From contig NZ_JACLZI010000056.1 of the NCBI RefSeq assembly GCF_014280935.1, positions 62,001-126,000 on the forward strand: a stretch of 64,000 nt of DNA, in the 5' to 3' direction. The notes under the pieces were generated by a model that was given only the letters and a program-made list of their open reading frames with translations, had not been told where the DNA came from and did no database searches. The position numbers and the translations under genes were made by a program. The stretch's first letter is position 1. Every line of letters begins with the position of its first letter. Shown here piece by piece: positions 1 to 64,000 of this stretch. The DNA comes from Aquibacillus kalidii (lineage in GTDB: Bacteria > Bacillota > Bacilli > Bacillales > Amphibacillaceae).

Positions 1-212
1 TTAATGCTTTGTGTTTCATTATCAAAAATATCGCCTGTCATTAGAACAAAGTCTACTTCTTTATCAATTGCTACACGGATAAGTTTTTCTAATGATATAA
101 AAGTACTTTCCTTGACTTCTTGGAAAATCGCTTCAGGGACGTAACTTAACCCTTTAAAAGGACTGTCTAAATGTAAATCTGCACTATGAATGAAAGAAAC
201 GTGCTCGTACAT
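1..212 (-). CDS. yhaO: N-terminal part of YhaO-like metallophosphoesterase (DNA repair exonuclease, SbcD family)
   Basis: Only the first 70 codons are in the window; the gene runs off the left edge. The start is ATG at 212, preceded by a GAGGGG ribosome binding site. The protein opens with a calcineurin-type phosphoesterase core: a first metal motif DLHLD (residues about 11-15) and a second metal motif GDIFDN (about 62-67). This matches the SbcD/Mre11-like family, and YhaO in Bacillus normally pairs with the SMC-like YhaN. YhaO-type proteins are thought to process DNA ends in repair. The family is clear; the exact symbol rests on resemblance to the Bacillus protein and on the yheA/yheB neighbours. 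Confidence 0.8.
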   Translation of the reverse strand, partial: MYEHVSFIHSADLHLDSPFKGLSYVPEAIFQEVKESTFISLEKLIRVAIDKEVDFVLMTGDIFDNETQSI

Positions 213-490
213 AGTACACCCCTCTCTATAAACTATTATCTGTTACTATTTTAGCAAATCAAAAAGACGAATGCACGTTCGATTTTTTGATTTTTAATAA
301 TACTACTAGTTTAACAACTATTCACGCGCAACGACCATGATAAAATACTTAAATCCTACTTCACAAAATGGAATGTAACATACCACGATGGAAAAACATG
401 TTCTTCTCTCTCCATTCACAGTCATATTACTAGCTATCTAAAATTAGTTTTCAAAACTAATACTATAAGCTAAGAACTCTGTTAGGACGC
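213..490. other. Intergenic region, no gene seen
   Basis: This AT-rich spacer lies between the divergent promoter side of the yhaO-like gene and the terminator of yheA. I see no ORF with a ribosome binding site, no RNA gene and no repeat. It presumably carries the yhaO promoter near its left end. Confidence 0.5.
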
Positions 491-525
491 ATAAAAGGGT
501 ACCACATAGAGTGGTACCCTTTTAT
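491..525 (-). terminator. Terminator after yheA
   Basis: A perfect 15-bp inverted repeat (491-505 with 511-525) with a 5-base loop lies 35 bases beyond the yheA stop. The arms end in short A/T runs, so it could work on both strands. Confidence 0.8.
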
Positions 526-560
526 GCATTGAGCAGTATGTAATAGAGTGCTTCTATTTG

Positions 561-917
561 TTACTGTTGTTGTTCTGGTGTTCCATAAAGCTCTTCTAAT
601 GGCTTTGTAATGATTCTGCTAATATCATTAATTAAAACATTTAAACGTTGCTCTTGTTCCATTAATTTAGATATTTCAGCGTGTTGCTGAACTAATTCTA
701 CAACACTTTTCGCTTTTTCTACTTCTTCTTCCGTAATTTCTAGCCCTTGCATTTGCTTTTGTTGAAGTTCTAACTGAGTGTCACGGAAGTTTTCAAACAT
801 TTTCTTAGCAGTTTCATCCCCCATTACATTATCGTATGCCTGCTTTAATTCAAGAAACTCCTGACTATTCCTAATTGCTTTCTCAAGCTCATATGCACTA
901 TCATAAATATTAGCCAT
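561..917 (-). CDS. yheA: YheA, YlbF/YmcA-family protein
   Basis: A 118-residue, highly charged, helical protein of the Com_YlbF (YlbF/YmcA) superfamily. It has no signal peptide or membrane segment, so it is cytoplasmic. Heptad-like glutamine- and glutamate-rich stretches (residues about 40-95) fit the coiled-coil fold of this family. YlbF and YmcA of B. subtilis form the Y-complex that steers RNase Y, but whether YheA has a comparable role is not known. The start is ATG with TAGGAGG eleven bases upstream. It is the second gene of a yheB-yheA unit, 65 bases after yheB, and is followed by a strong terminator. Confidence 0.85.
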   Translation of the reverse strand: MANIYDSAYELEKAIRNSQEFLELKQAYDNVMGDETAKKMFENFRDTQLELQQKQMQGLEITEEEVEKAKSVVELVQQHAEISKLMEQEQRLNVLINDISRIITKPLEELYGTPEQQQ

Positions 918-982
918 TAAATTAATCCTCCTATAAATTCCTTTTAATTTCCTTCCAACCCACTATAACAAACCATTTGTAA

Positions 983-2119
983 TTATCCAATTAATACGAC
1001 AAGGATTCCTTGGATTAACCCAATTATTCCACCTAATAACGCACCTAAATACGTAATTAACTTAAACTCTTTCCTAGAGATATTTAATACTAACTGCTCA
1101 ACCCTCTGAAGTGGAAACCCACTCACTTCCTTTTCAACAATTTCTTCTAGACCAATATTGTTTAAAATTGGCTCAATTCGATCGGCAAGCACGGTTAGTA
1201 GTTTCTCCACTGTGTTCGGTAGGATTTGGTCAACTAATTGAGGTTTGATTGGATTAACTAATTCACTAACAGGCCCATTTAAAATGTCGTCAACAGGTAC
1301 ATTTGTCGCAATAATTTTTCCTATTGTATCCCCTATTACTTCTCGATTAAGTTTATCATCTACCACACTAATCGGTCGATCTAATAGGCGATTCCACTCC
1401 GTTTGCACCATCTGATTTATCCAATGCGAGGCTTCCTTAGACCTACTATAATCAACCAATACTGGCTGCACCTTGTCAGCTAATCCTTCTTCTCCAATAA
1501 ATGATGAGATCATACTACCGAAGAAGCCTTTACCATCTAAATAACTATTAACCAAATTGTTTAGCCTCTGCCTTGCCGCATCACTTGCTAGCGCAGCTGT
1601 TAACTGAACTTGAATGTAATCCCCGATTTGGTTTATACCGCTTGTTGCTTTAGCAATCAGCTGTTCGTCAAGGACATCCCTAATCAGTTGGTCCTTGTTC
1701 TCTACCATATATTTCTGAACGTAATTACTAGACAACTTTGTTAGTTTATCTCGCAGATGTTTCTCTGTTATGTTTATACCAACCTGATTCAAAAAGTCTT
1801 CCAGTCGTATCTCTTTATTCAACTGTTTTTCTAGTTCATTCTGTGCCCATTCTGAAACTTGTTGCCTAAAAGATTCTTGTTTTATTTTTTTTGATATTCC
1901 CTCTGCTGTTATCAAATGTTCTACAACCATTTTCCCTAATTGTTTTGCTAGTTCTTCTCTTCGTTTAGGTATTAGCCCAGGTGTAAAGGGAATTTTCCAA
2001 TTTCCGATAAACTTTGGCTCATAAGGCCGAAATAGCATTTTGATAGCTAATGAATTGGTTACACCACCTATTATTGCGCCTATAATGATCATTACTATAA
2101 TAGTTAAAAAAACTGTCAC
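983..2119 (-). CDS. yheB: YheB, DUF445 membrane protein
   Basis: A 378-residue DUF445 protein. A hydrophobic N-terminal segment (residues about 3-25), with the conserved run GGVTNSLAIKMLFRP directly after it, and a C-terminal membrane segment (about 355-377, rich in Gly, Leu and Ile) frame a long soluble helical middle. Family members are inner-membrane proteins of unknown biochemical role. YheB of B. subtilis is associated with spore membranes or the sporulation programme. The length matches the family (about 375-380). It is the first gene of the yheB-yheA unit and is divergent from the ATP-grasp gene at 2235. Confidence 0.88.
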   Translation of the reverse strand: MTVFLTIIVMIIIGAIIGGVTNSLAIKMLFRPYEPKFIGNWKIPFTPGLIPKRREELAKQLGKMVVEHLITAEGISKKIKQESFRQQVSEWAQNELEKQLNKEIRLEDFLNQVGINITEKHLRDKLTKLSSNYVQKYMVENKDQLIRDVLDEQLIAKATSGINQIGDYIQVQLTAALASDAARQRLNNLVNSYLDGKGFFGSMISSFIGEEGLADKVQPVLVDYSRSKEASHWINQMVQTEWNRLLDRPISVVDDKLNREVIGDTIGKIIATNVPVDDILNGPVSELVNPIKPQLVDQILPNTVEKLLTVLADRIEPILNNIGLEEIVEKEVSGFPLQRVEQLVLNISRKEFKLITYLGALLGGIIGLIQGILVVLIG

Positions 2120-2234
2120 TGAAATCTACCTTTCCTTATATTCACTTGTTTGGATAGCTAGTCATTAGTTATAAAGTATTGACATATACATATAAAAAAT
2201 AGACACTACGTACTTTCAAAAGGAGGGGCAAGCA

Positions 2235-3569
2235 ATTAATACATACACTTTTGATATCAAGTTTTATCCCGGAAACAAAAAAAGAATGATTGTCCCACAT
2301 CAAGTTTTTCAACAACTTCACAAAGTTAAATATATACAATACGGGCCTAATCAGTCTCCAGTTGAATGTCTCGGACACCATAAAGATACAAAAACCTTAT
2401 TTATTTCATCTAAACTTAAATCAACCATAAATCTTGCAACACACAAATCATTGACAATCCATATCCATGATAACACATGTAGGATTCCACTTACATTAGG
2501 TGTTTTCATTGCGGGATTTGATTCAGAAAATGAATTATTAGGACCACGTACTTCATTATATGAAAAAATGTCCCAAGCAGGAAATAAAATGGGCTTTCAA
2601 ACAGTATTTTTTGGTCATCAGCATATTTTCTCTAATAGTAAAGAAATTTATGCTTATTACTATAACAAGAACAAGTGGCAACGTAAGTCTCTTCCCATTC
2701 CAACTGTTATATACAATCGCATTCCAAACAGGAAGATAGAACACCACCCAAATGTAATCGAGGCAAAAAAGATACTTAATAAACAAGCAACATTATTTAA
2801 CCAAAACTTTTTTAACAAATGGGAAATTTACGAGCGTTTAATGAAAAATCCTGATTGTTCCTATCTACTACCTAAAACCATTTTGCACCCTTCCTACAAA
2901 AAAATTGCTACACTAGTTGAGCAGCATGGACTTTATATTAAACCGATTCACGGTAGCCGAGGTGAGGGTATTGTAAAGTGTAGTAAGCTAGATACAGGAG
3001 AACTGGAATGTCACTATTACATTAAGGAAAAACCACAAGTAAATCGTTATATTAATATAGACGCTTTTTTCACTCAACACTTTCCAAATGGCTTAAAGGG
3101 TTATGTAGCACAAGAAGAAATTCCTTTGTTGAAAAAGAGAAATAGTGCAATCGATTTTAGAGTTCATGTAAATAAAAATGATCGCAATAATTGGGAAGTA
3201 ACCATTATCTGTGCAAAATTTGCTGGCAAAGGAAGTCTAACAACGCATGTGCAACGAGGAGGTAGTTTGCACCTAGTTGATGAGCTATTTAGTAAAGAAG
3301 AGACAAAACGAATTACGAATAAACTTAGTACTACAGCGGTTGATCTAAGCTATAAGCTGGAACAAGCACTTGAGGAAAACGTTGGAGAAATAGGCTATGA
3401 CTTCGGAATTGACCAAGAAGGAAAGATATGGCTATTCGAGGCGAATTCTAAGCCTGGATTTAGTATTTATCACCATCCTGGTATCGAAAAATTAGCTAAC
3501 CATGTATTGAGTTATCCCTTTCAATACGCATTTTATCTACACAATTTACGTAAGAACAAACTTAACTAA
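2235..3569 (+). CDS. YheC/YheD-type ATP-grasp protein (spore-associated), probable ATT start
   Basis: A large protein ending in an ATP-grasp fold of the YheC/YheD family, whose B. subtilis members are linked to the endospore coat. ATP-grasp hallmarks are visible: IKPIHGSRGEGI (nucleotide-binding lysine and glycine-rich loop), DFRVHV, GEIGYDFGID and the metal-binding IWLFEANSKPGFS near the C-terminus. The first in-frame ATG is at 2286 and has no ribosome binding site. A perfect AAGGAGG lies at 2220-2226, and 8 bases after it is ATT at 2235, in frame and followed by 17 codons that read like protein. No ATG, GTG or TTG lies between. I therefore place the start at the ATT, giving 444 residues; if wrong, use 2286 (427 residues). 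The substrate is unknown. Confidence 0.85.
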   Translation: MNTYTFDIKFYPGNKKRMIVPHQVFQQLHKVKYIQYGPNQSPVECLGHHKDTKTLFISSKLKSTINLATHKSLTIHIHDNTCRIPLTLGVFIAGFDSENELLGPRTSLYEKMSQAGNKMGFQTVFFGHQHIFSNSKEIYAYYYNKNKWQRKSLPIPTVIYNRIPNRKIEHHPNVIEAKKILNKQATLFNQNFFNKWEIYERLMKNPDCSYLLPKTILHPSYKKIATLVEQHGLYIKPIHGSRGEGIVKCSKLDTGELECHYYIKEKPQVNRYINIDAFFTQHFPNGLKGYVAQEEIPLLKKRNSAIDFRVHVNKNDRNNWEVTIICAKFAGKGSLTTHVQRGGSLHLVDELFSKEETKRITNKLSTTAVDLSYKLEQALEENVGEIGYDFGIDQEGKIWLFEANSKPGFSIYHHPGIEKLANHVLSYPFQYAFYLHNLRKNKLN

Positions 3570-3627
3570 CTTCAGGTGTATGTCTTTTCTTACTCGTGAA
3601 AAGATAAGCCAGAAGGAGGTTTGTTTA

Positions 3628-3813
3628 ATGAACAAAAATCAAAAGTATAAAAACGATCCTTATGAAGATCGTAAAGAGTATGAATTAGATGTCGATCGTA
3701 TGATTAGTGAAGGAATGGCCGGCGGAACTACTAAGTCTGTTCATGATCGGATGCAGATAGAACAAGCGAGAGAGTTACCAGAAGAGAACGAACCGTTTCC
3801 TGAAGAAAGCTAA
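3628..3813 (+). CDS. Small hydrophilic protein of unknown function (61 aa)
   Basis: A 61-residue acidic, polar protein that I do not recognise. The start is set by AGAAGGAGG at 3611-3619, eight bases before ATG at 3628; an upstream in-frame ATG at 3580 has no such site. The protein has no membrane segment or cysteine and is rich in Asp, Glu and Arg. It lies 58 bases after the ATP-grasp gene and just before a strong terminator, so the two are probably cotranscribed. A sporulation link is inference from that neighbour only. Confidence 0.7.
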   Translation: MNKNQKYKNDPYEDRKEYELDVDRMISEGMAGGTTKSVHDRMQIEQARELPEENEPFPEES

Positions 3814-3815
3814 AC

Positions 3816-3852
3816 AAACACTAGCGCAAAGCATTGCGCTAGTGTTTTGTTT
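3816..3852 (+). terminator. Terminator of the ATP-grasp unit
   Basis: A perfect 14-bp inverted repeat (3816-3829 with 3834-3847) with a 4-base loop is followed by a T-rich run. Confidence 0.9.
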
Positions 3853-3970
3853 TTTTAGCAATAACCTCTTTACGTTTGATATAATAAAGAAATACATTGT
3901 TTACTGTATTTCAGTTGTCACGATTCCTAGATATTATAATAGAAAATTAAAAGAAAGAGGATTATTATTT

Positions 3971-4888
3971 ATGATAGAAAAATTAAAGCAAATATACCCC
4001 TCACTAATCGAAATACAATCAGACTCTGATGTAGATACAGATCAGTATGTCTGGTATATCACCTCCACTCATCATATTGTCGGGATTCATAAAAGTGAGT
4101 TATCTGACAAGGAGAATAATTTATTAGAGACTTTCCTCTCTCCCTATTATACTAATCAAGCCCCTATTACAAATCGCGAAAAAGAGTGGCTAAATGTCAT
4201 TTATAATGGCGGTGACCAAACTAAATTCAAAACGGAGGAAATTCTCAACTACAGATTCATTTACTTCTCATTATCTGATGACACGGTTGATCCCATTTCT
4301 TTTCGTGAAGCAGTTCACGGATTATTTCCTAGTAAAGTACCAATCCTATGGGAAAATAATCATGAAGGAGTCATCATTCAAGAAAATTGGAAATCAAGTG
4401 ATGAATCCATATCCTATTTGGAAATTATTGATGTTCTAACTAGTGATTTCTATATGAATGTACATTTATTTGAAGGACCCATATTTTACGACACTAACTC
4501 TGCCGCTCATCATTACGAATGGATTAAGAAGTGTTTTCGTACTGTTCTTCCATATAGCAAAGGTAAGTTTTCGAACTATGTCTCTTCATTACCTTATTTA
4601 TTAATAAACCATTTTGATGAAAGTTATGTAGAGACGTTGATTGACTCAATTCTAAAAGAAACTAAAACGGAAGAAGAACTTTTAAATACTATTCACGTTT
4701 TTCTAGAATGTAATTCAAACGCAACATTAGCAGCTAAAAAGCTTTATATGCATCGGAATAGTCTACAATATCGGGTGGATAAGTTTATTGAAAAGACAGG
4801 GATAGATGTGAAACAATTTGAAGGAGCAATTGCTGTGTACTTAACTTTAATCTTAAGAAATAAGAGAGCAAAAGAAAAAAGTATGTAA
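3971..4888 (+). CDS. yxkF: PucR/CdaR-like helix-turn-helix regulator, YxkF-like
   Basis: A 305-residue cytoplasmic regulator. The C-terminal 60 residues carry the PucR-type helix-turn-helix (LECNSNATLAAKKLYMHRNS then LQYRVDKFIEKTG), in which the conserved HRNTLxYRL-like motif appears as HRNSLQYRV. The N-terminal part is a divergent sensory region with no recognised ligand domain. The start is ATG at 3971 after AAAGAGG; the longer reading from 3842 runs through the upstream terminator and is unlikely. In B. subtilis a gene of this type (yxkF) sits next to msmX, and here it directly precedes msmX on the same strand, so control of msmX or of sugar import is plausible but not shown. Confidence 0.78.
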   Translation: MIEKLKQIYPSLIEIQSDSDVDTDQYVWYITSTHHIVGIHKSELSDKENNLLETFLSPYYTNQAPITNREKEWLNVIYNGGDQTKFKTEEILNYRFIYFSLSDDTVDPISFREAVHGLFPSKVPILWENNHEGVIIQENWKSSDESISYLEIIDVLTSDFYMNVHLFEGPIFYDTNSAAHHYEWIKKCFRTVLPYSKGKFSNYVSSLPYLLINHFDESYVETLIDSILKETKTEEELLNTIHVFLECNSNATLAAKKLYMHRNSLQYRVDKFIEKTGIDVKQFEGAIAVYLTLILRNKRAKEKSM

Positions 4889-4968
4889 GCGTGCACAAAG
4901 AGCGAATGCTTTTTTGTGCACCGTTGCCATTTACCTGTCCTCAAATTTACAGTACACTAAACACATAG

Positions 4969-4982
4969 ATAAAACGCTTTCA
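4969..4982 (-). promoter_or_regulatory. cre-like catabolite box upstream of msmX
   Basis: On the minus strand the site reads TGAAAGCGTTTTAT, matching 13 of 14 positions of the Bacillus CcpA consensus TGWAARCGYTWNCW. It lies 20-33 bases before the msmX start codon, downstream of a possible promoter (TTTACC at 4930-4935, TACACT at 4953-4958, spacing 17). That position suggests repression by CcpA in good carbon sources. Confidence 0.5.
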
Positions 4983-5002
4983 ATTAAAGGGAGGAAATAA
5001 TA

Positions 5003-6103
5003 ATGTCAGAGTTAACATTAAAAAATATTGATAAGATTTATGATAAAGGTGGATCTAAAGCAGTTGATAATTTCAACTTAGATATCGCAGATAAAGAATT
5101 CATCGTATTTGTTGGTCCATCTGGTTGCGGTAAATCAACAACATTACGTATGATTGCAGGTCTTGAAGAAATTTCTGGAGGAGAATTTTACATTGATGAT
5201 AAATTAATGAACGAAGTTGCTCCTAAAGACCGTGATATCGCAATGGTATTCCAAAACTATGCACTTTATCCGCACATGAACGTTTACGATAATATGGCAT
5301 TCGGATTAAAACTTCGTAAATTTTCAAAAGAAGAAATAGAACAACGTGTCAATAACGCTGCTAAAATCCTTGGACTTGAAGCATACTTAGACCGTAAACC
5401 AAAAGCTTTATCTGGTGGTCAACGTCAACGTGTTGCTTTAGGACGTGCAATTGTACGTGATGCAAAAGTGTTCCTTATGGATGAGCCGTTATCAAACTTG
5501 GATGCAAAATTACGTGTACAAATGCGTGCAGAAATCCAAAAGCTTCATAAGCGTTTACAAACTACTACTATTTACGTTACACACGACCAAACGGAAGCTA
5601 TGACAATGGCAACTCGTCTTGTTGTTATGAAGGATGGTGTAATCCAACAAGTTGGTGCACCTAAGGAAGTTTATGACAAACCGGATAACGTATTCGTTGG
5701 TGGATTCATCGGATCTCCATCTATGAACTTCTTTAATGGTAAATTAGAAGATGGATTCTTCGTTCAAGGCAATTCAAAAATAGCAGTTCCTGAAGGAAAA
5801 ATGAAAGTACTTCGTGAACAAGGATATGTTGGAAAAGACATCATTCTTGGTGTACGTCCGGAAGATATCCATGATGAACCAGTATTTATTGATGCTAACC
5901 AAGGTTCAAAGATTACTGCTACTATTGAAGTTGCAGAGTTAATGGGGTCTGAATCCTACTTATATTCTAAATTTAATGACCAGGATTTCGTTGCTCGTGT
6001 TGATTCTCGTAATGATATCCAAGGAGGAGAAAAAGTAGAACTTGCATTTGATATGCACAAATCTCACTTCTTTGATGTAGACAGTGAATCAAGAATTAAA
6101 TAA
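5003..6103 (+). CDS. msmX: MsmX/UgpC-type multi-sugar ABC importer ATPase
   Basis: A 366-residue ATP-binding protein of the MalK/MsmX class. Walker A is GPSGCGKST (residues about 38-46), the signature is LSGGQRQRVALGRA (about 134-147), Walker B is VFLMDEP (about 155-161), and the switch histidine follows in YVTHDQTEAM. The C-terminal 120 residues form the TOBE regulatory domain (GVRPEDIH). MsmX serves several sugar importers that lack their own ATPase. No permease or binding protein is encoded nearby, which fits that shared role. Codon use is strongly biased (many CGT, GGT, GAA), as in highly expressed genes. The start is ATG after AAGGGAGG. A cre-like box lies upstream and a strong terminator downstream. 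Confidence 0.93.
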   Translation: MSELTLKNIDKIYDKGGSKAVDNFNLDIADKEFIVFVGPSGCGKSTTLRMIAGLEEISGGEFYIDDKLMNEVAPKDRDIAMVFQNYALYPHMNVYDNMAFGLKLRKFSKEEIEQRVNNAAKILGLEAYLDRKPKALSGGQRQRVALGRAIVRDAKVFLMDEPLSNLDAKLRVQMRAEIQKLHKRLQTTTIYVTHDQTEAMTMATRLVVMKDGVIQQVGAPKEVYDKPDNVFVGGFIGSPSMNFFNGKLEDGFFVQGNSKIAVPEGKMKVLREQGYVGKDIILGVRPEDIHDEPVFIDANQGSKITATIEVAELMGSESYLYSKFNDQDFVARVDSRNDIQGGEKVELAFDMHKSHFFDVDSESRIK

Positions 6104-6115
6104 TACAATTTTTCA

Positions 6116-6147
6116 GGGATATAACCATTTGGTTATATCCCTTTTTT
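6116..6147 (+). terminator. Terminator of msmX
   Basis: A perfect 12-bp inverted repeat (6116-6127 with 6130-6141) is followed by six T. Confidence 0.92.
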
Positions 6148-6150
6148 ATT

Positions 6151-6405
6151 TCACCTAATCATTTCCTTAACTGAAACATTATTTGTTGCCTCACATTCGG
6201 GGCAATAGAATAAGTGAACACATGTGTGACTTTCTAACGAATCTGGATCATGATCAATAAGTTTCGTCCCCTCATAGTCCAGATAAGCAATATAGTCACC
6301 CATAAAATCAACTAGTCTCCCTTGGTTTTCCATATTTCCCTGGCATGTTGGGCATGGTGGTGAATCGTTTATGAATCCATTACATAACGGACATGTTCTC
6401 TCCAT
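6151..6405 (-). CDS. Small zinc-ribbon-like protein of unknown function
   Basis: An 84-residue protein with three CxxC knuckles: CPLC (residues 5-8), CPTC (18-21) and CPEC (68-71), plus an extra cysteine and histidine near residue 61. Two pairs near the N-terminus form a short zinc ribbon, and the third pair lies close to the C-terminus. No membrane segment is present. The start is ATG after AGGGGG. It stands alone, convergent with msmX, and shares the msmX terminator region. The function is not recognisable; metal binding is inferred from the cysteines. Confidence 0.75.
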   Translation of the reverse strand: MERTCPLCNGFINDSPPCPTCQGNMENQGRLVDFMGDYIAYLDYEGTKLIDHDPDSLESHTCVHLFYCPECEATNNVSVKEMIR

Positions 6406-6676
6406 TGTAGTCCCCCTAAACTTATTAATTTTCCTAATTATTATTGTGAACCCTTTGCCTTACTAACCATAGAAAAAGTTGGTATTTTTATTTAAAAATA
6501 TTTAAATTCTTAGAATAAAAGGCATTTTTTAGTAAATGATATTAATGAAATAAAAGATTTTGAATTGTTTTAAAATCAAAAAAATTCATTAAGACAGCTT
6601 GGTTATATGTAGGTAAAAGTAAAGACGGTAACGAAAGTTTTTATGTGATTGACATTGAAGCATTAATTTCTTAGAC
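6406..6676. other. AT-rich spacer with a possible gene remnant
   Basis: The left half is very AT-rich and shows nothing. On the plus strand a frame open from about 6573 to a TAG at 6674 reads KTAWLYVGKSKDGNESFYV and continues for a few codons to the stop. It looks protein-like but has no start codon or ribosome binding site and meets a stop upstream. It may be the tail of a decayed gene. I cannot assign a family. Confidence 0.3.
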
Positions 6677-6709
6677 CAAAAAAAGGAGACACCTTGTAGG
6701 TGCCTCCTT
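6677..6709 (-). terminator. Terminator of the SASP cluster
   Basis: Twelve-base arms (6683-6694 with 6698-6709, one mismatch) flank a 3-base loop, with a T run on the minus strand. Confidence 0.88.
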
Positions 6710-6726
6710 AGCCATAAAATATTTAA

Positions 6727-6930
6727 TTATCTTGTTTGACCGCCGAATTGTTGTTCTGCAGTTTGTACTAAACGCTTAGTAATTTCTCCACCTACAGAAC
6801 CGTTAGCGCGAGAAGTTGTGTCTGCTCCAAGGTTTACACCAAACTCTTGTGCAATTTCATACTTCATTTGATCTAGTGCTTGTTCTACTCCTGGTACTAG
6901 TAATTGGTTAGAATTGTTGCTGCTTGCCAT
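6727..6930 (-). CDS. Alpha/beta-type small acid-soluble spore protein, copy 1
   Basis: A 67-residue SspA/SspB-type protein that coats and protects DNA in the dormant spore. Both family blocks are present: EIAQEFGV (residues about 25-32), which contains the site where the GPR protease cuts at germination, and [19 protein letters not shown] near the C-terminus. The start is ATG after AGGAGG. It is the last of three tandem copies. The first 64 residues equal those of copy 2, and it differs from copy 3 only at residue 2. Confidence 0.95.
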
Positions 6931-6982
6931 GATAAAATCGCCTCCTGAAAGTTTTTAAATTATTTTAACGTATAGTTGATTC

Positions 6983-7186
6983 TTACTTAACTTGACCGCC
7001 AAACTGTTGTTCTGCAGTTTGTACTAGTCGCTTAGTGATTTCTCCACCTACAGAACCATTAGCGCGAGAAGTTGTATCTGCTCCAAGATTCACACCGAAT
7101 TCTTGTGCAATTTCATACTTCATTTGGTCTAGTGCTTGTTCTACACCAGGCACTAACAATTGGTTTGAGTTGTTGCTGCTTGCCAT
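6983..7186 (-). CDS. Alpha/beta-type small acid-soluble spore protein, copy 2
   Basis: This 67-residue SASP is identical to copy 1 except for its last three residues (QVK in place of QTR). The ATG at 7186 lies seven bases after AGGAGG; the reading from 7195 would start inside the ribosome binding site and is wrong. The GPR site and both DNA-binding blocks are intact. It has its own upstream region, so the copies are probably separate forespore-specific units, although no terminator separates it from copy 1. Confidence 0.95.
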
Positions 7187-7335
7187 GTGTATCACCTCCT
7201 GTATTTTATAGTGTTAACAGGTAACCCCAAATCCTATGCATGATTTTTTTTGGTAATAGTTGGTAAATACCACCTAGGGGTTGGTGAACTAGGGAAACAA
7301 ATTCACTCATTTTAAAGATGCTTTCACAACTTTAA

Positions 7336-7539
7336 TTATCTAGTTTGACCACCGAATTGTTGTTCTGCAGTTTGTACTAGACGTTTAGTGATTTCTCCAC
7401 CAACAGATCCGTTAGCACGAGAAGTTGTGTCAGCTCCAAGGTTCACGCCAAATTCTTGTGCAATCTCATACTTCATTTGGTCTAGTGCTTGCTCGACACC
7501 AGGAACTAATAATTGATTTGAGTTGTTGCTGCTTGGCAT
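7336..7539 (-). CDS. Alpha/beta-type small acid-soluble spore protein, copy 3
   Basis: A 67-residue SASP, equal to copy 1 except for proline at residue 2. The start is ATG at 7539 after AGGAGG. Upstream on the minus strand, copies 2 and 3 share a CATRRGATTTG stretch followed by TTACCTG about 10 bases on, a likely part of their sporulation promoters. I could not fit a full sigma-G consensus with correct spacing. Silent differences between copies are scattered through the genes while the proteins stay constant. Confidence 0.95.
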
Positions 7540-7614
7540 GTTTATCACCTCCTGTACTCACTATTGTGGGCAGGTAAAGCAAATCTTATGATAATTTTTT
7601 TCTGGAAAAATCAT

Positions 7615-7657
7615 GAAAAAAGCTCAAAATACCATTATAATAGTATTTTGAGCTTTA
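7615..7657 (-). terminator. Terminator of fumC
   Basis: Fourteen-base perfect arms (7619-7632 with 7643-7656) carry an AT loop, with T runs on either strand. The site lies between the fumC stop and SASP copy 3. Confidence 0.85.
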
Positions 7658-7670
7658 TAATTTTTTATTA

Positions 7671-9056
7671 TTATTTAGGATATGTCATCTCTTTGGGGTT
7701 AATTAGGCTATTAAATTGTTCCTCAGTGAGTAACCCCGAATCCACCGCAGCCTGTTTTAATGTAGTATTTTCTGTAAAGGCCTTTTTGGCAATTTTAGCT
7801 GCATTTTCGTAACCTATATGTGGATTCAATGCAGTCACTAGCATAAGCGAATCATTTAGATTCTTCTCTATATTCTCATGGTTTGGCTCTAAACCTACTA
7901 CACATCGATCGTTGAACGATAGCATACTATCTGCTAGTAACTGTGCAGATTGAATAAAGTTGTAAGCAATCACCGGTTTAAACACGTTTAATTCAAAGTT
8001 TCCTTGGCTAGCAGCAAACCCAATGGTTGCATCATTTCCAATTACTTGTGCCGCAACCATCGTCACCGCTTCACTCTGTGTAGGGTTTACTTTACCTGGC
8101 ATAATTGAACTACCTGGTTCATTAGCAGGAATATTAATCTCTCCAATTCCACACCTAGGTCCGCTGGCTAACCAACGTACATCATTGGCTATTTTCATTA
8201 AGTCCGCCGCAAGTGCCTTAAGTGCACCATGTGCGAAAACTAACTCGTCATGACTTGTTAGTGCATGAAACTTATTTGGAGCCGGAATAAATGCTTTTCC
8301 AGTAAATTCACTAATTTTTTGACTAACTCTTTCCGAGAATTCAGGATGTGCATTCAAGCCTGTACCTACAGCAGTCCCTCCAATGGCTAGTTCTTGTACA
8401 TATTCCATACTATTGATTATCATTGATTCTGTTTTTTCCAACATACGATGCCAACCACTTATCTCTTGACCAAGCGTTAACGGTGTAGCATCTTGTAAAT
8501 GTGTACGCCCAATTTTAACTATATCTTTAAACGCTTCCATTTTTTCTTTTAACGTTAACTTAAGTGTCTGTAATGCTGGCAATACTTGATCCTCTAATTG
8601 CAACAATGCTGCCACGTGCATTGCTGTTGGATACGTATCATTCGAGCTTTGAGATTTATTGACGTCATCATTAGGATGCAATGTCAGTTCACTACTTTGC
8701 TCCTTCAACCACTTGTTTCCGACAAAAGCGATTACTTCATTAACATTCATATTTGATTGTGTCCCACTACCAGTTTGCCATACTACTAGCGGAAAATGAC
8801 TATCTAACTTACCTGAAATAATCTCATCAGCTGCATATGTAATGGCCTTTGCTTTCTCTTCTTCAAGTAAACCAAGATCATGATTAACCAATGCTGCACT
8901 TCGTTTTAAAATGGCAAATCCATTAATGATTTCTTTGGGCATTGTCTCAGAACCAATAGGAAAGTTTTGTTTACTCCTTTGCGTTTGCGCTCCCCAATAT
9001 TTATCTGCTTTTACCTTTATTTCCCCTATTGTATCTTTCTCCACACGGTAATCCAT
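7671..9056 (-). CDS. fumC: Class II fumarate hydratase
   Basis: A 461-residue iron-independent fumarase of the TCA cycle, which interconverts fumarate and malate in the cytoplasm. The family signature [15 protein letters not shown] (residues about 317-331) is perfect. [14 protein letters not shown] and the histidine motif [14 protein letters not shown] are also in place. The length matches the family (about 460). The start is ATG at 9056, after GGGGAGG about ten bases upstream. The longer frame to 9161 begins in an AT-rich leader and is not supported. The gene is monocistronic with its own terminator. Confidence 0.95.
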
Positions 9057-9173
9057 TTCCCTATACCTCCCCATTAAATTATACTTCATTAGTATTGTAT
9101 CAATTTTTATACTTTTAATAAAATTGAAAACTCTTTTATGGTAAATTTTATTAAAAGTCACATATATTGTGTC

Positions 9174-9302
9174 ATTTCTGATGACACTTTACATGTTATA
9201 ATAAAGTTACTTATTAAGAGAGGAGAGGAAAATCTAGAGATTTCCTCGATAATCTTTATAGCGCAAGTGGGTTAGATCTCTATTCATTAGAGATCTTTTT
9301 TT
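9174..9302 (+). ncRNA. Short structured transcript: sRNA or leader attenuator
   Basis: An extended -10 element (TGTTATAAT, 9194-9202) with only a weak -35 is followed by about 95 bases that hold a GAGGAAAATC/GATTTCCTC hairpin (about 9228-9249). A perfect 9-bp hairpin (9274-9282 with 9288-9296) with seven T follows. No ORF lies inside. This could be a stand-alone small RNA, or a terminated leader of the phospholipase-like gene 100 bases downstream. I do not recognise a known riboswitch class. Confidence 0.45.
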
Positions 9303-9402
9303 ATTGGGATTGACACAAAATAGTACGGATTATGCTGCCATTAAATTGACTGCATCTTTTATAATAGATAAACAAAGGAATATCTTTAAAGGAGGGTGCA
9401 TA

Positions 9403-10332
9403 ATGCCCAATATTTGGACACACATTTTATTTTGCGAAGAATTAGTAGATGTAACAGAGATGGCTACTGGTTTTAACAGAAAAGACGAAGCATATCTAAA
9501 TTTAGGTGCACAAGGGCCCGATCCTTTTTTCTACTACAACTTTTGGCCATGGAAAGCAAAAAGCCCCGTTAATGATATTGGTTTAATTTTACATACCGAG
9601 CAATGCGGAAAATTTTTAATGAATATGATAAAGGGAGCTAAGAGCGGCAGTAGAGCTATAAAAGCCTATGTAATTGGATTCGTAACACACCATATCCTTG
9701 ATCGAAATACGCACCCCTTTATCCATTACCATGCCGGATATGAGAAAAATAAGCATCAACAACTAGAAATTATTATTGATACAATTATGATGGAACGATT
9801 TAAGAACCTTAAAACCTGGCGTGCTCCAGTTTATAAAGAGATGGATATAAGTCGTAAACTCGATTATGCCCTTATTAACATGCTTTATCAGAATATTAAG
9901 AAGGTGTATTCTCCAATAGGAACACCAAAGAACTACATACAAGCATCTTTTCGGGATATGATCCTTGCCCTTAAAGTATTGCACGACCCACATGGATGGA
10001 AAAATAGTATATTGCGATCAGCTATTTCATCCTTTTCTCATCAACCGGTAAGTAATAATGGAGTGGATTACTTAAATGATAATGAACAAATTTGGTTTCA
10101 TCCTGCTACAAATGAAGCGTCCACGAAAAGCTTCCTCACTTTATATGAACAGGCCCGTGCAGAAGGACTTGAAATTTTACCGGAGATCATAAACTATTGG
10201 GAGAGGCCGTTTGGAACTGATGTGATCGAAAACGAAAGCAAATTAGAAAAACTCATCGGTAATGTTTCCTATGATACGGGACTGCCATTAGATTTAAATT
10301 ACAGCAACCAATACGCAAGGCCGATTATTTAA
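9403..10332 (+). CDS. Zinc-dependent phospholipase C-like protein
   Basis: A 309-residue protein of the zinc-dependent phospholipase C fold (PF00882 type). The metal-binding His/Asp pattern is visible as MPNIWTHILFCEE at the N-terminus (helix with His7) and GFVTHHILDRNTHPFIHYHAGYE (residues about 84-106). Unlike classical secreted phospholipase C there is no signal peptide, so the enzyme is probably cytoplasmic and its true substrate is uncertain. The start is ATG at 9403 after AAAGGAGGG, seven bases away. The leader upstream contains a complete terminator hairpin. Confidence 0.82.
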   Translation: MPNIWTHILFCEELVDVTEMATGFNRKDEAYLNLGAQGPDPFFYYNFWPWKAKSPVNDIGLILHTEQCGKFLMNMIKGAKSGSRAIKAYVIGFVTHHILDRNTHPFIHYHAGYEKNKHQQLEIIIDTIMMERFKNLKTWRAPVYKEMDISRKLDYALINMLYQNIKKVYSPIGTPKNYIQASFRDMILALKVLHDPHGWKNSILRSAISSFSHQPVSNNGVDYLNDNEQIWFHPATNEASTKSFLTLYEQARAEGLEILPEIINYWERPFGTDVIENESKLEKLIGNVSYDTGLPLDLNYSNQYARPII

Positions 10333-10366
10333 AAAGACGAGACTAACATGGTTAGCCTCGTTTTTT
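10331..10366. terminator. Bidirectional terminator between phospholipase-like gene and vanY-like gene
   Basis: Eleven-base arms (10337-10347 with 10351-10361, one G-U pair) lie between A and T runs. The sequence overlaps the stop codon of the minus-strand gene. Confidence 0.88.
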
Positions 10367-11219
10367 AGTATCCAAAACCAAAATATTCTTCTAGAGTTAG
10401 CTGCTGCTTATAAACCTCATTAGCTATTTCTTTCCCTACATATCGTATATGCCATGGCTCATAACTATAACCAGTTATTTCTTCCTTACCTTCTAAATAT
10501 CGAATGATATAACCGTATTTGTGAGCATTTTCTGCTAACCAACTGCCTTCAGCTGTTTGTTTAAAAGTTTGCTCAAGTGCAAAAGCCATTTCTGCAGAAG
10601 TAACATCCATGGCTAATCCTGTCTGATGTTCACTTGTTCCAGGCTTAGCTGAGAACTTATCGGCATTTTCTTGTCCGTTTCTAGCCACATTATTATCATA
10701 AATCACTTTTTGCCTATCGTATGACCTATAACCTGAAGCTGCAACTAAATCTAAACCAGCCGCTTCAGAAGCAGCGAATAATTCTTCCAGAGCCGCAGCT
10801 GCTTCTTTCCGTAGTTGTTTTCTAGGATCCTCGCCTGTAAAAGAAAAAGGCACATTCGGCACCATTAAATCTGGTGGAACATATCCGTCTGGAAGCTTCC
10901 GCTGCTTATTAACAAGAACTTCCTTACTTGTCTCATTGTCTACTATAGTAAGACCTGTTGACTCCTCAATCGTTCCATGTTGATCAACTTCCTTAGCTGG
11001 TTCAGTATTGGTCTCATCTTTAAATATATTAGCTTCCTCATCAGAAGGTGGCTCTTCTTTGTTTTGATCTGTTCCATTTGTTTCAACTAACTCTTTATTC
11101 GTTACTTCCTTTTGACTTTCTTGTACATCATTAGCTTTTTCTCTATTATTTGTGCAAGCAGATAATGTAATGGTTGTCAAAATTAGTATTGTAGCAGTTA
11201 TAAACTTGAATTTCTTCAT
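10365..11219 (-). CDS. D-alanyl-D-alanine carboxypeptidase, VanY/M15B family lipoprotein
   Basis: A 284-residue exported lipoprotein: N-terminal MKKFKF, hydrophobic stretch, then lipobox LSAC (cysteine about residue 22). An acidic, low-complexity linker rich in Glu, Asn and Thr follows (about 25-90). The catalytic VanY domain carries the zinc motif SEHQTGLAMDV (His and Asp ligands) and the second histidine in EPWHIRYVG. It would trim the terminal D-alanine from peptidoglycan stem peptides. In this setting it is normal wall remodelling, since no VanH/A/X partners are near. The start is ATG at 11219 after AAGGGG; the upstream frame to 11255 is not supported. Confidence 0.9.
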   Translation of the reverse strand: MKKFKFITATILILTTITLSACTNNREKANDVQESQKEVTNKELVETNGTDQNKEEPPSDEEANIFKDETNTEPAKEVDQHGTIEESTGLTIVDNETSKEVLVNKQRKLPDGYVPPDLMVPNVPFSFTGEDPRKQLRKEAAAALEELFAASEAAGLDLVAASGYRSYDRQKVIYDNNVARNGQENADKFSAKPGTSEHQTGLAMDVTSAEMAFALEQTFKQTAEGSWLAENAHKYGYIIRYLEGKEEITGYSYEPWHIRYVGKEIANEVYKQQLTLEEYFGFGY

Positions 11220-11363
11220 AGTTTGTTTCCCCTTCAGAACTTTTTTACATAACATTATTTAATATAACATATTTGACAGTCTCTTGATTATCGAAAATAT
11301 TATTTCTAATATATACTAAATTCTTTGCCATTCTCCTTTTAGACATAGTACCTTCTAAAACTC

Positions 11364-11397
11364 AAAAAATCCTTGTCACTATCGACAAGGATTTTTT
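11364..11397. terminator. Terminator after the IDEAL-domain gene
   Basis: Fourteen-base arms flanked by A and T runs (11364-11377 with 11384-11397). Confidence 0.88.
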
Positions 11398-11403
11398 ATT
11401 AAA

Positions 11404-11649
11404 TCAATATTCCCATGTGTACGTTTGAAAGTCCTTACTTAATTTTAAAAATGTTTGTTTGTCCCTTAAATCAATTGATTCGTTAATCTGTTCTTCTAAG
11501 CGTGCCTTGTTCCAGTTAAAACATAACTCATCGAGGATAAGTTTTGAAGCTAATTTAATCTCATACGAAATTTCTCTTTTTGCCACAATTCTTGAAACCT
11601 TCTGACGACTAAATTCTTTTAACTTATAGTTAACTTTATGCTTTTTCAT
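11404..11649 (-). CDS. IDEAL-domain protein
   Basis: An 81-residue protein whose C-terminal half is an IDEAL domain: ILDELCFNWNKARLEEQINESIDLRD (residues about 37-62; the typical core is hydrophobic-LDE-hydrophobic). A basic N-terminal part precedes it. IDEAL domains are short Firmicute motifs found at the C-termini of proteins such as YpiB and ComK-related factors and mediate protein contacts. The start is ATG at 11649 after AAGGGGG. It stands alone with its own terminator. The function of this particular protein is unknown. Confidence 0.78.
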   Translation of the reverse strand: MKKHKVNYKLKEFSRQKVSRIVAKREISYEIKLASKLILDELCFNWNKARLEEQINESIDLRDKQTFLKLSKDFQTYTWEY

Positions 11650-11780
11650 GGAACACGCCCCCTTGTTCCTTTTTTTTATTATCCTAGATTTTTCAGTTAA
11701 ATGCAATAACTTTTATTAAATTTCCTTAAATTTTCTGAATATTTATATATCAATACCCTTTATGTATGTAATGTAAACAT

Positions 11781-11818
11781 AAAAAAACCGACCACTCCTA
11801 AAATAGGCTGGTCAGTTT
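11781..11818 (-). terminator. Terminator of the MFS gene
   Basis: An imperfect 15-bp stem (11784-11799 with 11803-11817) with an A run on the plus side, which is a T run in the transcript. Confidence 0.8.
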
Positions 11819-11824
11819 CAGTTA

Positions 11825-13099
11825 TTACTGTTTTGAAAATAAAGTTGTACTCGGTTGTTTTTTGTCTGCAGATTGTGGCTTTATCGTCACTAAAGCAAGG
11901 ATACCTGCTAAAATGGCACACGTCATAAACGTGATTACCAACCATGTTACACCTCTGTTCATTAACATGGCTGCTATTGGTGGGCCAGCTGCAACCCCCA
12001 TATACCTAGCAGAGCTGTAAATACAAGTTATTGTTCCTCTTACGCTTTTTGAAATACTCTCTGTAATAAGGGAATCGAGACAAGGCAGACCTACTCCTAT
12101 TCCAATTCCACAAATAAGAAAGACAATTAATAAATAGACAAATTGTTCAGAGAAACGTACTGCCAATACAGATCCAGCTGAAAGAATAATTCCAAAAAAT
12201 GTTATCCATTTCATTTTTGATAAATTGTCCTTAATAACCTTCCCTGTAATATACGATGCCAAGCATAACGCGGCCAAAGGGCCAGCAAGATAGAGTCCTT
12301 TTTGTATTCCTTTAAAGTTATACGTATCCTCCAAGATACTAGACAAATAAAATAAGATTCCAAATAAAACAAACATAAGGATGGCACCTATCGCAAAAAC
12401 GCCTAGAAGCCATTTTCCATGTTTGTGAAATGTCTCCTTTGTATTTTTCCAAAATACAGGAAAAGGAGGTCCTTTTTTATCGTTCTTCGGTTTCTTAACT
12501 AAAAATAATACTAACAACGCAGAAATTAGGCAAAAAACTGGAATAGACAAAAAAGGTAAAAACCAAATAAAACCAGCTAAAATCGAACCCAATATTGGAC
12601 TTAGAACTTTTCCAAATGTATTGGACGTTTCCACTAACCCTAGTGTTGTACTAACATCTTTTTCTCTTCTAAACATATCCCCTACTAACGGTAAAACGAT
12701 TGGTGCTGTACCTGAAACCCCAACCCCTTGTAATATTCTTCCAACTAAGACATATATATAAGCATTTTCCATTTTCCATGCCGCATAACCAGATATTAAA
12801 CCACCTAATCCCGAAATAAGAAGGGATGGTACAATAATGACTTTCCTACCAAATCTGTCAGACAAATACCCTGCAATTGGGATAAGAAATATAGCGACAA
12901 TCGAATAGACGGTAATAATATAACTTGATTGCAGTTTAGATATTCCCATCTCCTCTTCCATCATAGGAAGAACAGGTATTAACATCGAATTTCCTAACGT
13001 CATAATTAGTGGGATGGATGCTAATGATACTATAGCCCATCGTTTTGCATGGATTTCATTATCTTGTTGGTTGTTTTTTGTGTCTTGGCTATGTCCCAT
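11825..13099 (-). CDS. MFS drug/proton antiporter-type exporter
   Basis: A 424-residue major facilitator protein of the DHA1 (12-helix) group. Motif A of the first half is GYLSDRFGRKVII (residues about 83-95), and the motif C-like antiporter run ETSNTFGKVLSPILG follows helix 5. Hydrophobic helices alternate through the whole length with a charged central loop (KKPKNDKKG). Export of drugs or other small compounds is the family role; the substrate is unknown. The start is ATG at 13099, after AAAGGAATGG. It is monocistronic, with no regulator gene adjacent. Confidence 0.85.
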   Translation of the reverse strand: MGHSQDTKNNQQDNEIHAKRWAIVSLASIPLIMTLGNSMLIPVLPMMEEEMGISKLQSSYIITVYSIVAIFLIPIAGYLSDRFGRKVIIVPSLLISGLGGLISGYAAWKMENAYIYVLVGRILQGVGVSGTAPIVLPLVGDMFRREKDVSTTLGLVETSNTFGKVLSPILGSILAGFIWFLPFLSIPVFCLISALLVLFLVKKPKNDKKGPPFPVFWKNTKETFHKHGKWLLGVFAIGAILMFVLFGILFYLSSILEDTYNFKGIQKGLYLAGPLAALCLASYITGKVIKDNLSKMKWITFFGIILSAGSVLAVRFSEQFVYLLIVFLICGIGIGVGLPCLDSLITESISKSVRGTITCIYSSARYMGVAAGPPIAAMLMNRGVTWLVITFMTCAILAGILALVTIKPQSADKKQPSTTLFSKQ

Positions 13100-13578
13100 A
13101 AATCCATTCCTTTCAATAAAGTGCTACCCATAATATTGTCCTATTTAAAAATTTCATTCATGAAGAAAACTACAATTGTATAACAGGCCTCTTTCGTAGG
13201 AATTGGTCTTATCTCGGTTTATGATCATTTTTTTATATACTGCTAACTTAATGCTAATTAGCTAATATGCACCTAATTGATAAATTAGATTCCCTTCAAG
13301 ACCAAGATAGTGCTCTGCATCAAGATGATACTGATTCCTTCCTAAAGTAACGTGTGTACCTTAATGGAGCGGAAAATACCTGGATGCTTTGTATGTAAAT
13401 GAAGATTTAGAACAACAATAAATATCAATCTCGAACTAAATGTAATGTTGTGCACCACTAAAATTCTTGCCGCACAACAAATCATATTCATTGGCGACTC
13501 TTTTTTTCTCTAGACTTATCCCATAGTCTTTTGTTAAGCTATTAATGCTTTTTCAATCAGGATTCGGAGGCAATATAA
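13100..13578. other. Long spacer, possibly with decayed coding sequence
   Basis: 479 bases without an intact gene. Short protein-like stretches appear on the plus strand between about 13260 and 13425: a 27-codon frame starting at an ATG near 13266, then fragments reading VYLNGAENTW and ALYVNEDLEQQ in different frames, each closed by stops. This looks like an eroded gene whose family I cannot name. At about 13447-13478 the arms GTTGTGC and GCACAAC form an inverted repeat with a long loop and no T run, which could be an operator for the downstream cation exporter. Confidence 0.35.
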
Positions 13579-14463
13579 ATGAATCAATATGAAAATATAA
13601 AACAAGGTGAAAAAGGCGCTTGGATTAGTATTTTTGCTTATATCTTACTTTCTGCCATTAAACTAATTATCGCCTACATAGGGAGTTCTTCTGCACTTAG
13701 AGCAGATGGGCTTAACAATACAACAGACGTAATTGCTTCTATTGCAGTACTGATTGGGCTTAAAATTTCTAGAAAACCACCAGACAACGATCATCACTAT
13801 GGTCACTTTAGAGCAGAAACAATTGCTTCCTTAATTGCGGCATTTATCATGGTAACTGTTGGTTTACAAGTAATTGTTGGTACTATTCAGTCCATAATAG
13901 AGGGTAATTATGAACAACCAAATATGTTAACAGCCTGGACCGCACTTGGAGCATCCGGGGTTATGTTAATTGTTTTCCGATACAACCTAAAGCTTTCAAA
14001 GAAAATTAAAAGCACTTCCCTTTATGCTGCAGCTCAAGACAATAAATCAGATGCATTGGTTAGCTTAGGGGCATTTATAGGTATCATTGGTGCACAGTTT
14101 GGTATTTACTGGTTAGATCCTATTGCAGGATTAGCTGTTGGGGTCATTATTGTAAAAACAGCTTGGGAAATTTTTAGAGATGCCAGCCACACCTTAACGG
14201 ATGGTTTTGACGAAGATCAACTTAAAGAAATTAAATCAAGTATTGCTAAACATCCAGAAGTTGAAGAGGTAAAAGATGTAAAAGGTCGACTGCATGGTAG
14301 CCAAGCTCTAGTTGAGGTCACGATATTTGTAGATCCTGACCTCACTGTTCAGGAAAGTCATGACATAACAGAAAGAATTGAAACACTACTCGACGAAAAG
14401 CATGATGTACCACATGCTCACATCCACATAGAACCGTTTCACGAAGAAAATAATAAAGAATAG
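13579..14463 (+). CDS. Cation diffusion facilitator (MneP/MneS-like divalent metal exporter)
   Basis: A 294-residue CDF transporter with six membrane helices and a cytoplasmic ferredoxin-like tail. The metal site motifs are DGLNNTTD in helix 2 (residues about 43-50) and DNKSD in helix 5 (about 154-158). The loop DHHYGHFRAE (about 74-83) and the tail VPHAHIHIEPF complete the pattern. The DxxxD form in both helices and the close resemblance to B. subtilis MneP/MneS point to manganese efflux; iron or zinc are alternatives. The start is ATG after GGAGG. No MntR box or manganese riboswitch is recognisable upstream. Confidence 0.88.
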   Translation: MNQYENIKQGEKGAWISIFAYILLSAIKLIIAYIGSSSALRADGLNNTTDVIASIAVLIGLKISRKPPDNDHHYGHFRAETIASLIAAFIMVTVGLQVIVGTIQSIIEGNYEQPNMLTAWTALGASGVMLIVFRYNLKLSKKIKSTSLYAAAQDNKSDALVSLGAFIGIIGAQFGIYWLDPIAGLAVGVIIVKTAWEIFRDASHTLTDGFDEDQLKEIKSSIAKHPEVEEVKDVKGRLHGSQALVEVTIFVDPDLTVQESHDITERIETLLDEKHDVPHAHIHIEPFHEENNKE

Positions 14464-14484
14464 TATTTCTAATAACGAAGAACC

Positions 14485-14515
14485 AAAAGACTACTCTGTG
14501 CTAGAGTAGTCTTTT
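14485..14515. terminator. Bidirectional terminator between the CDF and GNAT genes
   Basis: Perfect 13-bp arms (14485-14497 with 14503-14515), 5-base loop, A run on one side and T run on the other. Confidence 0.92.
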
Positions 14516-14518
14516 CAA

Positions 14519-15055
14519 TTATTTATTAAATTTCAGCAATAAGTCATCGATATCGTCCCATCCATATGCTGTTTCTTGGTAGGTTCCTTTTCCAATTGTT
14601 GTTTCTTCTTTTTCTAGTTGTTTCGCACCATAATCCTTATAAAAACGATTAGAAGGATTCTTTGTTAAAACCCAGACGAGAAGAGACTGATAACCAGACT
14701 GCTTCATTGCTGTCGCAAATGATTCAAGCAACATCGATCCTAGTCCTTTTCGCTGATATTCTTCTAGTAAATAGATGGCGTATATTTCACCATCATAACC
14801 AAATCGCTTCGTCCTTTCCTTCCCTCCGGAGATAAACCCGACAATTCGTTCTTTGTTATCTACAATAACTAACGCAGGTTGATTTTCATTAGGCATACAG
14901 AGGATCGTTTCCCATAAGACTTTCCGATTATCATAGGTGATATTTGACATATCTTGTTCATTTATAAGCTCAGAATACGTTGACTTCCAGCTTTTTACAT
15001 GAATATCTGCTATTCGCTCTGCATCTTCTAGCTTTGCTTCTCTAACCTTGTACAT
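14519..15055 (-). CDS. GNAT-family N-acetyltransferase
   Basis: A 178-residue acetyltransferase. The N-terminal part EAKLEDAERIADIHVKSW, the motif A region IYLLEEYQRKGLGSMLLESF (acetyl-CoA pyrophosphate loop QRKGLGS, residues about 99-105) and the C-terminal NPSNRFYKDYGAKQLEKE show a complete GNAT fold. Acetyl-CoA is the donor; the acceptor is unknown. The start is ATG after GGGGGAA. It converges with the CDF gene at the shared terminator and lies downstream of azlCD on the same strand. Confidence 0.85.
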   Translation of the reverse strand: MYKVREAKLEDAERIADIHVKSWKSTYSELINEQDMSNITYDNRKVLWETILCMPNENQPALVIVDNKERIVGFISGGKERTKRFGYDGEIYAIYLLEEYQRKGLGSMLLESFATAMKQSGYQSLLVWVLTKNPSNRFYKDYGAKQLEKEETTIGKGTYQETAYGWDDIDDLLLKFNK

Positions 15056-15090
15056 CGCTATTCCCCCATTTAAGACTTAACTTTAAGGTA

Positions 15091-15384
15091 CTAAATGGTA
15101 AGTAAAAATACAGCCAATATCGCACCGATTACGACAAGTATAATATGAATATTAAAAACCGCTAACACAATAGCTATGATTCCTGCTAACACTCCAACAT
15201 ATGGCTTATCGGGTATAACAGACATGATTCCTGGAAAAATAAGAGCACCAAGAGCTGCATAAGGTATTGCCGCCAACCATTTGTTGACCCACTCAGGAAA
15301 GTTCACCCTATCCACAATATAGGCAGGAATAAATCGAGGAATCATCGTAACTAATGCCATTCCAATAATGATTACGACTATCAT
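15091..15384 (-). CDS. azlD: AzlD-family branched-chain amino acid exporter subunit
   Basis: A 97-residue, very hydrophobic protein with about four membrane helices and the AzlD pattern MALVTMIPRFIPAYI near the N-terminus. AzlD is the small partner of AzlC in the LIV-E export system, which exports branched-chain amino acids and their analogues. Its ATG overlaps the stop of azlC by four bases (ATGA), so the two are translationally coupled. The length is typical (about 100). Confidence 0.88.
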   Translation of the reverse strand: MIVVIIIGMALVTMIPRFIPAYIVDRVNFPEWVNKWLAAIPYAALGALIFPGIMSVIPDKPYVGVLAGIIAIVLAVFNIHIILVVIGAILAVFLLTI

Positions 15385-16115
15385 GATGACTCATCCTCCT
15401 CTTTAATCAGCACTATACCTACTAATCCACCAATTAGTGTACCAGCAACAATTGCCCATCCTTGATCAAGAAATTGGCTAAATAAATAATTAGTTAACAT
15501 AGCAATAATGGGAATCAGGACAAGTTTTAACTCTTTCTTAACAGATGGAATGAGCAGTCCAATGAACATCGCATAAAGCGCTACTCCCATACTTTGACTG
15601 AGAGCCTCTGGTATTATATCCCCTAAGACTCCGCCGAGGAAGGAACCAGATACCCAAGATGTATAGGCTGTTATCATCATAGCTGCATAGAAATATGCAC
15701 CGTTTTCCTGTTGAGCTTCTTTTGTATGTATAGATGCCACTGAAAAAGATTCATCTGTTAATCCTAAGGAAAGGGGAACTTTCCATCTTAATTTATAAGC
15801 CTTTATCCGATTCATAAAAGACAAACTCATGACAAAATGTCGAAAGTTCAAAACAAATGTTGCAACAATTATTTCAATAGCACCAGTACCAATCGCAATC
15901 ATTCCTGCTCCCATGAACTGTGCAGCACCAGCATATACGAGCACACTCATTAATGTAAGTTCTGTAAGTGTCATGCCTGCTTGTTTTGCCAGAACCCCAT
16001 AAGCAAGTGCAATAGGCAAGTAGCCTAACATTATTGGAAATCCTTTGGCAATTCCACGTTGGACCATCATAATCCTTGTGGAGGTATGAGGTTTATCTAT
16101 TACCTTTGTTGTCAT
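15381..16115 (-). CDS. azlC: AzlC-family branched-chain amino acid exporter
   Basis: A 244-residue AzlC protein with several membrane helices and the family motif FPIMLGYLPIALAYGVLAKQAG near the N-terminus, followed by YAGAAQFMGAG and LNFRHFVMS. It forms the LIV-E exporter with AzlD, encoded directly downstream. The start is taken as ATG at 16115, close to AGAAGAGG; a GTG at 16142 would add nine residues but has no ribosome binding site. There is no AsnC/Lrp-type regulator next to the pair, unlike the azlB operon of B. subtilis. Confidence 0.88.
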   Translation of the reverse strand: MTTKVIDKPHTSTRIMMVQRGIAKGFPIMLGYLPIALAYGVLAKQAGMTLTELTLMSVLVYAGAAQFMGAGMIAIGTGAIEIIVATFVLNFRHFVMSLSFMNRIKAYKLRWKVPLSLGLTDESFSVASIHTKEAQQENGAYFYAAMMITAYTSWVSGSFLGGVLGDIIPEALSQSMGVALYAMFIGLLIPSVKKELKLVLIPIIAMLTNYLFSQFLDQGWAIVAGTLIGGLVGIVLIKEEDESS

Positions 16116-16230
16116 ATCCTCTTCTCTACCCTTTCCTTTCACTTAGCACTTACAAAGAAGTTATTTCGTAGTTAAGTATTTTACTAAAGAGTTTTAGACA
16201 GACCTTACTTAGGTCTGCCCCAGCTTAACC

Positions 16231-16983
16231 TTATTCACCCTGATCAGTTAATATTAAAGGACCATCTTTTTTTATAACAATAGTATGTTCATACTGCGCA
16301 GAGCGCCCTCCATCAACAGTTCGAGCAGTCCAGTTATTATCATCCATTTTACTTTGCCATGTACCCTCATTTAACATTGGTTCAATTGTAACAACCATAC
16401 CTTCTTTCAAACGAACCCCTTTACCAGGCTCTCCAAAATGGGGAATATGTGGATCTTCATGTATAGTTGGTCCAATTCCATGTCCTGTAAAATCACGTAC
16501 AACTGAAAATCCTTCCGCTTCAGCATATTGTTGGATGGCATGACCTATGTCACCAAGTCTATTTCCTGGTACAGCTTTCTCTATCCCTTTGTATAAAGAA
16601 GCTTTCGTAACATCTAACAGTTTCTGTGTTTTCTCATCTGCTTTCCCTACCACGTAAGTCCAAGCAGAATCTGCCAACCCACCATTCAAATTAACTACCA
16701 TATCTATCGTTACAATATCACCATCTACTAATTTCTCATCTCTAGGAAAGCCATGGCAAATTTCATCATTAATGGATGCACATGTAGCATACTCATAGCC
16801 GTTATAGCCTTTTTGTTCTGGGGTTGCACCATGTTTAGCTAAATATTCTTCAACGAAGGAATCGATTTCTTTTGTGGTTACACCTGGTTTTATCATCTTT
16901 GCTATTTCTCTATGGCAGTTTGCTAGCAATTTGCCCGCTTCCCCCATCATAGCTATTTCTCTTTCACTTTTTCGATTAATCAT
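16231..16983 (-). CDS. map: Type I methionine aminopeptidase (second copy type)
   Basis: A 250-residue enzyme that removes the N-terminal methionine from new proteins. The five metal ligands are in recognisable places: DIVTIDMVVNLNGGLADSAW (two Asp), TGHGIGPTIHEDPHIPHFG (His and substrate His), VVTIEPML (Glu) and QYEHTIVI (Glu). The length is typical of the MapB/YflG-like free-standing paralogue; the essential map is normally in the ribosomal protein cluster, which is not here. The start is ATG after AAAGGAAG. A hairpin just downstream (16199-16217) lacks a good T run. Confidence 0.93.
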   Translation of the reverse strand: MINRKSEREIAMMGEAGKLLANCHREIAKMIKPGVTTKEIDSFVEEYLAKHGATPEQKGYNGYEYATCASINDEICHGFPRDEKLVDGDIVTIDMVVNLNGGLADSAWTYVVGKADEKTQKLLDVTKASLYKGIEKAVPGNRLGDIGHAIQQYAEAEGFSVVRDFTGHGIGPTIHEDPHIPHFGEPGKGVRLKEGMVVTIEPMLNEGTWQSKMDDNNWTARTVDGGRSAQYEHTIVIKKDGPLILTDQGE

Positions 16984-17126
16984 TAACTAACTTCCTTTCT
17001 GTCTATATGTACTAAGTTGTTGTGGTTATCACTTTTTTCATCATATAAAGTTTATCATATTTACCCCTGAAGTATGTTAGATAATACTCAGTTCTTTTCA
17101 AAATCAAAAGAATTCTAAAGTAAAAC

Positions 17127-17158
17127 AGAAGTGTCCCCCTCATAGAGGGAACACTTCT
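17127..17158 (-). terminator. Terminator of the YjcZ cluster
   Basis: An imperfect hairpin with arms AGAAGTGT and ACACTTCT plus a GC-rich inner stem (17127-17141 with 17145-17158). Confidence 0.7.
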
Positions 17159-17181
17159 CATTAATCCATATTAGTTAGTAA

Positions 17182-17334
17182 TTAATAGCCATATCCGTAG
17201 CCTGCTCCGTAGCCATATCCAGCTCCGTAGCCGCCACCTAGCCAAGAAGAACCTACAATGATTAATAGAATAAACAACACAACAATTAACGCAAATCCTG
17301 AACCATATCCGCCTTCTACTACAGGTGCACTCAT
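17182..17334 (-). CDS. YjcZ/SscA-family sporulation peptide, copy 1 (50 aa)
   Basis: A 50-residue peptide: short N-terminus [13 protein letters not shown], the family's invariant hydrophobic helix [18 protein letters not shown], then a glycine/tyrosine tail made of GYGAGYGYG-like repeats that the other three copies lack. The start is ATG after AAGGAGGATGTAAAG. Tiny membrane proteins of this family (YjcZ, SscA) are sporulation products; SscA of B. subtilis helps spore coat assembly. It is the last gene of a four-gene run. Its upstream region differs from those of its neighbours and contains a 20-bp palindrome. Confidence 0.85.
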
Positions 17335-17374
17335 CTTTACATCCTCCTTCTACTAAATTACATCGATTTATTTG

Positions 17375-17394
17375 GTATTATCAGTTGATAATAC
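17375..17394. promoter_or_regulatory. 20-bp palindrome upstream of YjcZ copy 1
   Basis: GTATTATCAGTTGATAATAC is a perfect palindrome (9-base arms, 2-base centre) placed 41-60 bases before the start codon. It resembles no operator I can name with confidence; it could bind a dimeric regulator or form a stabilising hairpin in the mRNA leader. Confidence 0.45.
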
Positions 17395-17462
17395 GGGATC
17401 TACAATACTATAATCAGTTTGTCATCGATCCAAGCCAAGCTTAAACTAATGATTAGCTCCTA

Positions 17463-17567
17463 TTAATAAGCTCCGTATCCGCCCCAAGAAGCACCAACAA
17501 TAATTAATAGGATAAACAGCACAACGATTAGTGCAAAACCTGCACCATAACCATAACCTGCACTCAT
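17463..17567 (-). CDS. YjcZ/SscA-family sporulation peptide, copy 2 (34 aa)
   Basis: A 34-residue peptide, [10 protein letters not shown] followed by [18 protein letters not shown] and GGYGAY. The start is ATG after AAGGAGGGATT. It has a single membrane helix with glycine/tyrosine ends. It has its own promoter module upstream, like copies 3 and 4. Confidence 0.85.
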
Positions 17568-17665
17568 CTAATAATCCCTCCTTTAATTGGTTCACTAACA
17601 TACTATGTAGCGGTTAATTAAACGGAAGGCATTTTTTAAAAAATGGGTGAAAACCTATATAGACT
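17568..17665 (-). promoter_or_regulatory. Repeated promoter module ahead of YjcZ copy 2
   Basis: This region shares a GGTTTTCACCCATTTT-like block and, nearer the gene, CATAGTATG (minus strand, 17599-17607) with the modules of copies 3 and 4. CATAGTATG fits the sigma-K -10 pattern CATANNNTA at all but the last position. Confidence 0.45.
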
Positions 17666-17692
17666 AGCCCATACATAAATTGATTTTATACA

Positions 17693-17728
17693 TAAAAAAA
17701 GATAGAGGGTCGATTGAGACCCTCTATC
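17693..17728 (-). terminator. Terminator after YjcZ copy 3
   Basis: Perfect 11-bp arms (17701-17711 with 17718-17728) with a T run on the minus strand. Confidence 0.9.
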
Positions 17729-17744
17729 CTTTAAACTTTACTAC

Positions 17745-17846
17745 TTAGTATGCACCATAACCCCAAGATGCACCAATGATAATTAACAAGATGAACAATA
17801 CTACGATCAACGCAAATCCTTGACCACTACCGAAACCTGCACTCAT
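17745..17846 (-). CDS. YjcZ/SscA-family sporulation peptide, copy 3 (33 aa)
   Basis: A 33-residue peptide, MSAGFGSGQG then [18 protein letters not shown] and GYGAY. The start is ATG after AAAGGAGGAA. It is nearly identical to copy 4 after residue 8. It is monocistronic, with its own promoter module and terminator. Confidence 0.87.
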   Translation of the reverse strand: MSAGFGSGQGFALIVVLFILLIIIGASWGYGAY

Positions 17847-17945
17847 TAATAATTCCTCCTTTAATTTGTTTCACTAATAGACTATGACGCATTCTCATTT
17901 TTGGAATGGTTTTTTTATAAAATGGGTAAAAACCTATTTTATATT
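17847..17945 (-). promoter_or_regulatory. Repeated promoter module ahead of YjcZ copy 3
   Basis: The minus strand contains CATAGTCTA (17878-17886), an exact match to the sigma-K -10 pattern CATANNNTA, and an upstream AGGTTTTTACCCATTTT block shared with the other modules. This suggests late mother-cell expression. Confidence 0.5.
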
Positions 17946-17976
17946 GTGTGGTAACTAGAGTAATGACAAAGTATCT

Positions 17977-18003
17977 AAAGAAGAGAGAGAATCTCTCTTC
18001 TTT
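17977..18003 (-). terminator. Terminator after YjcZ copy 4
   Basis: Perfect 12-bp arms of the AAAGAAGAGAGA type (17977-17988 with 17992-18003) with a 3-base loop; the T tail is short. Confidence 0.75.
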
Positions 18004-18022
18004 AAGAAATACGTGCGCTTAA

Positions 18023-18124
18023 TTAGTAAGCGCCATAACCCCAAGATGCACCAATGATAATTAATAGAATAAACAATACTACGATTAACGCAAATCCTTG
18101 ACCATAACCGTAACCAAAGCTCAT
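18023..18124 (-). CDS. YjcZ/SscA-family sporulation peptide, copy 4 (33 aa)
   Basis: A 33-residue peptide, [10 protein letters not shown] then [18 protein letters not shown] and GYGAY. The start is ATG after AAAGGAGGGTTAATTC. It is the first gene of the tandem run, and its tail is the same as that of copy 3. Confidence 0.87.
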
Positions 18125-18210
18125 GAATTAACCCTCCTTTGTTTATTTCACTACATAGACTATGTGGTTTTAGCTAAATCGGAAGGGTATTTTATAAAAA
18201 TGGGTGTTTG
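18125..18210 (-). promoter_or_regulatory. Repeated promoter module ahead of YjcZ copy 4
   Basis: The minus strand has CATAGTCTA (18156-18164), again exact for the sigma-K -10 pattern, with the same flanking blocks as at 17568 and 17847. It abuts the 3' end of the ABC-F gene. Confidence 0.5.
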
Positions 18211-18211
18211 A

Positions 18212-19810
18212 CTAGATAGACAGCTTTTTTCTAAGACCCTGCAGTGCTTTTAATATTCTTTGATACTCCGCTTCAAGCTCTTCTTTATTATCCTTTGGGT
18301 TAGATAAGCTTAATCGACTAAGCAACTCTGTCAGTTTAGTTTCTAGTTTCAAAATTCGTTCACCAATATCAGTCGGTGCTTTTTTTACTTTCAACGATTC
18401 CTCATATTCAGAAACAGTTCCATCAAAGGAATCGAGTATTTTGTTTTCCAAAATCCATAGATTGGTTGCAGTTGCTTGAACAAACTTTCGATCATGTGAT
18501 ACAAACAATACAGTTCCTTGATAATCCCTAATTAACCCTTCAACAGCTTTCAGTGCATCAAGATCTAGATGATTAGTTGGCTCATCCAGGACAAGTAAGT
18601 TGTAGTCACCGACAAGTAGTTTAGCTATAGCTATCTTAACCCTTTCCCCACCACTTAGAACTCCAATTCGCTTATTTACTGCCTCCCCATGAAGGTGGAG
18701 TCTTGCTAAAATAATACGGATTATGTGTTGAGGTAAATAACTATCCTTAGAAACATAAGCATACACCGTCTCATTTTCAGGTAGCTTTTCAAGTGCTTGA
18801 TCAAAATGTGCTACTTTGATTTGTTCGGCCCTGTCTATTTCTAGATCAGTTAGTAATTGATTTATCAAAGTGGTTTTTCCACTTCCATTTTCGCCAAGAA
18901 TAGCTGTTTTTGAACCTGTTCTTAGCTTTAGGGAGCTTATATTGTATAGCAGTCTATCCTGTATTTGCATCCTTAAGCGCTTGGCCATCAATATTGTTTT
19001 ACGGTGAATTGGGGTTAGAGGTCGAAAATCCATTTTTACTTGATCCCATTCAATTGGTTTTTCAACCTTTTCTAACTGTTCCACTTTTCTTTGTATTACT
19101 TTTGAAACATTTTGTACCTTCTTTTGTTTTGCTTTTGCGTAATTTTTATGAAGTTGCCATTCTGAGTTCCCCATCCTTGATGGTGGTTTTAACATTCCTT
19201 TCGCTTGATTTTGTTTTTGTCTTATCGTTGCTTCCAATCGATTCTTTTCCTTTAAGTAAGTTTCATGTGCTTCATACTGCTGCCTTCTTTGTAACTCTTT
19301 TTCAGCCTCATAAAAGCTATAATTACCATTGAATTCTGTTATCTTGGTGTCTTCAAGCTCCCATATTTTGTTACAAACCGCGTCCAATAGGTGGCGGTCA
19401 TGAGAAACAATTAATATAGAACCTTTATAGTTGGCTAGCTCTTTTTCTAACGCTTTAACTCGTTTCCAATCCAAATTGTTAGTAGGTTCGTCTAATAATA
19501 AAACATCTGGTTTATTTTCTAAAACTTTGTTTAGTTTAGTAATTGTCTTTTCCCCACCACTTAAATAATGATCTACACCTTCCTCTGCTCTGTTTAACTG
19601 CTCAAAGTGTGCCCAGGATCCCATCCAATTAACCCGAAAGTCTTCACCAAGTGTGTTTGTTAATGCCTTGATGAGTGAAGTCTTTCCTTGTCCGTTTCTT
19701 CCAATCAGACCAATTCTATCACCTTGATGAATGGTTATATTAGCAATATCTAAAATAGTTCGATCTCCAATCGAATATTGTATCTCGTTTGCTCTCATGT
19801 ACAATAACAT
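18212..19810 (-). CDS. Antibiotic-resistance-type ABC-F protein (VmlR/Vga-like)
   Basis: A 532-residue cytoplasmic protein with two ATPase domains and no membrane segment, so it acts on ribosomes rather than as a transporter. Domain 1: Walker A GRNGQGKTS (residues about 38-46), signature YLSGGE, Walker B LLLDEP. Domain 2: Walker A GENGSGKTT, signature LSGGERVK, Walker B LLVLDEPTNHLD. Between them lies a long basic linker (about 185-255), the arm that reaches the peptidyl transferase centre in VmlR and Vga proteins. Domain 1 is short. The C-terminal coiled tail resembles VmlR. Resistance to lincosamides, streptogramin A or pleuromutilins is the family role. The start is ATG at 19810 after GGGAGG; an ATG at 19798 is less well placed. 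Confidence 0.85.
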   Translation of the reverse strand: MLLYMRANEIQYSIGDRTILDIANITIHQGDRIGLIGRNGQGKTSLIKALTNTLGEDFRVNWMGSWAHFEQLNRAEEGVDHYLSGGEKTITKLNKVLENKPDVLLLDEPTNNLDWKRVKALEKELANYKGSILIVSHDRHLLDAVCNKIWELEDTKITEFNGNYSFYEAEKELQRRQQYEAHETYLKEKNRLEATIRQKQNQAKGMLKPPSRMGNSEWQLHKNYAKAKQKKVQNVSKVIQRKVEQLEKVEKPIEWDQVKMDFRPLTPIHRKTILMAKRLRMQIQDRLLYNISSLKLRTGSKTAILGENGSGKTTLINQLLTDLEIDRAEQIKVAHFDQALEKLPENETVYAYVSKDSYLPQHIIRIILARLHLHGEAVNKRIGVLSGGERVKIAIAKLLVGDYNLLVLDEPTNHLDLDALKAVEGLIRDYQGTVLFVSHDRKFVQATATNLWILENKILDSFDGTVSEYEESLKVKKAPTDIGERILKLETKLTELLSRLSLSNPKDNKEELEAEYQRILKALQGLRKKLSI

Positions 19811-19840
19811 AAAAAAACCTCCCTGATTTTCCAGAGAGGC
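19811..19840 (-). terminator. Leader terminator abutting the ABC-F start codon
   Basis: Hairpin CCTCTCTGG / CAGGGAGG (19818-19839), followed by seven T that run directly into the ATG. The 3' arm contains the ribosome binding site of the gene. This is the arrangement expected for transcription attenuation. Confidence 0.8.
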
Positions 19841-19938
19841 ATTGGCATTTCAATTTAGATTCCATAATTAAAAAGCATTCATTTCGAACGAAGAGAAATG
19901 TAAATGTGCAGACTGATTCCTAATCAAGAACCGGCAAA

Positions 19939-19962
19939 TTATAGGCTTTTAAAAATGGACAT
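19939..19962 (-). CDS. Candidate leader peptide MSIFKSL of the ABC-F gene
   Basis: A 7-codon frame in the ABC-F leader, ATG at 19962 to TAA, preceded by ATAGGG five to six bases away. A ribosome stalled here by an antibiotic could prevent the downstream terminator hairpin from forming. A second tiny frame, MNCRLMKY (20020-20046), lies nearer the promoter but its ribosome binding site touches the start codon. Confidence 0.4.
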   Translation of the reverse strand: MSIFKSL

Positions 19963-20070
19963 ACCAACCCTATCTGGAACGAGTAAAATAAATATTTAAG
20001 ACTCGTAAAAAAAATAGGATTAATACTTCATTAGCCTACAATTCATTCCCTTCCAACTTTAATTAAGATT

Positions 20071-20100
20071 ATTATAACCTGAAAAGGATAATTATGACAA
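20071..20100 (-). promoter_or_regulatory. Promoter of the ABC-F leader
   Basis: The minus strand has TTGTCA (20095-20100) and TATAAT (20071-20076) with an 18-base spacer. The -35 box coincides with the last two sense codons of the upstream reductase gene. Confidence 0.7.
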
Positions 20101-20847
20101 GTAATCCTTTACATTATATTGTTTTCCATTTTCAATAGTTGTAGGATTAATGAGAACATTTACTAGCACACGCGCAACGTCGTCTGTAGATCGTAGACTA
20201 TTATCCTCTTTGTACTGTTTAAATGTCTCAATATCCTTAAAAGCCTGTTTATCTGCTGAACGAATATCTGCTTGCATTTCTGTATCCATAATTCCTGGAT
20301 TATATAAAATCACTTTATGATCAGTATTTAATTCCTCCTGCTCTAACGCAACCGTTTCTGTAAAACGATTCAGTCCCGCCTTTGTACTACAATAAGCACT
20401 CCATCCATAAACAGAACGATTAGCAGCACCTGAAGTAACATTGGCTACGATAGCACGTGTAGTTATCCCTTTTACAGCTTGTAGCAACATATTAGTTGCT
20501 AACAACGGCGCTAAAAGGTTTAATTGAACATGATTTGTTAAATCTGCCGATGCCATACTACCTGCCCGTTCAATCGGCTCAACCATCGCCGCATTATTTA
20601 CTAAATATATCAATTCTGGCTTTTCGTTTATTATACTTGTCATTACATCCATTAAGGGGGTTTCCATTGCACTATGATCAGCTAAATCTATAACAGCGTG
20701 CGTATAGGAACCTAAACCATTGTAATTCTCAAGCATCTCACTTTCACGTCTTGAAATCCCTATGACGTGTATCCCCTCGTCCATTAGTAAACGGGCAACC
20801 GACTCTCCCAGCCCTTTTGACGTTCCTGTAACAATGGCATATTTCAA
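20092..20847 (-). CDS. yueD: Short-chain reductase, YueD/benzil reductase-like (sepiapterin reductase type)
   Basis: A 251-residue SDR oxidoreductase. The NADP-binding motif is TGTSKGLG (residues about 7-14), the NNAA block is at about 86-89, and the catalytic Tyr-Lys pair occurs as YCSTKAG (about 152-158) after a serine in VTSGAA. The sequence most resembles the sepiapterin-reductase-like YueD of B. subtilis, which reduces benzil to S-benzoin in vitro. The natural substrate is unknown. The start is ATG after AAGGAGG. It is 15 bases downstream of the mug-like gene and probably in an operon with it. Confidence 0.82.
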   Translation of the reverse strand: MKYAIVTGTSKGLGESVARLLMDEGIHVIGISRRESEMLENYNGLGSYTHAVIDLADHSAMETPLMDVMTSIINEKPELIYLVNNAAMVEPIERAGSMASADLTNHVQLNLLAPLLATNMLLQAVKGITTRAIVANVTSGAANRSVYGWSAYCSTKAGLNRFTETVALEQEELNTDHKVILYNPGIMDTEMQADIRSADKQAFKDIETFKQYKEDNSLRSTDDVARVLVNVLINPTTIENGKQYNVKDYLS

Positions 20848-20862
20848 AGCATTATCCTCCTT

Positions 20863-21360
20863 TTATAGGCATGTATGTATTCCTTTATAAATTTCTACTA
20901 TATCAGCCTTTTTCATTCTAACTAACCCACTTGAGGAAGGTGCCACGTATTCAACAGCCTTTGAAACAGAATGTTCCTGTTTTCCCCATGATAGCTTTTG
21001 TTTCTTGCTATATTGCTGATAGACACCTTTCCCAACAAAACAAACTACTTTTGGTTGATACTTTTCAATTTTTTTTAGTAGTTCAATTCTCCCTTCTTGA
21101 TACTCCTCCCTCGTAATTTCAGCAGCTTCTTTCGTAGGTCTAGCTACTATATTCGTTAATCCGTAACCTAATTTGAGTAAATCACTATCCTCTTCTGGTT
21201 GTAACTTTTTAGGCGTTAGACCAGATTCATGTAAGATTGACCAAAATCTGTTGTTCGGGTTTGCGAAATGATGGCCTGTCTCAGAAGAACGAATACTGGG
21301 ATTAAATCCCACAAATAATATATTAAGTCCCTTTGCCAAATGATCCTGAATAGGTTTCAT
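20863..21360 (-). CDS. mug: Mismatch-specific DNA glycosylase, Mug/TDG family
   Basis: A 165-residue uracil/thymine glycosylase of the Mug class, which removes uracil or thymine mispaired with guanine. Motif 1 is FVGFNPSIRSS (residues about 16-26), where the Asn of GxNP activates water, and motif 3 is SSSGLVRM near residue 147, the counterpart of NPSGLS. GHHFANPNNRFW matches the typical Mug loop. The length matches E. coli Mug (about 168). The start is ATG after GAGGGGAGAA. It is the first gene of a mug-yueD unit. Confidence 0.9.
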   Translation of the reverse strand: MKPIQDHLAKGLNILFVGFNPSIRSSETGHHFANPNNRFWSILHESGLTPKKLQPEEDSDLLKLGYGLTNIVARPTKEAAEITREEYQEGRIELLKKIEKYQPKVVCFVGKGVYQQYSKKQKLSWGKQEHSVSKAVEYVAPSSSGLVRMKKADIVEIYKGIHTCL

Positions 21361-21499
21361 ATTTTCTCCCCTCTATATATATTTTTTATAAGTTTAACAT
21401 TTTGCCTTAGCAAAACAAAAGACGAAGGTGTTAACCAATTTCGATGCACACTCAATGATTAGTCATTCTTGTTATACTAGGTAACTTTAATTTCCCATA

Positions 21500-21526
21500 C
21501 AAAAAAACACCTCAAATTGAGGTGTT
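21500..21526 (-). terminator. Terminator of the 48-residue ORF
   Basis: Perfect 9-bp arms (21506-21514 with 21518-21526), 3-base loop, T run on the minus strand. Confidence 0.9.
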
Positions 21527-21535
21527 CCCTACTTT

Positions 21536-21682
21536 TTATTCACTTGATTCCGTGATATTAAAGAACATCTTGTCATCAGGTTTCTTTTGATCTTCTGTTC
21601 TACGTTTTTTTGTTTGCTTATCCTTCCCCATTACACCATCAGATTCATAACTTTTATTATAGGGAATTTTCTCTTCTTTCAA
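21536..21682 (-). CDS. Small charged protein of unknown function (48 aa)
   Basis: A 48-residue, lysine- and glutamate-rich protein starting with TTG at 21682, eight bases after AAGGAGG. The ribosome binding site, the clean reading frame and the terminator right after the stop make it a convincing gene. I do not recognise the family. It has no membrane segment or cysteine. It lies 65 bases downstream of the C39-like gene and is probably cotranscribed with it. Confidence 0.65.
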   Translation of the reverse strand: MKEEKIPYNKSYESDGVMGKDKQTKKRRTEDQKKPDDKMFFNITESSE

Positions 21683-21747
21683 AAGTAACGCCTCCTTTTG
21701 GCTTAGTATCTTACAAATTGTTTATCTATATTCTACTAATGATTACT

Positions 21748-22878
21748 TTATCGTGTAACGACTATAGCTTGGCTTCCCATTTGCTTCCACGCATCTTCAA
21801 AGTTTTCTCTTTTTACTTCACGATTTTTCGTTCCATATGGATCATTCAAGGATACAGTACCCTTATCATATCCAGTTAGTACAACACTATGAACACTAAA
21901 CGTAATGTCAACCTCTCCAGTAGGCGTTTGCCAAGTTTGAATATCACTAACAGGTGCATACGCAGTATTGATGATCACCCAAACTGGCAGACCTTGATCC
22001 AAGTAGTAGTACAGTTCTTCCAAATTGCTACCTGTTAAATTAAGCGCTCGCTCACCTACATGATCTTTAGCCACATCATAAACAGGTCCATGATTTACAC
22101 CTAGACCTGGCCCATCAACAATATCACCTACAAAACCTTCATTTGGATTGCCTTTTAAACCGCTAGCATAAGTCATTGGAACATAACGAAGCTCATTGGC
22201 TAATTCATTTTTTGTAACATCAAGTCCGTGAAATTGTAACAACATTGCAAGACTAGTTATCTCACATCCATTATATAACCTTGGTGATGCCATTTGATTG
22301 ATTAACGGAACATCAAGCGGAAATTGTGCTTTTCTGTATATAGTAATGGTTTTAACTCCCTCTCTTTTATCTGTCTCAACAAGATAATCTGTATTATCTT
22401 GTATAAATGATAAAGGTATGAATAAGTTCTGTTTCAGTTCTAATACAATGTAGTTTCTTTCCGTTTTGGTGTCTTTTGTTTTGTTCAACAGATCATCCAT
22501 ACTGAATAATTCACTAGGTCGATGAATAGATAAATAAAATGCCTGTTCTTCATGAAAAACAGTAACCATATCAATTAACGGATTGATCATAATATTTCCT
22601 TTGACGATATTAGAAAGGTTACTTAATGGGATATAATATTGTTCCTTATAAAGTATAATCTCTTCTTCTAATTTGTTAAATTCAATATATAGCTCTATAT
22701 CATTTTGCATTAAACTTTGCTCATAATCCATTTGGTAAGTTGTTTCTTCTTCCATAGTGTTAGCAACAGCAATTGCTTCTGTATCTTGCTGACTGTCACC
22801 AACATATTTACTCATGAAGACCAGTATTACTACAAAAAATAATATAAGTTTTTTTATCCATTTTCTGCTTACACCCAA
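21748..22878 (-). CDS. Secreted C39-like (papain-fold) protein, YvpB-like
   Basis: A 376-residue exported protein with an N-terminal hydrophobic anchor or signal (KKLILFFVVILVFMSKYVG). The C-terminal 180 residues are a C39_2-type papain-like domain: catalytic cysteine in NGCEITSLAMLLQFHG, histidine in VHSVVLTGYD, aspartate in SLNDPYG. The middle part (residues about 60-185) is a beta-rich region typical of copper-amine-oxidase-like N-terminal domains. It resembles YvpB of B. subtilis; family members are extracellular or wall-associated with unclear targets. The start is TTG at 22878, after AGGAGTGAG. Confidence 0.82.
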   Translation of the reverse strand: MGVSRKWIKKLILFFVVILVFMSKYVGDSQQDTEAIAVANTMEEETTYQMDYEQSLMQNDIELYIEFNKLEEEIILYKEQYYIPLSNLSNIVKGNIMINPLIDMVTVFHEEQAFYLSIHRPSELFSMDDLLNKTKDTKTERNYIVLELKQNLFIPLSFIQDNTDYLVETDKREGVKTITIYRKAQFPLDVPLINQMASPRLYNGCEITSLAMLLQFHGLDVTKNELANELRYVPMTYASGLKGNPNEGFVGDIVDGPGLGVNHGPVYDVAKDHVGERALNLTGSNLEELYYYLDQGLPVWVIINTAYAPVSDIQTWQTPTGEVDITFSVHSVVLTGYDKGTVSLNDPYGTKNREVKRENFEDAWKQMGSQAIVVTR

Positions 22879-22993
22879 ATACTCACTCCTATATTTTTGG
22901 ATTCAAACGACTTCCTTTTGTTAAAAAAAACTGCCTTATATTATAGCTTCATTATTTATTATTGTGTATGAATAACTATTACATATTTATGAC

Positions 22994-23032
22994 AAAAAAA
23001 AACGAATAAGCAGGACTAATATGCTTATTCGT
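22994..23032 (-). terminator. Terminator of the zinc dehydrogenase gene
   Basis: Perfect 11-bp arms (23002-23012 with 23022-23032) with a T run on the minus strand. Confidence 0.9.
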
Positions 23033-23041
23033 AGATATTCA

Positions 23042-24175
23042 CTAAGGTTTTAATACTATTTTGATACAATTATCATCTTTTTTGTTAAACATTTCATACC
23101 CTCTTGGTGCATCATCAAGTGGCATTTCATGTGTAATAATCTTCGTAGGATCGATTTCTCCATTGACAATTTTATTATAAATTGGCTCCATGAACGATCT
23201 AGCATGCGCTTGTCCAGTTTTAATATTTATGTTTCTTGAGAAAAAGGGTCCTAAAGGAAACATGTTATATAAACCACCATAAACACCGGTTATTTGATAG
23301 GTTCCACATTTCCGAACAGCCTTTGTAGCAATTTGAATCGGTCCAAGTGTTCCTCCTTGTAGTTTCAACTTTTGCTCTACAAACTCTAGAGGTGATTTTT
23401 TCCCATCCATTCCGACACAATCTATTACTACATCTGCGCCACCCTTAGTCTCTTCTTTTAAAACTTCTCCCATGTCCTCATACTTAGTAAAATCATATAC
23501 TTCAGTTTTATTCTGTTGTTTTGAAAAAGCTAATCTATTTTCGATGTAATCAACGGCTATAACACGTTTTGCCCCTTCTTTCCAAGCAAATTCTTGTGCC
23601 ATCAAACCTATAGGACCACAACCAAGTACAATTACGGTATCGCCTTTTTTTACGCCAGCATTCTTAACACTCCAATACGCAGTAGGTAGTACATCCGATA
23701 AAAATAGTAAAGCATTATCTTCTAACTCACAGCTTTCTGGTATTTTGAATGGCGTATAATTTCCAAACGGAACCTTTAAATATTCAGCTTGACCCCCAGG
23801 GTGGTTTCCAAACTTTTCAGAGTACCCGAAATATCCACCTGAATCATAGTGAGGATTTGCATTATCACACTGACTCTCATGATTCTCGTTACAATACTGA
23901 CATTGACCACAAGCTACAGTAAAAGGGATTACTACTCTATCTCCCTTTTTTACTTTCGTAACATTAGGCCCTACTTCTTCTACAATACCCATTGGTTCGT
24001 GGCCAATGCTATACCCTATGGGTAAAGGGAAATTCCCTTGATATAGGTGTAAATCGGAACCACAAATAGCAGTAGAGGTTATTCGAACAATTACATCTTC
24101 CTTATCTTCAACCTTAGGATATTCTTTTTTGGTAACAGCAATAGAATATTTCCCTTGATATGTGACTGCTTTCAT
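23042..24175 (-). CDS. Zinc-dependent alcohol dehydrogenase, formaldehyde-dehydrogenase-like
   Basis: A 377-residue medium-chain dehydrogenase. The catalytic zinc site is seen in ICGSDLH and GHEPMGIVEEVG; the structural zinc site is CGQCQYCNENHESQC (residues about 95-109). The NAD-binding loop is LGCGPIGLMAQ (about 188-198). The inserted region around GPIQIATKAVRKCGTYQITGVYGG is typical of glutathione-independent FDH-like dehydrogenases common in Bacillaceae. The natural substrate is uncertain. The start is taken as ATG at 24175; a GTG at 24181 has a slightly better-spaced ribosome binding site and would add two residues. It is monocistronic. Confidence 0.88.
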   Translation of the reverse strand: MKAVTYQGKYSIAVTKKEYPKVEDKEDVIVRITSTAICGSDLHLYQGNFPLPIGYSIGHEPMGIVEEVGPNVTKVKKGDRVVIPFTVACGQCQYCNENHESQCDNANPHYDSGGYFGYSEKFGNHPGGQAEYLKVPFGNYTPFKIPESCELEDNALLFLSDVLPTAYWSVKNAGVKKGDTVIVLGCGPIGLMAQEFAWKEGAKRVIAVDYIENRLAFSKQQNKTEVYDFTKYEDMGEVLKEETKGGADVVIDCVGMDGKKSPLEFVEQKLKLQGGTLGPIQIATKAVRKCGTYQITGVYGGLYNMFPLGPFFSRNINIKTGQAHARSFMEPIYNKIVNGEIDPTKIITHEMPLDDAPRGYEMFNKKDDNCIKIVLKP

Positions 24176-24181
24176 CTTCAC

Positions 24182-24486
24182 TTCCGTCCCTTCTACTGAA
24201 TAAATTCCTCTTTATAGTGCCTTTATTATCCTTCCTTTATGTATCTATAGGGTTATTTTCCATATTACTTTTACATAACAGAGAGTAATTTTATAAGAGC
24301 TTTTAAGATGGACGATGTGAACAGGACAGAGGAGATTTTACAAACAAAAAAAACAGTTTTCCGTTGTTAAAACGAGAAAACTGTTTTGTAAACAAGAAAA
24401 CCCCTTTAATAGGGGTTTTTGGTCTAAGAGATACGATTATTTAATTAAATTCCATAACCGTTAAATGTTTGCTTGCTCGTACATTT
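24182..24486. other. Spacer with two stacked terminators
   Basis: This gap lies between the PLP enzyme gene and the zinc dehydrogenase gene. It holds two hairpins in series: arms around 24351-24360 and 24376-24387 (AACAGTTTTC type), then 24397-24420 (AACCCC/GGGGTT with T run). Both can end the minus-strand transcript of the PLP enzyme. Nothing else is visible. Confidence 0.75.
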
Positions 24487-25623
24487 TTACAGTTTGGCAT
24501 GCTGTATGGCATTTTCAAATGCAGCAACAATATCATCTGCATCTTCTATACCAACAGATATTCTAACTAGTCCTTCTGTAATACCTAGTTCTTGTTGTGT
24601 TTCCTTAGGCAAAGCACGATGAGAAGTAGTTAATGGATAAGATACTGATGTCTCTACACCAGCTAATGTTGGAACTATTTTAACCCATGATAAGGATTGG
24701 AAAAACTTCTCTACATTACATGAACCGGTGATATCAATCGAAACAATTGCACCATTACCTTTTGACGAAAAATCTTTAGGATAATAAACTTTAGCAACGG
24801 CATCATTTTTACGTAATGCATCTGCAAGAATTTGAGCATTCTTAGTATGTCGTTCCATTCTGACACTTAATGTTTTAATACCGCGACATGCCAACCATGC
24901 ATCAAAAGGACTCAAGTTAGTCCCTATGTTAACAACCTTTGTTTTCGCTTTTGTGATTAGTTCTTCATTACCAACCAGTACCCCAGCAGTCACATCACTG
25001 TGACCACCTAGATACTTTGTAGCACTATGTACAACTAAGTCCACTCCTAATGTATATGGTTGGCACAAATATGGCGTAGCAAATGTATTATCGATCATGG
25101 ATTTTATACCATGCTTATTTGCTATTCTTACTACTTCTTTAATATTTTCGACTCGTAGCAACGGATTAGTAACTGACTCAGAATAAATAAGCTTGGTATT
25201 GTCTTTAATATAACGCTCGATTTCTTGTTCAAAATCAACAAAAGAAACTTCTATACCAAAGTCACTCAACTCATTTGCTAATAATTGATAGGTACCTCCA
25301 TATAAGTCAGTAGATGCTAATATATGATCGCCTGCTTTAACCACAGCCAAAATACCAACTAAAATAGCAGATAATCCAGATGAAGTCGCCACACCCTGAG
25401 GAGCTTCTTCTAATTGAGCAACAGCACTACCTAGTTCGTCTGAATTTGGATTACCGACCCTTGTATATAAATATTCTTTATTTCCTGTATAGAAACTTTC
25501 TAAGTCTTCTAAGTCTTTAAACTTAAAAGCAGAGGTCTGATAAATAGGTGTTACCTTACTATCTATTTTATTAGTATTATTTAACGATAGCTGTACTGAT
25601 TTTGTATCAAAATTTTGCCCCAT
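24487..25623 (-). CDS. Trans-sulfuration-type PLP enzyme (cystathionine lyase/synthase or methionine gamma-lyase family)
   Basis: A 378-residue enzyme of the Cys/Met-metabolism PLP family. The cofactor lysine lies in VHSATKYLGGHSDVTAG (lysine about residue 202), and the signature TRVGNPNSDELGSAVAQLE (about 56-74) and SGLSAILVGILAVVKAGD are present. Family members make or cleave cystathionine, homocysteine or methionine thioethers, and sequence alone does not settle which. No S-box riboswitch or CymR partner gene is evident, so a role in methionine biosynthesis is not supported by context. The start is ATG after GGAGAGAG. It is monocistronic. Confidence 0.85.
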   Translation of the reverse strand: MGQNFDTKSVQLSLNNTNKIDSKVTPIYQTSAFKFKDLEDLESFYTGNKEYLYTRVGNPNSDELGSAVAQLEEAPQGVATSSGLSAILVGILAVVKAGDHILASTDLYGGTYQLLANELSDFGIEVSFVDFEQEIERYIKDNTKLIYSESVTNPLLRVENIKEVVRIANKHGIKSMIDNTFATPYLCQPYTLGVDLVVHSATKYLGGHSDVTAGVLVGNEELITKAKTKVVNIGTNLSPFDAWLACRGIKTLSVRMERHTKNAQILADALRKNDAVAKVYYPKDFSSKGNGAIVSIDITGSCNVEKFFQSLSWVKIVPTLAGVETSVSYPLTTSHRALPKETQQELGITEGLVRISVGIEDADDIVAAFENAIQHAKL

Positions 25624-26023
25624 ATTATATCTCTCTCCTTTGTTATCTTATTACTACTTTAACTTACAATGGATAAAAAGCCAATAAAATTAAAGATCAA
25701 TTTTATTACTTTATTTATTATAAAGAAAACTAACAAGAAATATATATTCAACTTATCTTTGTTAATTTTTCCTATGGCATAAGAAACGATAATTTACCAT
25801 TAAAAACGCCTACACAACAATAATAAGTATTTTAGTAAAAGTGAGCATGTATGATTATTTTCATAGCATAAATGGGAGATAATTACATTAAAGATCATTC
25901 AAGATTTTTACCCATAGAGCTTCAACTAAATAACTCCCTTATTAAAAAGAGGGGTATGGAAAATAAGATTCAATAATTGTAGCTTTGACGGTAGCATATC
26001 TATATTTTAATATAATCTAAAAC
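25624..26023. other. AT-rich spacer, nothing seen
   Basis: This region lies between the PLP enzyme promoter side and the 5S rRNA terminator. I looked for an S-box or T-box leader and for ORFs with ribosome binding sites and found none. Confidence 0.5.
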
Positions 26024-26058
26024 AAAAAAACTTCTAGGAATTAATCTTAGAAGGTTTT
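26024..26058 (-). terminator. Terminator after 5S rRNA
   Basis: An imperfect stem (CTTCTA.../...TAGAAG, 26031-26053) with a T run on the minus strand, 8 bases beyond the 5S gene. Confidence 0.75.
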
Positions 26059-26065
26059 TTGTTTT

Positions 26066-26181
26066 GCTTGGCGACATCCTACTCTCTCAGGTGCAAAGCC
26101 CCAACTACCATCGGTGTTGGAGAGCTTAAATACTGTGTTCGGCATGGGAACAGGTGTGATCTCTCCGCTATTGCCACCAAA
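26066..26181 (-). rRNA. rrf: 5S ribosomal RNA
   Basis: 116 bases matching Bacillus 5S rRNA end to end. The closing helix (5' GTTTGGTGGC with 3' GTCGCCAAGC) pairs fully, allowing G-U, and helix II (GGAGAG/CTCTCC) is intact by paired changes. CACACCTGTTCCCATGCCGA is clearly recognisable. Helix IV has one weak pair. The gene looks capable of folding, but the 23S gene that should precede it is broken. Confidence 0.93.
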
Positions 26182-26374
26182 CCATATTAAGTTGAAGGTT
26201 GTACCTTCCAACGTAGATAAGAATGAGACATAAACAACAACCGTAAGCATTCTATCTACAGCTCCTAAAAGCTAGCGTATAGTTAATCCATCATTTCATA
26301 CTCAAAGATCAAGTACTACATGCTGTCTTATCTATCCGTACACTTTTGAACAGTCGCTTTCGCTTTTAATTTTA

Positions 26375-26669
26375 GTTAAGTCCTCGATCGATTAGTATTC
26401 GTCAACTACACATGTCACCATGCTTCCACCTCGAACCTATCAACCTCTGGCTTTTCTTGGCAGTATGAAATCAGGAACTTCGGTACTATAGTTTCCTCCC
26501 ATCACAGCTTGTGATTGCCAGACGGATTTGCCTATCTGACTCATTCACTGCTTAGGCGCGCATATCCAGCAGCGCGCTTTCCTTATCCTACATTGTTCAA
26601 ACGGTCACGAGGTGGTACAGGAATGTAGGTACACGGTTTCAGGATCTCTTTCACTCCCCCTTCCGGTGA
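26375..26669 (-). pseudogene. rrl: 23S rRNA remnant with two large internal deletions
   Basis: Read 5'->3' on the minus strand, three separate parts of 23S rRNA are fused. The first is a stretch from domain I (CACCGGAAGGGGGAGTGAAA onward, about 26625-26668). The second is a block from domain III (from TTCCTGTACCACCTC to CTGCCAAGAAAAGCC, about 26450-26625). The third is the true 3' end (from GAGGTTGATAGGTTCGAGG to GATCGAGGACTTAACT, 26375-26450). About 0.9 kb and 1.2 kb between them are gone, as are the first 0.4 kb and the 16S gene. A GGGGGACGCAGG-like segment inside the middle block is also missing. It cannot give a working rRNA. Confidence 0.9.
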
Positions 26670-26778
26670 TGAGGGATTTCTACATATACCATGATCTTCC
26701 CCTTTATCCTATCTAATGGTAGCCATTAATCATCTTTACCTTGATTCATAGAAAGGTTTCTATCTTCTATTCATTAAA

Positions 26779-27099
26779 CTAATTATTTATATCCATACTA
26801 TTTATCCTAAATTGATATTTTTCCAAATCTACTATATCATCTTTTACTGTAATGCCCTCATTTTCTAAAAAATACTTTTGTGACTGAAGTCCTTCTCCAG
26901 ACAGACTTATTTCTCCTAGTCTATTTATTACTCTATACCAAGGTAGTGAATATTTCTCGCTCATAGAATGCAATATTCTAGCCACTTGCCTTGCTGCTCT
27001 CGGGTTCCCAGCAAGTGTTGCAACTTGTCCATAAGTCATTACTTTACCAAACGGAATTGCCTTTACCACACTTAGAACATTCTCTGTAAATATCTCCAT
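26779..27099 (-). CDS. atl: Alkyltransferase-like (Atl) DNA repair protein
   Basis: A 106-residue protein with the DNA-binding domain of O6-alkylguanine transferases, including the recognition helix region GNPRAARQVARIL and the active-site region. The reactive PCHRV motif is replaced by PWYRV: tryptophan stands where the alkyl-accepting cysteine should be. That is the hallmark of Atl proteins, which bind O6-alkylguanine, bend the DNA and hand the lesion to nucleotide excision repair rather than repairing it themselves. The start is ATG after AAAGGGAGAG. It is oriented towards the 23S remnant, 109 bases away. Confidence 0.93.
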   Translation of the reverse strand: MEIFTENVLSVVKAIPFGKVMTYGQVATLAGNPRAARQVARILHSMSEKYSLPWYRVINRLGEISLSGEGLQSQKYFLENEGITVKDDIVDLEKYQFRINSMDINN

Positions 27100-27414
27100 A
27101 AATACTCTCCCTTTCTCCTTCTCCTATCGTATAATTAATTCCTTCAGATACACATTCAATATTCACAAAATACCTCGGCTAAAAAACAAGTAAAGAATTG
27201 CACAATTAAATATTGTTTTCAACTGGAGGATTGATTAGATACTTGATTTTAAATATGTTCTTATTCATATAGATATTGACTCTCTTTCTTTATTTTGTTC
27301 ATCCTTTGATTAATCTTACTGAGCGCTCTTTCTGTTACATTTAAGTTAGTACCCTCTATATATACATACCTTGTAAATACCCTCTTTAATTATGCGCTTT
27401 TTGACCAACAATCA
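27100..27414. other. Spacer containing a probably broken small ORF
   Basis: This gap lies between degV and atl. On the minus strand, ATG at 27367 is followed after three codons by a TAG that lies in a TATATATA run. Removing one TA unit gives a continuous 34-residue frame ending at 27261 (MYIEGTNLNVTERALSKINQ and on to ESQYLYE). A GAGGG lies about 18 bases upstream and AAGG only two bases away. The remaining sequence shows nothing. Confidence 0.35.
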
Positions 27415-27447
27415 AGAAAAAAGAGTAACCCTATATGGATTACTCTT
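27415..27447 (-). terminator. Terminator of degV
   Basis: Ten-base arms (27421-27430 with 27437-27447, one bulge) with a T run on the minus strand. Confidence 0.88.
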
Positions 27448-27456
27448 TACCCTCTT

Positions 27457-28302
27457 TTATTTTTTCCTCAACCAAGCCACACTCATAGTACCATATCCGG
27501 TATGGACACCAGCAACAGGAACAAGTGTCTGAATTTTAACTTTCATCTCTTGATGAATCTTTTCTAGTTCATCTTTCCACTTATTAGCCTGTTCAAGTAC
27601 ACCCGCATGTAAAATACACATTTCTTTTAATTGATGCTTTTCTACCGCGTCACTAATTAAGTCAAATACTTTTCGTTTCGCTCTCTTTTTAATTCTCACT
27701 TTATCATGAACAACAACTTTCCCATTATCAAAACCAAGAATAAGATTAATGTGAAGGAGAGTCGCAAATACAGATTGAGTAGTGCTTACTCTTCCACTTT
27801 TCCTTAATTGATCCAGACTTTCTGGCAAAAGATACATCTCAGCTAAATCTGGATAAGTTCTCATTTCCATAACAATTTCTTCGTAGCTCTTGCCTTGGTT
27901 CTCAAGTTCAAGTCCATTTTCAATCATTTTCCCCAGGGCATAGTCGCCGATTTTTGAATCAATGACTTGTACTGGAAAACCAGTCATCTCTGATGCACTA
28001 ATTGAGCTTTGATACGTTCCGGTCAACTGGCTTGATGCGTGGACAGCTATTCCGTAATCGTATTCTTCTTTAAGTTTTTCATATAAAGTAATAAAATCTC
28101 CATAAGATGGCTGACTTGTCTTTGCGCCATCTCCATGCTCTTTCAGTAATTCATAAAATTGTTCCTTCGAGATATCCACGTCTTCTTTATAAGATTTACC
28201 ATTAACAATAACGTTTAGTGGTAAGACATGAATATTATGCTTTTCAATAAAGTCCTTTGAAAATCCACAAGTACTATCTGTAATCCATGCGATTCTTTTC
28301 AT
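27457..28302 (-). CDS. DegV family fatty-acid-binding protein (FakB-like)
   Basis: A 281-residue DegV protein, a family that binds a single fatty acid and, as FakB, presents it to the kinase FakA. The conserved opening IAWITDSTCGFSKDF, the block DGAKTSQPSYGDF (residues about 60-72; the S/T-S-Q-P fatty acid carboxylate site) and VHTGYGTMSVAW at the C-terminus are present. The start is ATG at 28302 after GGGG, six bases away; an ATG at 28314 has no site. It is monocistronic, not in the comF cluster where B. subtilis degV (yviA) sits, so it is one of several paralogues. Confidence 0.88.
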   Translation of the reverse strand: MKRIAWITDSTCGFSKDFIEKHNIHVLPLNVIVNGKSYKEDVDISKEQFYELLKEHGDGAKTSQPSYGDFITLYEKLKEEYDYGIAVHASSQLTGTYQSSISASEMTGFPVQVIDSKIGDYALGKMIENGLELENQGKSYEEIVMEMRTYPDLAEMYLLPESLDQLRKSGRVSTTQSVFATLLHINLILGFDNGKVVVHDKVRIKKRAKRKVFDLISDAVEKHQLKEMCILHAGVLEQANKWKDELEKIHQEMKVKIQTLVPVAGVHTGYGTMSVAWLRKK

Positions 28303-28405
28303 GATAATCCCCATTCTACACTTTGTTATCTTTAGACGAACAATATAATTAAGTCATTATTGACTATTTTACTGTATTATACATCATGTGTAAAATTTTC
28401 TACCA

Positions 28406-29401
28406 TTATCCGAATCTATAGTAAACGAGTATAAAGGTAGCCAACACAAAAATAAAGTTTAGAAAGACAAACACCATTTGATCAAGCCTTGTCTTATGAA
28501 TTCTAATTGGTGGATGATAGAACGAAACACCTTCAATGATAAAAATGATTAAAACAATATGGATCATGGCGTGTCCGATTATTTCCGTCATTCCAAATAT
28601 GGTTGTAGTTAAAATGAAAATAATTGTAACAACTACGGCCAAAATTCTATTCAAAATACCAACTACTAATAAATAACCTACAACAAATTCTACAAACGCT
28701 GCCATGACGATGAACAAAGCAGGTTCGAAACCGAATGTTGGGACGTGATGACTCTCTACAATATTTATTGTCATTCCAGGGTATACCCATTTCTCTACAG
28801 CAACCCAGCATAAACTTAATCCTGTTCCTAAGTATAAGAAAGGGAATCCCCAATCCTCTAACTTGGTGCTGCCAACTAGAAGTACTCCAATAATGGCAAT
28901 GTAAAACCCATAGTCAAGCATGTAAAACCAACCTGTGTCAATCCACTCGTACACAAATAAACCTAACATTAATAACGCCGCAATCTTGGTAGAAATATGA
29001 TGTGGTACGAGTAAAAACGCTATTATTACCCACATCATGATTGCTTCCCACATATAATTAATAGCAAAGTCAGGAGCAAACATCGTTCCCGATAACACTT
29101 GAATAATAAATGCAAACGCAGTTCCGTATTTTAAAATATATCGAGAATACTTTCGAAGTCGATCCAGACCATTATCCACTTTTTTAGCGATAGGTATATC
29201 TAATAATTTATGCATCACTTGGGATAAAATTGCTAATAACAAAGCTATTAGCAAGGCGAAAGTAATGAAGAATGGTGACAAAATTTCTTCAATTGACACC
29301 TTTTCCGGTGGTACTTCTGCAAACCATTTAACATGCCCATAAACTATCATAGGAGTAAAAAGAATAATCCAAAACATAAATAAAGATAATTTCTTACTCA
29401 A
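28406..29401 (-). CDS. Polytopic membrane protein of unknown function (possibly DoxX-like)
   Basis: A 331-residue protein with about eight to nine membrane helices and short loops. Helix ends carry several histidines (YGHVKWF near residue 22, LVPHHISTK, ESHHVPTFG, IGHAMIHIV). The histidine-rich loops and the helix-pair pattern recall DoxX/terminal-oxidase-associated proteins, but I do not see a decisive motif. The start is TTG at 29401 after AAAGGAGAGA. It is monocistronic with no clear terminator. A function cannot be assigned from sequence. Confidence 0.75.
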   Translation of the reverse strand: MSKKLSLFMFWIILFTPMIVYGHVKWFAEVPPEKVSIEEILSPFFITFALLIALLLAILSQVMHKLLDIPIAKKVDNGLDRLRKYSRYILKYGTAFAFIIQVLSGTMFAPDFAINYMWEAIMMWVIIAFLLVPHHISTKIAALLMLGLFVYEWIDTGWFYMLDYGFYIAIIGVLLVGSTKLEDWGFPFLYLGTGLSLCWVAVEKWVYPGMTINIVESHHVPTFGFEPALFIVMAAFVEFVVGYLLVVGILNRILAVVVTIIFILTTTIFGMTEIIGHAMIHIVLIIFIIEGVSFYHPPIRIHKTRLDQMVFVFLNFIFVLATFILVYYRFG

Positions 29402-29805
29402 AACTTTTCTCTCCTTTTGTTCAAGATATTAATTTTCTGTGTTATTATCCACAGAATATCGTCAATTATGATAATTTATTTAAGTCAATCTTTCTTTCCA
29501 TCATTTTATTTACCCGTCCAACTTTTATTAGAAACATTAAAAGCCCCTTCTCACACTGTGAAAGAGACTTTTAACAATCGTTATAAAGATAAGCATTAAC
29601 CATAGAAATACTCCTTAAATTTTATGATTACTTTATTTAGGTCTGCGTTGATTTATAAACTCCTGAATATCTATTTCATTATACATCCATTTTACTCCTA
29701 ACTTTGCTTTGCAATGTATCTTACTTCTTCTTTCTTTCTGCTCTAAGTATAGCTACTTCCAATCTTTACCTTAACCGGTTTAGGAATGAAAAAGAGTACG
29801 ACCAC
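29402..29805. other. Spacer with a possible decayed HTH gene
   Basis: This spacer lies between divergent promoters. On the minus strand, 29644-29730 reads KAKLGVKWMYNEIDIQEF then INQRRPK and a stop, resembling the end of an excisionase-type helix-turn-helix domain. Its upstream part lies in another frame (EVAILRAERKKK) and there is no intact start. I regard it as a likely remnant. A weak hairpin lies at about 29537-29573. Confidence 0.3.
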
Positions 29806-29833
29806 GGTCTGATTCTAAATCAGCCTTTTTTTT
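29806..29833 (+). terminator. Terminator-like hairpin upstream of the DUF421 gene
   Basis: Hairpin CTGATT/AATCAG extended by GG/CC (29806-29825), followed by eight T. No plus-strand gene precedes it, so it ends either a small RNA or an attenuated leader of the DUF421 gene 56 bases on. Confidence 0.65.
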
Positions 29834-29888
29834 ATATGAATGGAACATTAAATATTAGGTACTCTAATATCGAAAGGAGCAGTGAACA

Positions 29889-30590
29889 ATGGAACTATAC
29901 AATTTAGTGCTAAGAATCGTACTGTCCTTTGGTGTTCTGTTGGCTTTAACCAGAATTATGGGAAGAAAGGAGTTATCACAGTTAACTTTCTTTAATTTTG
30001 TATCAGGAATTTCTATTGGTTCCATCGGTGCAATGTTAACTGTCAATAGTACCCTTTCTATAAGGAACGGGGTTATTGCTTTAGTGGGTTGGAGTTTGCT
30101 AACAATTGTAATGGGTTATCTTGACATTAAATCTAAAACAGCAAGAAAAGCTATTGTTGGACAACCTATGATCCTAATTAAAAATGGAGAAATTATGGAA
30201 AGTGAAATGAGAAAAGCCCGTTTGGATATTGATGCCCTTAACTCAATGCTAAGACAAAAAAACGTATTTTCACTTAAAGATGTTCAGTACGGGATTTTAG
30301 AAACAGATGGAAAATTGTCTGTGATGAAAAAAGACTACAAACAAAATGCTACACGTGCGGATATTGGGGCCCAAACAGCCTCCCCCTCCAATCAGTTCGA
30401 TATCTCTACAAAAGTAATTTCGGACGGTAATATAGAAACTAAAAATTTAAAAAAACTGAATTTAGACGAGAACTGGTTAAATGAAAAGCTATCTGAAGCA
30501 GGTATTGATGACGCATCAGATGTTTTTTATGCAGAAGTCCAAAAAGATGGCAGCTTATATATCGATAGCAAAGATGATGTGGTGCATTAA
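29889..30590 (+). CDS. DUF421 (YetF/YcaP-like) membrane protein
   Basis: A 233-residue protein with three N-terminal membrane helices (residues about 5-75) and a soluble DUF421 domain. Characteristic runs are LTRIMGRKELSQLTFFNFVSGISIGS and the block PMILIKNGEIMESEMRKARLDIDALNSMLRQKNVFSLKDVQYGILETDGKLSVMKK, each broken here only for description. Related B. subtilis genes (yetF, ydfR, yrbG) are sporulation- or germination-linked, but the biochemistry is unknown. The start is ATG at 29889 after AAAGGAG. A terminator-like hairpin in the leader suggests control by attenuation. Confidence 0.87.
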   Translation: MELYNLVLRIVLSFGVLLALTRIMGRKELSQLTFFNFVSGISIGSIGAMLTVNSTLSIRNGVIALVGWSLLTIVMGYLDIKSKTARKAIVGQPMILIKNGEIMESEMRKARLDIDALNSMLRQKNVFSLKDVQYGILETDGKLSVMKKDYKQNATRADIGAQTASPSNQFDISTKVISDGNIETKNLKKLNLDENWLNEKLSEAGIDDASDVFYAEVQKDGSLYIDSKDDVVH

Positions 30591-30592
30591 AA

Positions 30593-30626
30593 AAGAAGTG
30601 ATGAGACTACTTCCTCATCACTTCTT
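30593..30626. terminator. Bidirectional terminator, DUF421 gene and alaX-like gene
   Basis: Perfect 13-bp arms (30593-30605 with 30614-30626). It overlaps the stop and last codons of the minus-strand gene. Confidence 0.9.
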
Positions 30627-31800
30627 CTATCAACTTCTTCCAATCACTAGCTGACAACGTGGCCTCTGCCCCACCCTGTGCAAAACTGTCATTGCCTCCA
30701 CCTTTACCGTTAACTAGTTCAAGTGCATTTTTTAAAAGTGTCTTCATACTTGCCTCCACTTTATTTCCTCTAGCACACACAATCTGAAATTTATTTTCAT
30801 TTTTAGTAATTAGTACGATAATTGAAGTATTAACTTTAGCAACTACTTGCCTTGCCAAATATTGAACATCTTTCATTTCTTTATTTTCCAACAACTTGAT
30901 TATAACCTGGTTATCGATCTCCTTCATTTCCCGAACATAACTGTCCGCCTCCAAAGATAAAACATTTTCATTTGCCTCTTTTAGTTTCTTTTTCGTTTCT
31001 AAATATTGCTGATTCAATTTTACTACCGATTCTGAAAGTTTAGGTTCAGGAGCGTTTAATAATTGAGTTAATTGGATAGTAATTTGATGTTTTGTCTCTA
31101 ATTGTTGTAAAACCCGATTCCCACAAACAAACCTAACTCTCACTTGCCCTTTTTGCTTTTCCCAATCCAAGACTTTTAACGAAGCTACTTGCCCCGTTGA
31201 GCTCGGATGTGTGCCGCCACAACCATTATAGTCAAAGTCCGGAATAATCACCAAACGAATATTCTCCTTCACAGTTAGCTTCTTTCGGAGTTGATATTGT
31301 TCTAACTCCTGTTCTGATACCCATCTAGTTTCAATAGGCCTGTTTTCTAGGATAATGTCGTTTACTTTTTTCTCAATCAATTGTGCCTCAGCCTTCGTTA
31401 AGCTTTCTATATCAAGGTCAATTGTGCAGGTATCCTGTCCTAAATGAAAGCTAACTGTTTTATAGCTTAACAATTCTTCAAAGGCTGCTGATAATAGATG
31501 TTGTCCTGCATGCTGCTGCATGTGGTCAAATCGTCTATTCCAATCAATTTCTCCTGTAATCCTATCTTTTTCTGGTAGGTAATTTTCTATATAATGACGC
31601 AACTGTCCTCCAACCTCTTCGACATTTACTATATGAACATCACCAAGTATTCCTAAGTCATTAGGTTGCCCACCACCAGTTGGATAAAAAGCGGTCTGAT
31701 CTAAGACGACATAATATCCAAATTCATCTTCGTTTTGTTCCACGATTTCCGCTTCAAAACTTTGTTGATAGGGATCCTGATAAAATAATTTAACCGTCAC
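30607..31800 (-). CDS. Alanyl-tRNA editing protein, AlaX-L type
   Basis: A 397-residue free-standing homologue of the AlaRS editing domain, which removes serine or glycine wrongly loaded on tRNA-Ala. TAFYPTGGGQPNDLG (about residues 35-49) and the zinc-site histidines in HMQQHAGQHLLSAAFEE (HxxxH) and CGGTHPSSTGQV (C and H) are intact. The C-terminal DHHA1-like part contains GKGGGNDSFAQGGA. Length and C-terminal extension match the long AlaX-L class. The start is GTG at 31800 after AGGAG with seven bases of spacing. The frame extends to an ATG at 31848 without a ribosome binding site. Confidence 0.9.
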   Translation of the reverse strand: MTVKLFYQDPYQQSFEAEIVEQNEDEFGYYVVLDQTAFYPTGGGQPNDLGILGDVHIVNVEEVGGQLRHYIENYLPEKDRITGEIDWNRRFDHMQQHAGQHLLSAAFEELLSYKTVSFHLGQDTCTIDLDIESLTKAEAQLIEKKVNDIILENRPIETRWVSEQELEQYQLRKKLTVKENIRLVIIPDFDYNGCGGTHPSSTGQVASLKVLDWEKQKGQVRVRFVCGNRVLQQLETKHQITIQLTQLLNAPEPKLSESVVKLNQQYLETKKKLKEANENVLSLEADSYVREMKEIDNQVIIKLLENKEMKDVQYLARQVVAKVNTSIIVLITKNENKFQIVCARGNKVEASMKTLLKNALELVNGKGGGNDSFAQGGAEATLSASDWKKLIEEVMRK

Positions 31801-31954
31801 ATTCCCACTCCTATTACCCTTATAAATTGGACATGCATTTTGTTTCATTTTATTAGAATTAGATAGAAATATCCATTATGAGATTGTTTTTAATGAAACA
31901 TGGTGCGAAAATATAGTCTAGCAATAGCAAGTATGACTTTGGAGGGATTTTTTA

Positions 31955-32569
31955 ATGCGTAGGTCCAGACCTCAACTTATTCTTGATATAGGTGGAGTCC
32001 TTGCCCCAAATTTAGATGAATTTTGGATAGAAATAGCCGAACAAGCGAAAACACCACACTCGGAAATCCGTTCTCATTATAAGCAAGAAATTAGCGATTC
32101 TTTATGGACGGGGAAAATAACAGAAACAGAGTTCTGGAGTTGGTTTAGAAAATATCCTACTATTAACATTGATCAAGCTAGAGAGTTTCTTATGTCTATT
32201 TTAAAGCCACTCCCAGCAGTTAAATATATACCAATTTGGAGTTCCTCTGTGGATATTCATATTCTTAGTAATCACAGAATTGAATGGATCAGGCCGTTAC
32301 TAGAACCTGTTGAGTCCTACTTAACTAGTGTTACTATCTCTAGTCAGATAGGCTTTTATAAACCGAATCCAGCTATATTCAAGGAAATTACAAAACAGAT
32401 AGATTCCCATAATAATATTTTGTTTGTAGACGATTCGAAAAGCAATTTAACTATCGGAACAGACCTAGGTTGGGATACCTTACTAGCAGATAAGGATGGT
32501 AAATGGATAGAAACCGTCCAGAATTATATCTTATCTATTGATAGCAAAAAAAATAGGCCCACCATTTAA
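31955..32569 (+). CDS. HAD-superfamily phosphatase-like protein
   Basis: A 204-residue HAD protein. Motif 1 is LILDIGGVLAPN (residues about 8-19): the nucleophile Asp is present, but the second Asp of DxD is replaced by glycine as in many DIGGV members. Motif 2 is HILSNHRIEW (Ser/Asn), motif 3 lysine is in GFYKPNPAIF, and motif 4 is ILFVDDSKSN. The alpha-helical cap (about 20-95) suits small phosphorylated substrates. Substrate unknown. The start is ATG after GGAGGG. It converges with qoxD at a shared terminator that overlaps its 3' end. Confidence 0.85.
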   Translation: MRRSRPQLILDIGGVLAPNLDEFWIEIAEQAKTPHSEIRSHYKQEISDSLWTGKITETEFWSWFRKYPTINIDQAREFLMSILKPLPAVKYIPIWSSSVDIHILSNHRIEWIRPLLEPVESYLTSVTISSQIGFYKPNPAIFKEITKQIDSHNNILFVDDSKSNLTIGTDLGWDTLLADKDGKWIETVQNYILSIDSKKNRPTI

Positions 32570-32583
32570 TGGTAAGCCTATTT
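32551..32583. terminator. Bidirectional terminator between HAD gene and qoxD
   Basis: Arms AAATAGGC...ACCATT and AATGGT...GCCTATTT (32551-32566 with 32568-32583) with small internal mismatches. Confidence 0.85.
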
Positions 32584-32587
32584 ATGT

Positions 32588-32890
32588 TTAGTGAGCAGCG
32601 TGGCCTGTTGTTAGTATCCAGATAGATCCCACAACAATAACTACTGCTAAAAATACACTATAAGTGATATTAATAATATTAATGACACCTGATTTTCCTT
32701 CTGTAATGTGCATAAACATAAATAATTGGATGGCAGCTTGTAAGATAGCTAGTGTACCAATTATAAACATGACTGTTGATTTAGAGAAATCAGTGTATTG
32801 AACCATCAATACTGCGAAAATAGTTAATGCAATTGAAAGGAAAAAGCCGATAACGTGATTCCACGGAAACCCTTTATGACCTTTAGACAT
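32588..32890 (-). CDS. qoxD: Cytochrome aa3 quinol oxidase subunit IV
   Basis: A 100-residue subunit with three membrane helices (about residues 10-30, 38-60, 70-95) and the family run GFPWNHVIGFFLSIALT. It is the small accessory subunit of the menaquinol oxidase that reduces oxygen at the end of the aerobic chain. It is the last gene of qoxABCD, one base after qoxC, with the shared terminator downstream. Confidence 0.93.
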   Translation of the reverse strand: MSKGHKGFPWNHVIGFFLSIALTIFAVLMVQYTDFSKSTVMFIIGTLAILQAAIQLFMFMHITEGKSGVINIINITYSVFLAVVIVVGSIWILTTGHAAH

Positions 32891-32891
32891 G

Positions 32892-33488
32892 CTACATCAT
32901 TCCTTTCAAATAAACAAATGTAAAGATAAAGATCCAAACTACATCCAGGAAGTGCCAATACAGACTAGCAACAAATACTTTACGTGCTGTTACAGGAGTA
33001 ATTCCTCTCTTCATCATTTGGATAATTAATAGGGTTACCCATCCAATCCCTAACGAAACGTGAAGTCCGTGAGTTCCTAATAGGGTGAAGAAACCAGAAA
33101 GGAAACCACTTGTTTGGATGGTAGCTCCTTCATGTACATAATGAATAAATTCAGAAATCTCCATGTACACAAATCCTAATCCAAGCAACAACGTTACGAT
33201 TAACCAGACAATCGTATCACGCTTATTACCATTACGCATCTCGTGAATAGCTAACCCACAAGTAAAACTACTAGTTAATAGTAGGAATGTTTCAATTAAT
33301 ACTTCTTTCAACATAAACAACTCTTCGCCTGTTGGACCTCCAGCAGTGTTATGTTCTAATACAAAATACGAAGCAAACAAAGTGGAGAAAAGCACGATCT
33401 CTGCGCCTAAGAAAATCCAAAAGCCGAGAATAGTCATTTGGTTTTGTTGACCTTGATATTCTAACGGTGTAGTTGATTGTGAACTCAT
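32892..33488 (-). CDS. qoxC: Cytochrome aa3 quinol oxidase subunit III
   Basis: A 198-residue subunit III with five membrane helices. The motif LGFWIFLGAEIVLFSTLFASYFVL (helix 1) and GTHGLHVSLGIGW, with the conserved His of heme-copper oxidase subunit III, are present. The length fits the five-helix Bacillus form (about 200), not the seven-helix mitochondrial form. Its start overlaps the qoxB stop by four bases (ATGA), so translation is coupled. Confidence 0.94.
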   Translation of the reverse strand: MSSQSTTPLEYQGQQNQMTILGFWIFLGAEIVLFSTLFASYFVLEHNTAGGPTGEELFMLKEVLIETFLLLTSSFTCGLAIHEMRNGNKRDTIVWLIVTLLLGLGFVYMEISEFIHYVHEGATIQTSGFLSGFFTLLGTHGLHVSLGIGWVTLLIIQMMKRGITPVTARKVFVASLYWHFLDVVWIFIFTFVYLKGMM

Positions 33489-35431
33489 TTTAGATCACCT
33501 CTCCACTTACGTTCTGTCTCTTCTACTTCCTCAACGGAAACATGATAACCATGATCATAATCGAAGGAATTTAGAATAAGACCAATTACAATCAATACAG
33601 CTGAAATAGCAGCTGGGATAAACCACTCAAATACTAGGAAGAACCCTACAATACCGAAAGCGACAGCCATAAATAATGGTGTCCATGAATTACTCGGCAT
33701 GTGAATTTCCTCGATTTCATTTTTCTTCAATCCCGTAATGCCGGCTTTTTTATTTTCCCAGAATTCATCTAACTGAGATACCTCTGGTACTTTTGCAAAA
33801 TTATAATGTGGTGGTGGTGATGCTGTTGCCCATTCTAATGTTCGAGCATCCCACGGATCATTTCCTACATCACGTGATGCATAACGGAAACTCCAATAAA
33901 TGTTATAACATAATGCTGCGAAACCTGCTGCTAGTATTAAGGCACCAATTGCTGATAACCCTAGTAATGGTCCCCATCCAGTGCTAGCAGAATACGTGAA
34001 CATACGACGTGACATACCATCTAATCCAACAAAGAACATTGGCATGAATGTTACGTTGAAACCAATAACGAATAACCAGAAATGCCAGTATCCAATTTTC
34101 TCATTTAATTTAAACCCAAACATTTTTGGCCACCAGTAGTAAAGTCCAGCAAACACCGCAAAAACAACACCCGGAATCAATACGTAGTGGAAGTGTGCCA
34201 CTAAGAACATAGTATTGTGATACTGGTAATCAGCTGCTGCCATCGCTAACATAACACCTGTTACCCCACCAATGGTGAAACAAGGTATGAATGCTAGAGA
34301 CCAAAGCATCGCATTGGTGAATTTAATTCGACCTTTACGCATTGTAAATAACCAGTTGAATATTTTAACACCTGTCGGGATAGCAATCGCCATTGTTGTA
34401 ATCGAGAATACAGAGTTAACAGCACCACTATTACCCATTGTGTAGAAATGGTGAACCCATACAAGCATACTTAAGAATGCAATCCCCACGATTGAAGCCA
34501 CCATTGATTTATATCCGTAAAGGTTCTTACGCGAGAATGTAGAGATAACTTCCGAGAACATACCAAATGCTGGTAAAACCACGATATAAACTTCAGGGTG
34601 TCCCCAAAGCCAGAATAGATTTAACCATAGCATCGGGTCCCCACCAGCTGCTACCGTAAAGAAATGAGTTCCAAATAAACGGTCAAGCGTCATAAACGCT
34701 AAAGCAACGGTTAAAATCGGGAAAGCTGCAACGATAATAACGTTTGTTACTAATGCCGTCCAAGTAAACATTGGCATTTTCATCAAAGTCATACCAGGAG
34801 CTCTCATCTTTAAGATTGTTACTATAAAGTTAACGCCCGTCGCTAGTGTACCTATACCAGCAATTTGCAAAGCAATTGCATAATAGTTGTTTCCTACACC
34901 AGGGGTAAATTCTTTACCTGCAAGTGGGAAATACGCTGTCCATCCAGCATCCGGTGAACCACCAATTACGAAGGAGATGTTGAATAACATTGCCCCTACA
35001 AAAAACACCCAAAAACTAAGTGCATTCAACTTTGGAAAAGCAACATCACGCGCGCCAATTTGTAATGGAATAACAACGTTCATAATCCCAATTAACATCG
35101 GCATCGCCATAAATAAAATCATAATAACACCATGTGTGGTAAATACTTCATCATAGTGTTGTGCATCTAAAAATTCTAATTCCGGTCTTGATGTTTGAGC
35201 TTTCATCATTAGCCCATCGACACCACCGCGGAAAAACATCACTACACCTGCAAGAATATACATAATACCTATTTTTTTATGGTCTACTGTTGTGAACCAT
35301 TCTTTCCATAGCCACTTCCATCTTTTCAGGTAAGTAACTAGAACGACTAATCCAACCATTGTTAATGCAATCGCAATTTGCGAAGCTAGGATTAATGGGT
35401 CACCAGTAACAAAAAATTGATCCCAAGTCAT
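33485..35431 (-). CDS. qoxB: Cytochrome aa3 quinol oxidase subunit I
   Basis: A 648-residue catalytic subunit holding low-spin heme, heme a3 and CuB. Ligand motifs are intact: TTHGVIMILF (heme a histidine), WLWGHPEVYIVVLPAFG (CuB His and the cross-linked Tyr), WVHHFYTMG (two CuB His) and FHYVLIPG (heme ligands). Protons are pumped through the D- and K-channels of this family. The length is one residue short of B. subtilis QoxB. The start is ATG at 35431, two bases after the qoxA stop with GGTGGTGAG in front; the longer reading to 35452 is not supported. Confidence 0.96.
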   Translation of the reverse strand: MTWDQFFVTGDPLILASQIAIALTMVGLVVLVTYLKRWKWLWKEWFTTVDHKKIGIMYILAGVVMFFRGGVDGLMMKAQTSRPELEFLDAQHYDEVFTTHGVIMILFMAMPMLIGIMNVVIPLQIGARDVAFPKLNALSFWVFFVGAMLFNISFVIGGSPDAGWTAYFPLAGKEFTPGVGNNYYAIALQIAGIGTLATGVNFIVTILKMRAPGMTLMKMPMFTWTALVTNVIIVAAFPILTVALAFMTLDRLFGTHFFTVAAGGDPMLWLNLFWLWGHPEVYIVVLPAFGMFSEVISTFSRKNLYGYKSMVASIVGIAFLSMLVWVHHFYTMGNSGAVNSVFSITTMAIAIPTGVKIFNWLFTMRKGRIKFTNAMLWSLAFIPCFTIGGVTGVMLAMAAADYQYHNTMFLVAHFHYVLIPGVVFAVFAGLYYWWPKMFGFKLNEKIGYWHFWLFVIGFNVTFMPMFFVGLDGMSRRMFTYSASTGWGPLLGLSAIGALILAAGFAALCYNIYWSFRYASRDVGNDPWDARTLEWATASPPPHYNFAKVPEVSQLDEFWENKKAGITGLKKNEIEEIHMPSNSWTPLFMAVAFGIVGFFLVFEWFIPAAISAVLIVIGLILNSFDYDHGYHVSVEEVEETERKWRGDLK

Positions 35432-35432
35432 A

Positions 35433-36419
35433 TTACTCACCACCCATTTCATGATTCATATTTTCATGATCTTCATGATTTTCTTCACTATTATCATCTT
35501 GCTCTTGTTCATCTACTGGATTACTCTCTTCTTCAGAGTCACCATGATGGATTCTATATTCTTCTGGATTAATATAATCAGAAGAACCACCGTGTGCATG
35601 ATTTATCCATTGTAAATGTGTACCATTAAAAGTTTCTGTACCGATAATCGTTGGTGATAAAATTTCTTTATAATGGTCTTCTGTTAAGTCGCCTGCTGTC
35701 TTTTTAACTTCCTCTATCCATTCATTAAAGTCTTCTTCAGTCTGAGCATTTACGTCAAACTGCATAGCAGCATAACCTCGGCCATTAAAGCTTGTATTTC
35801 TACCTATATACGTTCCAGGTTTATCTGCAACGAGGTACAATTTTGTTTCCATATTAGCCATTGTATATTTTTGGCCTCCAAGAGCAGGTACCCAAAACGA
35901 CTGCATGGTCCCAGCAGAAGTCATCTTAAAGAGAATTGGTCTATCTTCAGGAATGTTTAGGTAGTTAACTGTTTCAATATCTTGTTCTGGATAACTGAAA
36001 ATCCATTTCCAATCCGCAGACGTTACATGAACGACTAGCGGTTCTAGGTGGTCATATCCTTCTGGTATATCTTCCACCTCATAAATTGTCTTTACAGTCG
36101 GTATTGTTAAAGCAATGACAATCACTACAGGAATAACGAACCAAGTAATCTCCAATAGGTGACTCCCTTTTTCAACAGGTGGTTCATAATCCATATTGTC
36201 TTTTCTTTCACGATATTTCCAAACAATTGTTCCAAATAGAACAAAAACGACTAAGACGATTATGGCCATGAAAATAATCGAGAAAATAATTAATTCTGAT
36301 AAATTCTTAGCAATCGGGCCTTGCGGATCGAAAACGACCATATCCGATTCACATCCCGAAAGCACAAAAGCTACTGTGAAAAACATAATGGCATACATAG
36401 TTTTACGAATGTATTTCAC
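35433..36419 (-). CDS. qoxA: Cytochrome aa3 quinol oxidase subunit II, lipoprotein
   Basis: A 328-residue subunit II. It has a lipobox (LSGC, Cys about residue 23) and two membrane helices (about 40-65 and 85-108), then a cupredoxin domain on the outside. The CuA ligands of cytochrome c oxidases are absent, as expected for a quinol oxidase. WKWIFSYPEQDI and GTMQSFWVPALGGQKYTM are family landmarks. The C-terminus is an Asp/Glu/His/Asn-rich tail (last about 45 residues), longer and more acidic than in B. subtilis, perhaps a trait of a salt-adapted host. The start is GTG after AAAGGAG. It is the first gene of qoxABCD. Confidence 0.95.
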   Translation of the reverse strand: MKYIRKTMYAIMFFTVAFVLSGCESDMVVFDPQGPIAKNLSELIIFSIIFMAIIVLVVFVLFGTIVWKYRERKDNMDYEPPVEKGSHLLEITWFVIPVVIVIALTIPTVKTIYEVEDIPEGYDHLEPLVVHVTSADWKWIFSYPEQDIETVNYLNIPEDRPILFKMTSAGTMQSFWVPALGGQKYTMANMETKLYLVADKPGTYIGRNTSFNGRGYAAMQFDVNAQTEEDFNEWIEEVKKTAGDLTEDHYKEILSPTIIGTETFNGTHLQWINHAHGGSSDYINPEEYRIHHGDSEEESNPVDEQEQDDNSEENHEDHENMNHEMGGE

Positions 36420-36741
36420 TCGAATTGCTCCTTTCTATCAAGGGTATACTCTTACTTGAACGATTGAGTATACGGAAGAAAAAGTTATTATACTTAAAAG
36501 TTGTTTAAGTTTAGAAACAGCCTTTTAGCTATTATCATTTTCACATGTAAATTTGATGAAATTATGAAGAATCGAAATAAGTCACAAAATGTTCATATAC
36601 TTCCAGGAAAGCTGTGATTTAAATTACAGTATTTTTTATTACCATCTGTTGTCATGGGCTATTATTTTACTATTAGATTATTTTTCTTTAATATCGACTT
36701 AGAGACACTTGTTACTATAAACGAATTGAGAGTGAGAGAAA
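36420..36741. other. Divergent promoter region of qox and the two-component operon
   Basis: 322 bases without a gene, AT-rich, carrying an FNR/CRP-like box at 36613-36628. Both operons must be driven from here. No terminator or RNA structure is obvious. Confidence 0.6.
36613..36628. promoter_or_regulatory. FNR/CRP-family operator-like site
   Basis: TGTGATTTAAATTACA matches TGTGA-N6-TCACA at nine of ten fixed positions and has a symmetric TTTAAA centre. It lies midway between qoxA and the response regulator gene, so it could control either or both with oxygen. Confidence 0.45.
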
Positions 36742-37431
36742 ATGAATAAACCTATCGTTCTTATTGTTGACGACGAACCGCAAATGCGACTGCTGTTAAA
36801 GGTTCACTTGCAAGAATCGTTTCAAATATTAGAAGCATCTGACGGAATAGAAGCTATAAACCGAGTTAAGAGTGAGCAAGTTGACGTGATTTTATTAGAT
36901 ATAATGATGCCCAATTTAGACGGTAAAGAGGTATGTAAAAGAATTAGATCCTTCAACAAAGAAATACCAATTATATTGTTAACCGCTTTAAACGAATCGA
37001 AAGATAAGGTTGAGGGTCTAACTTTAGGAGCGGATGACTATGTAGTAAAGCCCTTTGATCCTGAAGAATTGGAAGCGAGAATTCAGGTTCAATTAAGGCG
37101 ATTACCTAAATCAGATACAACGGGAATAAATTTTGATGGATTAGTGATTGACGGTAATTCACGAGAGGTATCTGTAAATGGATCTCCACTTAAACTTACT
37201 CCTAAAGAATTCGATCTCCTTTATTTAATAGCCTCAAACTCTAATTGGGTCTATACACGTGAACAATTACTTGATAAAGTGTGGGGGATAAATGATGTAG
37301 TGGATATTCGAACAGTCGATTCACATGTTCGGTACGTAAGAGATAAATTAAAGAAGGCTGGGTTGGCGAAACAACCAATCAAAACGATTTGGGGAGTCGG
37401 ATATAAATTTTCAAGTGGTGACACAGAATGA
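36742..37431 (+). CDS. OmpR/PhoB-family response regulator
   Basis: A 229-residue regulator: receiver domain (residues 1-118) with acidic pocket VDDE, phospho-acceptor Asp53 (LLDIMMP), Thr in ILLTAL and Lys in VVKPFDP; then a winged-helix DNA-binding domain (about 130-226, LTPKEFDLLYLI and VDSHVRYVRDKLKK). The start is ATG after GAGAG, a weak site. Its stop overlaps the start of the kinase gene by four bases. The regulon is unknown; the downstream SDR and the divergent qox genes are candidates. Confidence 0.92.
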   Translation: MNKPIVLIVDDEPQMRLLLKVHLQESFQILEASDGIEAINRVKSEQVDVILLDIMMPNLDGKEVCKRIRSFNKEIPIILLTALNESKDKVEGLTLGADDYVVKPFDPEELEARIQVQLRRLPKSDTTGINFDGLVIDGNSREVSVNGSPLKLTPKEFDLLYLIASNSNWVYTREQLLDKVWGINDVVDIRTVDSHVRYVRDKLKKAGLAKQPIKTIWGVGYKFSSGDTE

Positions 37432-38825
37432 AGCTAAACAGTGTCGTGATTAAGTTAGGTGCTACCATTCTTTTTTTACAGCTTATCATTCTTATTCCTT
37501 TAGGCTATATCATAGTCCAGATTATTCTTAATTTTTCTTACAATGACGTAGAAAACCAGTTAATCGACCTATCTCAAAAATACGCTGAGAACATTCAATC
37601 CATTTCCGATGAAGAGACATTTAGAAATATTAATAATATTGCAGATATTACAGATATGGAAGCAGTTGTTACAGATATAGATGGAAAGATTCGAATGAAT
37701 ACCGAGTGGGATAACTTGTTGGAACATCCCGTTTTGAATCAAAAAGAACTAAAACAATTAAACAAAAAAGAAACAATTGTGAATGAATATATTAATAAGG
37801 AAGCTAAATATTTAAAAGTTGGTCAGCCCATTATCCATAATGGAAAAGTTATCGGCAGCATCTTTCTGTTTTCTCCCCTGCATATAATAAACGAGTCGAT
37901 CCAAAACATTATTAAGTTAGTTGTCTTAGCTAGTTTAGGTGCGGTTATATTAGCGATTGGCTTTACCTTTTTTATATCAAAAAAATTGGCAGCCCCGCTT
38001 TTACAAATGGAGCATGCTACAAAAAGAATAGCTAACAAGCAGGATTTTAGCACCAGGGTTACTTATAAAGGAAATGACGAGATTGGTTCACTTGCGAATG
38101 CCATAAATAACATGTCTAGTACACTAGAGCGTTATCAAACGAATCGAAATGAGTTTTTTTCAAATATCACACATGAATTAAAGACGCCATTAACATACAT
38201 AAAAGGCTATACACAAGCGATCAGAAAAAATCTGTACCAATCGGATAATGAAAAAAATGACTATCTTAAAATTATTGAAAATGAAGCAAATCAGATTAAC
38301 ACACTAATGGATGACCTGATGGACTTGTCAAAAATTGAAGAAGGGAAACTTCCATTCCATATGGAAGATCTCGAATTAAATGAATTAATTGAAACTATTA
38401 TCACAAAAGTACAGTTCAAAGCAAATCAAAAGAATATCGATGTTCACTTTTCTCCTTCTACTAGTGTTGCTTTACTCTATGCCGATGGTAATCGAATGGA
38501 GCAAATCTTTAACAACTTACTAGAGAATGCAATCCGGTACACAGAAAAAGGATCGATAAAGGTAAACCTTATTAATGAAACAAACGGAATAACTGTAAAA
38601 ATTGCTGATACAGGAATCGGTATTGCGAAATCAGATTTGCCTTACTTATTTGATCGTTTTTACCGCGTAGACAAATCACGATCTCGTTCAAACGGAGGAA
38701 CTGGACTAGGGCTGTCAATTGTCAAAAAACTAGTTGAAACGCACAACGGTACGATTGAATTCCAGAGTGAAAAAGATCAAGGAACAACCGTCATTTTATA
38801 TTTCCCTAATGATTCACATGAGTAA
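37428..38825 (+). CDS. Membrane sensor histidine kinase
   Basis: A 465-residue kinase with two membrane helices (about 9-31 and 160-180) around a 125-residue extracytoplasmic sensor, a HAMP domain (about 182-235), the dimerisation helix with His248 (SNITHELKTPLTYIKG), and a complete ATPase domain with N box NLLENAIRYT, G1 DTGIGI, F box FDRFYRV and G2 GGTGLGLSIV. It pairs with the preceding response regulator, to which it is translationally coupled by ATGA overlap. The signal is unknown. Confidence 0.92.
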   Translation: MKLNSVVIKLGATILFLQLIILIPLGYIIVQIILNFSYNDVENQLIDLSQKYAENIQSISDEETFRNINNIADITDMEAVVTDIDGKIRMNTEWDNLLEHPVLNQKELKQLNKKETIVNEYINKEAKYLKVGQPIIHNGKVIGSIFLFSPLHIINESIQNIIKLVVLASLGAVILAIGFTFFISKKLAAPLLQMEHATKRIANKQDFSTRVTYKGNDEIGSLANAINNMSSTLERYQTNRNEFFSNITHELKTPLTYIKGYTQAIRKNLYQSDNEKNDYLKIIENEANQINTLMDDLMDLSKIEEGKLPFHMEDLELNELIETIITKVQFKANQKNIDVHFSPSTSVALLYADGNRMEQIFNNLLENAIRYTEKGSIKVNLINETNGITVKIADTGIGIAKSDLPYLFDRFYRVDKSRSRSNGGTGLGLSIVKKLVETHNGTIEFQSEKDQGTTVILYFPNDSHE

Positions 38826-38843
38826 GGAGAAAGGATTGGTATC

Positions 38844-39593
38844 ATGAATTTTAAAGATAGTGTCGTGATTGTTACAGGAGCAGGTAATGGAATTGGAAGA
38901 GGTGTAGCCCTTGGGTATGCCAATGAAGGGGCAAAAGTTGTTGTTGCTGACATTGATAGAGAAGCGGCTGAGGCTACTCTTAATTTGATAAATTCTACAT
39001 ATGGTGATGGTCTGTTTATCGAGACTGATGTTCGAGACCCGAAGCAGATAACTCATCTAATGGATGAGACCATCAGAATCTACGGCAAAATCAATATTTT
39101 AATTAATAATGCAGGCGTGTCGCGTTTTAAATCTGTTTATGAGCTTAGTGTAGAAGAGTGGGATGATGTACTGAACATCAATCTTCGCGGAAACTTTTTG
39201 TGTGCTAGAGAAGCTGCTAAATATATTCGCAGAAATGATAGCGGAGGCGCAATTGTAAATATAGCATCAACTCGTGCATTTATGTCCGAAAAAGATTCGG
39301 AAGCATATGCAGCGACAAAGGGTGGAATATACGCATTAACCCATGCACTAGCAATGTCCCTTCAAGATGATCATATACTAGTCAATTCGATAAGTCCGGG
39401 TTGGATTGAAACAGGTGACTATTCATCACTGAGAAATATTGATCATAAACAACACCCCTCAAAAAGAGTGGGCAAACCAGAGGATGTTGCACGTGCCTGC
39501 CTGTTCTTAACCAACCCAATGAATGATTTTATTACTGGCGAAAATTTAATCGTTGATGGTGGTATGACTAGAAAAATGATATATGAACACTAA
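38844..39593 (+). CDS. Short-chain dehydrogenase/reductase (glucose dehydrogenase-like)
   Basis: A 249-residue classical SDR: TGAGNGIGRG (residues 12-21) nucleotide loop, NNAG at about 89-92, catalytic Ser in NIASTRAF and Tyr/Lys in YAATKGG (about 153-159). An Asp after beta-2 (VVADIDR) favours NAD over NADP. Substrate unknown. It starts 18 bases after the kinase stop with AAGGAG, so it belongs to the two-component operon and may be involved in, or controlled by, the same response. A terminator follows. Confidence 0.87.
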   Translation: MNFKDSVVIVTGAGNGIGRGVALGYANEGAKVVVADIDREAAEATLNLINSTYGDGLFIETDVRDPKQITHLMDETIRIYGKINILINNAGVSRFKSVYELSVEEWDDVLNINLRGNFLCAREAAKYIRRNDSGGAIVNIASTRAFMSEKDSEAYAATKGGIYALTHALAMSLQDDHILVNSISPGWIETGDYSSLRNIDHKQHPSKRVGKPEDVARACLFLTNPMNDFITGENLIVDGGMTRKMIYEH

Positions 39594-39600
39594 TATGGAA

Positions 39601-39640
39601 AAGAGCACAAACTATTTTAAGTTTTGTGCTCCTTCTTTTT
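39601..39640 (+). terminator. Terminator of the two-component/SDR operon
   Basis: Stem AGAGCACAAA / TTTTGTGCTC with a T run. It also overlaps the end of the convergent GNAT gene. Confidence 0.88.
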
Positions 39641-40094
39641 AACTTAATTCATAATGTAGATATTCGGATAAATGACCACCCATTTTAGTATATAACGCTT
39701 GGGCAATATGATTATCCTTATCCGTTTCCCACACCATCGAAGCAAATTGATTCTCTCTCGTAAAGGTAAGGCATTTCTGAAACAGTTTTTCACCAATTTT
39801 TTGTCCTCTGGCAGATTGCTTAACAAATAAATCATTAAGTATGATCTGTTTTTGAACACGCAATGTACTAAAAGTATAATAAAGAGTTGCGAAACCTAAC
39901 AATTGGCCGTCTTTAGTTGATGCAACAAATTGGGTTCCAATACTATCTGTAGTTTTTTGTAAATCATGAATGAGTTTATTCAATTCATTGGGGTCTGGTT
40001 GCTTTTGTTTATAAAAATGTACAATGTAATCAATCATTAATTCTTGAAGTTGGTCTATATCTTGTTCATTTGCTTGCCTAATTGTTATTTGCAT
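39639..40094 (-). CDS. GNAT-family N-acetyltransferase
   Basis: A 151-residue acetyltransferase with a full GNAT core: LNDLFVKQSARGQKIGEKLF (residues about 85-104; acetyl-CoA loop RGQKIGE) and IAQALYTKMGGHLSEYLHYEL at the end. The acceptor is unknown. The start is ATG after GGGGGAAATC. It is convergent with the SDR gene. The next GNAT upstream on the same strand is only distantly similar, so the pair is not a recent duplication. Confidence 0.85.
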   Translation of the reverse strand: MQITIRQANEQDIDQLQELMIDYIVHFYKQKQPDPNELNKLIHDLQKTTDSIGTQFVASTKDGQLLGFATLYYTFSTLRVQKQIILNDLFVKQSARGQKIGEKLFQKCLTFTRENQFASMVWETDKDNHIAQALYTKMGGHLSEYLHYELS

Positions 40095-40199
40095 ATCTGA
40101 TTTCCCCCGACTATATATTTGAATGAAATCTAATCATAAGGCGTTTAAGAAAAGCGTCTATATTTTATATTTTATTACAAATTTATCGTAGTAAAAGAA

Positions 40200-40667
40200 T
40201 TAGTTTGTTAAATCTTTATATACAAATTCTCTTACTTTTTTAAAGCCTTGCTTTTTATAAAATGATTTAGCTATTTCATTATCAGCCCAATAATCTAGTT
40301 CTATTTTAAATATACCATTATTTCTTGCGAACATGTAAATATTTTCCATTAGTTTGGAACCATATCCTTTACTTTGCGCTTTCTTAACTATACTGATTTG
40401 ATGAATATATAACGACCTATAACTATGACCAAACTCACTATCTGGATAATCAAAGATTTCAGCCCATACATAACCTAGTGCTTGGTTACTATCTTCTAAC
40501 AACAGAAAAATACTGTTTGGATTATGAACAGCGCGTTGGAAAAAACCGACTATCTCGTTATATTTATATTTCTTAAAAAAATTTGGGTATAATTGTGCAT
40601 GTAGGTCATGGACCTCTTTGTTTAAGAGTGCGATCTTATGATAATCTTTTGTTGAAATAATCCTCAT
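40200..40667 (-). CDS. GNAT-family N-acetyltransferase
   Basis: A 155-residue acetyltransferase. The core YIHQISIVKKAQSKGYGSKLMENIYMFA (about residues 87-114; loop QSKGYGS) and ELDYWADNEIAKSFYKKQGFKKVREFVY define a GNAT of the type found in many Bacillus multi-copy sets. The acceptor is unknown. The start is ATG after AGGGGGATAAAA. It is separated from its neighbour by 105 bases and probably transcribed alone. Confidence 0.85.
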   Translation of the reverse strand: MRIISTKDYHKIALLNKEVHDLHAQLYPNFFKKYKYNEIVGFFQRAVHNPNSIFLLLEDSNQALGYVWAEIFDYPDSEFGHSYRSLYIHQISIVKKAQSKGYGSKLMENIYMFARNNGIFKIELDYWADNEIAKSFYKKQGFKKVREFVYKDLTN

Positions 40668-40748
40668 TTTTATCCCCCTAAATACTTGTTATTTTAATGT
40701 ACACAAGATTAGGGGAAAACGTGAGGCTTATAGAAAGGGTTGAATTGG

Positions 40749-41249
40749 ATGTTTAAAATCGTTGTTATAGCAGACACACACATGCCTAGAATGGCTAAAA
40801 CTATTCCAAAAAAACTACTATCTGATTTAGAGGCTGCTAACTTAGTCATTCATGTAGGTGATGTGCAAACAGTAGAAGTGTTAAAAGCTTTTGAGAAGTT
40901 TGCTCCACTAGTTGGTGTCTATGGAAATGTAGATGACTCTGACATTCAATCACGATTCCCCAATTCCTTATTATTAGAATTAGACAATCTTACCATTGGT
41001 ATAACACATGGGCACGGGAAATCAAGGACTACTGAAAAAAGGGCAATAGAAAAATTTCAGTTCGAGGATGTTGACATCATTATCTTTGGACATTCTCACA
41101 TCCCTATCCTTAAGCAATATGAAGACATTTTGTTATTCAATCCCGGTTCACCAACAGACAAACGAAGAGAGAAGCAATTTTCCTATGGCATAATTGAAAT
41201 TTCAGAATACGTAAACATCAAACATATTTTTTATGATGATAAATCTTAA
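40749..41249 (+). CDS. YfcE/YsnB-type metallophosphoesterase
   Basis: A 166-residue calcineurin-fold phosphoesterase. All five metal motifs are visible: ADTHMPRM (residues about 8-15), HVGDVQ (about 37-42), GNVDDS (about 58-63), THGHGK (about 87-92) and GHSHIP (about 114-119). Family members hydrolyse phosphodiesters in vitro; the cellular substrate is unknown. The start is ATG at 40749, nine bases after GAAAGGG; the frame can be extended to a TTG at 40740 that touches the ribosome binding site. A GACTACCAG hairpin follows the stop. Confidence 0.9.
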   Translation: MFKIVVIADTHMPRMAKTIPKKLLSDLEAANLVIHVGDVQTVEVLKAFEKFAPLVGVYGNVDDSDIQSRFPNSLLLELDNLTIGITHGHGKSRTTEKRAIEKFQFEDVDIIIFGHSHIPILKQYEDILLFNPGSPTDKRREKQFSYGIIEISEYVNIKHIFYDDKS

Positions 41250-41303
41250 TGAGACTACCAGTAGGAGTCAATCCTCCTGATAGTCCGTATAAGACTCCTT
41301 CTT

Positions 41304-42083
41304 TTACCTTTTAAAACCACCCTCAGAGTGAATAACCTGACCTGTTATCCACTTTGCGTCATCACTTGCTAGGAAACTTATAAGTCTCGCTACATCCCCA
41401 GGCTCGCCTAGTCTCTCAAGCGGAAAACTACCTTTAAGCACTTCTTCGTCCTCTTCCGTTACCCAACCAGTTTGGGTGGGTCCAGGATTGACAGCATTCA
41501 CCGTTATCCCCTTATACGCGACCTCTGCAGACAGTGTCTTAGTAAATGCCTCTACAGCTCCTTTAGTAGTAGCATAAGCTAGTTCACCAGGCATTGCTCC
41601 CAGTGATTGGCCAGATGTCAGATTAATAATCCTCCCCCCACTAGCTGAAGAGAAGTGACGGGCAAATTCCACGCTTAACAATGTTGTTGCTCGAATATTC
41701 ACAGCGTAATGATTGTCCATATCAGTCACTTGCAAGTCCATGAAACTATTACTTGTGGAGAATGCAGCGTTATTTACTAATATCTTTGGCTCACCTAACT
41801 TTATCCTTACCGTTTTCATTAATGGTTCAATATTTTCTGGATTTGATAAGTCAATTTCTGCTTTATAACAAGTTACCCCTAGGCTCTCAATCTCTTTTTT
41901 TAGTATTTCTGGTTCATCTTGCTGCACACCCCAAGGCATTGATTGATCATAATCTGACCAGTAAGTAAAGTAAATATCTGCCCCTTCCTTAGCAAGCTGC
42001 TTACAAATGGCTGCACCAATCCCCTTAAGTCTACCAGCTCCTGTAACGAGTGCTATCCTATTATGTAATTTGCCTTGTTCCAT
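41304..42083 (-). CDS. Short-chain dehydrogenase (3-oxoacyl-ACP reductase-like)
   Basis: A 259-residue SDR with an unusual nucleotide loop TGAGRLKGIGAA (two extra residues between the glycines), NNAA at about 100-103, catalytic Ser in NLTSGQSLG and Tyr/Lys in YATTKGA (about 164-170). It ends in IHSEGGFKR, in the place of the classical IDGGxxxG. Substrate unknown; enoyl or oxoacyl reductase annotations are only generic. Two ATG codons (42089 and 42083) compete; the second has better spacing from GGGAGG. It is convergent with the phosphoesterase gene. Confidence 0.83.
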   Translation of the reverse strand: MEQGKLHNRIALVTGAGRLKGIGAAICKQLAKEGADIYFTYWSDYDQSMPWGVQQDEPEILKKEIESLGVTCYKAEIDLSNPENIEPLMKTVRIKLGEPKILVNNAAFSTSNSFMDLQVTDMDNHYAVNIRATTLLSVEFARHFSSASGGRIINLTSGQSLGAMPGELAYATTKGAVEAFTKTLSAEVAYKGITVNAVNPGPTQTGWVTEEDEEVLKGSFPLERLGEPGDVARLISFLASDDAKWITGQVIHSEGGFKR

Positions 42084-42234
42084 TACCATTCGCCTCCCTC
42101 ATTTATATAATTACTTTTAAAATAACATTATTTAGTGAAAAGGTTGAGTACTTTATCCACACCCTACGTATAAAAAAATAGATTTGCGTTAAAATTAGAA
42201 ATTAGTTTATTAATTTTTGAAGGAGAGATGCTTT

Positions 42235-43227
42235 ATTGAATTACAGTTAATAGAGGTATATTTACCAAAGCAATCATTATCTACCTTCTTAGATAACTTA
42301 ACACAATTTACTTATATCTCTCACTGGCACACAACAGAGTCAGAAACCGAAGAACTTGTGCGAATACTGGTAAGAAAAAAACATACCGAAGAGATCTTAA
42401 ATTTCCTAGAAGTTGATGCCAAAAGTAGTAATGATCTTCATGCACTCCTTTATAATATACATACATATATTCCAAGAATTGATGATGATAAAGAGGAGGA
42501 AGATAAGAATAATAAATCGGAACTAATGCGTGCCAGTAGACAAGAACTATACAGTGTTGTACATTCCTCAAGTGAAATTACATATAGCTTTATATGGTTC
42601 TTATTATTATCATCTTTAGTTGCTACAGCTGGTATAGTGAAAGATAGTGCGGCAATTGTAATAGGCGCCATGGTAATAGCCCCATTAATCGGTCCATTTA
42701 CTTCCTTAGCATTTGCGGCTACATTAGGTGATTATAAGCTTATGCGGCAATCTGTCATTACTTCAATATTTGGCTTATCTGTCCCTTTAGCTATGTCAGC
42801 CTTGTTCGGTCTATTATTTGATTTACCTATGGCAAGTGATGAATTTGTTGCCCGTACAAAAATTGAAATCATGGACATTGTCGTTGCATTGGCTGCAGGT
42901 GCTGCAGGTGCACTCTCTTTCATTAAAAGAGTTTCAGAGGCATTAGTTGGGGTAATGGTATCAGTTGCGTTATTACCACCTACAGTCGTATTGGGAATGA
43001 TGCTTGGCGCTGGGGAATGGTCATTATCCTTCACACCACTGCTCCTGTTACTAGTAAATATTAACTCAATTATTTTATCGGCCATATTAATCTTTTGGTC
43101 AAGTGGTATTAAACCCGTAAACTGGAGAGAAATCCAAATGGCCAATACCTCGAGAAAATACGCCATTCTATTTATTGGTATTGTAATTTGTGTATTAGCA
43201 TTGATCATTTTTTTAATTACATTTTAA
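42235..43227 (+). CDS. DUF389 (TIGR00341) membrane protein, probable ATT start
   Basis: A protein of the DUF389 family: N-terminal soluble domain (about 1-95), an acidic linker (DDDKEEEDKNNK), then six or more membrane helices with the conserved runs ATAGIVKDSAAIVIGAMVIAPLIGP and ALAAGAAGALSFIKR. The role is unknown. The family normally starts MELQLIEVYLPK; here the matching codons are ATT GAA TTA CAG, with the ATT at 42235, nine bases after AAGGAG at 42220-42225. A TTG at 42217 overlaps that ribosome binding site and adds six unnatural residues. No ATG, GTG or TTG is better placed, so an ATT start is likely (330 residues). Confidence 0.87.
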   Translation: MELQLIEVYLPKQSLSTFLDNLTQFTYISHWHTTESETEELVRILVRKKHTEEILNFLEVDAKSSNDLHALLYNIHTYIPRIDDDKEEEDKNNKSELMRASRQELYSVVHSSSEITYSFIWFLLLSSLVATAGIVKDSAAIVIGAMVIAPLIGPFTSLAFAATLGDYKLMRQSVITSIFGLSVPLAMSALFGLLFDLPMASDEFVARTKIEIMDIVVALAAGAAGALSFIKRVSEALVGVMVSVALLPPTVVLGMMLGAGEWSLSFTPLLLLLVNINSIILSAILIFWSSGIKPVNWREIQMANTSRKYAILFIGIVICVLALIIFLITF

Positions 43228-43231
43228 CAAA

Positions 43232-43263
43232 AAGAAACCGTAAGCAGTGAGCTTCGGTTTCTT
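43232..43263. terminator. Bidirectional terminator between DUF389 gene and c-di-GMP gene
   Basis: Arms AAGAAACCG...AAGC and GCTT...CGGTTTCTT (43232-43245 with 43251-43263), one bulge. Confidence 0.88.
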
Positions 43264-45070
43264 ATACAGTGTCAACTGTTTCTACTGAAATATAATTTTT
43301 TTCTATATAGTCGATAAATCCTTCGACAAAATAAGGATCAAACTGTGTTCCTGCACATGCGCGAAGTTCAACTATAGCTTCTTGGAAAGTCTTTGTTTTC
43401 TGATAAGGTCTTTCTGTAGTCATAGCATCAAAAGAATCAATAATACAAAGTATTCTTGCTAACTTTGGTATTTCCTCCCCTTTTAGCCCATGGGGATAAC
43501 CCTTACCATCATAGCGTTCATGATGAAGCTCTACTAAAGGAGAAATATCCTTATTTTTATCGTGTAACTCAACAATCTGCTTACCCCAAGTTACATGGTT
43601 TTTAACCAATTCCCATTCTTCTTTTGTTAACTTTCCTTTTTTGCTAATTATTTCTCTTGGAACTTCTAACTTACCAATATCATGAATTAAGGCACCTAGC
43701 ATTAGTACCTTACGCTCATAGTCCTTCAAATCCAATAATTTACTGAATTCTACTGCATATTTAAATACTCGTTTACTATGTCGATACGTATAAATATCTC
43801 GAGCAAGGAAAATTTTGAGCTGTTGCTCCATTTCCTCCATAGGTTCCTCTATACTAATAGCTTCTATTTCTTTCCCATACACATGCGTATTATTTTTCCC
43901 TTGCGCTTTGGCATAATACATAGCCTGATCGGCATGACTTAGGAATTCAGAAGAACTTTGTATCTCCGAATTCCACTCAATTACCCCAGCTGAAAAAGAT
44001 AAACAACCGTATGGAAGGATCTCAACCCCTTCATAATACGTATCATTTATTTTTTTTCGAAGGCTATCTATAAAATGGGCTGCATCTAATTCATTCGTTC
44101 GCTTCATTAAGATAACAAATTCTTCCCCGCCATATCGTGCAACAATATGCTGATTTGCAACACATTCTCTTTCTAATTGTTGTCCAAAAAAGGTTAATAA
44201 ATTATCACCTTTTAAATGGCCATTTGTATCGTTATATTTTTTAAAGTCATCTATATCAAGCATCGCAAGGCTAAGTGGCTCTTTGCTTTGCTTTATTTCC
44301 AAAATTGTTTTAGCTAATTCTTCTTTAAAATATCCGTGGTTATTTAAACCAGTCAAATGGTCTTTGTTCGCTTTATCTGCAACCTTTTGATAAAGCTCAA
44401 AATGTTGTTTAAATGTAAATGATAAGAGTAAAGCAATACATACAAACAAAAATAGCCCCATAAATGGTGCCATATTTACTAAAAAACTTAAAACTATAGA
44501 TAATAATAAAGTGCACAAATAACTTTCAAATGCACCAATTAGAACGCCTTTTAAGGCATCAATTAATCCTGTCTTTTTCATTAAGTAAATAAAGATAGCC
44601 ATAAGAAACAAATTTATTAAAAAGTAAATACCAAGAGAAAATACATACCCTAATACGTTCTCAATACGAACTTCCCCAATTGTTCCACCTACAGATAAAT
44701 AAGCGAAATGAGCCATCCCAATCATAATCGCATACAGAGAAAAATTAAAAGGGGAAATCCACCAAAAGTCTTCACGAAAGTAAATAAAGTGGATAATACT
44801 ACTAAGTAGCAATACAACTAATGTAAAATCTAGCCCGAACACAAACAAAGTTGCTAAATAAATAGCAGAATCCATAGATAAGAAATTCCCCTCAGGAGGA
44901 AGTTGAATTCTGTAGTGATCTACAACCAAAGTAGAAGCAACAAGTGCATAAATGAGTACCCAATCTGATAAACTAAATTCAAAATCAACCATCATAAAGA
45001 ACAGGATAGTTCCTATCAGTATTATTAATGCAGCATATATATGTTTATTTTCCAACACTCTATATTTCAT
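43262..45070 (-). CDS. Membrane GGDEF and HD-GYP protein (c-di-GMP synthesis and breakdown)
   Basis: A 602-residue signalling protein. The N-terminal 220 residues hold about seven membrane helices, an uncharacterised sensor. A GGDEF domain follows (about 232-390) with the catalytic motif intact as GGEEF (about 316) and no obvious RxxD inhibitory site. The C-terminus is an HD-GYP phosphodiesterase (about 410-595) with HSKRV, HDIGK (about 462) and HHERYDGKGYP (about 523). Both opposing activities therefore look functional, so the sensor may set the balance. The start is ATG; the site AAAGGAGAGA is 22-31 bases upstream, so it is not ideal. It is the last gene of a unit with the 43-residue peptide and the DUF5317 protein. 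Confidence 0.9.
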   Translation of the reverse strand: MKYRVLENKHIYAALIILIGTILFFMMVDFEFSLSDWVLIYALVASTLVVDHYRIQLPPEGNFLSMDSAIYLATLFVFGLDFTLVVLLLSSIIHFIYFREDFWWISPFNFSLYAIMIGMAHFAYLSVGGTIGEVRIENVLGYVFSLGIYFLINLFLMAIFIYLMKKTGLIDALKGVLIGAFESYLCTLLLSIVLSFLVNMAPFMGLFLFVCIALLLSFTFKQHFELYQKVADKANKDHLTGLNNHGYFKEELAKTILEIKQSKEPLSLAMLDIDDFKKYNDTNGHLKGDNLLTFFGQQLERECVANQHIVARYGGEEFVILMKRTNELDAAHFIDSLRKKINDTYYEGVEILPYGCLSFSAGVIEWNSEIQSSSEFLSHADQAMYYAKAQGKNNTHVYGKEIEAISIEEPMEEMEQQLKIFLARDIYTYRHSKRVFKYAVEFSKLLDLKDYERKVLMLGALIHDIGKLEVPREIISKKGKLTKEEWELVKNHVTWGKQIVELHDKNKDISPLVELHHERYDGKGYPHGLKGEEIPKLARILCIIDSFDAMTTERPYQKTKTFQEAIVELRACAGTQFDPYFVEGFIDYIEKNYISVETVDTV

Positions 45071-45124
45071 TTTTTAAGTCACTTCCAAAATTAAATTAAA
45101 GGAGAGAAATAACTTCTCCCCCCT

Positions 45125-45256
45125 TTAGTTTCCAATTCCAGGCCCAGCTTTGAAGCCTGATGTAAGACTAGAAACCAATGAATATATAATAAAAGCATTA
45201 ATTAGTAAACCTGTAAGTTTGATTCCTAGTAAACTTTTTTTATTGTTTTTCTTCAT
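45125..45256 (-). CDS. 43-residue membrane/exported peptide, translationally coupled
   Basis: A peptide of 43 residues: a basic start MKKNNKKSLLGIK, a hydrophobic segment LTGLLINAFIIYSLVSSL and a short polar tail TSGFKAGPGIGN. Its ATG overlaps the TGA of the DUF5317 gene (ATGA) and is preceded by GGAGGTGAG, a very strong ribosome binding site. It looks either like a one-helix membrane peptide or like the precursor of an exported peptide. I do not recognise it. The location, between a membrane protein and a c-di-GMP enzyme with a large membrane sensor, suggests a signalling or subunit role, which is inference. Confidence 0.7.
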   Translation of the reverse strand: MKKNNKKSLLGIKLTGLLINAFIIYSLVSSLTSGFKAGPGIGN

Positions 45257-45903
45257 ACTATCTCACCTCCTTCAAGTTTATTTACTTTAGAAGGTGGATC
45301 ATTTAACTTCTTTTTCGATTCCATCATTTTATCTTGAATGAAAATAAAAATACCTATATTCATTATTACATCACCAATACTAATTACTTGGCTTTTTGGA
45401 TATGGTGATGTAATTGGAATGATATCTCCTAAAAAACCTAGATTAGTAGAATCAGTTAACAATTGATGTTTCGCGTATAGTCCATTATTAATTGCATCTA
45501 TATACGAAGGATCTAAAACCAAAGCAGCTTCTGCGGAAACTGGCATTCTTCCTCCATTAAATAGCATAACAACAAAGTTCAATAGAACTCCTAAAAATAG
45601 AACTGAAATTCCTTTTCGATCCCGGTTCATCCATAAAAATATTAAACCTATGACATAAACTATCACAAATATATAATTACTCGCTTGACCAATTATGTCA
45701 ATATTATTTTGTAAATAAAAGATAGTAAATTGTAGGACTAACAAGACAGGAAAAATCCAACCCCACCTAAACAGTTTTTCATCAAGTAACCACTTAAGGT
45801 TACCTTTTCGAAGAAAGCCAATAATAACTGACCATACAATTCCATCGACTACCATAATTGATTTCCCCATCCAATTAGTTAATATTTGATATAAATTCAT
45901 CAA
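45253..45903 (-). CDS. DUF5317 membrane protein
   Basis: A 216-residue protein with about five membrane helices and the DUF5317 landmarks FNGGRMPVSAEAAL (residues about 116-129) and LGDIIPITSPYPKSQVISIGDVIMNIGIFIFIQ, seen in stretches. The function of the family is unknown. ATG at 45903; the leader is AT-rich with a weak site. It is the first gene of a three-gene unit with the coupled 43-residue peptide and the GGDEF/HD-GYP protein. Confidence 0.85.
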   Translation of the reverse strand: MMNLYQILTNWMGKSIMVVDGIVWSVIIGFLRKGNLKWLLDEKLFRWGWIFPVLLVLQFTIFYLQNNIDIIGQASNYIFVIVYVIGLIFLWMNRDRKGISVLFLGVLLNFVVMLFNGGRMPVSAEAALVLDPSYIDAINNGLYAKHQLLTDSTNLGFLGDIIPITSPYPKSQVISIGDVIMNIGIFIFIQDKMMESKKKLNDPPSKVNKLEGGEIV

Positions 45904-46251
45904 AGTTGTCTATCATTCTACATAGAATATAGTAGAATTTTCTGGAAAAATCAAATCTACCATAATGTTCCCAATACGTAATAATTAGGGAAATAGGTCT
46001 ATAAATTTAAACTATTCATATGAAATACTGATCTTTTTTAAACACATTTTACATAATACCATACTTTTTCTAAGACTTCTTTACAAAAATAGTTGCTTAT
46101 TAGGAATATATAACCAATTTTTAAAAAATATCACATTTTTTTATCTTTTGTTCTTTTTTGTCAATTGAGATACTCTACAAATCCTTTTAGAGATACCACA
46201 TTTTGTATTAGTACCCTTACTTATAAGATAGATCAGCACTTAAGAACCAAA
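45904..46251. other. AT-rich spacer, nothing seen
   Basis: This region separates the promoter side of the DUF5317 unit from the terminator of the histidine kinase gene. It presumably holds the promoter of the c-di-GMP unit. No ORF or RNA structure is visible. Confidence 0.5.
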
Positions 46252-46275
46252 AAAATCCTAAAATTTTAGGATTTT
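46252..46275 (-). terminator. Terminator of the MEDS kinase gene
   Basis: A perfect 24-bp palindrome (12-base arms AAAATCCTAAAA) with flanking A and T runs; it overlaps the stop codon. Confidence 0.8.
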
Positions 46276-47548
46276 AATTAACTGTTGGTAATATAATTTC
46301 AAACGTAGTGCCTTTACCCTCTTCACTATGAATCTTTACTGTTCCACCATGACTTTTTATTATATTGAAGGATATGATTAAACCAAGTCCCGTGCCGTCT
46401 TTTTTAGTTGTATAGAAAGGTTCACCGATCTTATGAAGTTGCTCTTTTGGAATTCCTGGACCCTCATCGGTTATCATCAAAATGACATTATTAGAGACTT
46501 TTGCTGCCTTAATTGTAATTCTGCCACCATTCATTACTTCAATTGCATTTTTAACCATATTAATAATAACTTGTTTAACCTTTGTATCATCACAAACAAT
46601 GTTTAAATCTTGAGACATAAACATTTTCTCTATAAGGATACTTTTCATTACTGCTTGTGATTCCAATAGCACAACAACTTCATTAACAATGTTTACTAGG
46701 TTATGTACCTCTCTTTGTTCAGAGTGAGGCTTTGCAAGAAGCAATAACTCACTCGTAATTTGTTGGATTCGGTTGAGTTCATTTTCTATCACTTTATAAT
46801 ATTTCGTATTATGATTATCATCCTTTAAGAGTTGGAAGAAACCTTTAATGGTTGTTAACGGATTCCTTATTTCATGACAAATTCCTGCAGCAAATTGACC
46901 TGCAAACGATAATTGTTCCGAGCGCATCATAAAATTATCCGCTTCTTTTTCTAAGTTAATTTGATTAGAGATGGAAGGTGAGTCACTTTCATCATGATTA
47001 TATAAGTATGAGGGTATAAGAAAAGAATCAGTCATAAAATATGGATGAGAGTTTAACATCTCTATTACTAAAGATGCTGAAATTAAATTACCATCATATG
47101 CGCATACGGTGTAAATTTGAAGATTTCTGATGAACTTATCCGCCTTCTGTTCATAAGACAACACTTGCGAAACCTCTTGGATTCTAACATTACCCCAAAC
47201 TCGGAGGACTTTCCCTTTTTCTAAATAAGGATCCGCCAAACTAGCTAATTCTTCCAAGGACTTTTCCATAGGAAATCCACTTCTATAAAATAAATCCGAT
47301 TCAACAAAAGATATATTTTGAATTTCTGTCTCGCTTACTGATTTATCCTTTAGTTTGTCGATTATTTGATCTATGTACACTTTATGATCGACATAAATGA
47401 CACCTTCATTATTTATAAGCCCTTCGAAAATAAAATTAGTCGCATTTTCTATGTACTTTTCACGGTCATTATAGATATATAAAATATGACCTCCTGTAGA
47501 CAGACTGTTGTGATGTACATTTGATTCCTCAATTTTCTCATTTAGCAT
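46274..47548 (-). CDS. Cytoplasmic histidine kinase with MEDS sensor domain
   Basis: A 424-residue soluble kinase. The N-terminal half is a MEDS domain, a sensory module first seen in DcmR-type proteins (GGHILYIYNDREKYIENAT at the start and VLRVWGNVRIQEV in the middle). A KinA/ResE-type core follows: phospho-acceptor His about 226 (GICHEIRNPLTTIKGFF), N box MVKNAIEVM, G1 DEGPGI and G2 GTGLGL. The HEIRNPLT motif is typical of sporulation-type kinases that feed Spo0F. No partner regulator is near, so it may be an orphan phosphorelay kinase. The start is ATG at 47548, after GAGAGAGG; the frame to 47572 has a poorer site. Confidence 0.87.
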   Translation of the reverse strand: MLNEKIEESNVHHNSLSTGGHILYIYNDREKYIENATNFIFEGLINNEGVIYVDHKVYIDQIIDKLKDKSVSETEIQNISFVESDLFYRSGFPMEKSLEELASLADPYLEKGKVLRVWGNVRIQEVSQVLSYEQKADKFIRNLQIYTVCAYDGNLISASLVIEMLNSHPYFMTDSFLIPSYLYNHDESDSPSISNQINLEKEADNFMMRSEQLSFAGQFAAGICHEIRNPLTTIKGFFQLLKDDNHNTKYYKVIENELNRIQQITSELLLLAKPHSEQREVHNLVNIVNEVVVLLESQAVMKSILIEKMFMSQDLNIVCDDTKVKQVIINMVKNAIEVMNGGRITIKAAKVSNNVILMITDEGPGIPKEQLHKIGEPFYTTKKDGTGLGLIISFNIIKSHGGTVKIHSEEGKGTTFEIILPTVN

Positions 47549-47841
47549 GACAATATTTTCCTCTCTCACCATACTTACATTAAAATTCGCCTTTTGGTTA
47601 ATTATAACAATAGGTAAAGATTATGAAAAGTTAATATTATCGCCGCTTGAATTTTATTTTCATTCATATTTTTAAGTACGATATGCTTTTAAAAATAATT
47701 ATCTATATAGGGTTGATCATTTCACTTATAATTTCTTTGCTACTACATTTTCAATATTAAGATTGGGAATGTTAACATATTATTCGCTTTATTACACATA
47801 CTTTTCATACACTATATTTTGTTTCTCGAGGAATGATTTAA

Positions 47842-48357
47842 TTGCACGTATTCATCTCTATCCTAGTTATTTCTGCTGTATGGCTTAAAGGGGACTGGAA
47901 ACACTGGGAAAAGTACCATTCGGTAATGTTATATTTTGCAATAGGAAATCTTACATATAATTTTTTAACGGCCAACCATTTTCTTTGGAGGATAGACCCG
48001 GATTTCCTGTTTAACCATACACTTACCGAGATGATTTATACCTTTATTATTTTTCCAGGCTGTGCGTTGTTATTTATCGGTAATTTCCCTAAGGGCCGTA
48101 GCAAAGTAGTAAAACATTATGCATTTTGGTTAATTGTTTTCATTGTTGGGGAATACCTATTAACTTTAACAGACCATATCAAATACCAATATGGTTGGCA
48201 CTTAGGGTGGTCTGCATTGTTTGATTGTATTATGTTTCCTATGATGAAACTGTTTTATCATAGACCTTTATTGGCTTATATAATTTCAATCCCATTAGCG
48301 ATTTTTTTCATTTGGTATTTCGATGTTCCTGTACATCTTCCAGTAGAAGACCGGTAG
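47842..48357 (+). CDS. CBO0543-family membrane protein
   Basis: A 171-residue protein with four to five membrane helices. Family landmarks are NLTYNFLTANHFLWRI, FPGCALLFIGNFPKG and YGWHLGWSALFDCIMFPMMKLFYHRPLLAY, quoted in parts. The function is unknown; the family is widespread in Bacillaceae, often as paralogues. The start is TTG at 47842, nine bases after GAGGA. Confidence 0.82.
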   Translation: MHVFISILVISAVWLKGDWKHWEKYHSVMLYFAIGNLTYNFLTANHFLWRIDPDFLFNHTLTEMIYTFIIFPGCALLFIGNFPKGRSKVVKHYAFWLIVFIVGEYLLTLTDHIKYQYGWHLGWSALFDCIMFPMMKLFYHRPLLAYIISIPLAIFFIWYFDVPVHLPVEDR

Positions 48358-48422
48358 TCGTGTATAATTTTTTATGATTTAAAAATAATAAACAAGATCG
48401 AATATGATGGGAGGGTTCATGC

Positions 48423-48554
48423 GTGAAAAAGAAAACGTACCAACCAAAAGACACAGGTAAACTAACGAATTTCCATTACGGCACCGATAAAGATGAAAGA
48501 CAAGAAGATGCACTGACACAAAATGGGACAGTCAATATGAAAAAGAAAAAATAA
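48423..48554 (+). CDS. Small basic protein of unknown function (43 aa)
   Basis: A 43-residue, lysine-rich hydrophilic protein starting with GTG at 48423, seven bases after GGGAGGG. It opens KKKTYQPKDTGKLTNFHYG and ends in MKKKK. I do not recognise it. An overlapping 13-codon frame from ATG at 48419 ends quickly and is less likely. The gene lies 66 bases after the CBO0543 gene and may be in its transcript. Confidence 0.55.
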   Translation: MKKKTYQPKDTGKLTNFHYGTDKDERQEDALTQNGTVNMKKKK

Positions 48555-48727
48555 ACAAACGTAAAACGTCGGTTATCGGCTTAAGAATTATACTCGATAT
48601 AAGAAATCACTTGTTTATGTCTGAATAGACTTTGTATTTCTATGTGCGACCTTTGTGATAAGGAAAAACGGCAAATTACCCATTATAGTTGACGTTTACA
48701 CTGGATGTTATGCAATATCAGCCAATA

Positions 48728-48769
48728 AAATAATAAAGGAGTAGGCATAAGCCTACTCCTTTATTATTT
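48728..48769 (-). terminator. Terminator of the cold-shock gene
   Basis: Perfect 19-bp arms (48728-48746 with 48751-48769), 4-base loop. Confidence 0.93.
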
Positions 48770-48971
48770 AACCTACTCTACTTACGTTTGTAGCTTGAGG
48801 TCCACGTTGACCTTCTTCGATATCAAATGTTACTTCTTGACCTTCTTCAAGCGATTTATATCCTTCACCTTGGATTGCACTAAAGTGTACAAATACGTCT
48901 TCTCCGCCCTCACGCTCAATGAAGCCAAAGCCTTTTTCATTATTAAACCATTTTACTTTTCCATGTTCCAA
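48768..48971 (-). CDS. csp: Cold-shock protein (CspA/CspD family)
   Basis: A 67-residue OB-fold RNA chaperone. RNP-1 is KGFGFIE (residues about 13-19) and RNP-2 is VFVHFSAI (about 26-33), both perfect, and the typical end [10 protein letters not shown] is present. It binds single-stranded RNA and DNA and melts secondary structure at low temperature and in stationary phase. The start is TTG at 48971 after AGGAGG with eight bases of spacing. Bacillaceae usually carry several paralogues; the leader here is too short to judge a cold-shock 5' UTR. Confidence 0.95.
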
Positions 48972-49081
48972 TTTTGTGCCTCCTAAAACTTTACAATTTA
49001 AAAGAATTGTAATTTATTATACTCATCTATTATGACCTATTACTTTTCAAAATATACTTAATTTGTGAATTATTATTGTTA

Positions 49082-49645
49082 TTATTGCATAGGATTATCA
49101 TATTCGTTTTCTAAAATATTTATTTCATCACCAACTGCCATTAAACCTGGCACTTCGACTAGACATACAATTCCCCTTCTTTTAAAGCCTGCTTTCACAA
49201 ATTTAGCTGTTAAATTCGGTTGATCAAAGTGTACTTGAATTTGTTCGCCAGGTAATGTACAAGGTTTGTTCTCGCCCATGCATAACAAGCCTGCACCACT
49301 TGGTAGTATCATTCTTGAACCAATCGGAAGGTTAGTCAAATTTGGAAAGCCACTGACCATTACATTAGCTCCTAACCATTCCGGATCAATATAATCTACT
49401 CCAAGGCAATCTGCCATCTCCATACATTCTTCTACAGAAGTTATTGTTAATTGTCTTCGATTAAAGATAGTTGTTCCCCTGGGATACATTGGCTGACGAG
49501 AATCTGCTAAGCTCGTTATTCCAAAATGACGGTCCCCTTCTATTCCACCTAATGTAATGTGTGTTCGTGGGATCCGCCTACTTACAAAAGTATCTGGATT
49601 ATCAGCAATTAATATAGCCTCTATATTAGCATTATATTTTTTCAT
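49082..49645 (-). CDS. MOSC-domain protein
   Basis: A 187-residue MOSC domain protein, a family that carries sulfur or molybdenum cofactor ligands on a conserved cysteine. The likely cysteine lies in LLCMGENKPCTLPGEQI (residues about 116-132). GIEGDRHFGITS (about 34-45) matches the conserved GDxH block near the N-terminus. The precise role is unknown. The start is ATG at 49645 after AAAAAGGAG. It is monocistronic; no molybdopterin gene is near. Confidence 0.82.
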   Translation of the reverse strand: MKKYNANIEAILIADNPDTFVSRRIPRTHITLGGIEGDRHFGITSLADSRQPMYPRGTTIFNRRQLTITSVEECMEMADCLGVDYIDPEWLGANVMVSGFPNLTNLPIGSRMILPSGAGLLCMGENKPCTLPGEQIQVHFDQPNLTAKFVKAGFKRRGIVCLVEVPGLMAVGDEINILENEYDNPMQ

Positions 49646-49756
49646 TTTAACTCCTTTTTAACAGTACTTAATAATGGAATAGTATACCAGATTAACAATG
49701 GTAAATATGCTTTATCGGAAGACCTTTTTTGACAAAAAATATCTCAAGAATTAAAG

Positions 49757-49790
49757 AAAAGAAGAGTAGGAAATGTTTCTACTCTTCTTA
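49757..49790 (-). terminator. Terminator of the ktrB-like gene
   Basis: Eleven-base perfect arms (49759-49769 with 49779-49789) with a T run on the minus strand. Confidence 0.85.
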
Positions 49791-49794
49791 GTTG

Positions 49795-51120
49795 TCAGCC
49801 TGTTAAAATGTCTTCTTTAGGGTAACGTATATTCGATTTAGTTGGATGTGAGAAAGAAAAAGCCAAGGTTAATGGTCCGACTTTCCCTATCATCATAATA
49901 GAAATAATGACTATTTTTCCTATCATGGTTAAGTGACTCGTTACACCTGTCGATAAACCAACTGTACTAAAGGCCGATACAGTTTCAAATACTAGTTCAA
50001 TAAAGGGTGCATCTTCCGTAATATTTAATATGAAAATTGCCAAGAAAATATACGATAGCCCTATTATCGTTATCGCTAATGAACGTACAATCGTGGAAAA
50101 CGTAATAGCTCTTCTAAAAATAACGATCTCCTCATTTTCTTTTAAAAAAGAAAAGACAGCAAAAATTAATGCAAAGAATGTAGTTAACTTTATCCCACCG
50201 CCAGTAGAAGCACTTCCAGCCCCAATGAACATTAATAATATAATGAAAAATAGAGTGGATTCCTCTAAACTGGCTATATCAAGTGTGTTGAAACCTGCTG
50301 TTCTTGGTGCTACCGCTTGAAAATAAGAAGCCTGTAGTTTATCAAAGCTTGATAGGTTACTTATCGTATTTTGGTTATTATATTCCAATATGAAGACGGT
50401 GATTGTTGCTAACACATTAATAACGAAAGTGCCAAGTATCATCAGTTTAGTATGGACACTTAGGTCACGGAACTCCTTTTTCTTCCACATATCGAAAATT
50501 ACCGTGAATCCTAAACCACCTACGATAAATAATAACGTAATTACGATATTTACGACAGGATCGCCAACATAGTCCATCAGGTTATTTTGCCAAATTGAAA
50601 AACCAGCATTATTAAATGCAGAGATAGAGTGAAATATACTTGCATAAATTCCCTCTCCCCACCCAAACACTGGTACCCACCGAAACGATAAAAGAGCAGC
50701 CGCAATAGTCTCTAGTATGACAGAAAACAAAAACAGCCTTTTTGCCAATGAAACAATTCCACCAACGGAGGTCTGGTTGAGAGCTTGTGATACTAATAAC
50801 CTTTCCTTAAATCCTATCTTTCTTCCAAGGATTAGGAATATGAATACTGCAAATGTCATTATACCTAAGCCACCAATTTGGATGAGAGCTAAAATTACAA
50901 TTTGTCCAAATAAGGTGAACACTGTGCCCGTATCAAACACGATTAGCCCCGTTACTGTCATGGCGGAAGTTGCTGTAAATAATGAATCCATCCAACCAAT
51001 TGTGGTCGTTGTCGAAATGGGTAATTTTAGTAATACCGTTCCAATAAAGATAAATACTACAAAAATGCTTAATAAAAACTGGGGAGGACTAAGATTCACA
51101 ACTTTTTTTGTCCATTTCAT
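49795..51120 (-). CDS. ktrB: KtrB/TrkH-type potassium uptake channel subunit
   Basis: A 441-residue channel protein with the fourfold helix-pore-helix repeat of the Ktr/Trk family. Pore loops are recognisable as SAMTVTGLIVFD, SAFNNAGFSIW, APRTAGFNTLD and SAFSTVGLSTG, each with the conserved filter glycine. The length matches KtrB/KtrD (about 445). It takes up potassium, important for osmotic adjustment, and needs a cytoplasmic RCK partner (KtrA or KtrC) that is not encoded here, so the KtrD-like, partner-elsewhere arrangement is likely. No c-di-AMP riboswitch is visible in the short leader. ATG at 51120. Confidence 0.9.
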   Translation of the reverse strand: MKWTKKVVNLSPPQFLLSIFVVFIFIGTVLLKLPISTTTTIGWMDSLFTATSAMTVTGLIVFDTGTVFTLFGQIVILALIQIGGLGIMTFAVFIFLILGRKIGFKERLLVSQALNQTSVGGIVSLAKRLFLFSVILETIAAALLSFRWVPVFGWGEGIYASIFHSISAFNNAGFSIWQNNLMDYVGDPVVNIVITLLFIVGGLGFTVIFDMWKKKEFRDLSVHTKLMILGTFVINVLATITVFILEYNNQNTISNLSSFDKLQASYFQAVAPRTAGFNTLDIASLEESTLFFIILLMFIGAGSASTGGGIKLTTFFALIFAVFSFLKENEEIVIFRRAITFSTIVRSLAITIIGLSYIFLAIFILNITEDAPFIELVFETVSAFSTVGLSTGVTSHLTMIGKIVIISIMMIGKVGPLTLAFSFSHPTKSNIRYPKEDILTG

Positions 51121-51265
51121 TGGTTACACCTTCTACTCCATATAATAGGGATATTACATCTTTACGCCCGTTAGTGTTTGATTTAGTGTGAGTTTTTATG
51201 ATGTAATAATTCACTATTTTATCACAATGCTTGAAAAGGGAAAGGTGAATTTTTTATTTTTTGTA

Positions 51266-51303
51266 CAAAAAAAGGACTGATCACTCATAGTTGCGATCAG
51301 TCA
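51266..51303 (-). terminator. Terminator after the 60-residue ORF
   Basis: Arms GACTGATC/GATCAGTC (51275-51282 with 51295-51302), 12-base loop, T run on the minus strand. Confidence 0.85.
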
Positions 51304-51308
51304 TCTTA

Positions 51309-51491
51309 TTATATATTTTGTAGTTTATTAAGCATATCTTTTGCTCGGATTGAATTATTGTTTCGTAACTTCTCAATTAACATTTCTTTCACATTTTCAT
51401 CGCATTTCTCTAAAATCAAAAAAGCTTTCATCTCATTTGAGGTCATGATCTTCCGATACAATTTGGAAATAGACTTCCCACTATCAACCAT
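51309..51491 (-). CDS. Small helical protein of unknown function (60 aa)
   Basis: A 60-residue lysine/glutamate/leucine-rich protein, probably a helical hairpin. I do not recognise a family. The ATG at 51491 has AAAGGGGAG upstream, but about 15 bases away, longer than ideal; there is no better start. The terminator right after its stop supports a real gene. It lies alone between ktrB and spoVR. Confidence 0.5.
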   Translation of the reverse strand: MVDSGKSISKLYRKIMTSNEMKAFLILEKCDENVKEMLIEKLRNNNSIRAKDMLNKLQNI

Positions 51492-51819
51492 ACTATAGAA
51501 GATTGTTCTCCCCTTTCAATAATTCTACGTACATTATATAGTTTTCTGAATAATTTGTAAATTGGTAATTGTATTTAAAACGACAATTAAGATTCCCATT
51601 TGATAAGATAAAAATTTAACTTTATTACCTTATTGGGAGGAATTCACTTTTACTTAGTATTATTTGTTAAGCTAAATATTTTCTTAATTTTTTTGCTTTC
51701 TTGGTACTGCGTTGAATCTAATAATAATTACCTTTCCCAATATAACTTTCTCCAATTCTATATCCTAATTCCCAATTCGTGTATCTAGATCTATATCTAC
51801 ATCCACAATTGCTTTTTTA
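51492..51819. other. AT-rich spacer, nothing seen
   Basis: 328 bases downstream of spoVR and upstream of the 60-residue gene. I find no ORF with a ribosome binding site, no terminator for spoVR and no repeat. Confidence 0.5.
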
Positions 51820-53241
51820 TCATAAATACTTTTTCATAACTCTATTCCCTTCGTAGGTAAATAAGCAATGTCTTTCCTCTACCATCGTTTCCATATGGAC
51901 CGTTCTTCCCCAAAGTTGATGAATATATGGTAATGTTTTTTCAAGATAAGTAAGATCAAGTTCTATTCCCTCATAATGATGTTTTAAATATAATTCACCA
52001 TTATGGAAATAATCCCCATTTTGTACCGTAATGTAAGGAAATCCTCCGTTAAATCGCATTGTTATTAACTGATCGCGTACATGTTCCCAATTCTTGTCCG
52101 TCACTTTATACTCGTTCCCCAGCTTTTCGAATAAATATAGATCCTCGCGATCCACAAAGTCTTTTGTTAAGTAATTTCTTAGGAATGAGATGTCTGATTC
52201 TATTTCACGAACTTCAAATATTTTTTCCCGTCCAGAACCCGGTTTAACACCAAACTGAATCATTTCTTCAGTTGGATTATTATATCTATCTTCTATATCT
52301 TCAAACATTTTAACTCCTAAGTAATATGGGTTAATTTGTGTCTTTGAAGGTTGAACAACTCCTGCATTTAAGCTCGCAAATTCTACTACTTCATCACTAG
52401 TTAAGTCCATTTCCCTAAGGATTCTCTGATGCCAGTAGGACGCCCAACCTTCATTCATAATCTTCGTTTCCAGCTGTGGCCAGAAATAGAGCATCTCTGC
52501 ACGCATCATTGTTAAAATATCTCGCTGCCAGTCCTCAAGATTTTTGCTATGCTCTTCAATAAACAATAAAAGGTCCTTTTCTGGTTTTGGAGGGAATGAT
52601 TTCTTTTTCCTTTTTGGGGCCGCATTTATTTGTTTCTTAGGCCCATCTAGCTGCCATAAGTCATCATATTGAGTGGGTTTTGGAGTAGGTTCATCCTCAA
52701 CTTCAAAATCGTCTGAAATTTCCCATTCCAATTGGGGTTTTAATAAAGTAGGATCAATATGTTCTTGAATAGCTAAGACAGCATCTAGAAACGTTTCTAC
52801 TTCTTGAATTCCATATTCTTTTTCATATGCTGCAATCCGATCAGCTGTTGCTGACATACTTTCAACCATATCTCGTTTCGTGTTTTGAAAACGGGCATTA
52901 TTTTTAAAAAAGTCACAATGGGCAAGCACATGGGCTACAATTAGCTTATTTTGGATTAGACTATTTGAATTCAGCAGAAAAGCATAACAAGGATTAGAGT
53001 TAATTACTAACTCATAGATTTTACTAAGTCCAAGATCATACTGTAATTTCATTTTATGAAACTGCTTCCCAAAGCTCCAATGAGAAAAACGAGATGGCAT
53101 ACCATAGGCACCAAAAGTATAGATAATTTCAGGTGGGCATATTTCATATCTCATCGGATAAAAATCAAGCCCAAATCCCTCAGCAATTTCAGTGATCTCA
53201 GTAATTGCTCTTTCCAAATTCTTTTGATCTGCTTGTTTCAA
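51820..53241 (-). CDS. spoVR: SpoVR stage V sporulation protein
   Basis: A 473-residue SpoVR protein, which affects spore cortex formation in B. subtilis by an unknown mechanism. Clear landmarks are the N-terminal region [32 protein letters not shown], the histidine-rich core [14 protein letters not shown] (residues about 108-121), and the [12 protein letters not shown] motif (about 275-286). The length is typical (about 470). A lysine/proline-rich insertion (about 180-225) separates the halves. The start is TTG at 53241 after GGGGAG. A possible mother-cell promoter lies just upstream. Confidence 0.94.
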
Positions 53242-53271
53242 AGACGATCTCCCCTTTTGATGTATTAAAAC

Positions 53272-53279
53272 AGTATATG
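53272..53279 (-). promoter_or_regulatory. Candidate sigma-E -10 box of spoVR
   Basis: The minus strand reads CATATACT, close to the sigma-E -10 consensus CATACAMT. spoVR is a sigma-E gene in B. subtilis. No convincing -35 at the right spacing. Confidence 0.3.
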
Positions 53280-53447
53280 CTCGTGATAATCCATTGATGA
53301 AAAACAGCTGTGTATAAGCTCCAAATACCCGACTTCTATTAGCTAATGATGCTTTTTAACTTTATATCAAGATTTCTCTATAATACTAGTTAACATTGTG
53401 ACTTAAGAATTTCTCATTCTGAAATGTAGAGACATGAGTATAAATAA

Positions 53448-53482
53448 AAGGGGGATATCCCCTAAATGAGATATCCCCCTTA
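53448..53482 (-). terminator. Terminator of the amylopullulanase gene
   Basis: Arms AGGGGGATATC / GATATCCCCCT (53449-53459 with 53470-53480) with AT flanks. Confidence 0.88.
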
Positions 53483-53487
53483 ATTTA

Positions 53488-56400
53488 CTAAGCATTTTTT
53501 CTTCGCTGGCCGATAAATACCGATCCACCTAATAGGATTAATATCAATCCTAATATAATCCAATTAAAAATGGAAGTTGCTGTATCTGGTAATTCATATT
53601 TATCATTTGATGGAGCAACTAAGTTTTCAACTTCCTCTTCATTCTCAACCTCTACTACAGAATAAATACTTAAGTGGTCAGTAGAAACGGTTACGACTCC
53701 GTTTGCATAAGTTGCCCCCGGTACGATTTCCCATTTCTCAGTATTTTCATTAAAGTAAACAGCTTTCAAATTATCTGGATTATTAACCGTTTTTGGATCT
53801 ACTTTGAATTCTAGTTGAAGTGGTTCATCGAATTGATGAAGTGTAGCATTCCCCACTTTAATTGTAAAATCATAGATACCACTTACAAACCGCTTATCTG
53901 TTGAATCTTTTAGACGTTTTACTTCAACATCCGCACCATCTGGAAGTTGAGATACCGGGATACTAATGCTAGTATCTAATCCTCTTGAAGATAAAACAAC
54001 CCTTTCAATCCCTTTATCTTTCAATAGTTCGATGTTTTCTTTTGTTAATGTAAAGATTGTATTTGTAACTTTCTTATCATCAACCTCAATGACAATTGAT
54101 TCTGTATCCTCTTTAACTTTTTCAATCACTTTATTATCAACAGTTGCTTTACCATTTTTCACTTTCGATTTAACAACCACAGGATTTTGTTCCTTCTTCG
54201 GTTGCTCTGGTTTAGACGTCGTTGGTGTTGTCGGTGTCTTTTCATCATTTCCATTGTTTGGATTTGTTGTCGGTGTCTCTCCTCCACCTTCTCCTGGTTG
54301 CTCTGGTTCTGGTTGGACAATAGGATCAAGCGCTAAGATTAATGTCCCACCGCTGCTATTAGTAGGGATTTCAACCGTTACTTCTTGATCTGAACTAACT
54401 TGATATTGTACTCCACTATATTGATCTATAACAATTGTATTAGCAGGATAATCTACTTTAAATGTTGCTTTTTGTATTGAATCTTTTGTATTTAAGCCAA
54501 CATAGACGCTTTCCCCATCATATTCTCTCGAAAATACTGTATAGCCTACTTCGTTACTACCTGCAACTTTGCTACGTGTACCTTTAGAAAATACTATTGA
54601 ATAGTCTGCGCGAATATTCAATAGTTTTGTATAGTGATTGTGTAATGCCATTGCTTCGGTATCTTGATTTCCATACAATTCCCAAGGCATATCTGCACGA
54701 TTTTGACCAAAGTTCAAGATAGTTTCTCCATCTTTTTCCCAGTCTGACTTTCCAGATCTACCAAGCTCTTCACCATAGTAAATTACCGGTTGACCTTTTG
54801 CTGTAATCTGAAGGGCTGCAGCAACCTTTAATTTAGCTACATCTCCTCCAACATATTCGGTCAAGAAACCATTTTGGTCGTGACTGCTTAGGAATTGTCC
54901 TAGTGTCGCAGTATTATCTAGTTTACCGTTTCTTTCTTGAAGGTATGTTTCAACACCGTCGATATCACCGTCAACGAATGCTTTCGCTTTTTCTTTAAAA
55001 TCAAAGTCTAATAGCGAGTCCATTTGTCCGGTGCCTAAATAACCACCATCATTATTGACACTAGCACCCCAATATTCACCGATCATTTTAAACTTAGGGT
55101 CAATTTCTGTTAATCCATTTTTTAGGGCTTGCCAGGTTGCATCGTCAACATGTTTTACTGTGTCAATACGGAAGAAATCAATCGTATCACCGCGATCAGT
55201 TCTCGCCCTATTCAACCATGCAGTTTGCCACTCCACTAATTGTTGACGTACTTCAGGATCCTCTGTTTTAAAATCAGGAAGTCCATCTAGTTCGCCTCTT
55301 ATTTCATGTCCTTCTATATTATCTTTTTCAGTACGTAGCATACCATCAAAGTTTGCTAATTCCTCTTTTGTTGGAAGGTTTTCAGCATCAGCATTCCAAG
55401 TTTCTTCAAACTCGCCATTCATACCGTAACCTGCATGGTTTACAACTACGTCAAGCATGATTTTAATACCCTTATCGTGCGCCTTTTCAATTAACTCTTT
55501 AAACTTATTAATGTCCCCTAGATGGGCATCTAATTTTTCAAAGTCTTCAGCCCAATAGCCATGATAGCCATATTGTTTTGGAGCAAGACCTTCCGTTGTA
55601 TCAAAATCTATCCCTTTGTTAAAGTCAATATTATCAACGACTGGTGTAATCCAAATTGTATTAATACCAAGGTCATCAATGTAGTCCAATTTATTAATAA
55701 TACCTTGGAAATCACCACCATGAAAAGCTTCTGGGTGGTTAGGATCATACTCAGATAGATCGCCATCTTCTCCACCGTTATTTGATAAATCACCATCTGA
55801 AAATCTGTCCGTTAACATAAAATAAATTCTGGCTTCATCCCAATCAAAGCTAAGCTCATCCCCTACAGTTTGCTTAGGAATCACTGTAATCTTGACAGTT
55901 TTCTTATGATTATTACCATATTCATCTATTACTGTTACGACTATTTCCTTTTCCCCTGCGGTTACTGTGTCACTGGCGCTAATGCTTACTGCTCCTACTG
56001 ATTGATCAATCACTATTTTATCTTTTCCACCTAAAGCAGTTAAGTTAGCAGAAATTTCTTTAATAGCTACTTCTTCTTCAGTAGAGCTTGAAACTCTTAG
56101 TACAGCAGATTGACCTGCACTAATCTCATTTTGCGAAACAGATGCATCAATCGTTATATCAGGTCGATTGTAAGTAATCACTGACTTACCATCTTTTGTA
56201 TTATATGGATCCGTCACTTCACTTGTCTTGCCGTCTTTCGTAACCAAGAATGTATACGCTTGTATACCTTCTTCAAGTTCTGACAACGTGTAAGAGAAGT
56301 ATTCATTAGCTTGGCTATATTCCATTTCGTATTCTTTACCATCTACTTTTACTTTCACAGACTCAATTGTATCCATCTCATCTGTTTTGAATAGCTCTTC

Positions 56401-59400
56401 ATCACGATAGTAAAACGTAACTTCTCCATTTTGTAAAACAGGACCTTCTACATGTGGTACTTGCGTAAATCCTGCAACTCCAGTAACAACGGTTACCTTT
56501 GTAATAATAGCATCTGGATCTATTTGTACATTATGGTCATCACTATCTGGCGGAATTTTAGCTGTATCCCAGTTTGTTCCTTTTCGTATTAAGAAACCAA
56601 TCGATTCCGTTTCTGGAGCGATTTCTATGTTGGCTGTAGCTGTATCTCCGTCAAATGATTCAAAGTTTATTTGATCGTTTTTCACGCCTGTGTTCCATGC
56701 CCACAGGTTCCATTCACCAAAGTCACCAGTGAAGTCACCATCTGGTCTAACATATTTCACACGTACATAACGCTTCACATTTTCTTTTACTACCATATCG
56801 AAAGTTGCGATTGCATCACCTGATTTGGCCGTTATTGTTACAGAACCTGGTTTAACACCAGTAACTTGTCCTGAATTATTAACTGTTGCTATAGAAGAAT
56901 CACTTGAAAACCAAGTTACCTTTGAACCTAGTAATACTTGATTGTATTGGTCTTTTACAAGCATCGTTAACTGAGTGGAATAGGTTTCAAAAACAGATTC
57001 ATTTCCGGAAATAAAGATAGTATTTGGTACTAGTTGATCAACTGTAACTTTTATGTCAGTCTCAATCGAGCTAGACTTAACAGTTATCGTTGCATCTCCT
57101 TTTGAAACACCCGTAACTCTTCCGTTACTCACTACTGCAACTTCAGGATTAGAAGATGTCCAAGTCAACGTTTCCCCAAGCATAACGCGACCTTTTTGGT
57201 CTTTCACATAAGCTGTAACACCCTTTTCTTCTCCTGGGTTAATAGCAAATGAGTCTGTGTTAACCTCGATAGAATTTGCCTCTGGAGTATAAGCAGATTC
57301 TGATTGGTCATAAAGAACCATCATAGATAATCCCTCTACGTTAACCGTGCCGCCATCTACTGTTCTAATTACTTCAGTACCAGCAGCTTGATCATCCACA
57401 ACTACGTTCCATTGTCCTGCTGTCGGAAGTGTAATGTCCTTAGCGCTTTCGTTTGCGTTATAGATTACAACAATATTTTTCCATGTATCGTTATTTGCAT
57501 TATCTTTTAACTGATAAGCAACAACATTTTCTTCTTGCTTCCATACCTCTAAACGTTCATTAACTTCAGTAGCAGAATCCATTTTAAAGGCAGCATGCTC
57601 TTTTCTCAATTCTATTAAACCTTTGTAGTAATCAAATACTGATTGATAGTTAGCTTTTAGATTCCATCGAATTTTGTTAATACTATCAGGACTTTTATAG
57701 CTGTTATGTTCACCATATTTACTTCGAAGTATTTCTTCACCAGCATGTAGGAAAGGAATACCTTGTGAAGTTAAAACAATACCATTAGCAAGAATACTAC
57801 GTTTTACATATTCATTATCTAATGGGTTATCCTCTGTGATAACCTCGTGTGGATCATAAGTTTCCTCTCCATGACCACTATCCTCACCAGCAACTCTCAT
57901 AATCTTATCCCATAAATTCAAGTTATCATGTGCAGTTACATAGTTAATACTTTCTGCTGGTCGATTGGTGAACTGGTCTATAGCACCTTTTACTCCTGCA
58001 ACAATATCTGCTTCTTTATCGGCAGAACCCGTTGCAAATCCTGTACTTGTACCATCACTATCACCTTTAATCGCACCACGAAGGTTATCATTAAAAACTG
58101 CATATCCTTGATCTTTTTGTGAACCTTTAACATGTTGCATGGATGATGGAAGTGCCGATGATCCACCAGTCCACGGTTCTCCATAAATTAATACATTTGG
58201 GTCTACTTCGTTTCTAAGTTCTTTAGTCAACTCCTGCATTGTTTGCTTGTCAATCAGCCCCATTAAGTCAAAACGGAAACCATCGACACCATACTCAGTA
58301 GCCCAATAATTTACAGAGTCTTTAATATATTTACGTACCATTGGTCTTTCAGATGCTACTTCATTTCCTGTTCCAGAACCGTTAGTTAATACGCCAGCAT
58401 CATCTGAGCGGTAATAATAATTTGGTACTATTTTGTTAAAAGAAGCACTTCCAGGTAATTGTGTGCTTTCATTTTCATACGTATGGTTATAAACTACGTC
58501 GGCAATTACTCTGATTCCATTGTCATGTAATGCTTGTACCATTTGCTTATATTCTTTAATTCTACTTGTTGGATCCGTAGGGTCAGTTGAATAAGAACCT
58601 TCAGGAACATTAAAGTTAACTGGATCATATCCCCAATTATACTTAGCATCTGTCGACTCTGGATCTTCCACAGTTAGTTCATTAACTGATCCAAAGTCAT
58701 AAGTTGGTAATAAATGAACATAATTTACACCAAGTTCTTTTAAGGAATCAACACCAGTTTTCACACCACTAGGTCCTGTTGTTCCTTGTTCAGTAAAGGC
58801 TAAATACTTCCCTTTGTTTGTCATACCAGAATTTTCATCAATAGAGAAATCACGTACATGTAACTCGTAAATAATTGCATCTGATGGTGAAACTACTGTA
58901 GGTTTGTCCATTGGATCAAAACCGGCTGGATCTGTACTATCTAGATCAACAATTGCTGATCTTTGGCCATTTGCTGAGGTTGAGCGTGCGTATGGATCTA
59001 CTGCATAGTTTACATCGCCATTAGCAAACTCTACTTTATACATGTAATACTTATTTTTTAAATCTCCATCAGCTGTCAAAGACCATACACCATTATCTGC
59101 TCTACTCATAACGGTTTCTTCTCCACCAGTGTGGTCTGTTACAAACGCACCCTCATAACTACTAGCCTCGTCATATAATGCAAGACTTACTTTAGTTGCA
59201 GTTGGTGCCCATAGCTTGAATGTAGATTTAGTTGGAGAATACGTATAACCTAAATCTTCACCACTGTAGAAAAATTTGTCGTCATTTAAAACATTTCGCA
59301 TTACAATAGTTTTTGCTTCCGTATCATTAGCCGAAACTTCATATATTTTTCTAATATCTACTGATTCATCATCAGCTAACGTTAATCGGTAACTTTTGTC

Positions 59401-60540
59401 TCCAATGCTTGTTACATTAAAATCTAATGCTGTACCGGTCTCTTTTTCAATTACCGAAAGTTCTACATCTTCCGGAACTGCTTTATTAGTTGTTACTAGA
59501 ATTTCAGATAAAGAATCCATTAGTGCTGACTCAATCGTAACTGGTTCTGATGATTTTATTCTAAAGCTTGAATTCCCATTTTTTTCATTTGGATTCAAGG
59601 GGTCTATAATATCCTGACCATTCCAAGCTCTTTCATTACGTAAAAACTTATATTCATATTCACCTGGTTCTAAACCCGATACAGTAGCAGAAAACACACC
59701 ATCTTTCAGTGTCATTTCAACTGCTTTGGCTGTATCCCAACCATTTAAGCTACCGATAACATAGACAGACTCTTCCTCATCTTTTGATTGCTTATAGTTA
59801 AAGGTAACGCTTCCATCTCCGTTAATAATAGGACTTTGCAAACGTTCAACAGTAAATACAGAATTATCACCGCTTGAATTTGGGTTTGCAGGATCTTTTA
59901 TAGATTCATCCCATGATCTTTTATTTTGAACAAATTTATACTCGTAGCTACCGTTCGCTAAATCCGAAATTGTCGTTGAATATATACCATTTTTTAGTTC
60001 CATTTCAACTGCCGTGTCTATGTTCCAATTATTAAAACTACCGACCACATAAACAGCTGTTTCACCTTGACTATCATAATTAAAGGTAACATTTCCATTT
60101 TGATCGACAATAGGACTAGTTATGGATACCTCTTCATCAGAAGTACCTGGAATAGTTAAAATAGAGTTTCCGTTTTCTTGATTCTCATTAAGCGTATCTA
60201 CACTTGATTCCTCCCAAGATAAATCATTCAGCATGAATTTATACTGATAATCACCCGGAGCTAAATCAGGAACTGTTGTTGTGAAAATCCCATCCTTTAG
60301 TTCCATTTCTATCGCTTGATTTACATCCCAATCAGGGACAAAGTCACCATTTAGGTAAACAGCTGACTCTCCCTTACTAACGTAATTAAACGTTACGCTT
60401 CCATCCTCATTAATTACCGGACTGCCTACTGTATCTTCTTCGGCATGAACAATGCCTGTTGGAATTGCAGCAGAAAGCATTTGGAAGACTAAACTTATAA
60501 TCATAAGTAATGAAAGCATTTTAGCATATGACCGTTTCAA
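53488..60540 (-). CDS. Cell-wall-anchored amylopullulanase (two GH13 catalytic domains)
   Basis: A 2350-residue surface enzyme for starch and pullulan. Signal peptide 1-33 (cut after VHA). Three similar beta-sandwich starch-binding modules at about 37-130, 138-232 and 234-331 (each with a DGSVTFNY-like start and EYKF...). A type I pullulanase follows: YNWGYDP near 637, nucleophile Asp about 758 (FRFDLMG), acid Glu about 788 (GEPW) and Asp about 871 (TAHDN). Two Big-2 Ig-like domains (about 1084-1251) and a CBM41-type pullulanase domain (about 1250-1350) come next. A second GH13 amylase domain (about 1567-2077) has Asp about 1793, Glu about 1822 and Asp about 1886. A Pro/Thr linker leads to a sortase signal LPDTA (about 2317), hydrophobic helix and RRKNA. 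The start is TTG after AAAGGAGG. Three cre-like boxes lie upstream. Confidence 0.93.
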   Translation of the reverse strand: MKRSYAKMLSLLMIISLVFQMLSAAIPTGIVHAEEDTVGSPVINEDGSVTFNYVSKGESAVYLNGDFVPDWDVNQAIEMELKDGIFTTTVPDLAPGDYQYKFMLNDLSWEESSVDTLNENQENGNSILTIPGTSDEEVSITSPIVDQNGNVTFNYDSQGETAVYVVGSFNNWNIDTAVEMELKNGIYSTTISDLANGSYEYKFVQNKRSWDESIKDPANPNSSGDNSVFTVERLQSPIINGDGSVTFNYKQSKDEEESVYVIGSLNGWDTAKAVEMTLKDGVFSATVSGLEPGEYEYKFLRNERAWNGQDIIDPLNPNEKNGNSSFRIKSSEPVTIESALMDSLSEILVTTNKAVPEDVELSVIEKETGTALDFNVTSIGDKSYRLTLADDESVDIRKIYEVSANDTEAKTIVMRNVLNDDKFFYSGEDLGYTYSPTKSTFKLWAPTATKVSLALYDEASSYEGAFVTDHTGGEETVMSRADNGVWSLTADGDLKNKYYMYKVEFANGDVNYAVDPYARSTSANGQRSAIVDLDSTDPAGFDPMDKPTVVSPSDAIIYELHVRDFSIDENSGMTNKGKYLAFTEQGTTGPSGVKTGVDSLKELGVNYVHLLPTYDFGSVNELTVEDPESTDAKYNWGYDPVNFNVPEGSYSTDPTDPTSRIKEYKQMVQALHDNGIRVIADVVYNHTYENESTQLPGSASFNKIVPNYYYRSDDAGVLTNGSGTGNEVASERPMVRKYIKDSVNYWATEYGVDGFRFDLMGLIDKQTMQELTKELRNEVDPNVLIYGEPWTGGSSALPSSMQHVKGSQKDQGYAVFNDNLRGAIKGDSDGTSTGFATGSADKEADIVAGVKGAIDQFTNRPAESINYVTAHDNLNLWDKIMRVAGEDSGHGEETYDPHEVITEDNPLDNEYVKRSILANGIVLTSQGIPFLHAGEEILRSKYGEHNSYKSPDSINKIRWNLKANYQSVFDYYKGLIELRKEHAAFKMDSATEVNERLEVWKQEENVVAYQLKDNANNDTWKNIVVIYNANESAKDITLPTAGQWNVVVDDQAAGTEVIRTVDGGTVNVEGLSMMVLYDQSESAYTPEANSIEVNTDSFAINPGEEKGVTAYVKDQKGRVMLGETLTWTSSNPEVAVVSNGRVTGVSKGDATITVKSSSIETDIKVTVDQLVPNTIFISGNESVFETYSTQLTMLVKDQYNQVLLGSKVTWFSSDSSIATVNNSGQVTGVKPGSVTITAKSGDAIATFDMVVKENVKRYVRVKYVRPDGDFTGDFGEWNLWAWNTGVKNDQINFESFDGDTATANIEIAPETESIGFLIRKGTNWDTAKIPPDSDDHNVQIDPDAIITKVTVVTGVAGFTQVPHVEGPVLQNGEVTFYYRDEELFKTDEMDTIESVKVKVDGKEYEMEYSQANEYFSYTLSELEEGIQAYTFLVTKDGKTSEVTDPYNTKDGKSVITYNRPDITIDASVSQNEISAGQSAVLRVSSSTEEEVAIKEISANLTALGGKDKIVIDQSVGAVSISASDTVTAGEKEIVVTVIDEYGNNHKKTVKITVIPKQTVGDELSFDWDEARIYFMLTDRFSDGDLSNNGGEDGDLSEYDPNHPEAFHGGDFQGIINKLDYIDDLGINTIWITPVVDNIDFNKGIDFDTTEGLAPKQYGYHGYWAEDFEKLDAHLGDINKFKELIEKAHDKGIKIMLDVVVNHAGYGMNGEFEETWNADAENLPTKEELANFDGMLRTEKDNIEGHEIRGELDGLPDFKTEDPEVRQQLVEWQTAWLNRARTDRGDTIDFFRIDTVKHVDDATWQALKNGLTEIDPKFKMIGEYWGASVNNDGGYLGTGQMDSLLDFDFKEKAKAFVDGDIDGVETYLQERNGKLDNTATLGQFLSSHDQNGFLTEYVGGDVAKLKVAAALQITAKGQPVIYYGEELGRSGKSDWEKDGETILNFGQNRADMPWELYGNQDTEAMALHNHYTKLLNIRADYSIVFSKGTRSKVAGSNEVGYTVFSREYDGESVYVGLNTKDSIQKATFKVDYPANTIVIDQYSGVQYQVSSDQEVTVEIPTNSSGGTLILALDPIVQPEPEQPGEGGGETPTTNPNNGNDEKTPTTPTTSKPEQPKKEQNPVVVKSKVKNGKATVDNKVIEKVKEDTESIVIEVDDKKVTNTIFTLTKENIELLKDKGIERVVLSSRGLDTSISIPVSQLPDGADVEVKRLKDSTDKRFVSGIYDFTIKVGNATLHQFDEPLQLEFKVDPKTVNNPDNLKAVYFNENTEKWEIVPGATYANGVVTVSTDHLSIYSVVEVENEEEVENLVAPSNDKYELPDTATSIFNWIILGLILILLGGSVFIGQRRKNA

Positions 60541-60577
60541 ATAAACTGCCTCCTTTATGTAATAATAGTTTAATCAG

Positions 60578-60591
60578 TGCAATCGTTTGCA
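60578..60591 (-). promoter_or_regulatory. cre-like box 1 of the amylopullulanase gene
   Basis: The minus strand reads TGCAAACGATTGCA, a full match to the cre pattern TGNAANCGNWNNCA and strongly palindromic. That would also suit a LacI-family maltose regulator. It lies 38-51 bases before the start codon. Confidence 0.65.
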
Positions 60592-60664
60592 TTTAGTGGT
60601 AAATAAAAAAACAATTTAATAGTTATTTCATTCACAATATAAATCTATAAAATTATCAACAAGG

Positions 60665-60678
60665 TGCAAACGATTTCA
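60665..60678. promoter_or_regulatory. cre-like box 2 in the amylopullulanase/hydrolase promoter region
   Basis: TGCAAACGATTTCA on the plus strand fits the cre pattern at every fixed position. It lies between the two divergent genes. Confidence 0.6.
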
Positions 60679-60729
60679 CTAATCTATCTATTAAGATATC
60701 ATTATGTAACCTATTTTTCAAGCCATTTT

Positions 60730-60743
60730 TGTAAGCGCTTCTA
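60730..60743. promoter_or_regulatory. cre-like box 3 in the amylopullulanase/hydrolase promoter region
   Basis: TGTAAGCGCTTCTA on the plus strand matches TGWAARCGYTWNCW except the penultimate base. It is the weakest of the three boxes. Confidence 0.5.
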
Positions 60744-60838
60744 AATTAACTATTTGAAATTGTTTTTCTAGACAGGCAACAAGACCTATAGAAAACATAC
60801 CTTAACCATGAACGGAAATATAAGGGGAGAGATATCAG

Positions 60839-61660
60839 ATGCATCATGAAAAAAAAATTAATGTTGGAAACTATGAAATGAATACACGTTTTTTTAATCC
60901 CGGGAATTGTAGCGAAGTAGTCGTCCTTATTCATGGAATACCAACAAACTCTCATCTATGGGATCGTGTCATTCCCTATTTAGAGAAGAATTATGCTGTC
61001 CTTGCCATTGATTTAGTCGGGTATGGCAAATCAGATCGCGGACCATATTATGATTTAACTTTACCAAAACAAGCTGAGTATATCGTTCATGCATTGGATC
61101 AATTTAATATACCTGCAGCACATTTTGCTGGCCATGATCTTGGTGGAGGTATTGTTCAAATCCTTGCTGTGACACAACCCAATCGAGTGAAAAGCATTGC
61201 CATTGTTGATGGAGTCTGTTTTTCCAATTGGCCACTTCCAAAAGTGGTTTCTATGCTATATCCTGTAGCAGATGAGTTCATTCCAAATCCATTATTTATC
61301 GAACGGATGCTTCGAGAAGGTGTTTATTTTCCGAATATGCTAACACCTGAATTAATCAATGTGTTTAAAGAACCCTTTGATTCACCAAATGGACCTGCAG
61401 AATTACAACAGGCTGCACTTGCTTTAGATCATCGTCAAACAGAAAATTTAGTTCCTTACTTACCACATATTAAATGCCCAGCAACGTTCCTTTGGGGACA
61501 GCACGATCGTTATCTTGTACCTTATTGGGGCAAACTGTTACACGAAACCGTTCCTCATTCCACTTTTAAGCTAATTCCAGATGCTAGCCATTATTCTATG
61601 ATTGATCAACCGAGTATAGTAGCAGAGGAATTACTAAAGCATTTGGCATACGTACAATAA
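60839..61660 (+). CDS. Alpha/beta hydrolase with Asp-type nucleophile elbow
   Basis: A 273-residue alpha/beta hydrolase. The oxyanion motif is HGIPTNSHLW (residues about 33-42). The nucleophile elbow is GHDLGGG (about 99-105), with aspartate where esterases have serine, as in haloalkane/haloacetate dehalogenases and epoxide hydrolases. The acid is in GQHDRYLVP (about 221-229) and the base in DASHYSM (about 246-252). A helical cap lies between. The reaction is therefore likely hydrolysis through an aspartyl-ester intermediate; the substrate is unknown. The start is ATG after AAGGGGAGAG. It is divergent from the amylopullulanase gene. Confidence 0.85.
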   Translation: MHHEKKINVGNYEMNTRFFNPGNCSEVVVLIHGIPTNSHLWDRVIPYLEKNYAVLAIDLVGYGKSDRGPYYDLTLPKQAEYIVHALDQFNIPAAHFAGHDLGGGIVQILAVTQPNRVKSIAIVDGVCFSNWPLPKVVSMLYPVADEFIPNPLFIERMLREGVYFPNMLTPELINVFKEPFDSPNGPAELQQAALALDHRQTENLVPYLPHIKCPATFLWGQHDRYLVPYWGKLLHETVPHSTFKLIPDASHYSMIDQPSIVAEELLKHLAYVQ

Positions 61661-61676
61661 TAATTTTCTGATTAAT

Positions 61677-61716
61677 AAAAAGGATGTCCCATACTTTGCG
61701 GGACATCTTTTTATTA
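61677..61716. terminator. Bidirectional terminator between the hydrolase and hemAT genes
   Basis: Stem GATGTCCC / GGGACATC (61683-61690 with 61700-61707) with A and T runs on the two sides. Confidence 0.9.
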
Positions 61717-63012
61717 ATCATTAGTCAATTCAACTAATTCATCTACAGACTTAGTTACATGAGTTAACGCGTTACTTACTTCTTCTAAACTATTCCAGAA
61801 AGTCTCTATTTCTTTTTCAACCGTATCGCTTTGACTTTTACTTTCATTCATTTGTTTTACAATTTCATCAAAGGACATGTTTATTTGTTTCATATGATTC
61901 GTACCCTCTGTTACGGAGGTTCTTACCTCTTCAATATAGGTAGATACTGTGTTAATCTGCGTGTTCGTTTTATCAATCAAACCAGAGACATTTGATACGG
62001 AACTCTTTGTTTCTTCGGCTAGCTTTCTAACTTCGTCTGCCACTACGGCAAACCCCTTACCATGTTCACCTGCTCTTGCCGCTTCGATTGCAGCATTTAA
62101 AGCAAGTAAATTTGTTTGTTCAGCAATCCCAGTAACTATACTAACAATCCCGCCAATTTGGTTGGAGATATCTTTTAGTCCTTCTGTTTGCTCCTTAATT
62201 TCGTGCATTCTTTCGTCAATATCATTCATCTTTGCCTGTTGGTCCTCTAAATCTCGTTTACCACGAATGGACGTTTCTTCAACATCCACTGATGTTTTTG
62301 TACCCTCTTTAGATGTATGGAGGATACCGTCTAACTTAGATACTAATTCTTGTATGGACGCTGTTGTTTGTTGAAAGACAGCTGCTAATTCTTCAGAAGT
62401 ATCCCCAATCTTTTCATGTAACTGATTCTTCTCTTGTTCCTGCTTTTTAGTTACTTGATCAACTTCTGCTTGGAAAGCATCTAAAACTAATTGCTGTTCA
62501 ATGTTTAAAATCTTTGTTGTGGCATTAACCGCTTCTCTAAATTCTTTCTTGCTAGCAAATCTTTCATCAAATATATCCATTAAGGACATTAACAAATCCT
62601 GAAAAGCACACATATACCATTTCGGAAGAAGACCTATTCTAAAATGAATATGAGCAATTTGCTTTCGCTTTGCTATAAAAGTATCATCAACGATACCGTC
62701 AAACATCTCTTGAATATGAATCGTTAACGTCTTCTTTAACCTTTCAACAGAGCTATTTGTTTGTATAATCTCCATAAGAGAGCCCTCGTGTTCTAGGTTT
62801 TTATAAAATTGATTGACAATACTGTCGATATTCTCTGATACATACGGCTTTACTGACTTTAGTGTAACTAAGTCTGTTTCTGTAAGATTGATCATTGCTA
62901 ATTGTTGATTAATGTCATGATTGTCTTCAATACTTATAATATGACTTTTACTTTGATTGAGAACTGTATGTGGTTGCTTTTCTATTTTCTTTCTCTTTGT
63001 AATAAACTTCAT
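61714..63012 (-). CDS. hemAT: HemAT-type globin-coupled aerotaxis receptor
   Basis: A 432-residue soluble chemoreceptor without membrane segments. The N-terminal globin-coupled sensor (about residues 35-185) binds heme; the proximal histidine is in [17 protein letters not shown], and the distal Tyr is likely in [10 protein letters not shown]. The C-terminal half is a methyl-accepting signalling domain with the hairpin tip [36 protein letters not shown], quoted here in full form only as far as [20 protein letters not shown]. In Bacillus HemAT steers swimming in oxygen gradients via CheA/CheW. The start is ATG at 63012, eight bases after GGGGG; a TTG at 63027 is less likely. It stands alone. 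Confidence 0.94.
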
Positions 63013-63157
63013 TTTAGTAACCCCCAAGTTGTATTAAGAAAAACCCTCATTATAGGTAGTATCGGATGGACCTATTTTTTATAAAGTAATTTATACGCAT
63101 TGGGGGTATTTTTCTAAATAAAAAAAGAAGTCCTCTACTGATTTGTTAGAGAATTAA

Positions 63158-63398
63158 TTACCTACTTTTTACAAGTAAGTCAACTGCTTCTCTAACGAAT
63201 TCCTCAGAGTCTTCTCCCTTTTCTTCTGCCTCACGAACGCATTCCACCAAGTTTGTACTAACGATTAGCCCCATTGTCCGGTCAATTGCAGTTCGAACTG
63301 CAGACATCTGTGTGATAACATCTTTACACTCGGATCCCATTATCCATCATTTTCAGGATCCCTCTTGACCCTAATCTCATTTGATCTGTATATTCTAA
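63158..63398 (-). pseudogene. Degraded CsoR/CstR-family metal- or persulfide-sensing repressor
   Basis: The last 60 codons (63158-63340) read as a CsoR-family C-terminus: GSECKDVITQMSAVRTAID then VECVREAEEKGEDSEEFV, with two conserved cysteines. The His ligand of copper sensors is replaced by Asn (STNLVEC), so a CstR/YrkD-like persulfide sensor fits better. The N-terminal part lies upstream in another frame (EYTDQMRL then RGILKMMDNG). Between the parts are an extra base in GGGATCC (frameshift at about 63336), an in-frame loss of about six codons (the KRxEGQ region), and TTA where a TTG start should be, after a good AGAGGAG. Three lesions make it a pseudogene. Confidence 0.8.
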
Positions 63399-63421
63399 AT
63401 TAAATATCTCCTCTAAAATAA

Positions 63422-63769
63422 CTAATCCTTACAAATACAATTTGTCAGCGTATAACCAACAACTTTAAATCCTTTATTATGCAAAAAACGAATACCTAAA
63501 TTTTTTTCCATATGATCAGAAGCGATAACATGAATCTCCTTACCCGGGATTTCATGATGGTATCTCTTCAAATATGCAATCGGCATCACTATAGAATCAT
63601 CAACCATTTGTTTTGCGGCTATATTGTAGTCACGAATGTCTAACTTAACCTTCTTTTGTTCTGAGTGGCTATTGGCATCTATACACGGAATCCCCTTAAC
63701 AGGAACATATCTTGAATACAAAAAATATAAGCACAAACTAATGACAAAAACAGAAAATAGAATGAGCAA
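63422..63769 (-). CDS. Membrane-anchored rhodanese-like protein lacking the catalytic Cys
   Basis: A 115-residue protein with an N-terminal helix and VPVKGI turn like the YqhL-type rhodaneses, then a shrunken rhodanese domain. Where the active loop should read CQSGNRS there is ASDHMEK, so the persulfide-carrying cysteine is missing. Two cysteines near the C-terminus (NCIC) could substitute only speculatively. The start is TTG at 63769 after GGGGGAA. It lies 24 bases upstream of the decayed CsoR/CstR gene, the pairing seen in sulfur-stress operons (cst, yrk), and may itself be on the way out. Confidence 0.6.
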   Translation of the reverse strand: MLILFSVFVISLCLYFLYSRYVPVKGIPCIDANSHSEQKKVKLDIRDYNIAAKQMVDDSIVMPIAYLKRYHHEIPGKEIHVIASDHMEKNLGIRFLHNKGFKVVGYTLTNCICKD

Positions 63770-63892
63770 TCCTTTTCCCCCACATCTATATATTCAATGT
63801 TGATTAAATACATGTTATGTCTTTAAAGGTATTAATGTCAACTAATTACCCCATCGCTTATTCTATGCTTTAAGTATTGATTGATTAACAAT

Positions 63893-63924
63893 AAAAGTAT
63901 GCTCTTATTCAAGAGCATACTTTA
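63893..63924 (-). terminator. Terminator of the gene entering from the right edge
   Basis: Perfect 13-bp arms (63894-63906 with 63911-63923), 4-base loop. Confidence 0.88.
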
Positions 63925-63948
63925 GATCAAACAATAACTGCAATTACT

Positions 63949-64000
63949 CTACATTTCTCCCAGTTGCGCCAACATTTCTATTCGAGTTTCCACGTTGGTT
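63949..64000 (-). CDS. C-terminal end of an unidentified gene (partial)
   Basis: The last 16 codons of a minus-strand gene, TNVETRIEMLAQLGEM then TAG, entering from the right edge. A terminator 25 bases downstream supports it. Another frame ends in VGATGRNVE at 63944 but reads less naturally. The family cannot be told from so little. Confidence 0.4.
   Translation of the reverse strand, partial: TNVETRIEMLAQLGEM

Follow-up and report, generated by a model that had tools for sequence, protein, structure and literature searches.

The window analysed here is a stretch of 64,000 nucleotides from Aquibacillus kalidii, and it carries a minus-strand operon of three genes, in which the gene of a DUF5317 membrane protein is followed by that of a 43-aa micropeptide and then by that of a GGDEF+HD-GYP enzyme. 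The features of the locus are as follows.

45253..45855, minus strand: DUF5317 membrane protein, 200 aa (Pfam PF17248, E=8.5e-50; alignment of 113; AF2 model)
45263..45272, minus strand: ribosome binding site of the micropeptide gene, AAGGAGGTGA (read from the sequence; strong in most relatives)
45125..45256, minus strand: micropeptide gene, 43 aa, with an ATGA overlap with the DUF5317 gene (sequence, selection, profile searches)
45097..45127, minus strand: stem-loop with a 13-bp stem, from the peptide stop codon (folding z=-2.3 in the window)
43262..45070, minus strand: membrane-bound GGDEF+HD-GYP enzyme, 602 aa (Pfam; GGEEF, HDIGK and GKGYP motifs)
44375..45070, minus strand: residues 1-232 of the enzyme, a putative MASE9-like membrane sensor (weak MASE9 match, iterated profile, AF2, PDB fold matches)
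43889..44371, minus strand: GGDEF domain (GGEEF), residues 234-394 (PF00990, E=1.6e-36)
43334..43789, minus strand: HD-GYP domain, residues 428-579 (PF13487/PF01966)

The ATG of the micropeptide gene (45256-45254) overlaps the TGA of the DUF5317 gene (45255-45253) to form an ATGA at 45256-45253 on the minus strand, and the strong ribosome binding site lies ahead of it at 45272-45263, both as read in the first-pass annotation of this DNA. That annotation also assigned domains for making and breaking c-di-GMP to the product of 43262-45070, and this assignment held, with matches to GGDEF (E=1.6e-36) and HD_5 (E=3.1e-35) and intact motifs (GGEEF at residue 314, HDIGK at 463, HHE at 516 and GKGYP at 522). 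By profiles and motifs the protein belongs with the GGDEF and HD-GYP enzymes, and cyclase and phosphodiesterase activities are predicted for it; the RxxD inhibitory site is absent from it. For the DUF5317 gene, the longer form starting from a TTG at 45903 is unlikely, and the start is probably at 45855 (MVVDG...), the point at which its relatives begin. The translated micropeptide, MKKNNKKSLLGIKLTGLLINAFIIYSLVSSLTSGFKAGPGIGN, has a basic N-terminus, a single hydrophobic helix and the tail LTSGFKAGPGIGN. Upstream on the same strand lies a gene for a MEDS-domain histidine kinase (46274-47572), which is not a conserved neighbour of the three genes.

An open reading frame of 25-43 codons was found after DUF5317 at 116 loci in Bacillaceae, Paenibacillaceae and their relatives, usually behind a strong ribosome binding site, and the enzyme gene came next after it wherever the contig allowed. 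In 169 close pairs, pN was 0.114 compared to a pS of 0.467, with a median dN/dS of 0.15, and the substitutions fell mostly at third codon positions, a pattern that was gone in shifted frames. The micropeptide gene is thus a real coding gene under purifying selection at the protein level, and the frame first proposed from a single genome is conserved in related ones. N(-12), T(0) and S(+1) did not vary among 87 unique sequences, and G(+2) was present in 84, so that the best-conserved residues lie within the helix and at its end. The tail after the helix is also chemically conserved, with [FYWM][KR][LIFV] and a few further residues, and is nearly uniform between genera. Conservation along the peptide showed no helical periodicity when its moment was taken at 85-115 degrees (p=0.88), so the data do not establish any particular packing face, and a conserved helical face was rejected. 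Pfam gave no match for the micropeptide of the window or for the Clostridial type described below, and NCBIfam held no fitting model, with a weak match to MgtU (3.5e-4) in just 2 of 25 Bacilli-type members.

Linkage of the peptide to its two neighbours was strict in Bacilli. A profile built from the peptide only (A6) and searched blindly against 299 genomes of the order matched 47 genomes, with one match each, and all 47 matches were located 27-108 nt downstream of DUF5317 on the same strand. The micropeptide was present in every genome of this search whose match to DUF5317 was better than 1e-43, and no orphan or paralogous copy was found in the 299 genomes. When neighbouring genes were clustered at 79 Bacilli loci, DUF5317 was present at all 79 and the enzyme at 75, while the next commonest neighbour reached only 8; therefore, the unit consists of three genes, and the placing of a c-di-GMP gene beside the pair extends well beyond this strain. 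A stem-loop separates the peptide stop codon from the enzyme gene in Bacilli, with z<-2 at 73 of 91 loci (median z -2.9) compared to only 14 of 105 control stretches, and its position is conserved while its sequence is not. From this hairpin we infer a control of ratio, by which more DUF5317 and peptide than enzyme would be produced.

The module is also widespread outside Bacilli. Of the 398 Bacillota genomes sampled, 118 (about 30%) had DUF5317, and its profile, like that of MASE9, also gave matches in the Thermus and Thermotoga controls. In Clostridia, the gene order is usually HD-GYP followed by DUF5317, often before a secA-like gene, and a micropeptide of 24-30 aa (..LAGGANFRW; for example MSKLLKAITVLVTLVLAGGANFRI and MKNLLWILLTLMALAMAGGANYRW), dissimilar to the Bacilli type, lies just upstream of HD-GYP. 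In further clades, MMKKVFFWLTVASMVLAAVARFPWR is encoded between the DUF5317 and enzyme genes, or MKARVKYILTVAAVIAAAVAPVISRPWW ahead of DUF5317. Across the phylum the peptides range from 24 to 45 codons; we treat those of different clades as having one role, a grouping by position and architecture rather than by proven descent. Under fixed rules, a micropeptide frame was present at 66 of 73 DUF5317/HD-GYP pair loci, and at 71 of the 73 when the rule on the ribosome binding site was relaxed, compared to 4 of 223 control regions (450 nt upstream of other genes at the same loci), where the four included one true member and one AgrD-like peptide. A Clostridial profile (A7) gave 67 matches at E<=1e-6 over the 398 genomes, all 67 in genomes bearing DUF5317. 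In 59 cases the distance to DUF5317 was no more than 3.8 kb; of the eight further matches, most immediately preceded a MASE9-like HD-GYP gene in genomes with DUF5317 elsewhere, and the rest were at contig ends. MASE9 genes without an adjacent DUF5317 had a candidate micropeptide in only 2 of 20 cases. At 19 loci where DUF5317 has no HD-GYP gene beside it, the micropeptide was absent, which is no independent proof because several of these have the enzyme and peptide elsewhere or lie at a contig end. Across Bacillota, the micropeptide is tied one-to-one to DUF5317 and the MASE9-like c-di-GMP enzyme.

Several loci were unusual in themselves. Two tandem, near-identical micropeptide genes (MYKLMARFGFIVVLLLSAWAGWRW and MLRLMARYGFIVVLLLSAWAGWRW) lie between DUF5317 and a gene for an 898-aa GGDEF/HD-GYP protein in L207. 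Some Clostridial loci (for example L164, L359 and L364) have an HPF-like gene, a gene of about 370 aa, a gene of about 214 aa (..EIHVLA..R.PKQIVRDIES..), the micropeptide and HD-GYP, continuing with DUF5317 and the secA-like gene where these are adjacent; no clear family was found for the two genes upstream of the micropeptide (one was tested). In the one annotated record examined, a Natranaerobius plasmid, the gene table, which is known to be incomplete, is blank at the peptide (L277:1889-1975).

Two other accounts of the short frame fit these data poorly. It might work purely in cis, either as a leader or by coupling translation, and the ATGA overlap, the strong ribosome binding site in many Bacilli and the hairpin that comes next would suit such a role. 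However, the dN/dS of 0.15 and the residue-level invariants in 87 unique sequences speak against a cis-only element; the operon position differs between clades, and in a group of genomes (f129) the peptide stays beside the enzyme although DUF5317 is located elsewhere. We consider this account very improbable. Still more improbable is that the frame encodes an unrelated hydrophobic peptide, a small toxin or a holin-like one; this is suggested by size and hydrophobicity only and is at odds with the strict linkage to a two-gene pair, the protein-level conservation across genera and the lack of any other conserved partner gene.

The first 232 residues of the enzyme were described in the first-pass annotation as a seven-helix membrane sensor; prediction gave about eight helices instead, in a MASE9-like domain with an ECF S-component fold. 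The domain matched MASE9 (PF20972) weakly (17.3 bits compared to a cut-off of 24.3, E=0.0046). The Clostridial partners in L155 and L146 passed the cut-off (Clostridial partner matches of 7e-9 and 1.5e-8), and an iterated profile joined the sensor domain of the window to the Clostridial MASE9 proteins. In the AF2 model (pLDDT 94.7, pTM 0.91), the domain is predicted to have the six-helix fold of ECF S-components, a likeness of fold that says nothing on the ligand: the best 22 PDB entries were all ECF S-components or NikM/CbiM (Z 9.0-13.8; next 5.4), and the Foldseek probability against RibU was 1.00. No sequence relatives of the domain were found among PDB chains at E<=10. To our knowledge, the likeness of MASE9 to ECF S-components had not been noted before.

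The outputs fused to this membrane domain vary, being HD-GYP alone, GGDEF+HD-GYP or HD+HATPase_c_2. In L146 (1654-3453), the MASE9 HD-GYP protein and DUF5317 are naturally fused in a chain of 600 residues, and the micropeptide frame is still found upstream. This fusion, the constant front end with varied outputs and the absence of any other conserved neighbour in Bacilli were counted in favour of a module. It is established that the three genes form one conserved, selected module, in which the membrane parts are constant and the cytoplasmic outputs exchangeable; the candidate signalling module suggested by the first-pass annotation is thereby supported, with a linkage far wider than a single window. 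Membrane HD proteins of about 690 aa occur in L162, L166, L168, L169 and L172, those of L162 and L172 ending at the C-terminus in a HATPase_c_2 domain (RsbW/SpoIIE-type), and a possible phosphatase gene lies upstream of the membrane HD gene in L162 and L168. The front end shared with the L162-type proteins may feed partner switching.

The DUF5317 protein matched its family profile over positions 4-151 of 151 with 169.1 bits (gathering cut-off 25). Its AF2 model (pLDDT 93.7, pTM 0.86) predicts a short N-terminal helix, four membrane helices and an extracytoplasmic domain at residues 100-158 that holds most of the invariant residues. In the alignment of 113, G89, N93, M104, P105, D144, S159, G161, D162 and G168 were invariant and N100 was present in 110; most of these lie in or beside the segment that links helices 83-99 and 160-185, which the positive-inside rule would place outside the cell. 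The model found no usable solved fold (Foldseek and VIA; best Z 3.2), and sequence relatives in the PDB were absent at E<=10. A relationship of DUF5317 to MASE9 was rejected by profile comparison. We found no function, partner or solved structure for PF17248, and DUF5317 was named in no paper of the literature searched.

Two of the invariant residues, D144 and D162, are 18 residues apart, and the second belongs to an SxGD that opens the last helix, which raised the question of a membrane aspartyl protease. DUF5317 would in this case, perhaps like LspA, cut a lipobox without Cys (LTS|GFKLV or LAG|GANFRW), and the outer peptide would be sensed by the S-component-like domain. The LspA proteins examined have VVD....FNxAD with the same spacing, the best profile match between DUF5317 and LspA is exactly the SxGD motif (P 0.0064 compared to 0.14-0.21 for control pairs), and the peptide helices end in LAGG and LTSG, as lipoboxes do with Gly in place of Cys. 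Against this, the hhalign probability was 5.9% with only the SxGD motif aligned, LspA was not among the listed Foldseek and VIA fold matches, DUF5317 lacks the GNxxDR motif found in LspA, and the peptide tail is conserved rather than diversifying. Since the profile comparison did not support homology to LspA/Peptidase_A8, homology was rejected; proteolysis by DUF5317, the chief rival of our preferred reading, is kept just as a lead, which we find doubtful. Its phylum-wide form, with DUF5317 as an intramembrane protease whose dedicated substrate is the micropeptide and with the product read by an ECF-S-like receptor that has HD-GYP, GGDEF+HD-GYP or HATPase outputs, is unlikely; if it were true, the path from DUF5317 protease through micropeptide to ECF-S-like receptor would amount to peptide signalling of a new class.

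The first-pass annotation did not decide between an exported signal and a small subunit as the role of the peptide. As an exported quorum signal, it would be matured by general proteases, with DUF5317 as its exporter or co-receptor. The basic N-terminus, the hydrophobic core and the small residues before a tail of 4-9 residues resemble a short pro-pheromone, and divergent DUF5317 genes in three other genomes (L149-L151) are found within agr-type cassettes that also include a GGDEF or GGDEF/HD-GYP gene. In these loci, DUF5317 accompanies a multi-pass protein of about 155 aa and AgrB (Pfam-confirmed in L149), with AgrD-like peptides in L149 (..CLFAAYQPEEPECLRD) and L150 (..CWWFIYQPEEPASLKDE) and a c-di-GMP gene that is GGDEF in L149 and GGDEF/HD-GYP in L150 and L151; an agr-to-c-di-GMP circuit is possible there. 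However, none of these enzymes is MASE9-like, and agr genes are found only beside some divergent DUF5317 loci and in L156. In L156 (2946-7001), a complete DUF5317-micropeptide-HD-GYP module is directly followed by agrB-like and agrD-like genes, the gene of a multi-pass protein and the beginning of a histidine-kinase-like gene. Because L156 carries both the micropeptide and an agr cassette, the micropeptide is no replacement for AgrD, and the analogy with Agr becomes a weaker argument for a signal role. The lack of extra copies in the 299 genomes, the near-uniform tail and the position of the most conserved residues also disfavour a quorum signal, which we regard as quite improbable. Because the tail is chemically conserved, no orphan or extra copies were found and the peptide always occurs with the pair, the evidence leans to a subunit or dedicated substrate and away from a diversifying pheromone.

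Our preferred reading, with a probability of about 0.5, is that the micropeptide is an obligate single-helix partner of the DUF5317/sensor complex. It would insert N-in/C-out and pack with DUF5317 and the receptor, displaying its short aromatic-basic tail (FK/FR-L-V, NFRW or PWW) at the outer face. DUF5317, via its conserved outer domain, would hold, gate, mature or process the assembly. The S-component-like membrane domain of the enzyme would be the receptor, switching the cytoplasmic diguanylate cyclase and phosphodiesterase. The tail and helix end would equally fit a processed signal, and a micropeptide that is processed and exported as a signal is possible, though less favoured than the obligate partner.

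DUF5317 and MASE9 are already catalogued; the gene of 24-45 codons that accompanies nearly all DUF5317/HD-GYP pairs fits no family model. We regard the module as a form of membrane c-di-GMP signalling whose obligate peptide component is undescribed. In line with the earlier remark that no system of this make-up was described, no such module was found in the literature searched, which covered few subscription journals; the one 'MASE9' paper there was unrelated, and no description found of the MASE9 domain mentioned an accessory membrane protein or obligate micropeptide. Knockouts, heterologous expression or structures of these c-di-GMP enzymes without the micropeptide may therefore miss a part. 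Two membrane families of unknown function gain a testable job, and a candidate answer is offered to what MASE9 receptors sense.

Compared to known systems, the window protein is a member of the DUF5317 family, and the sensor is linked to MASE9 of GGDEF/HD-GYP proteins, which the Clostridial partners match directly. The sensor shares its predicted fold with the S-components of ECF transporters (RibU, FolT, ThiT, BioY; NikM/CbiM), but it is fused to a c-di-GMP enzyme, whereas S-components work together with an ECF T/ATPase module, and a check for EcfT/EcfA at the locus level found no other conserved neighbour at the 79 Bacilli loci. The 18-residue Asp-Asp spacing and the SxGD/FNxAD at the start of the last helix recall LspA (signal peptidase II), from which DUF5317 differs in the non-significant profile comparison, the lack of a fold match and the missing GNxxDR. 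As in Agr (AgrB-AgrD), a short membrane peptide stands beside a multi-pass membrane protein and a membrane sensor; unlike Agr, the module of the window is without AgrB, an AgrD motif or a histidine kinase. Single-helix peptides that act with a membrane protein include MgrB (with PhoQ), CydX and KdpF. The micropeptide resembles these in its single helix and its size range of 30-50 aa, and it differs in having no sequence family found for it and, as its partner class, a c-di-GMP enzyme together with DUF5317.
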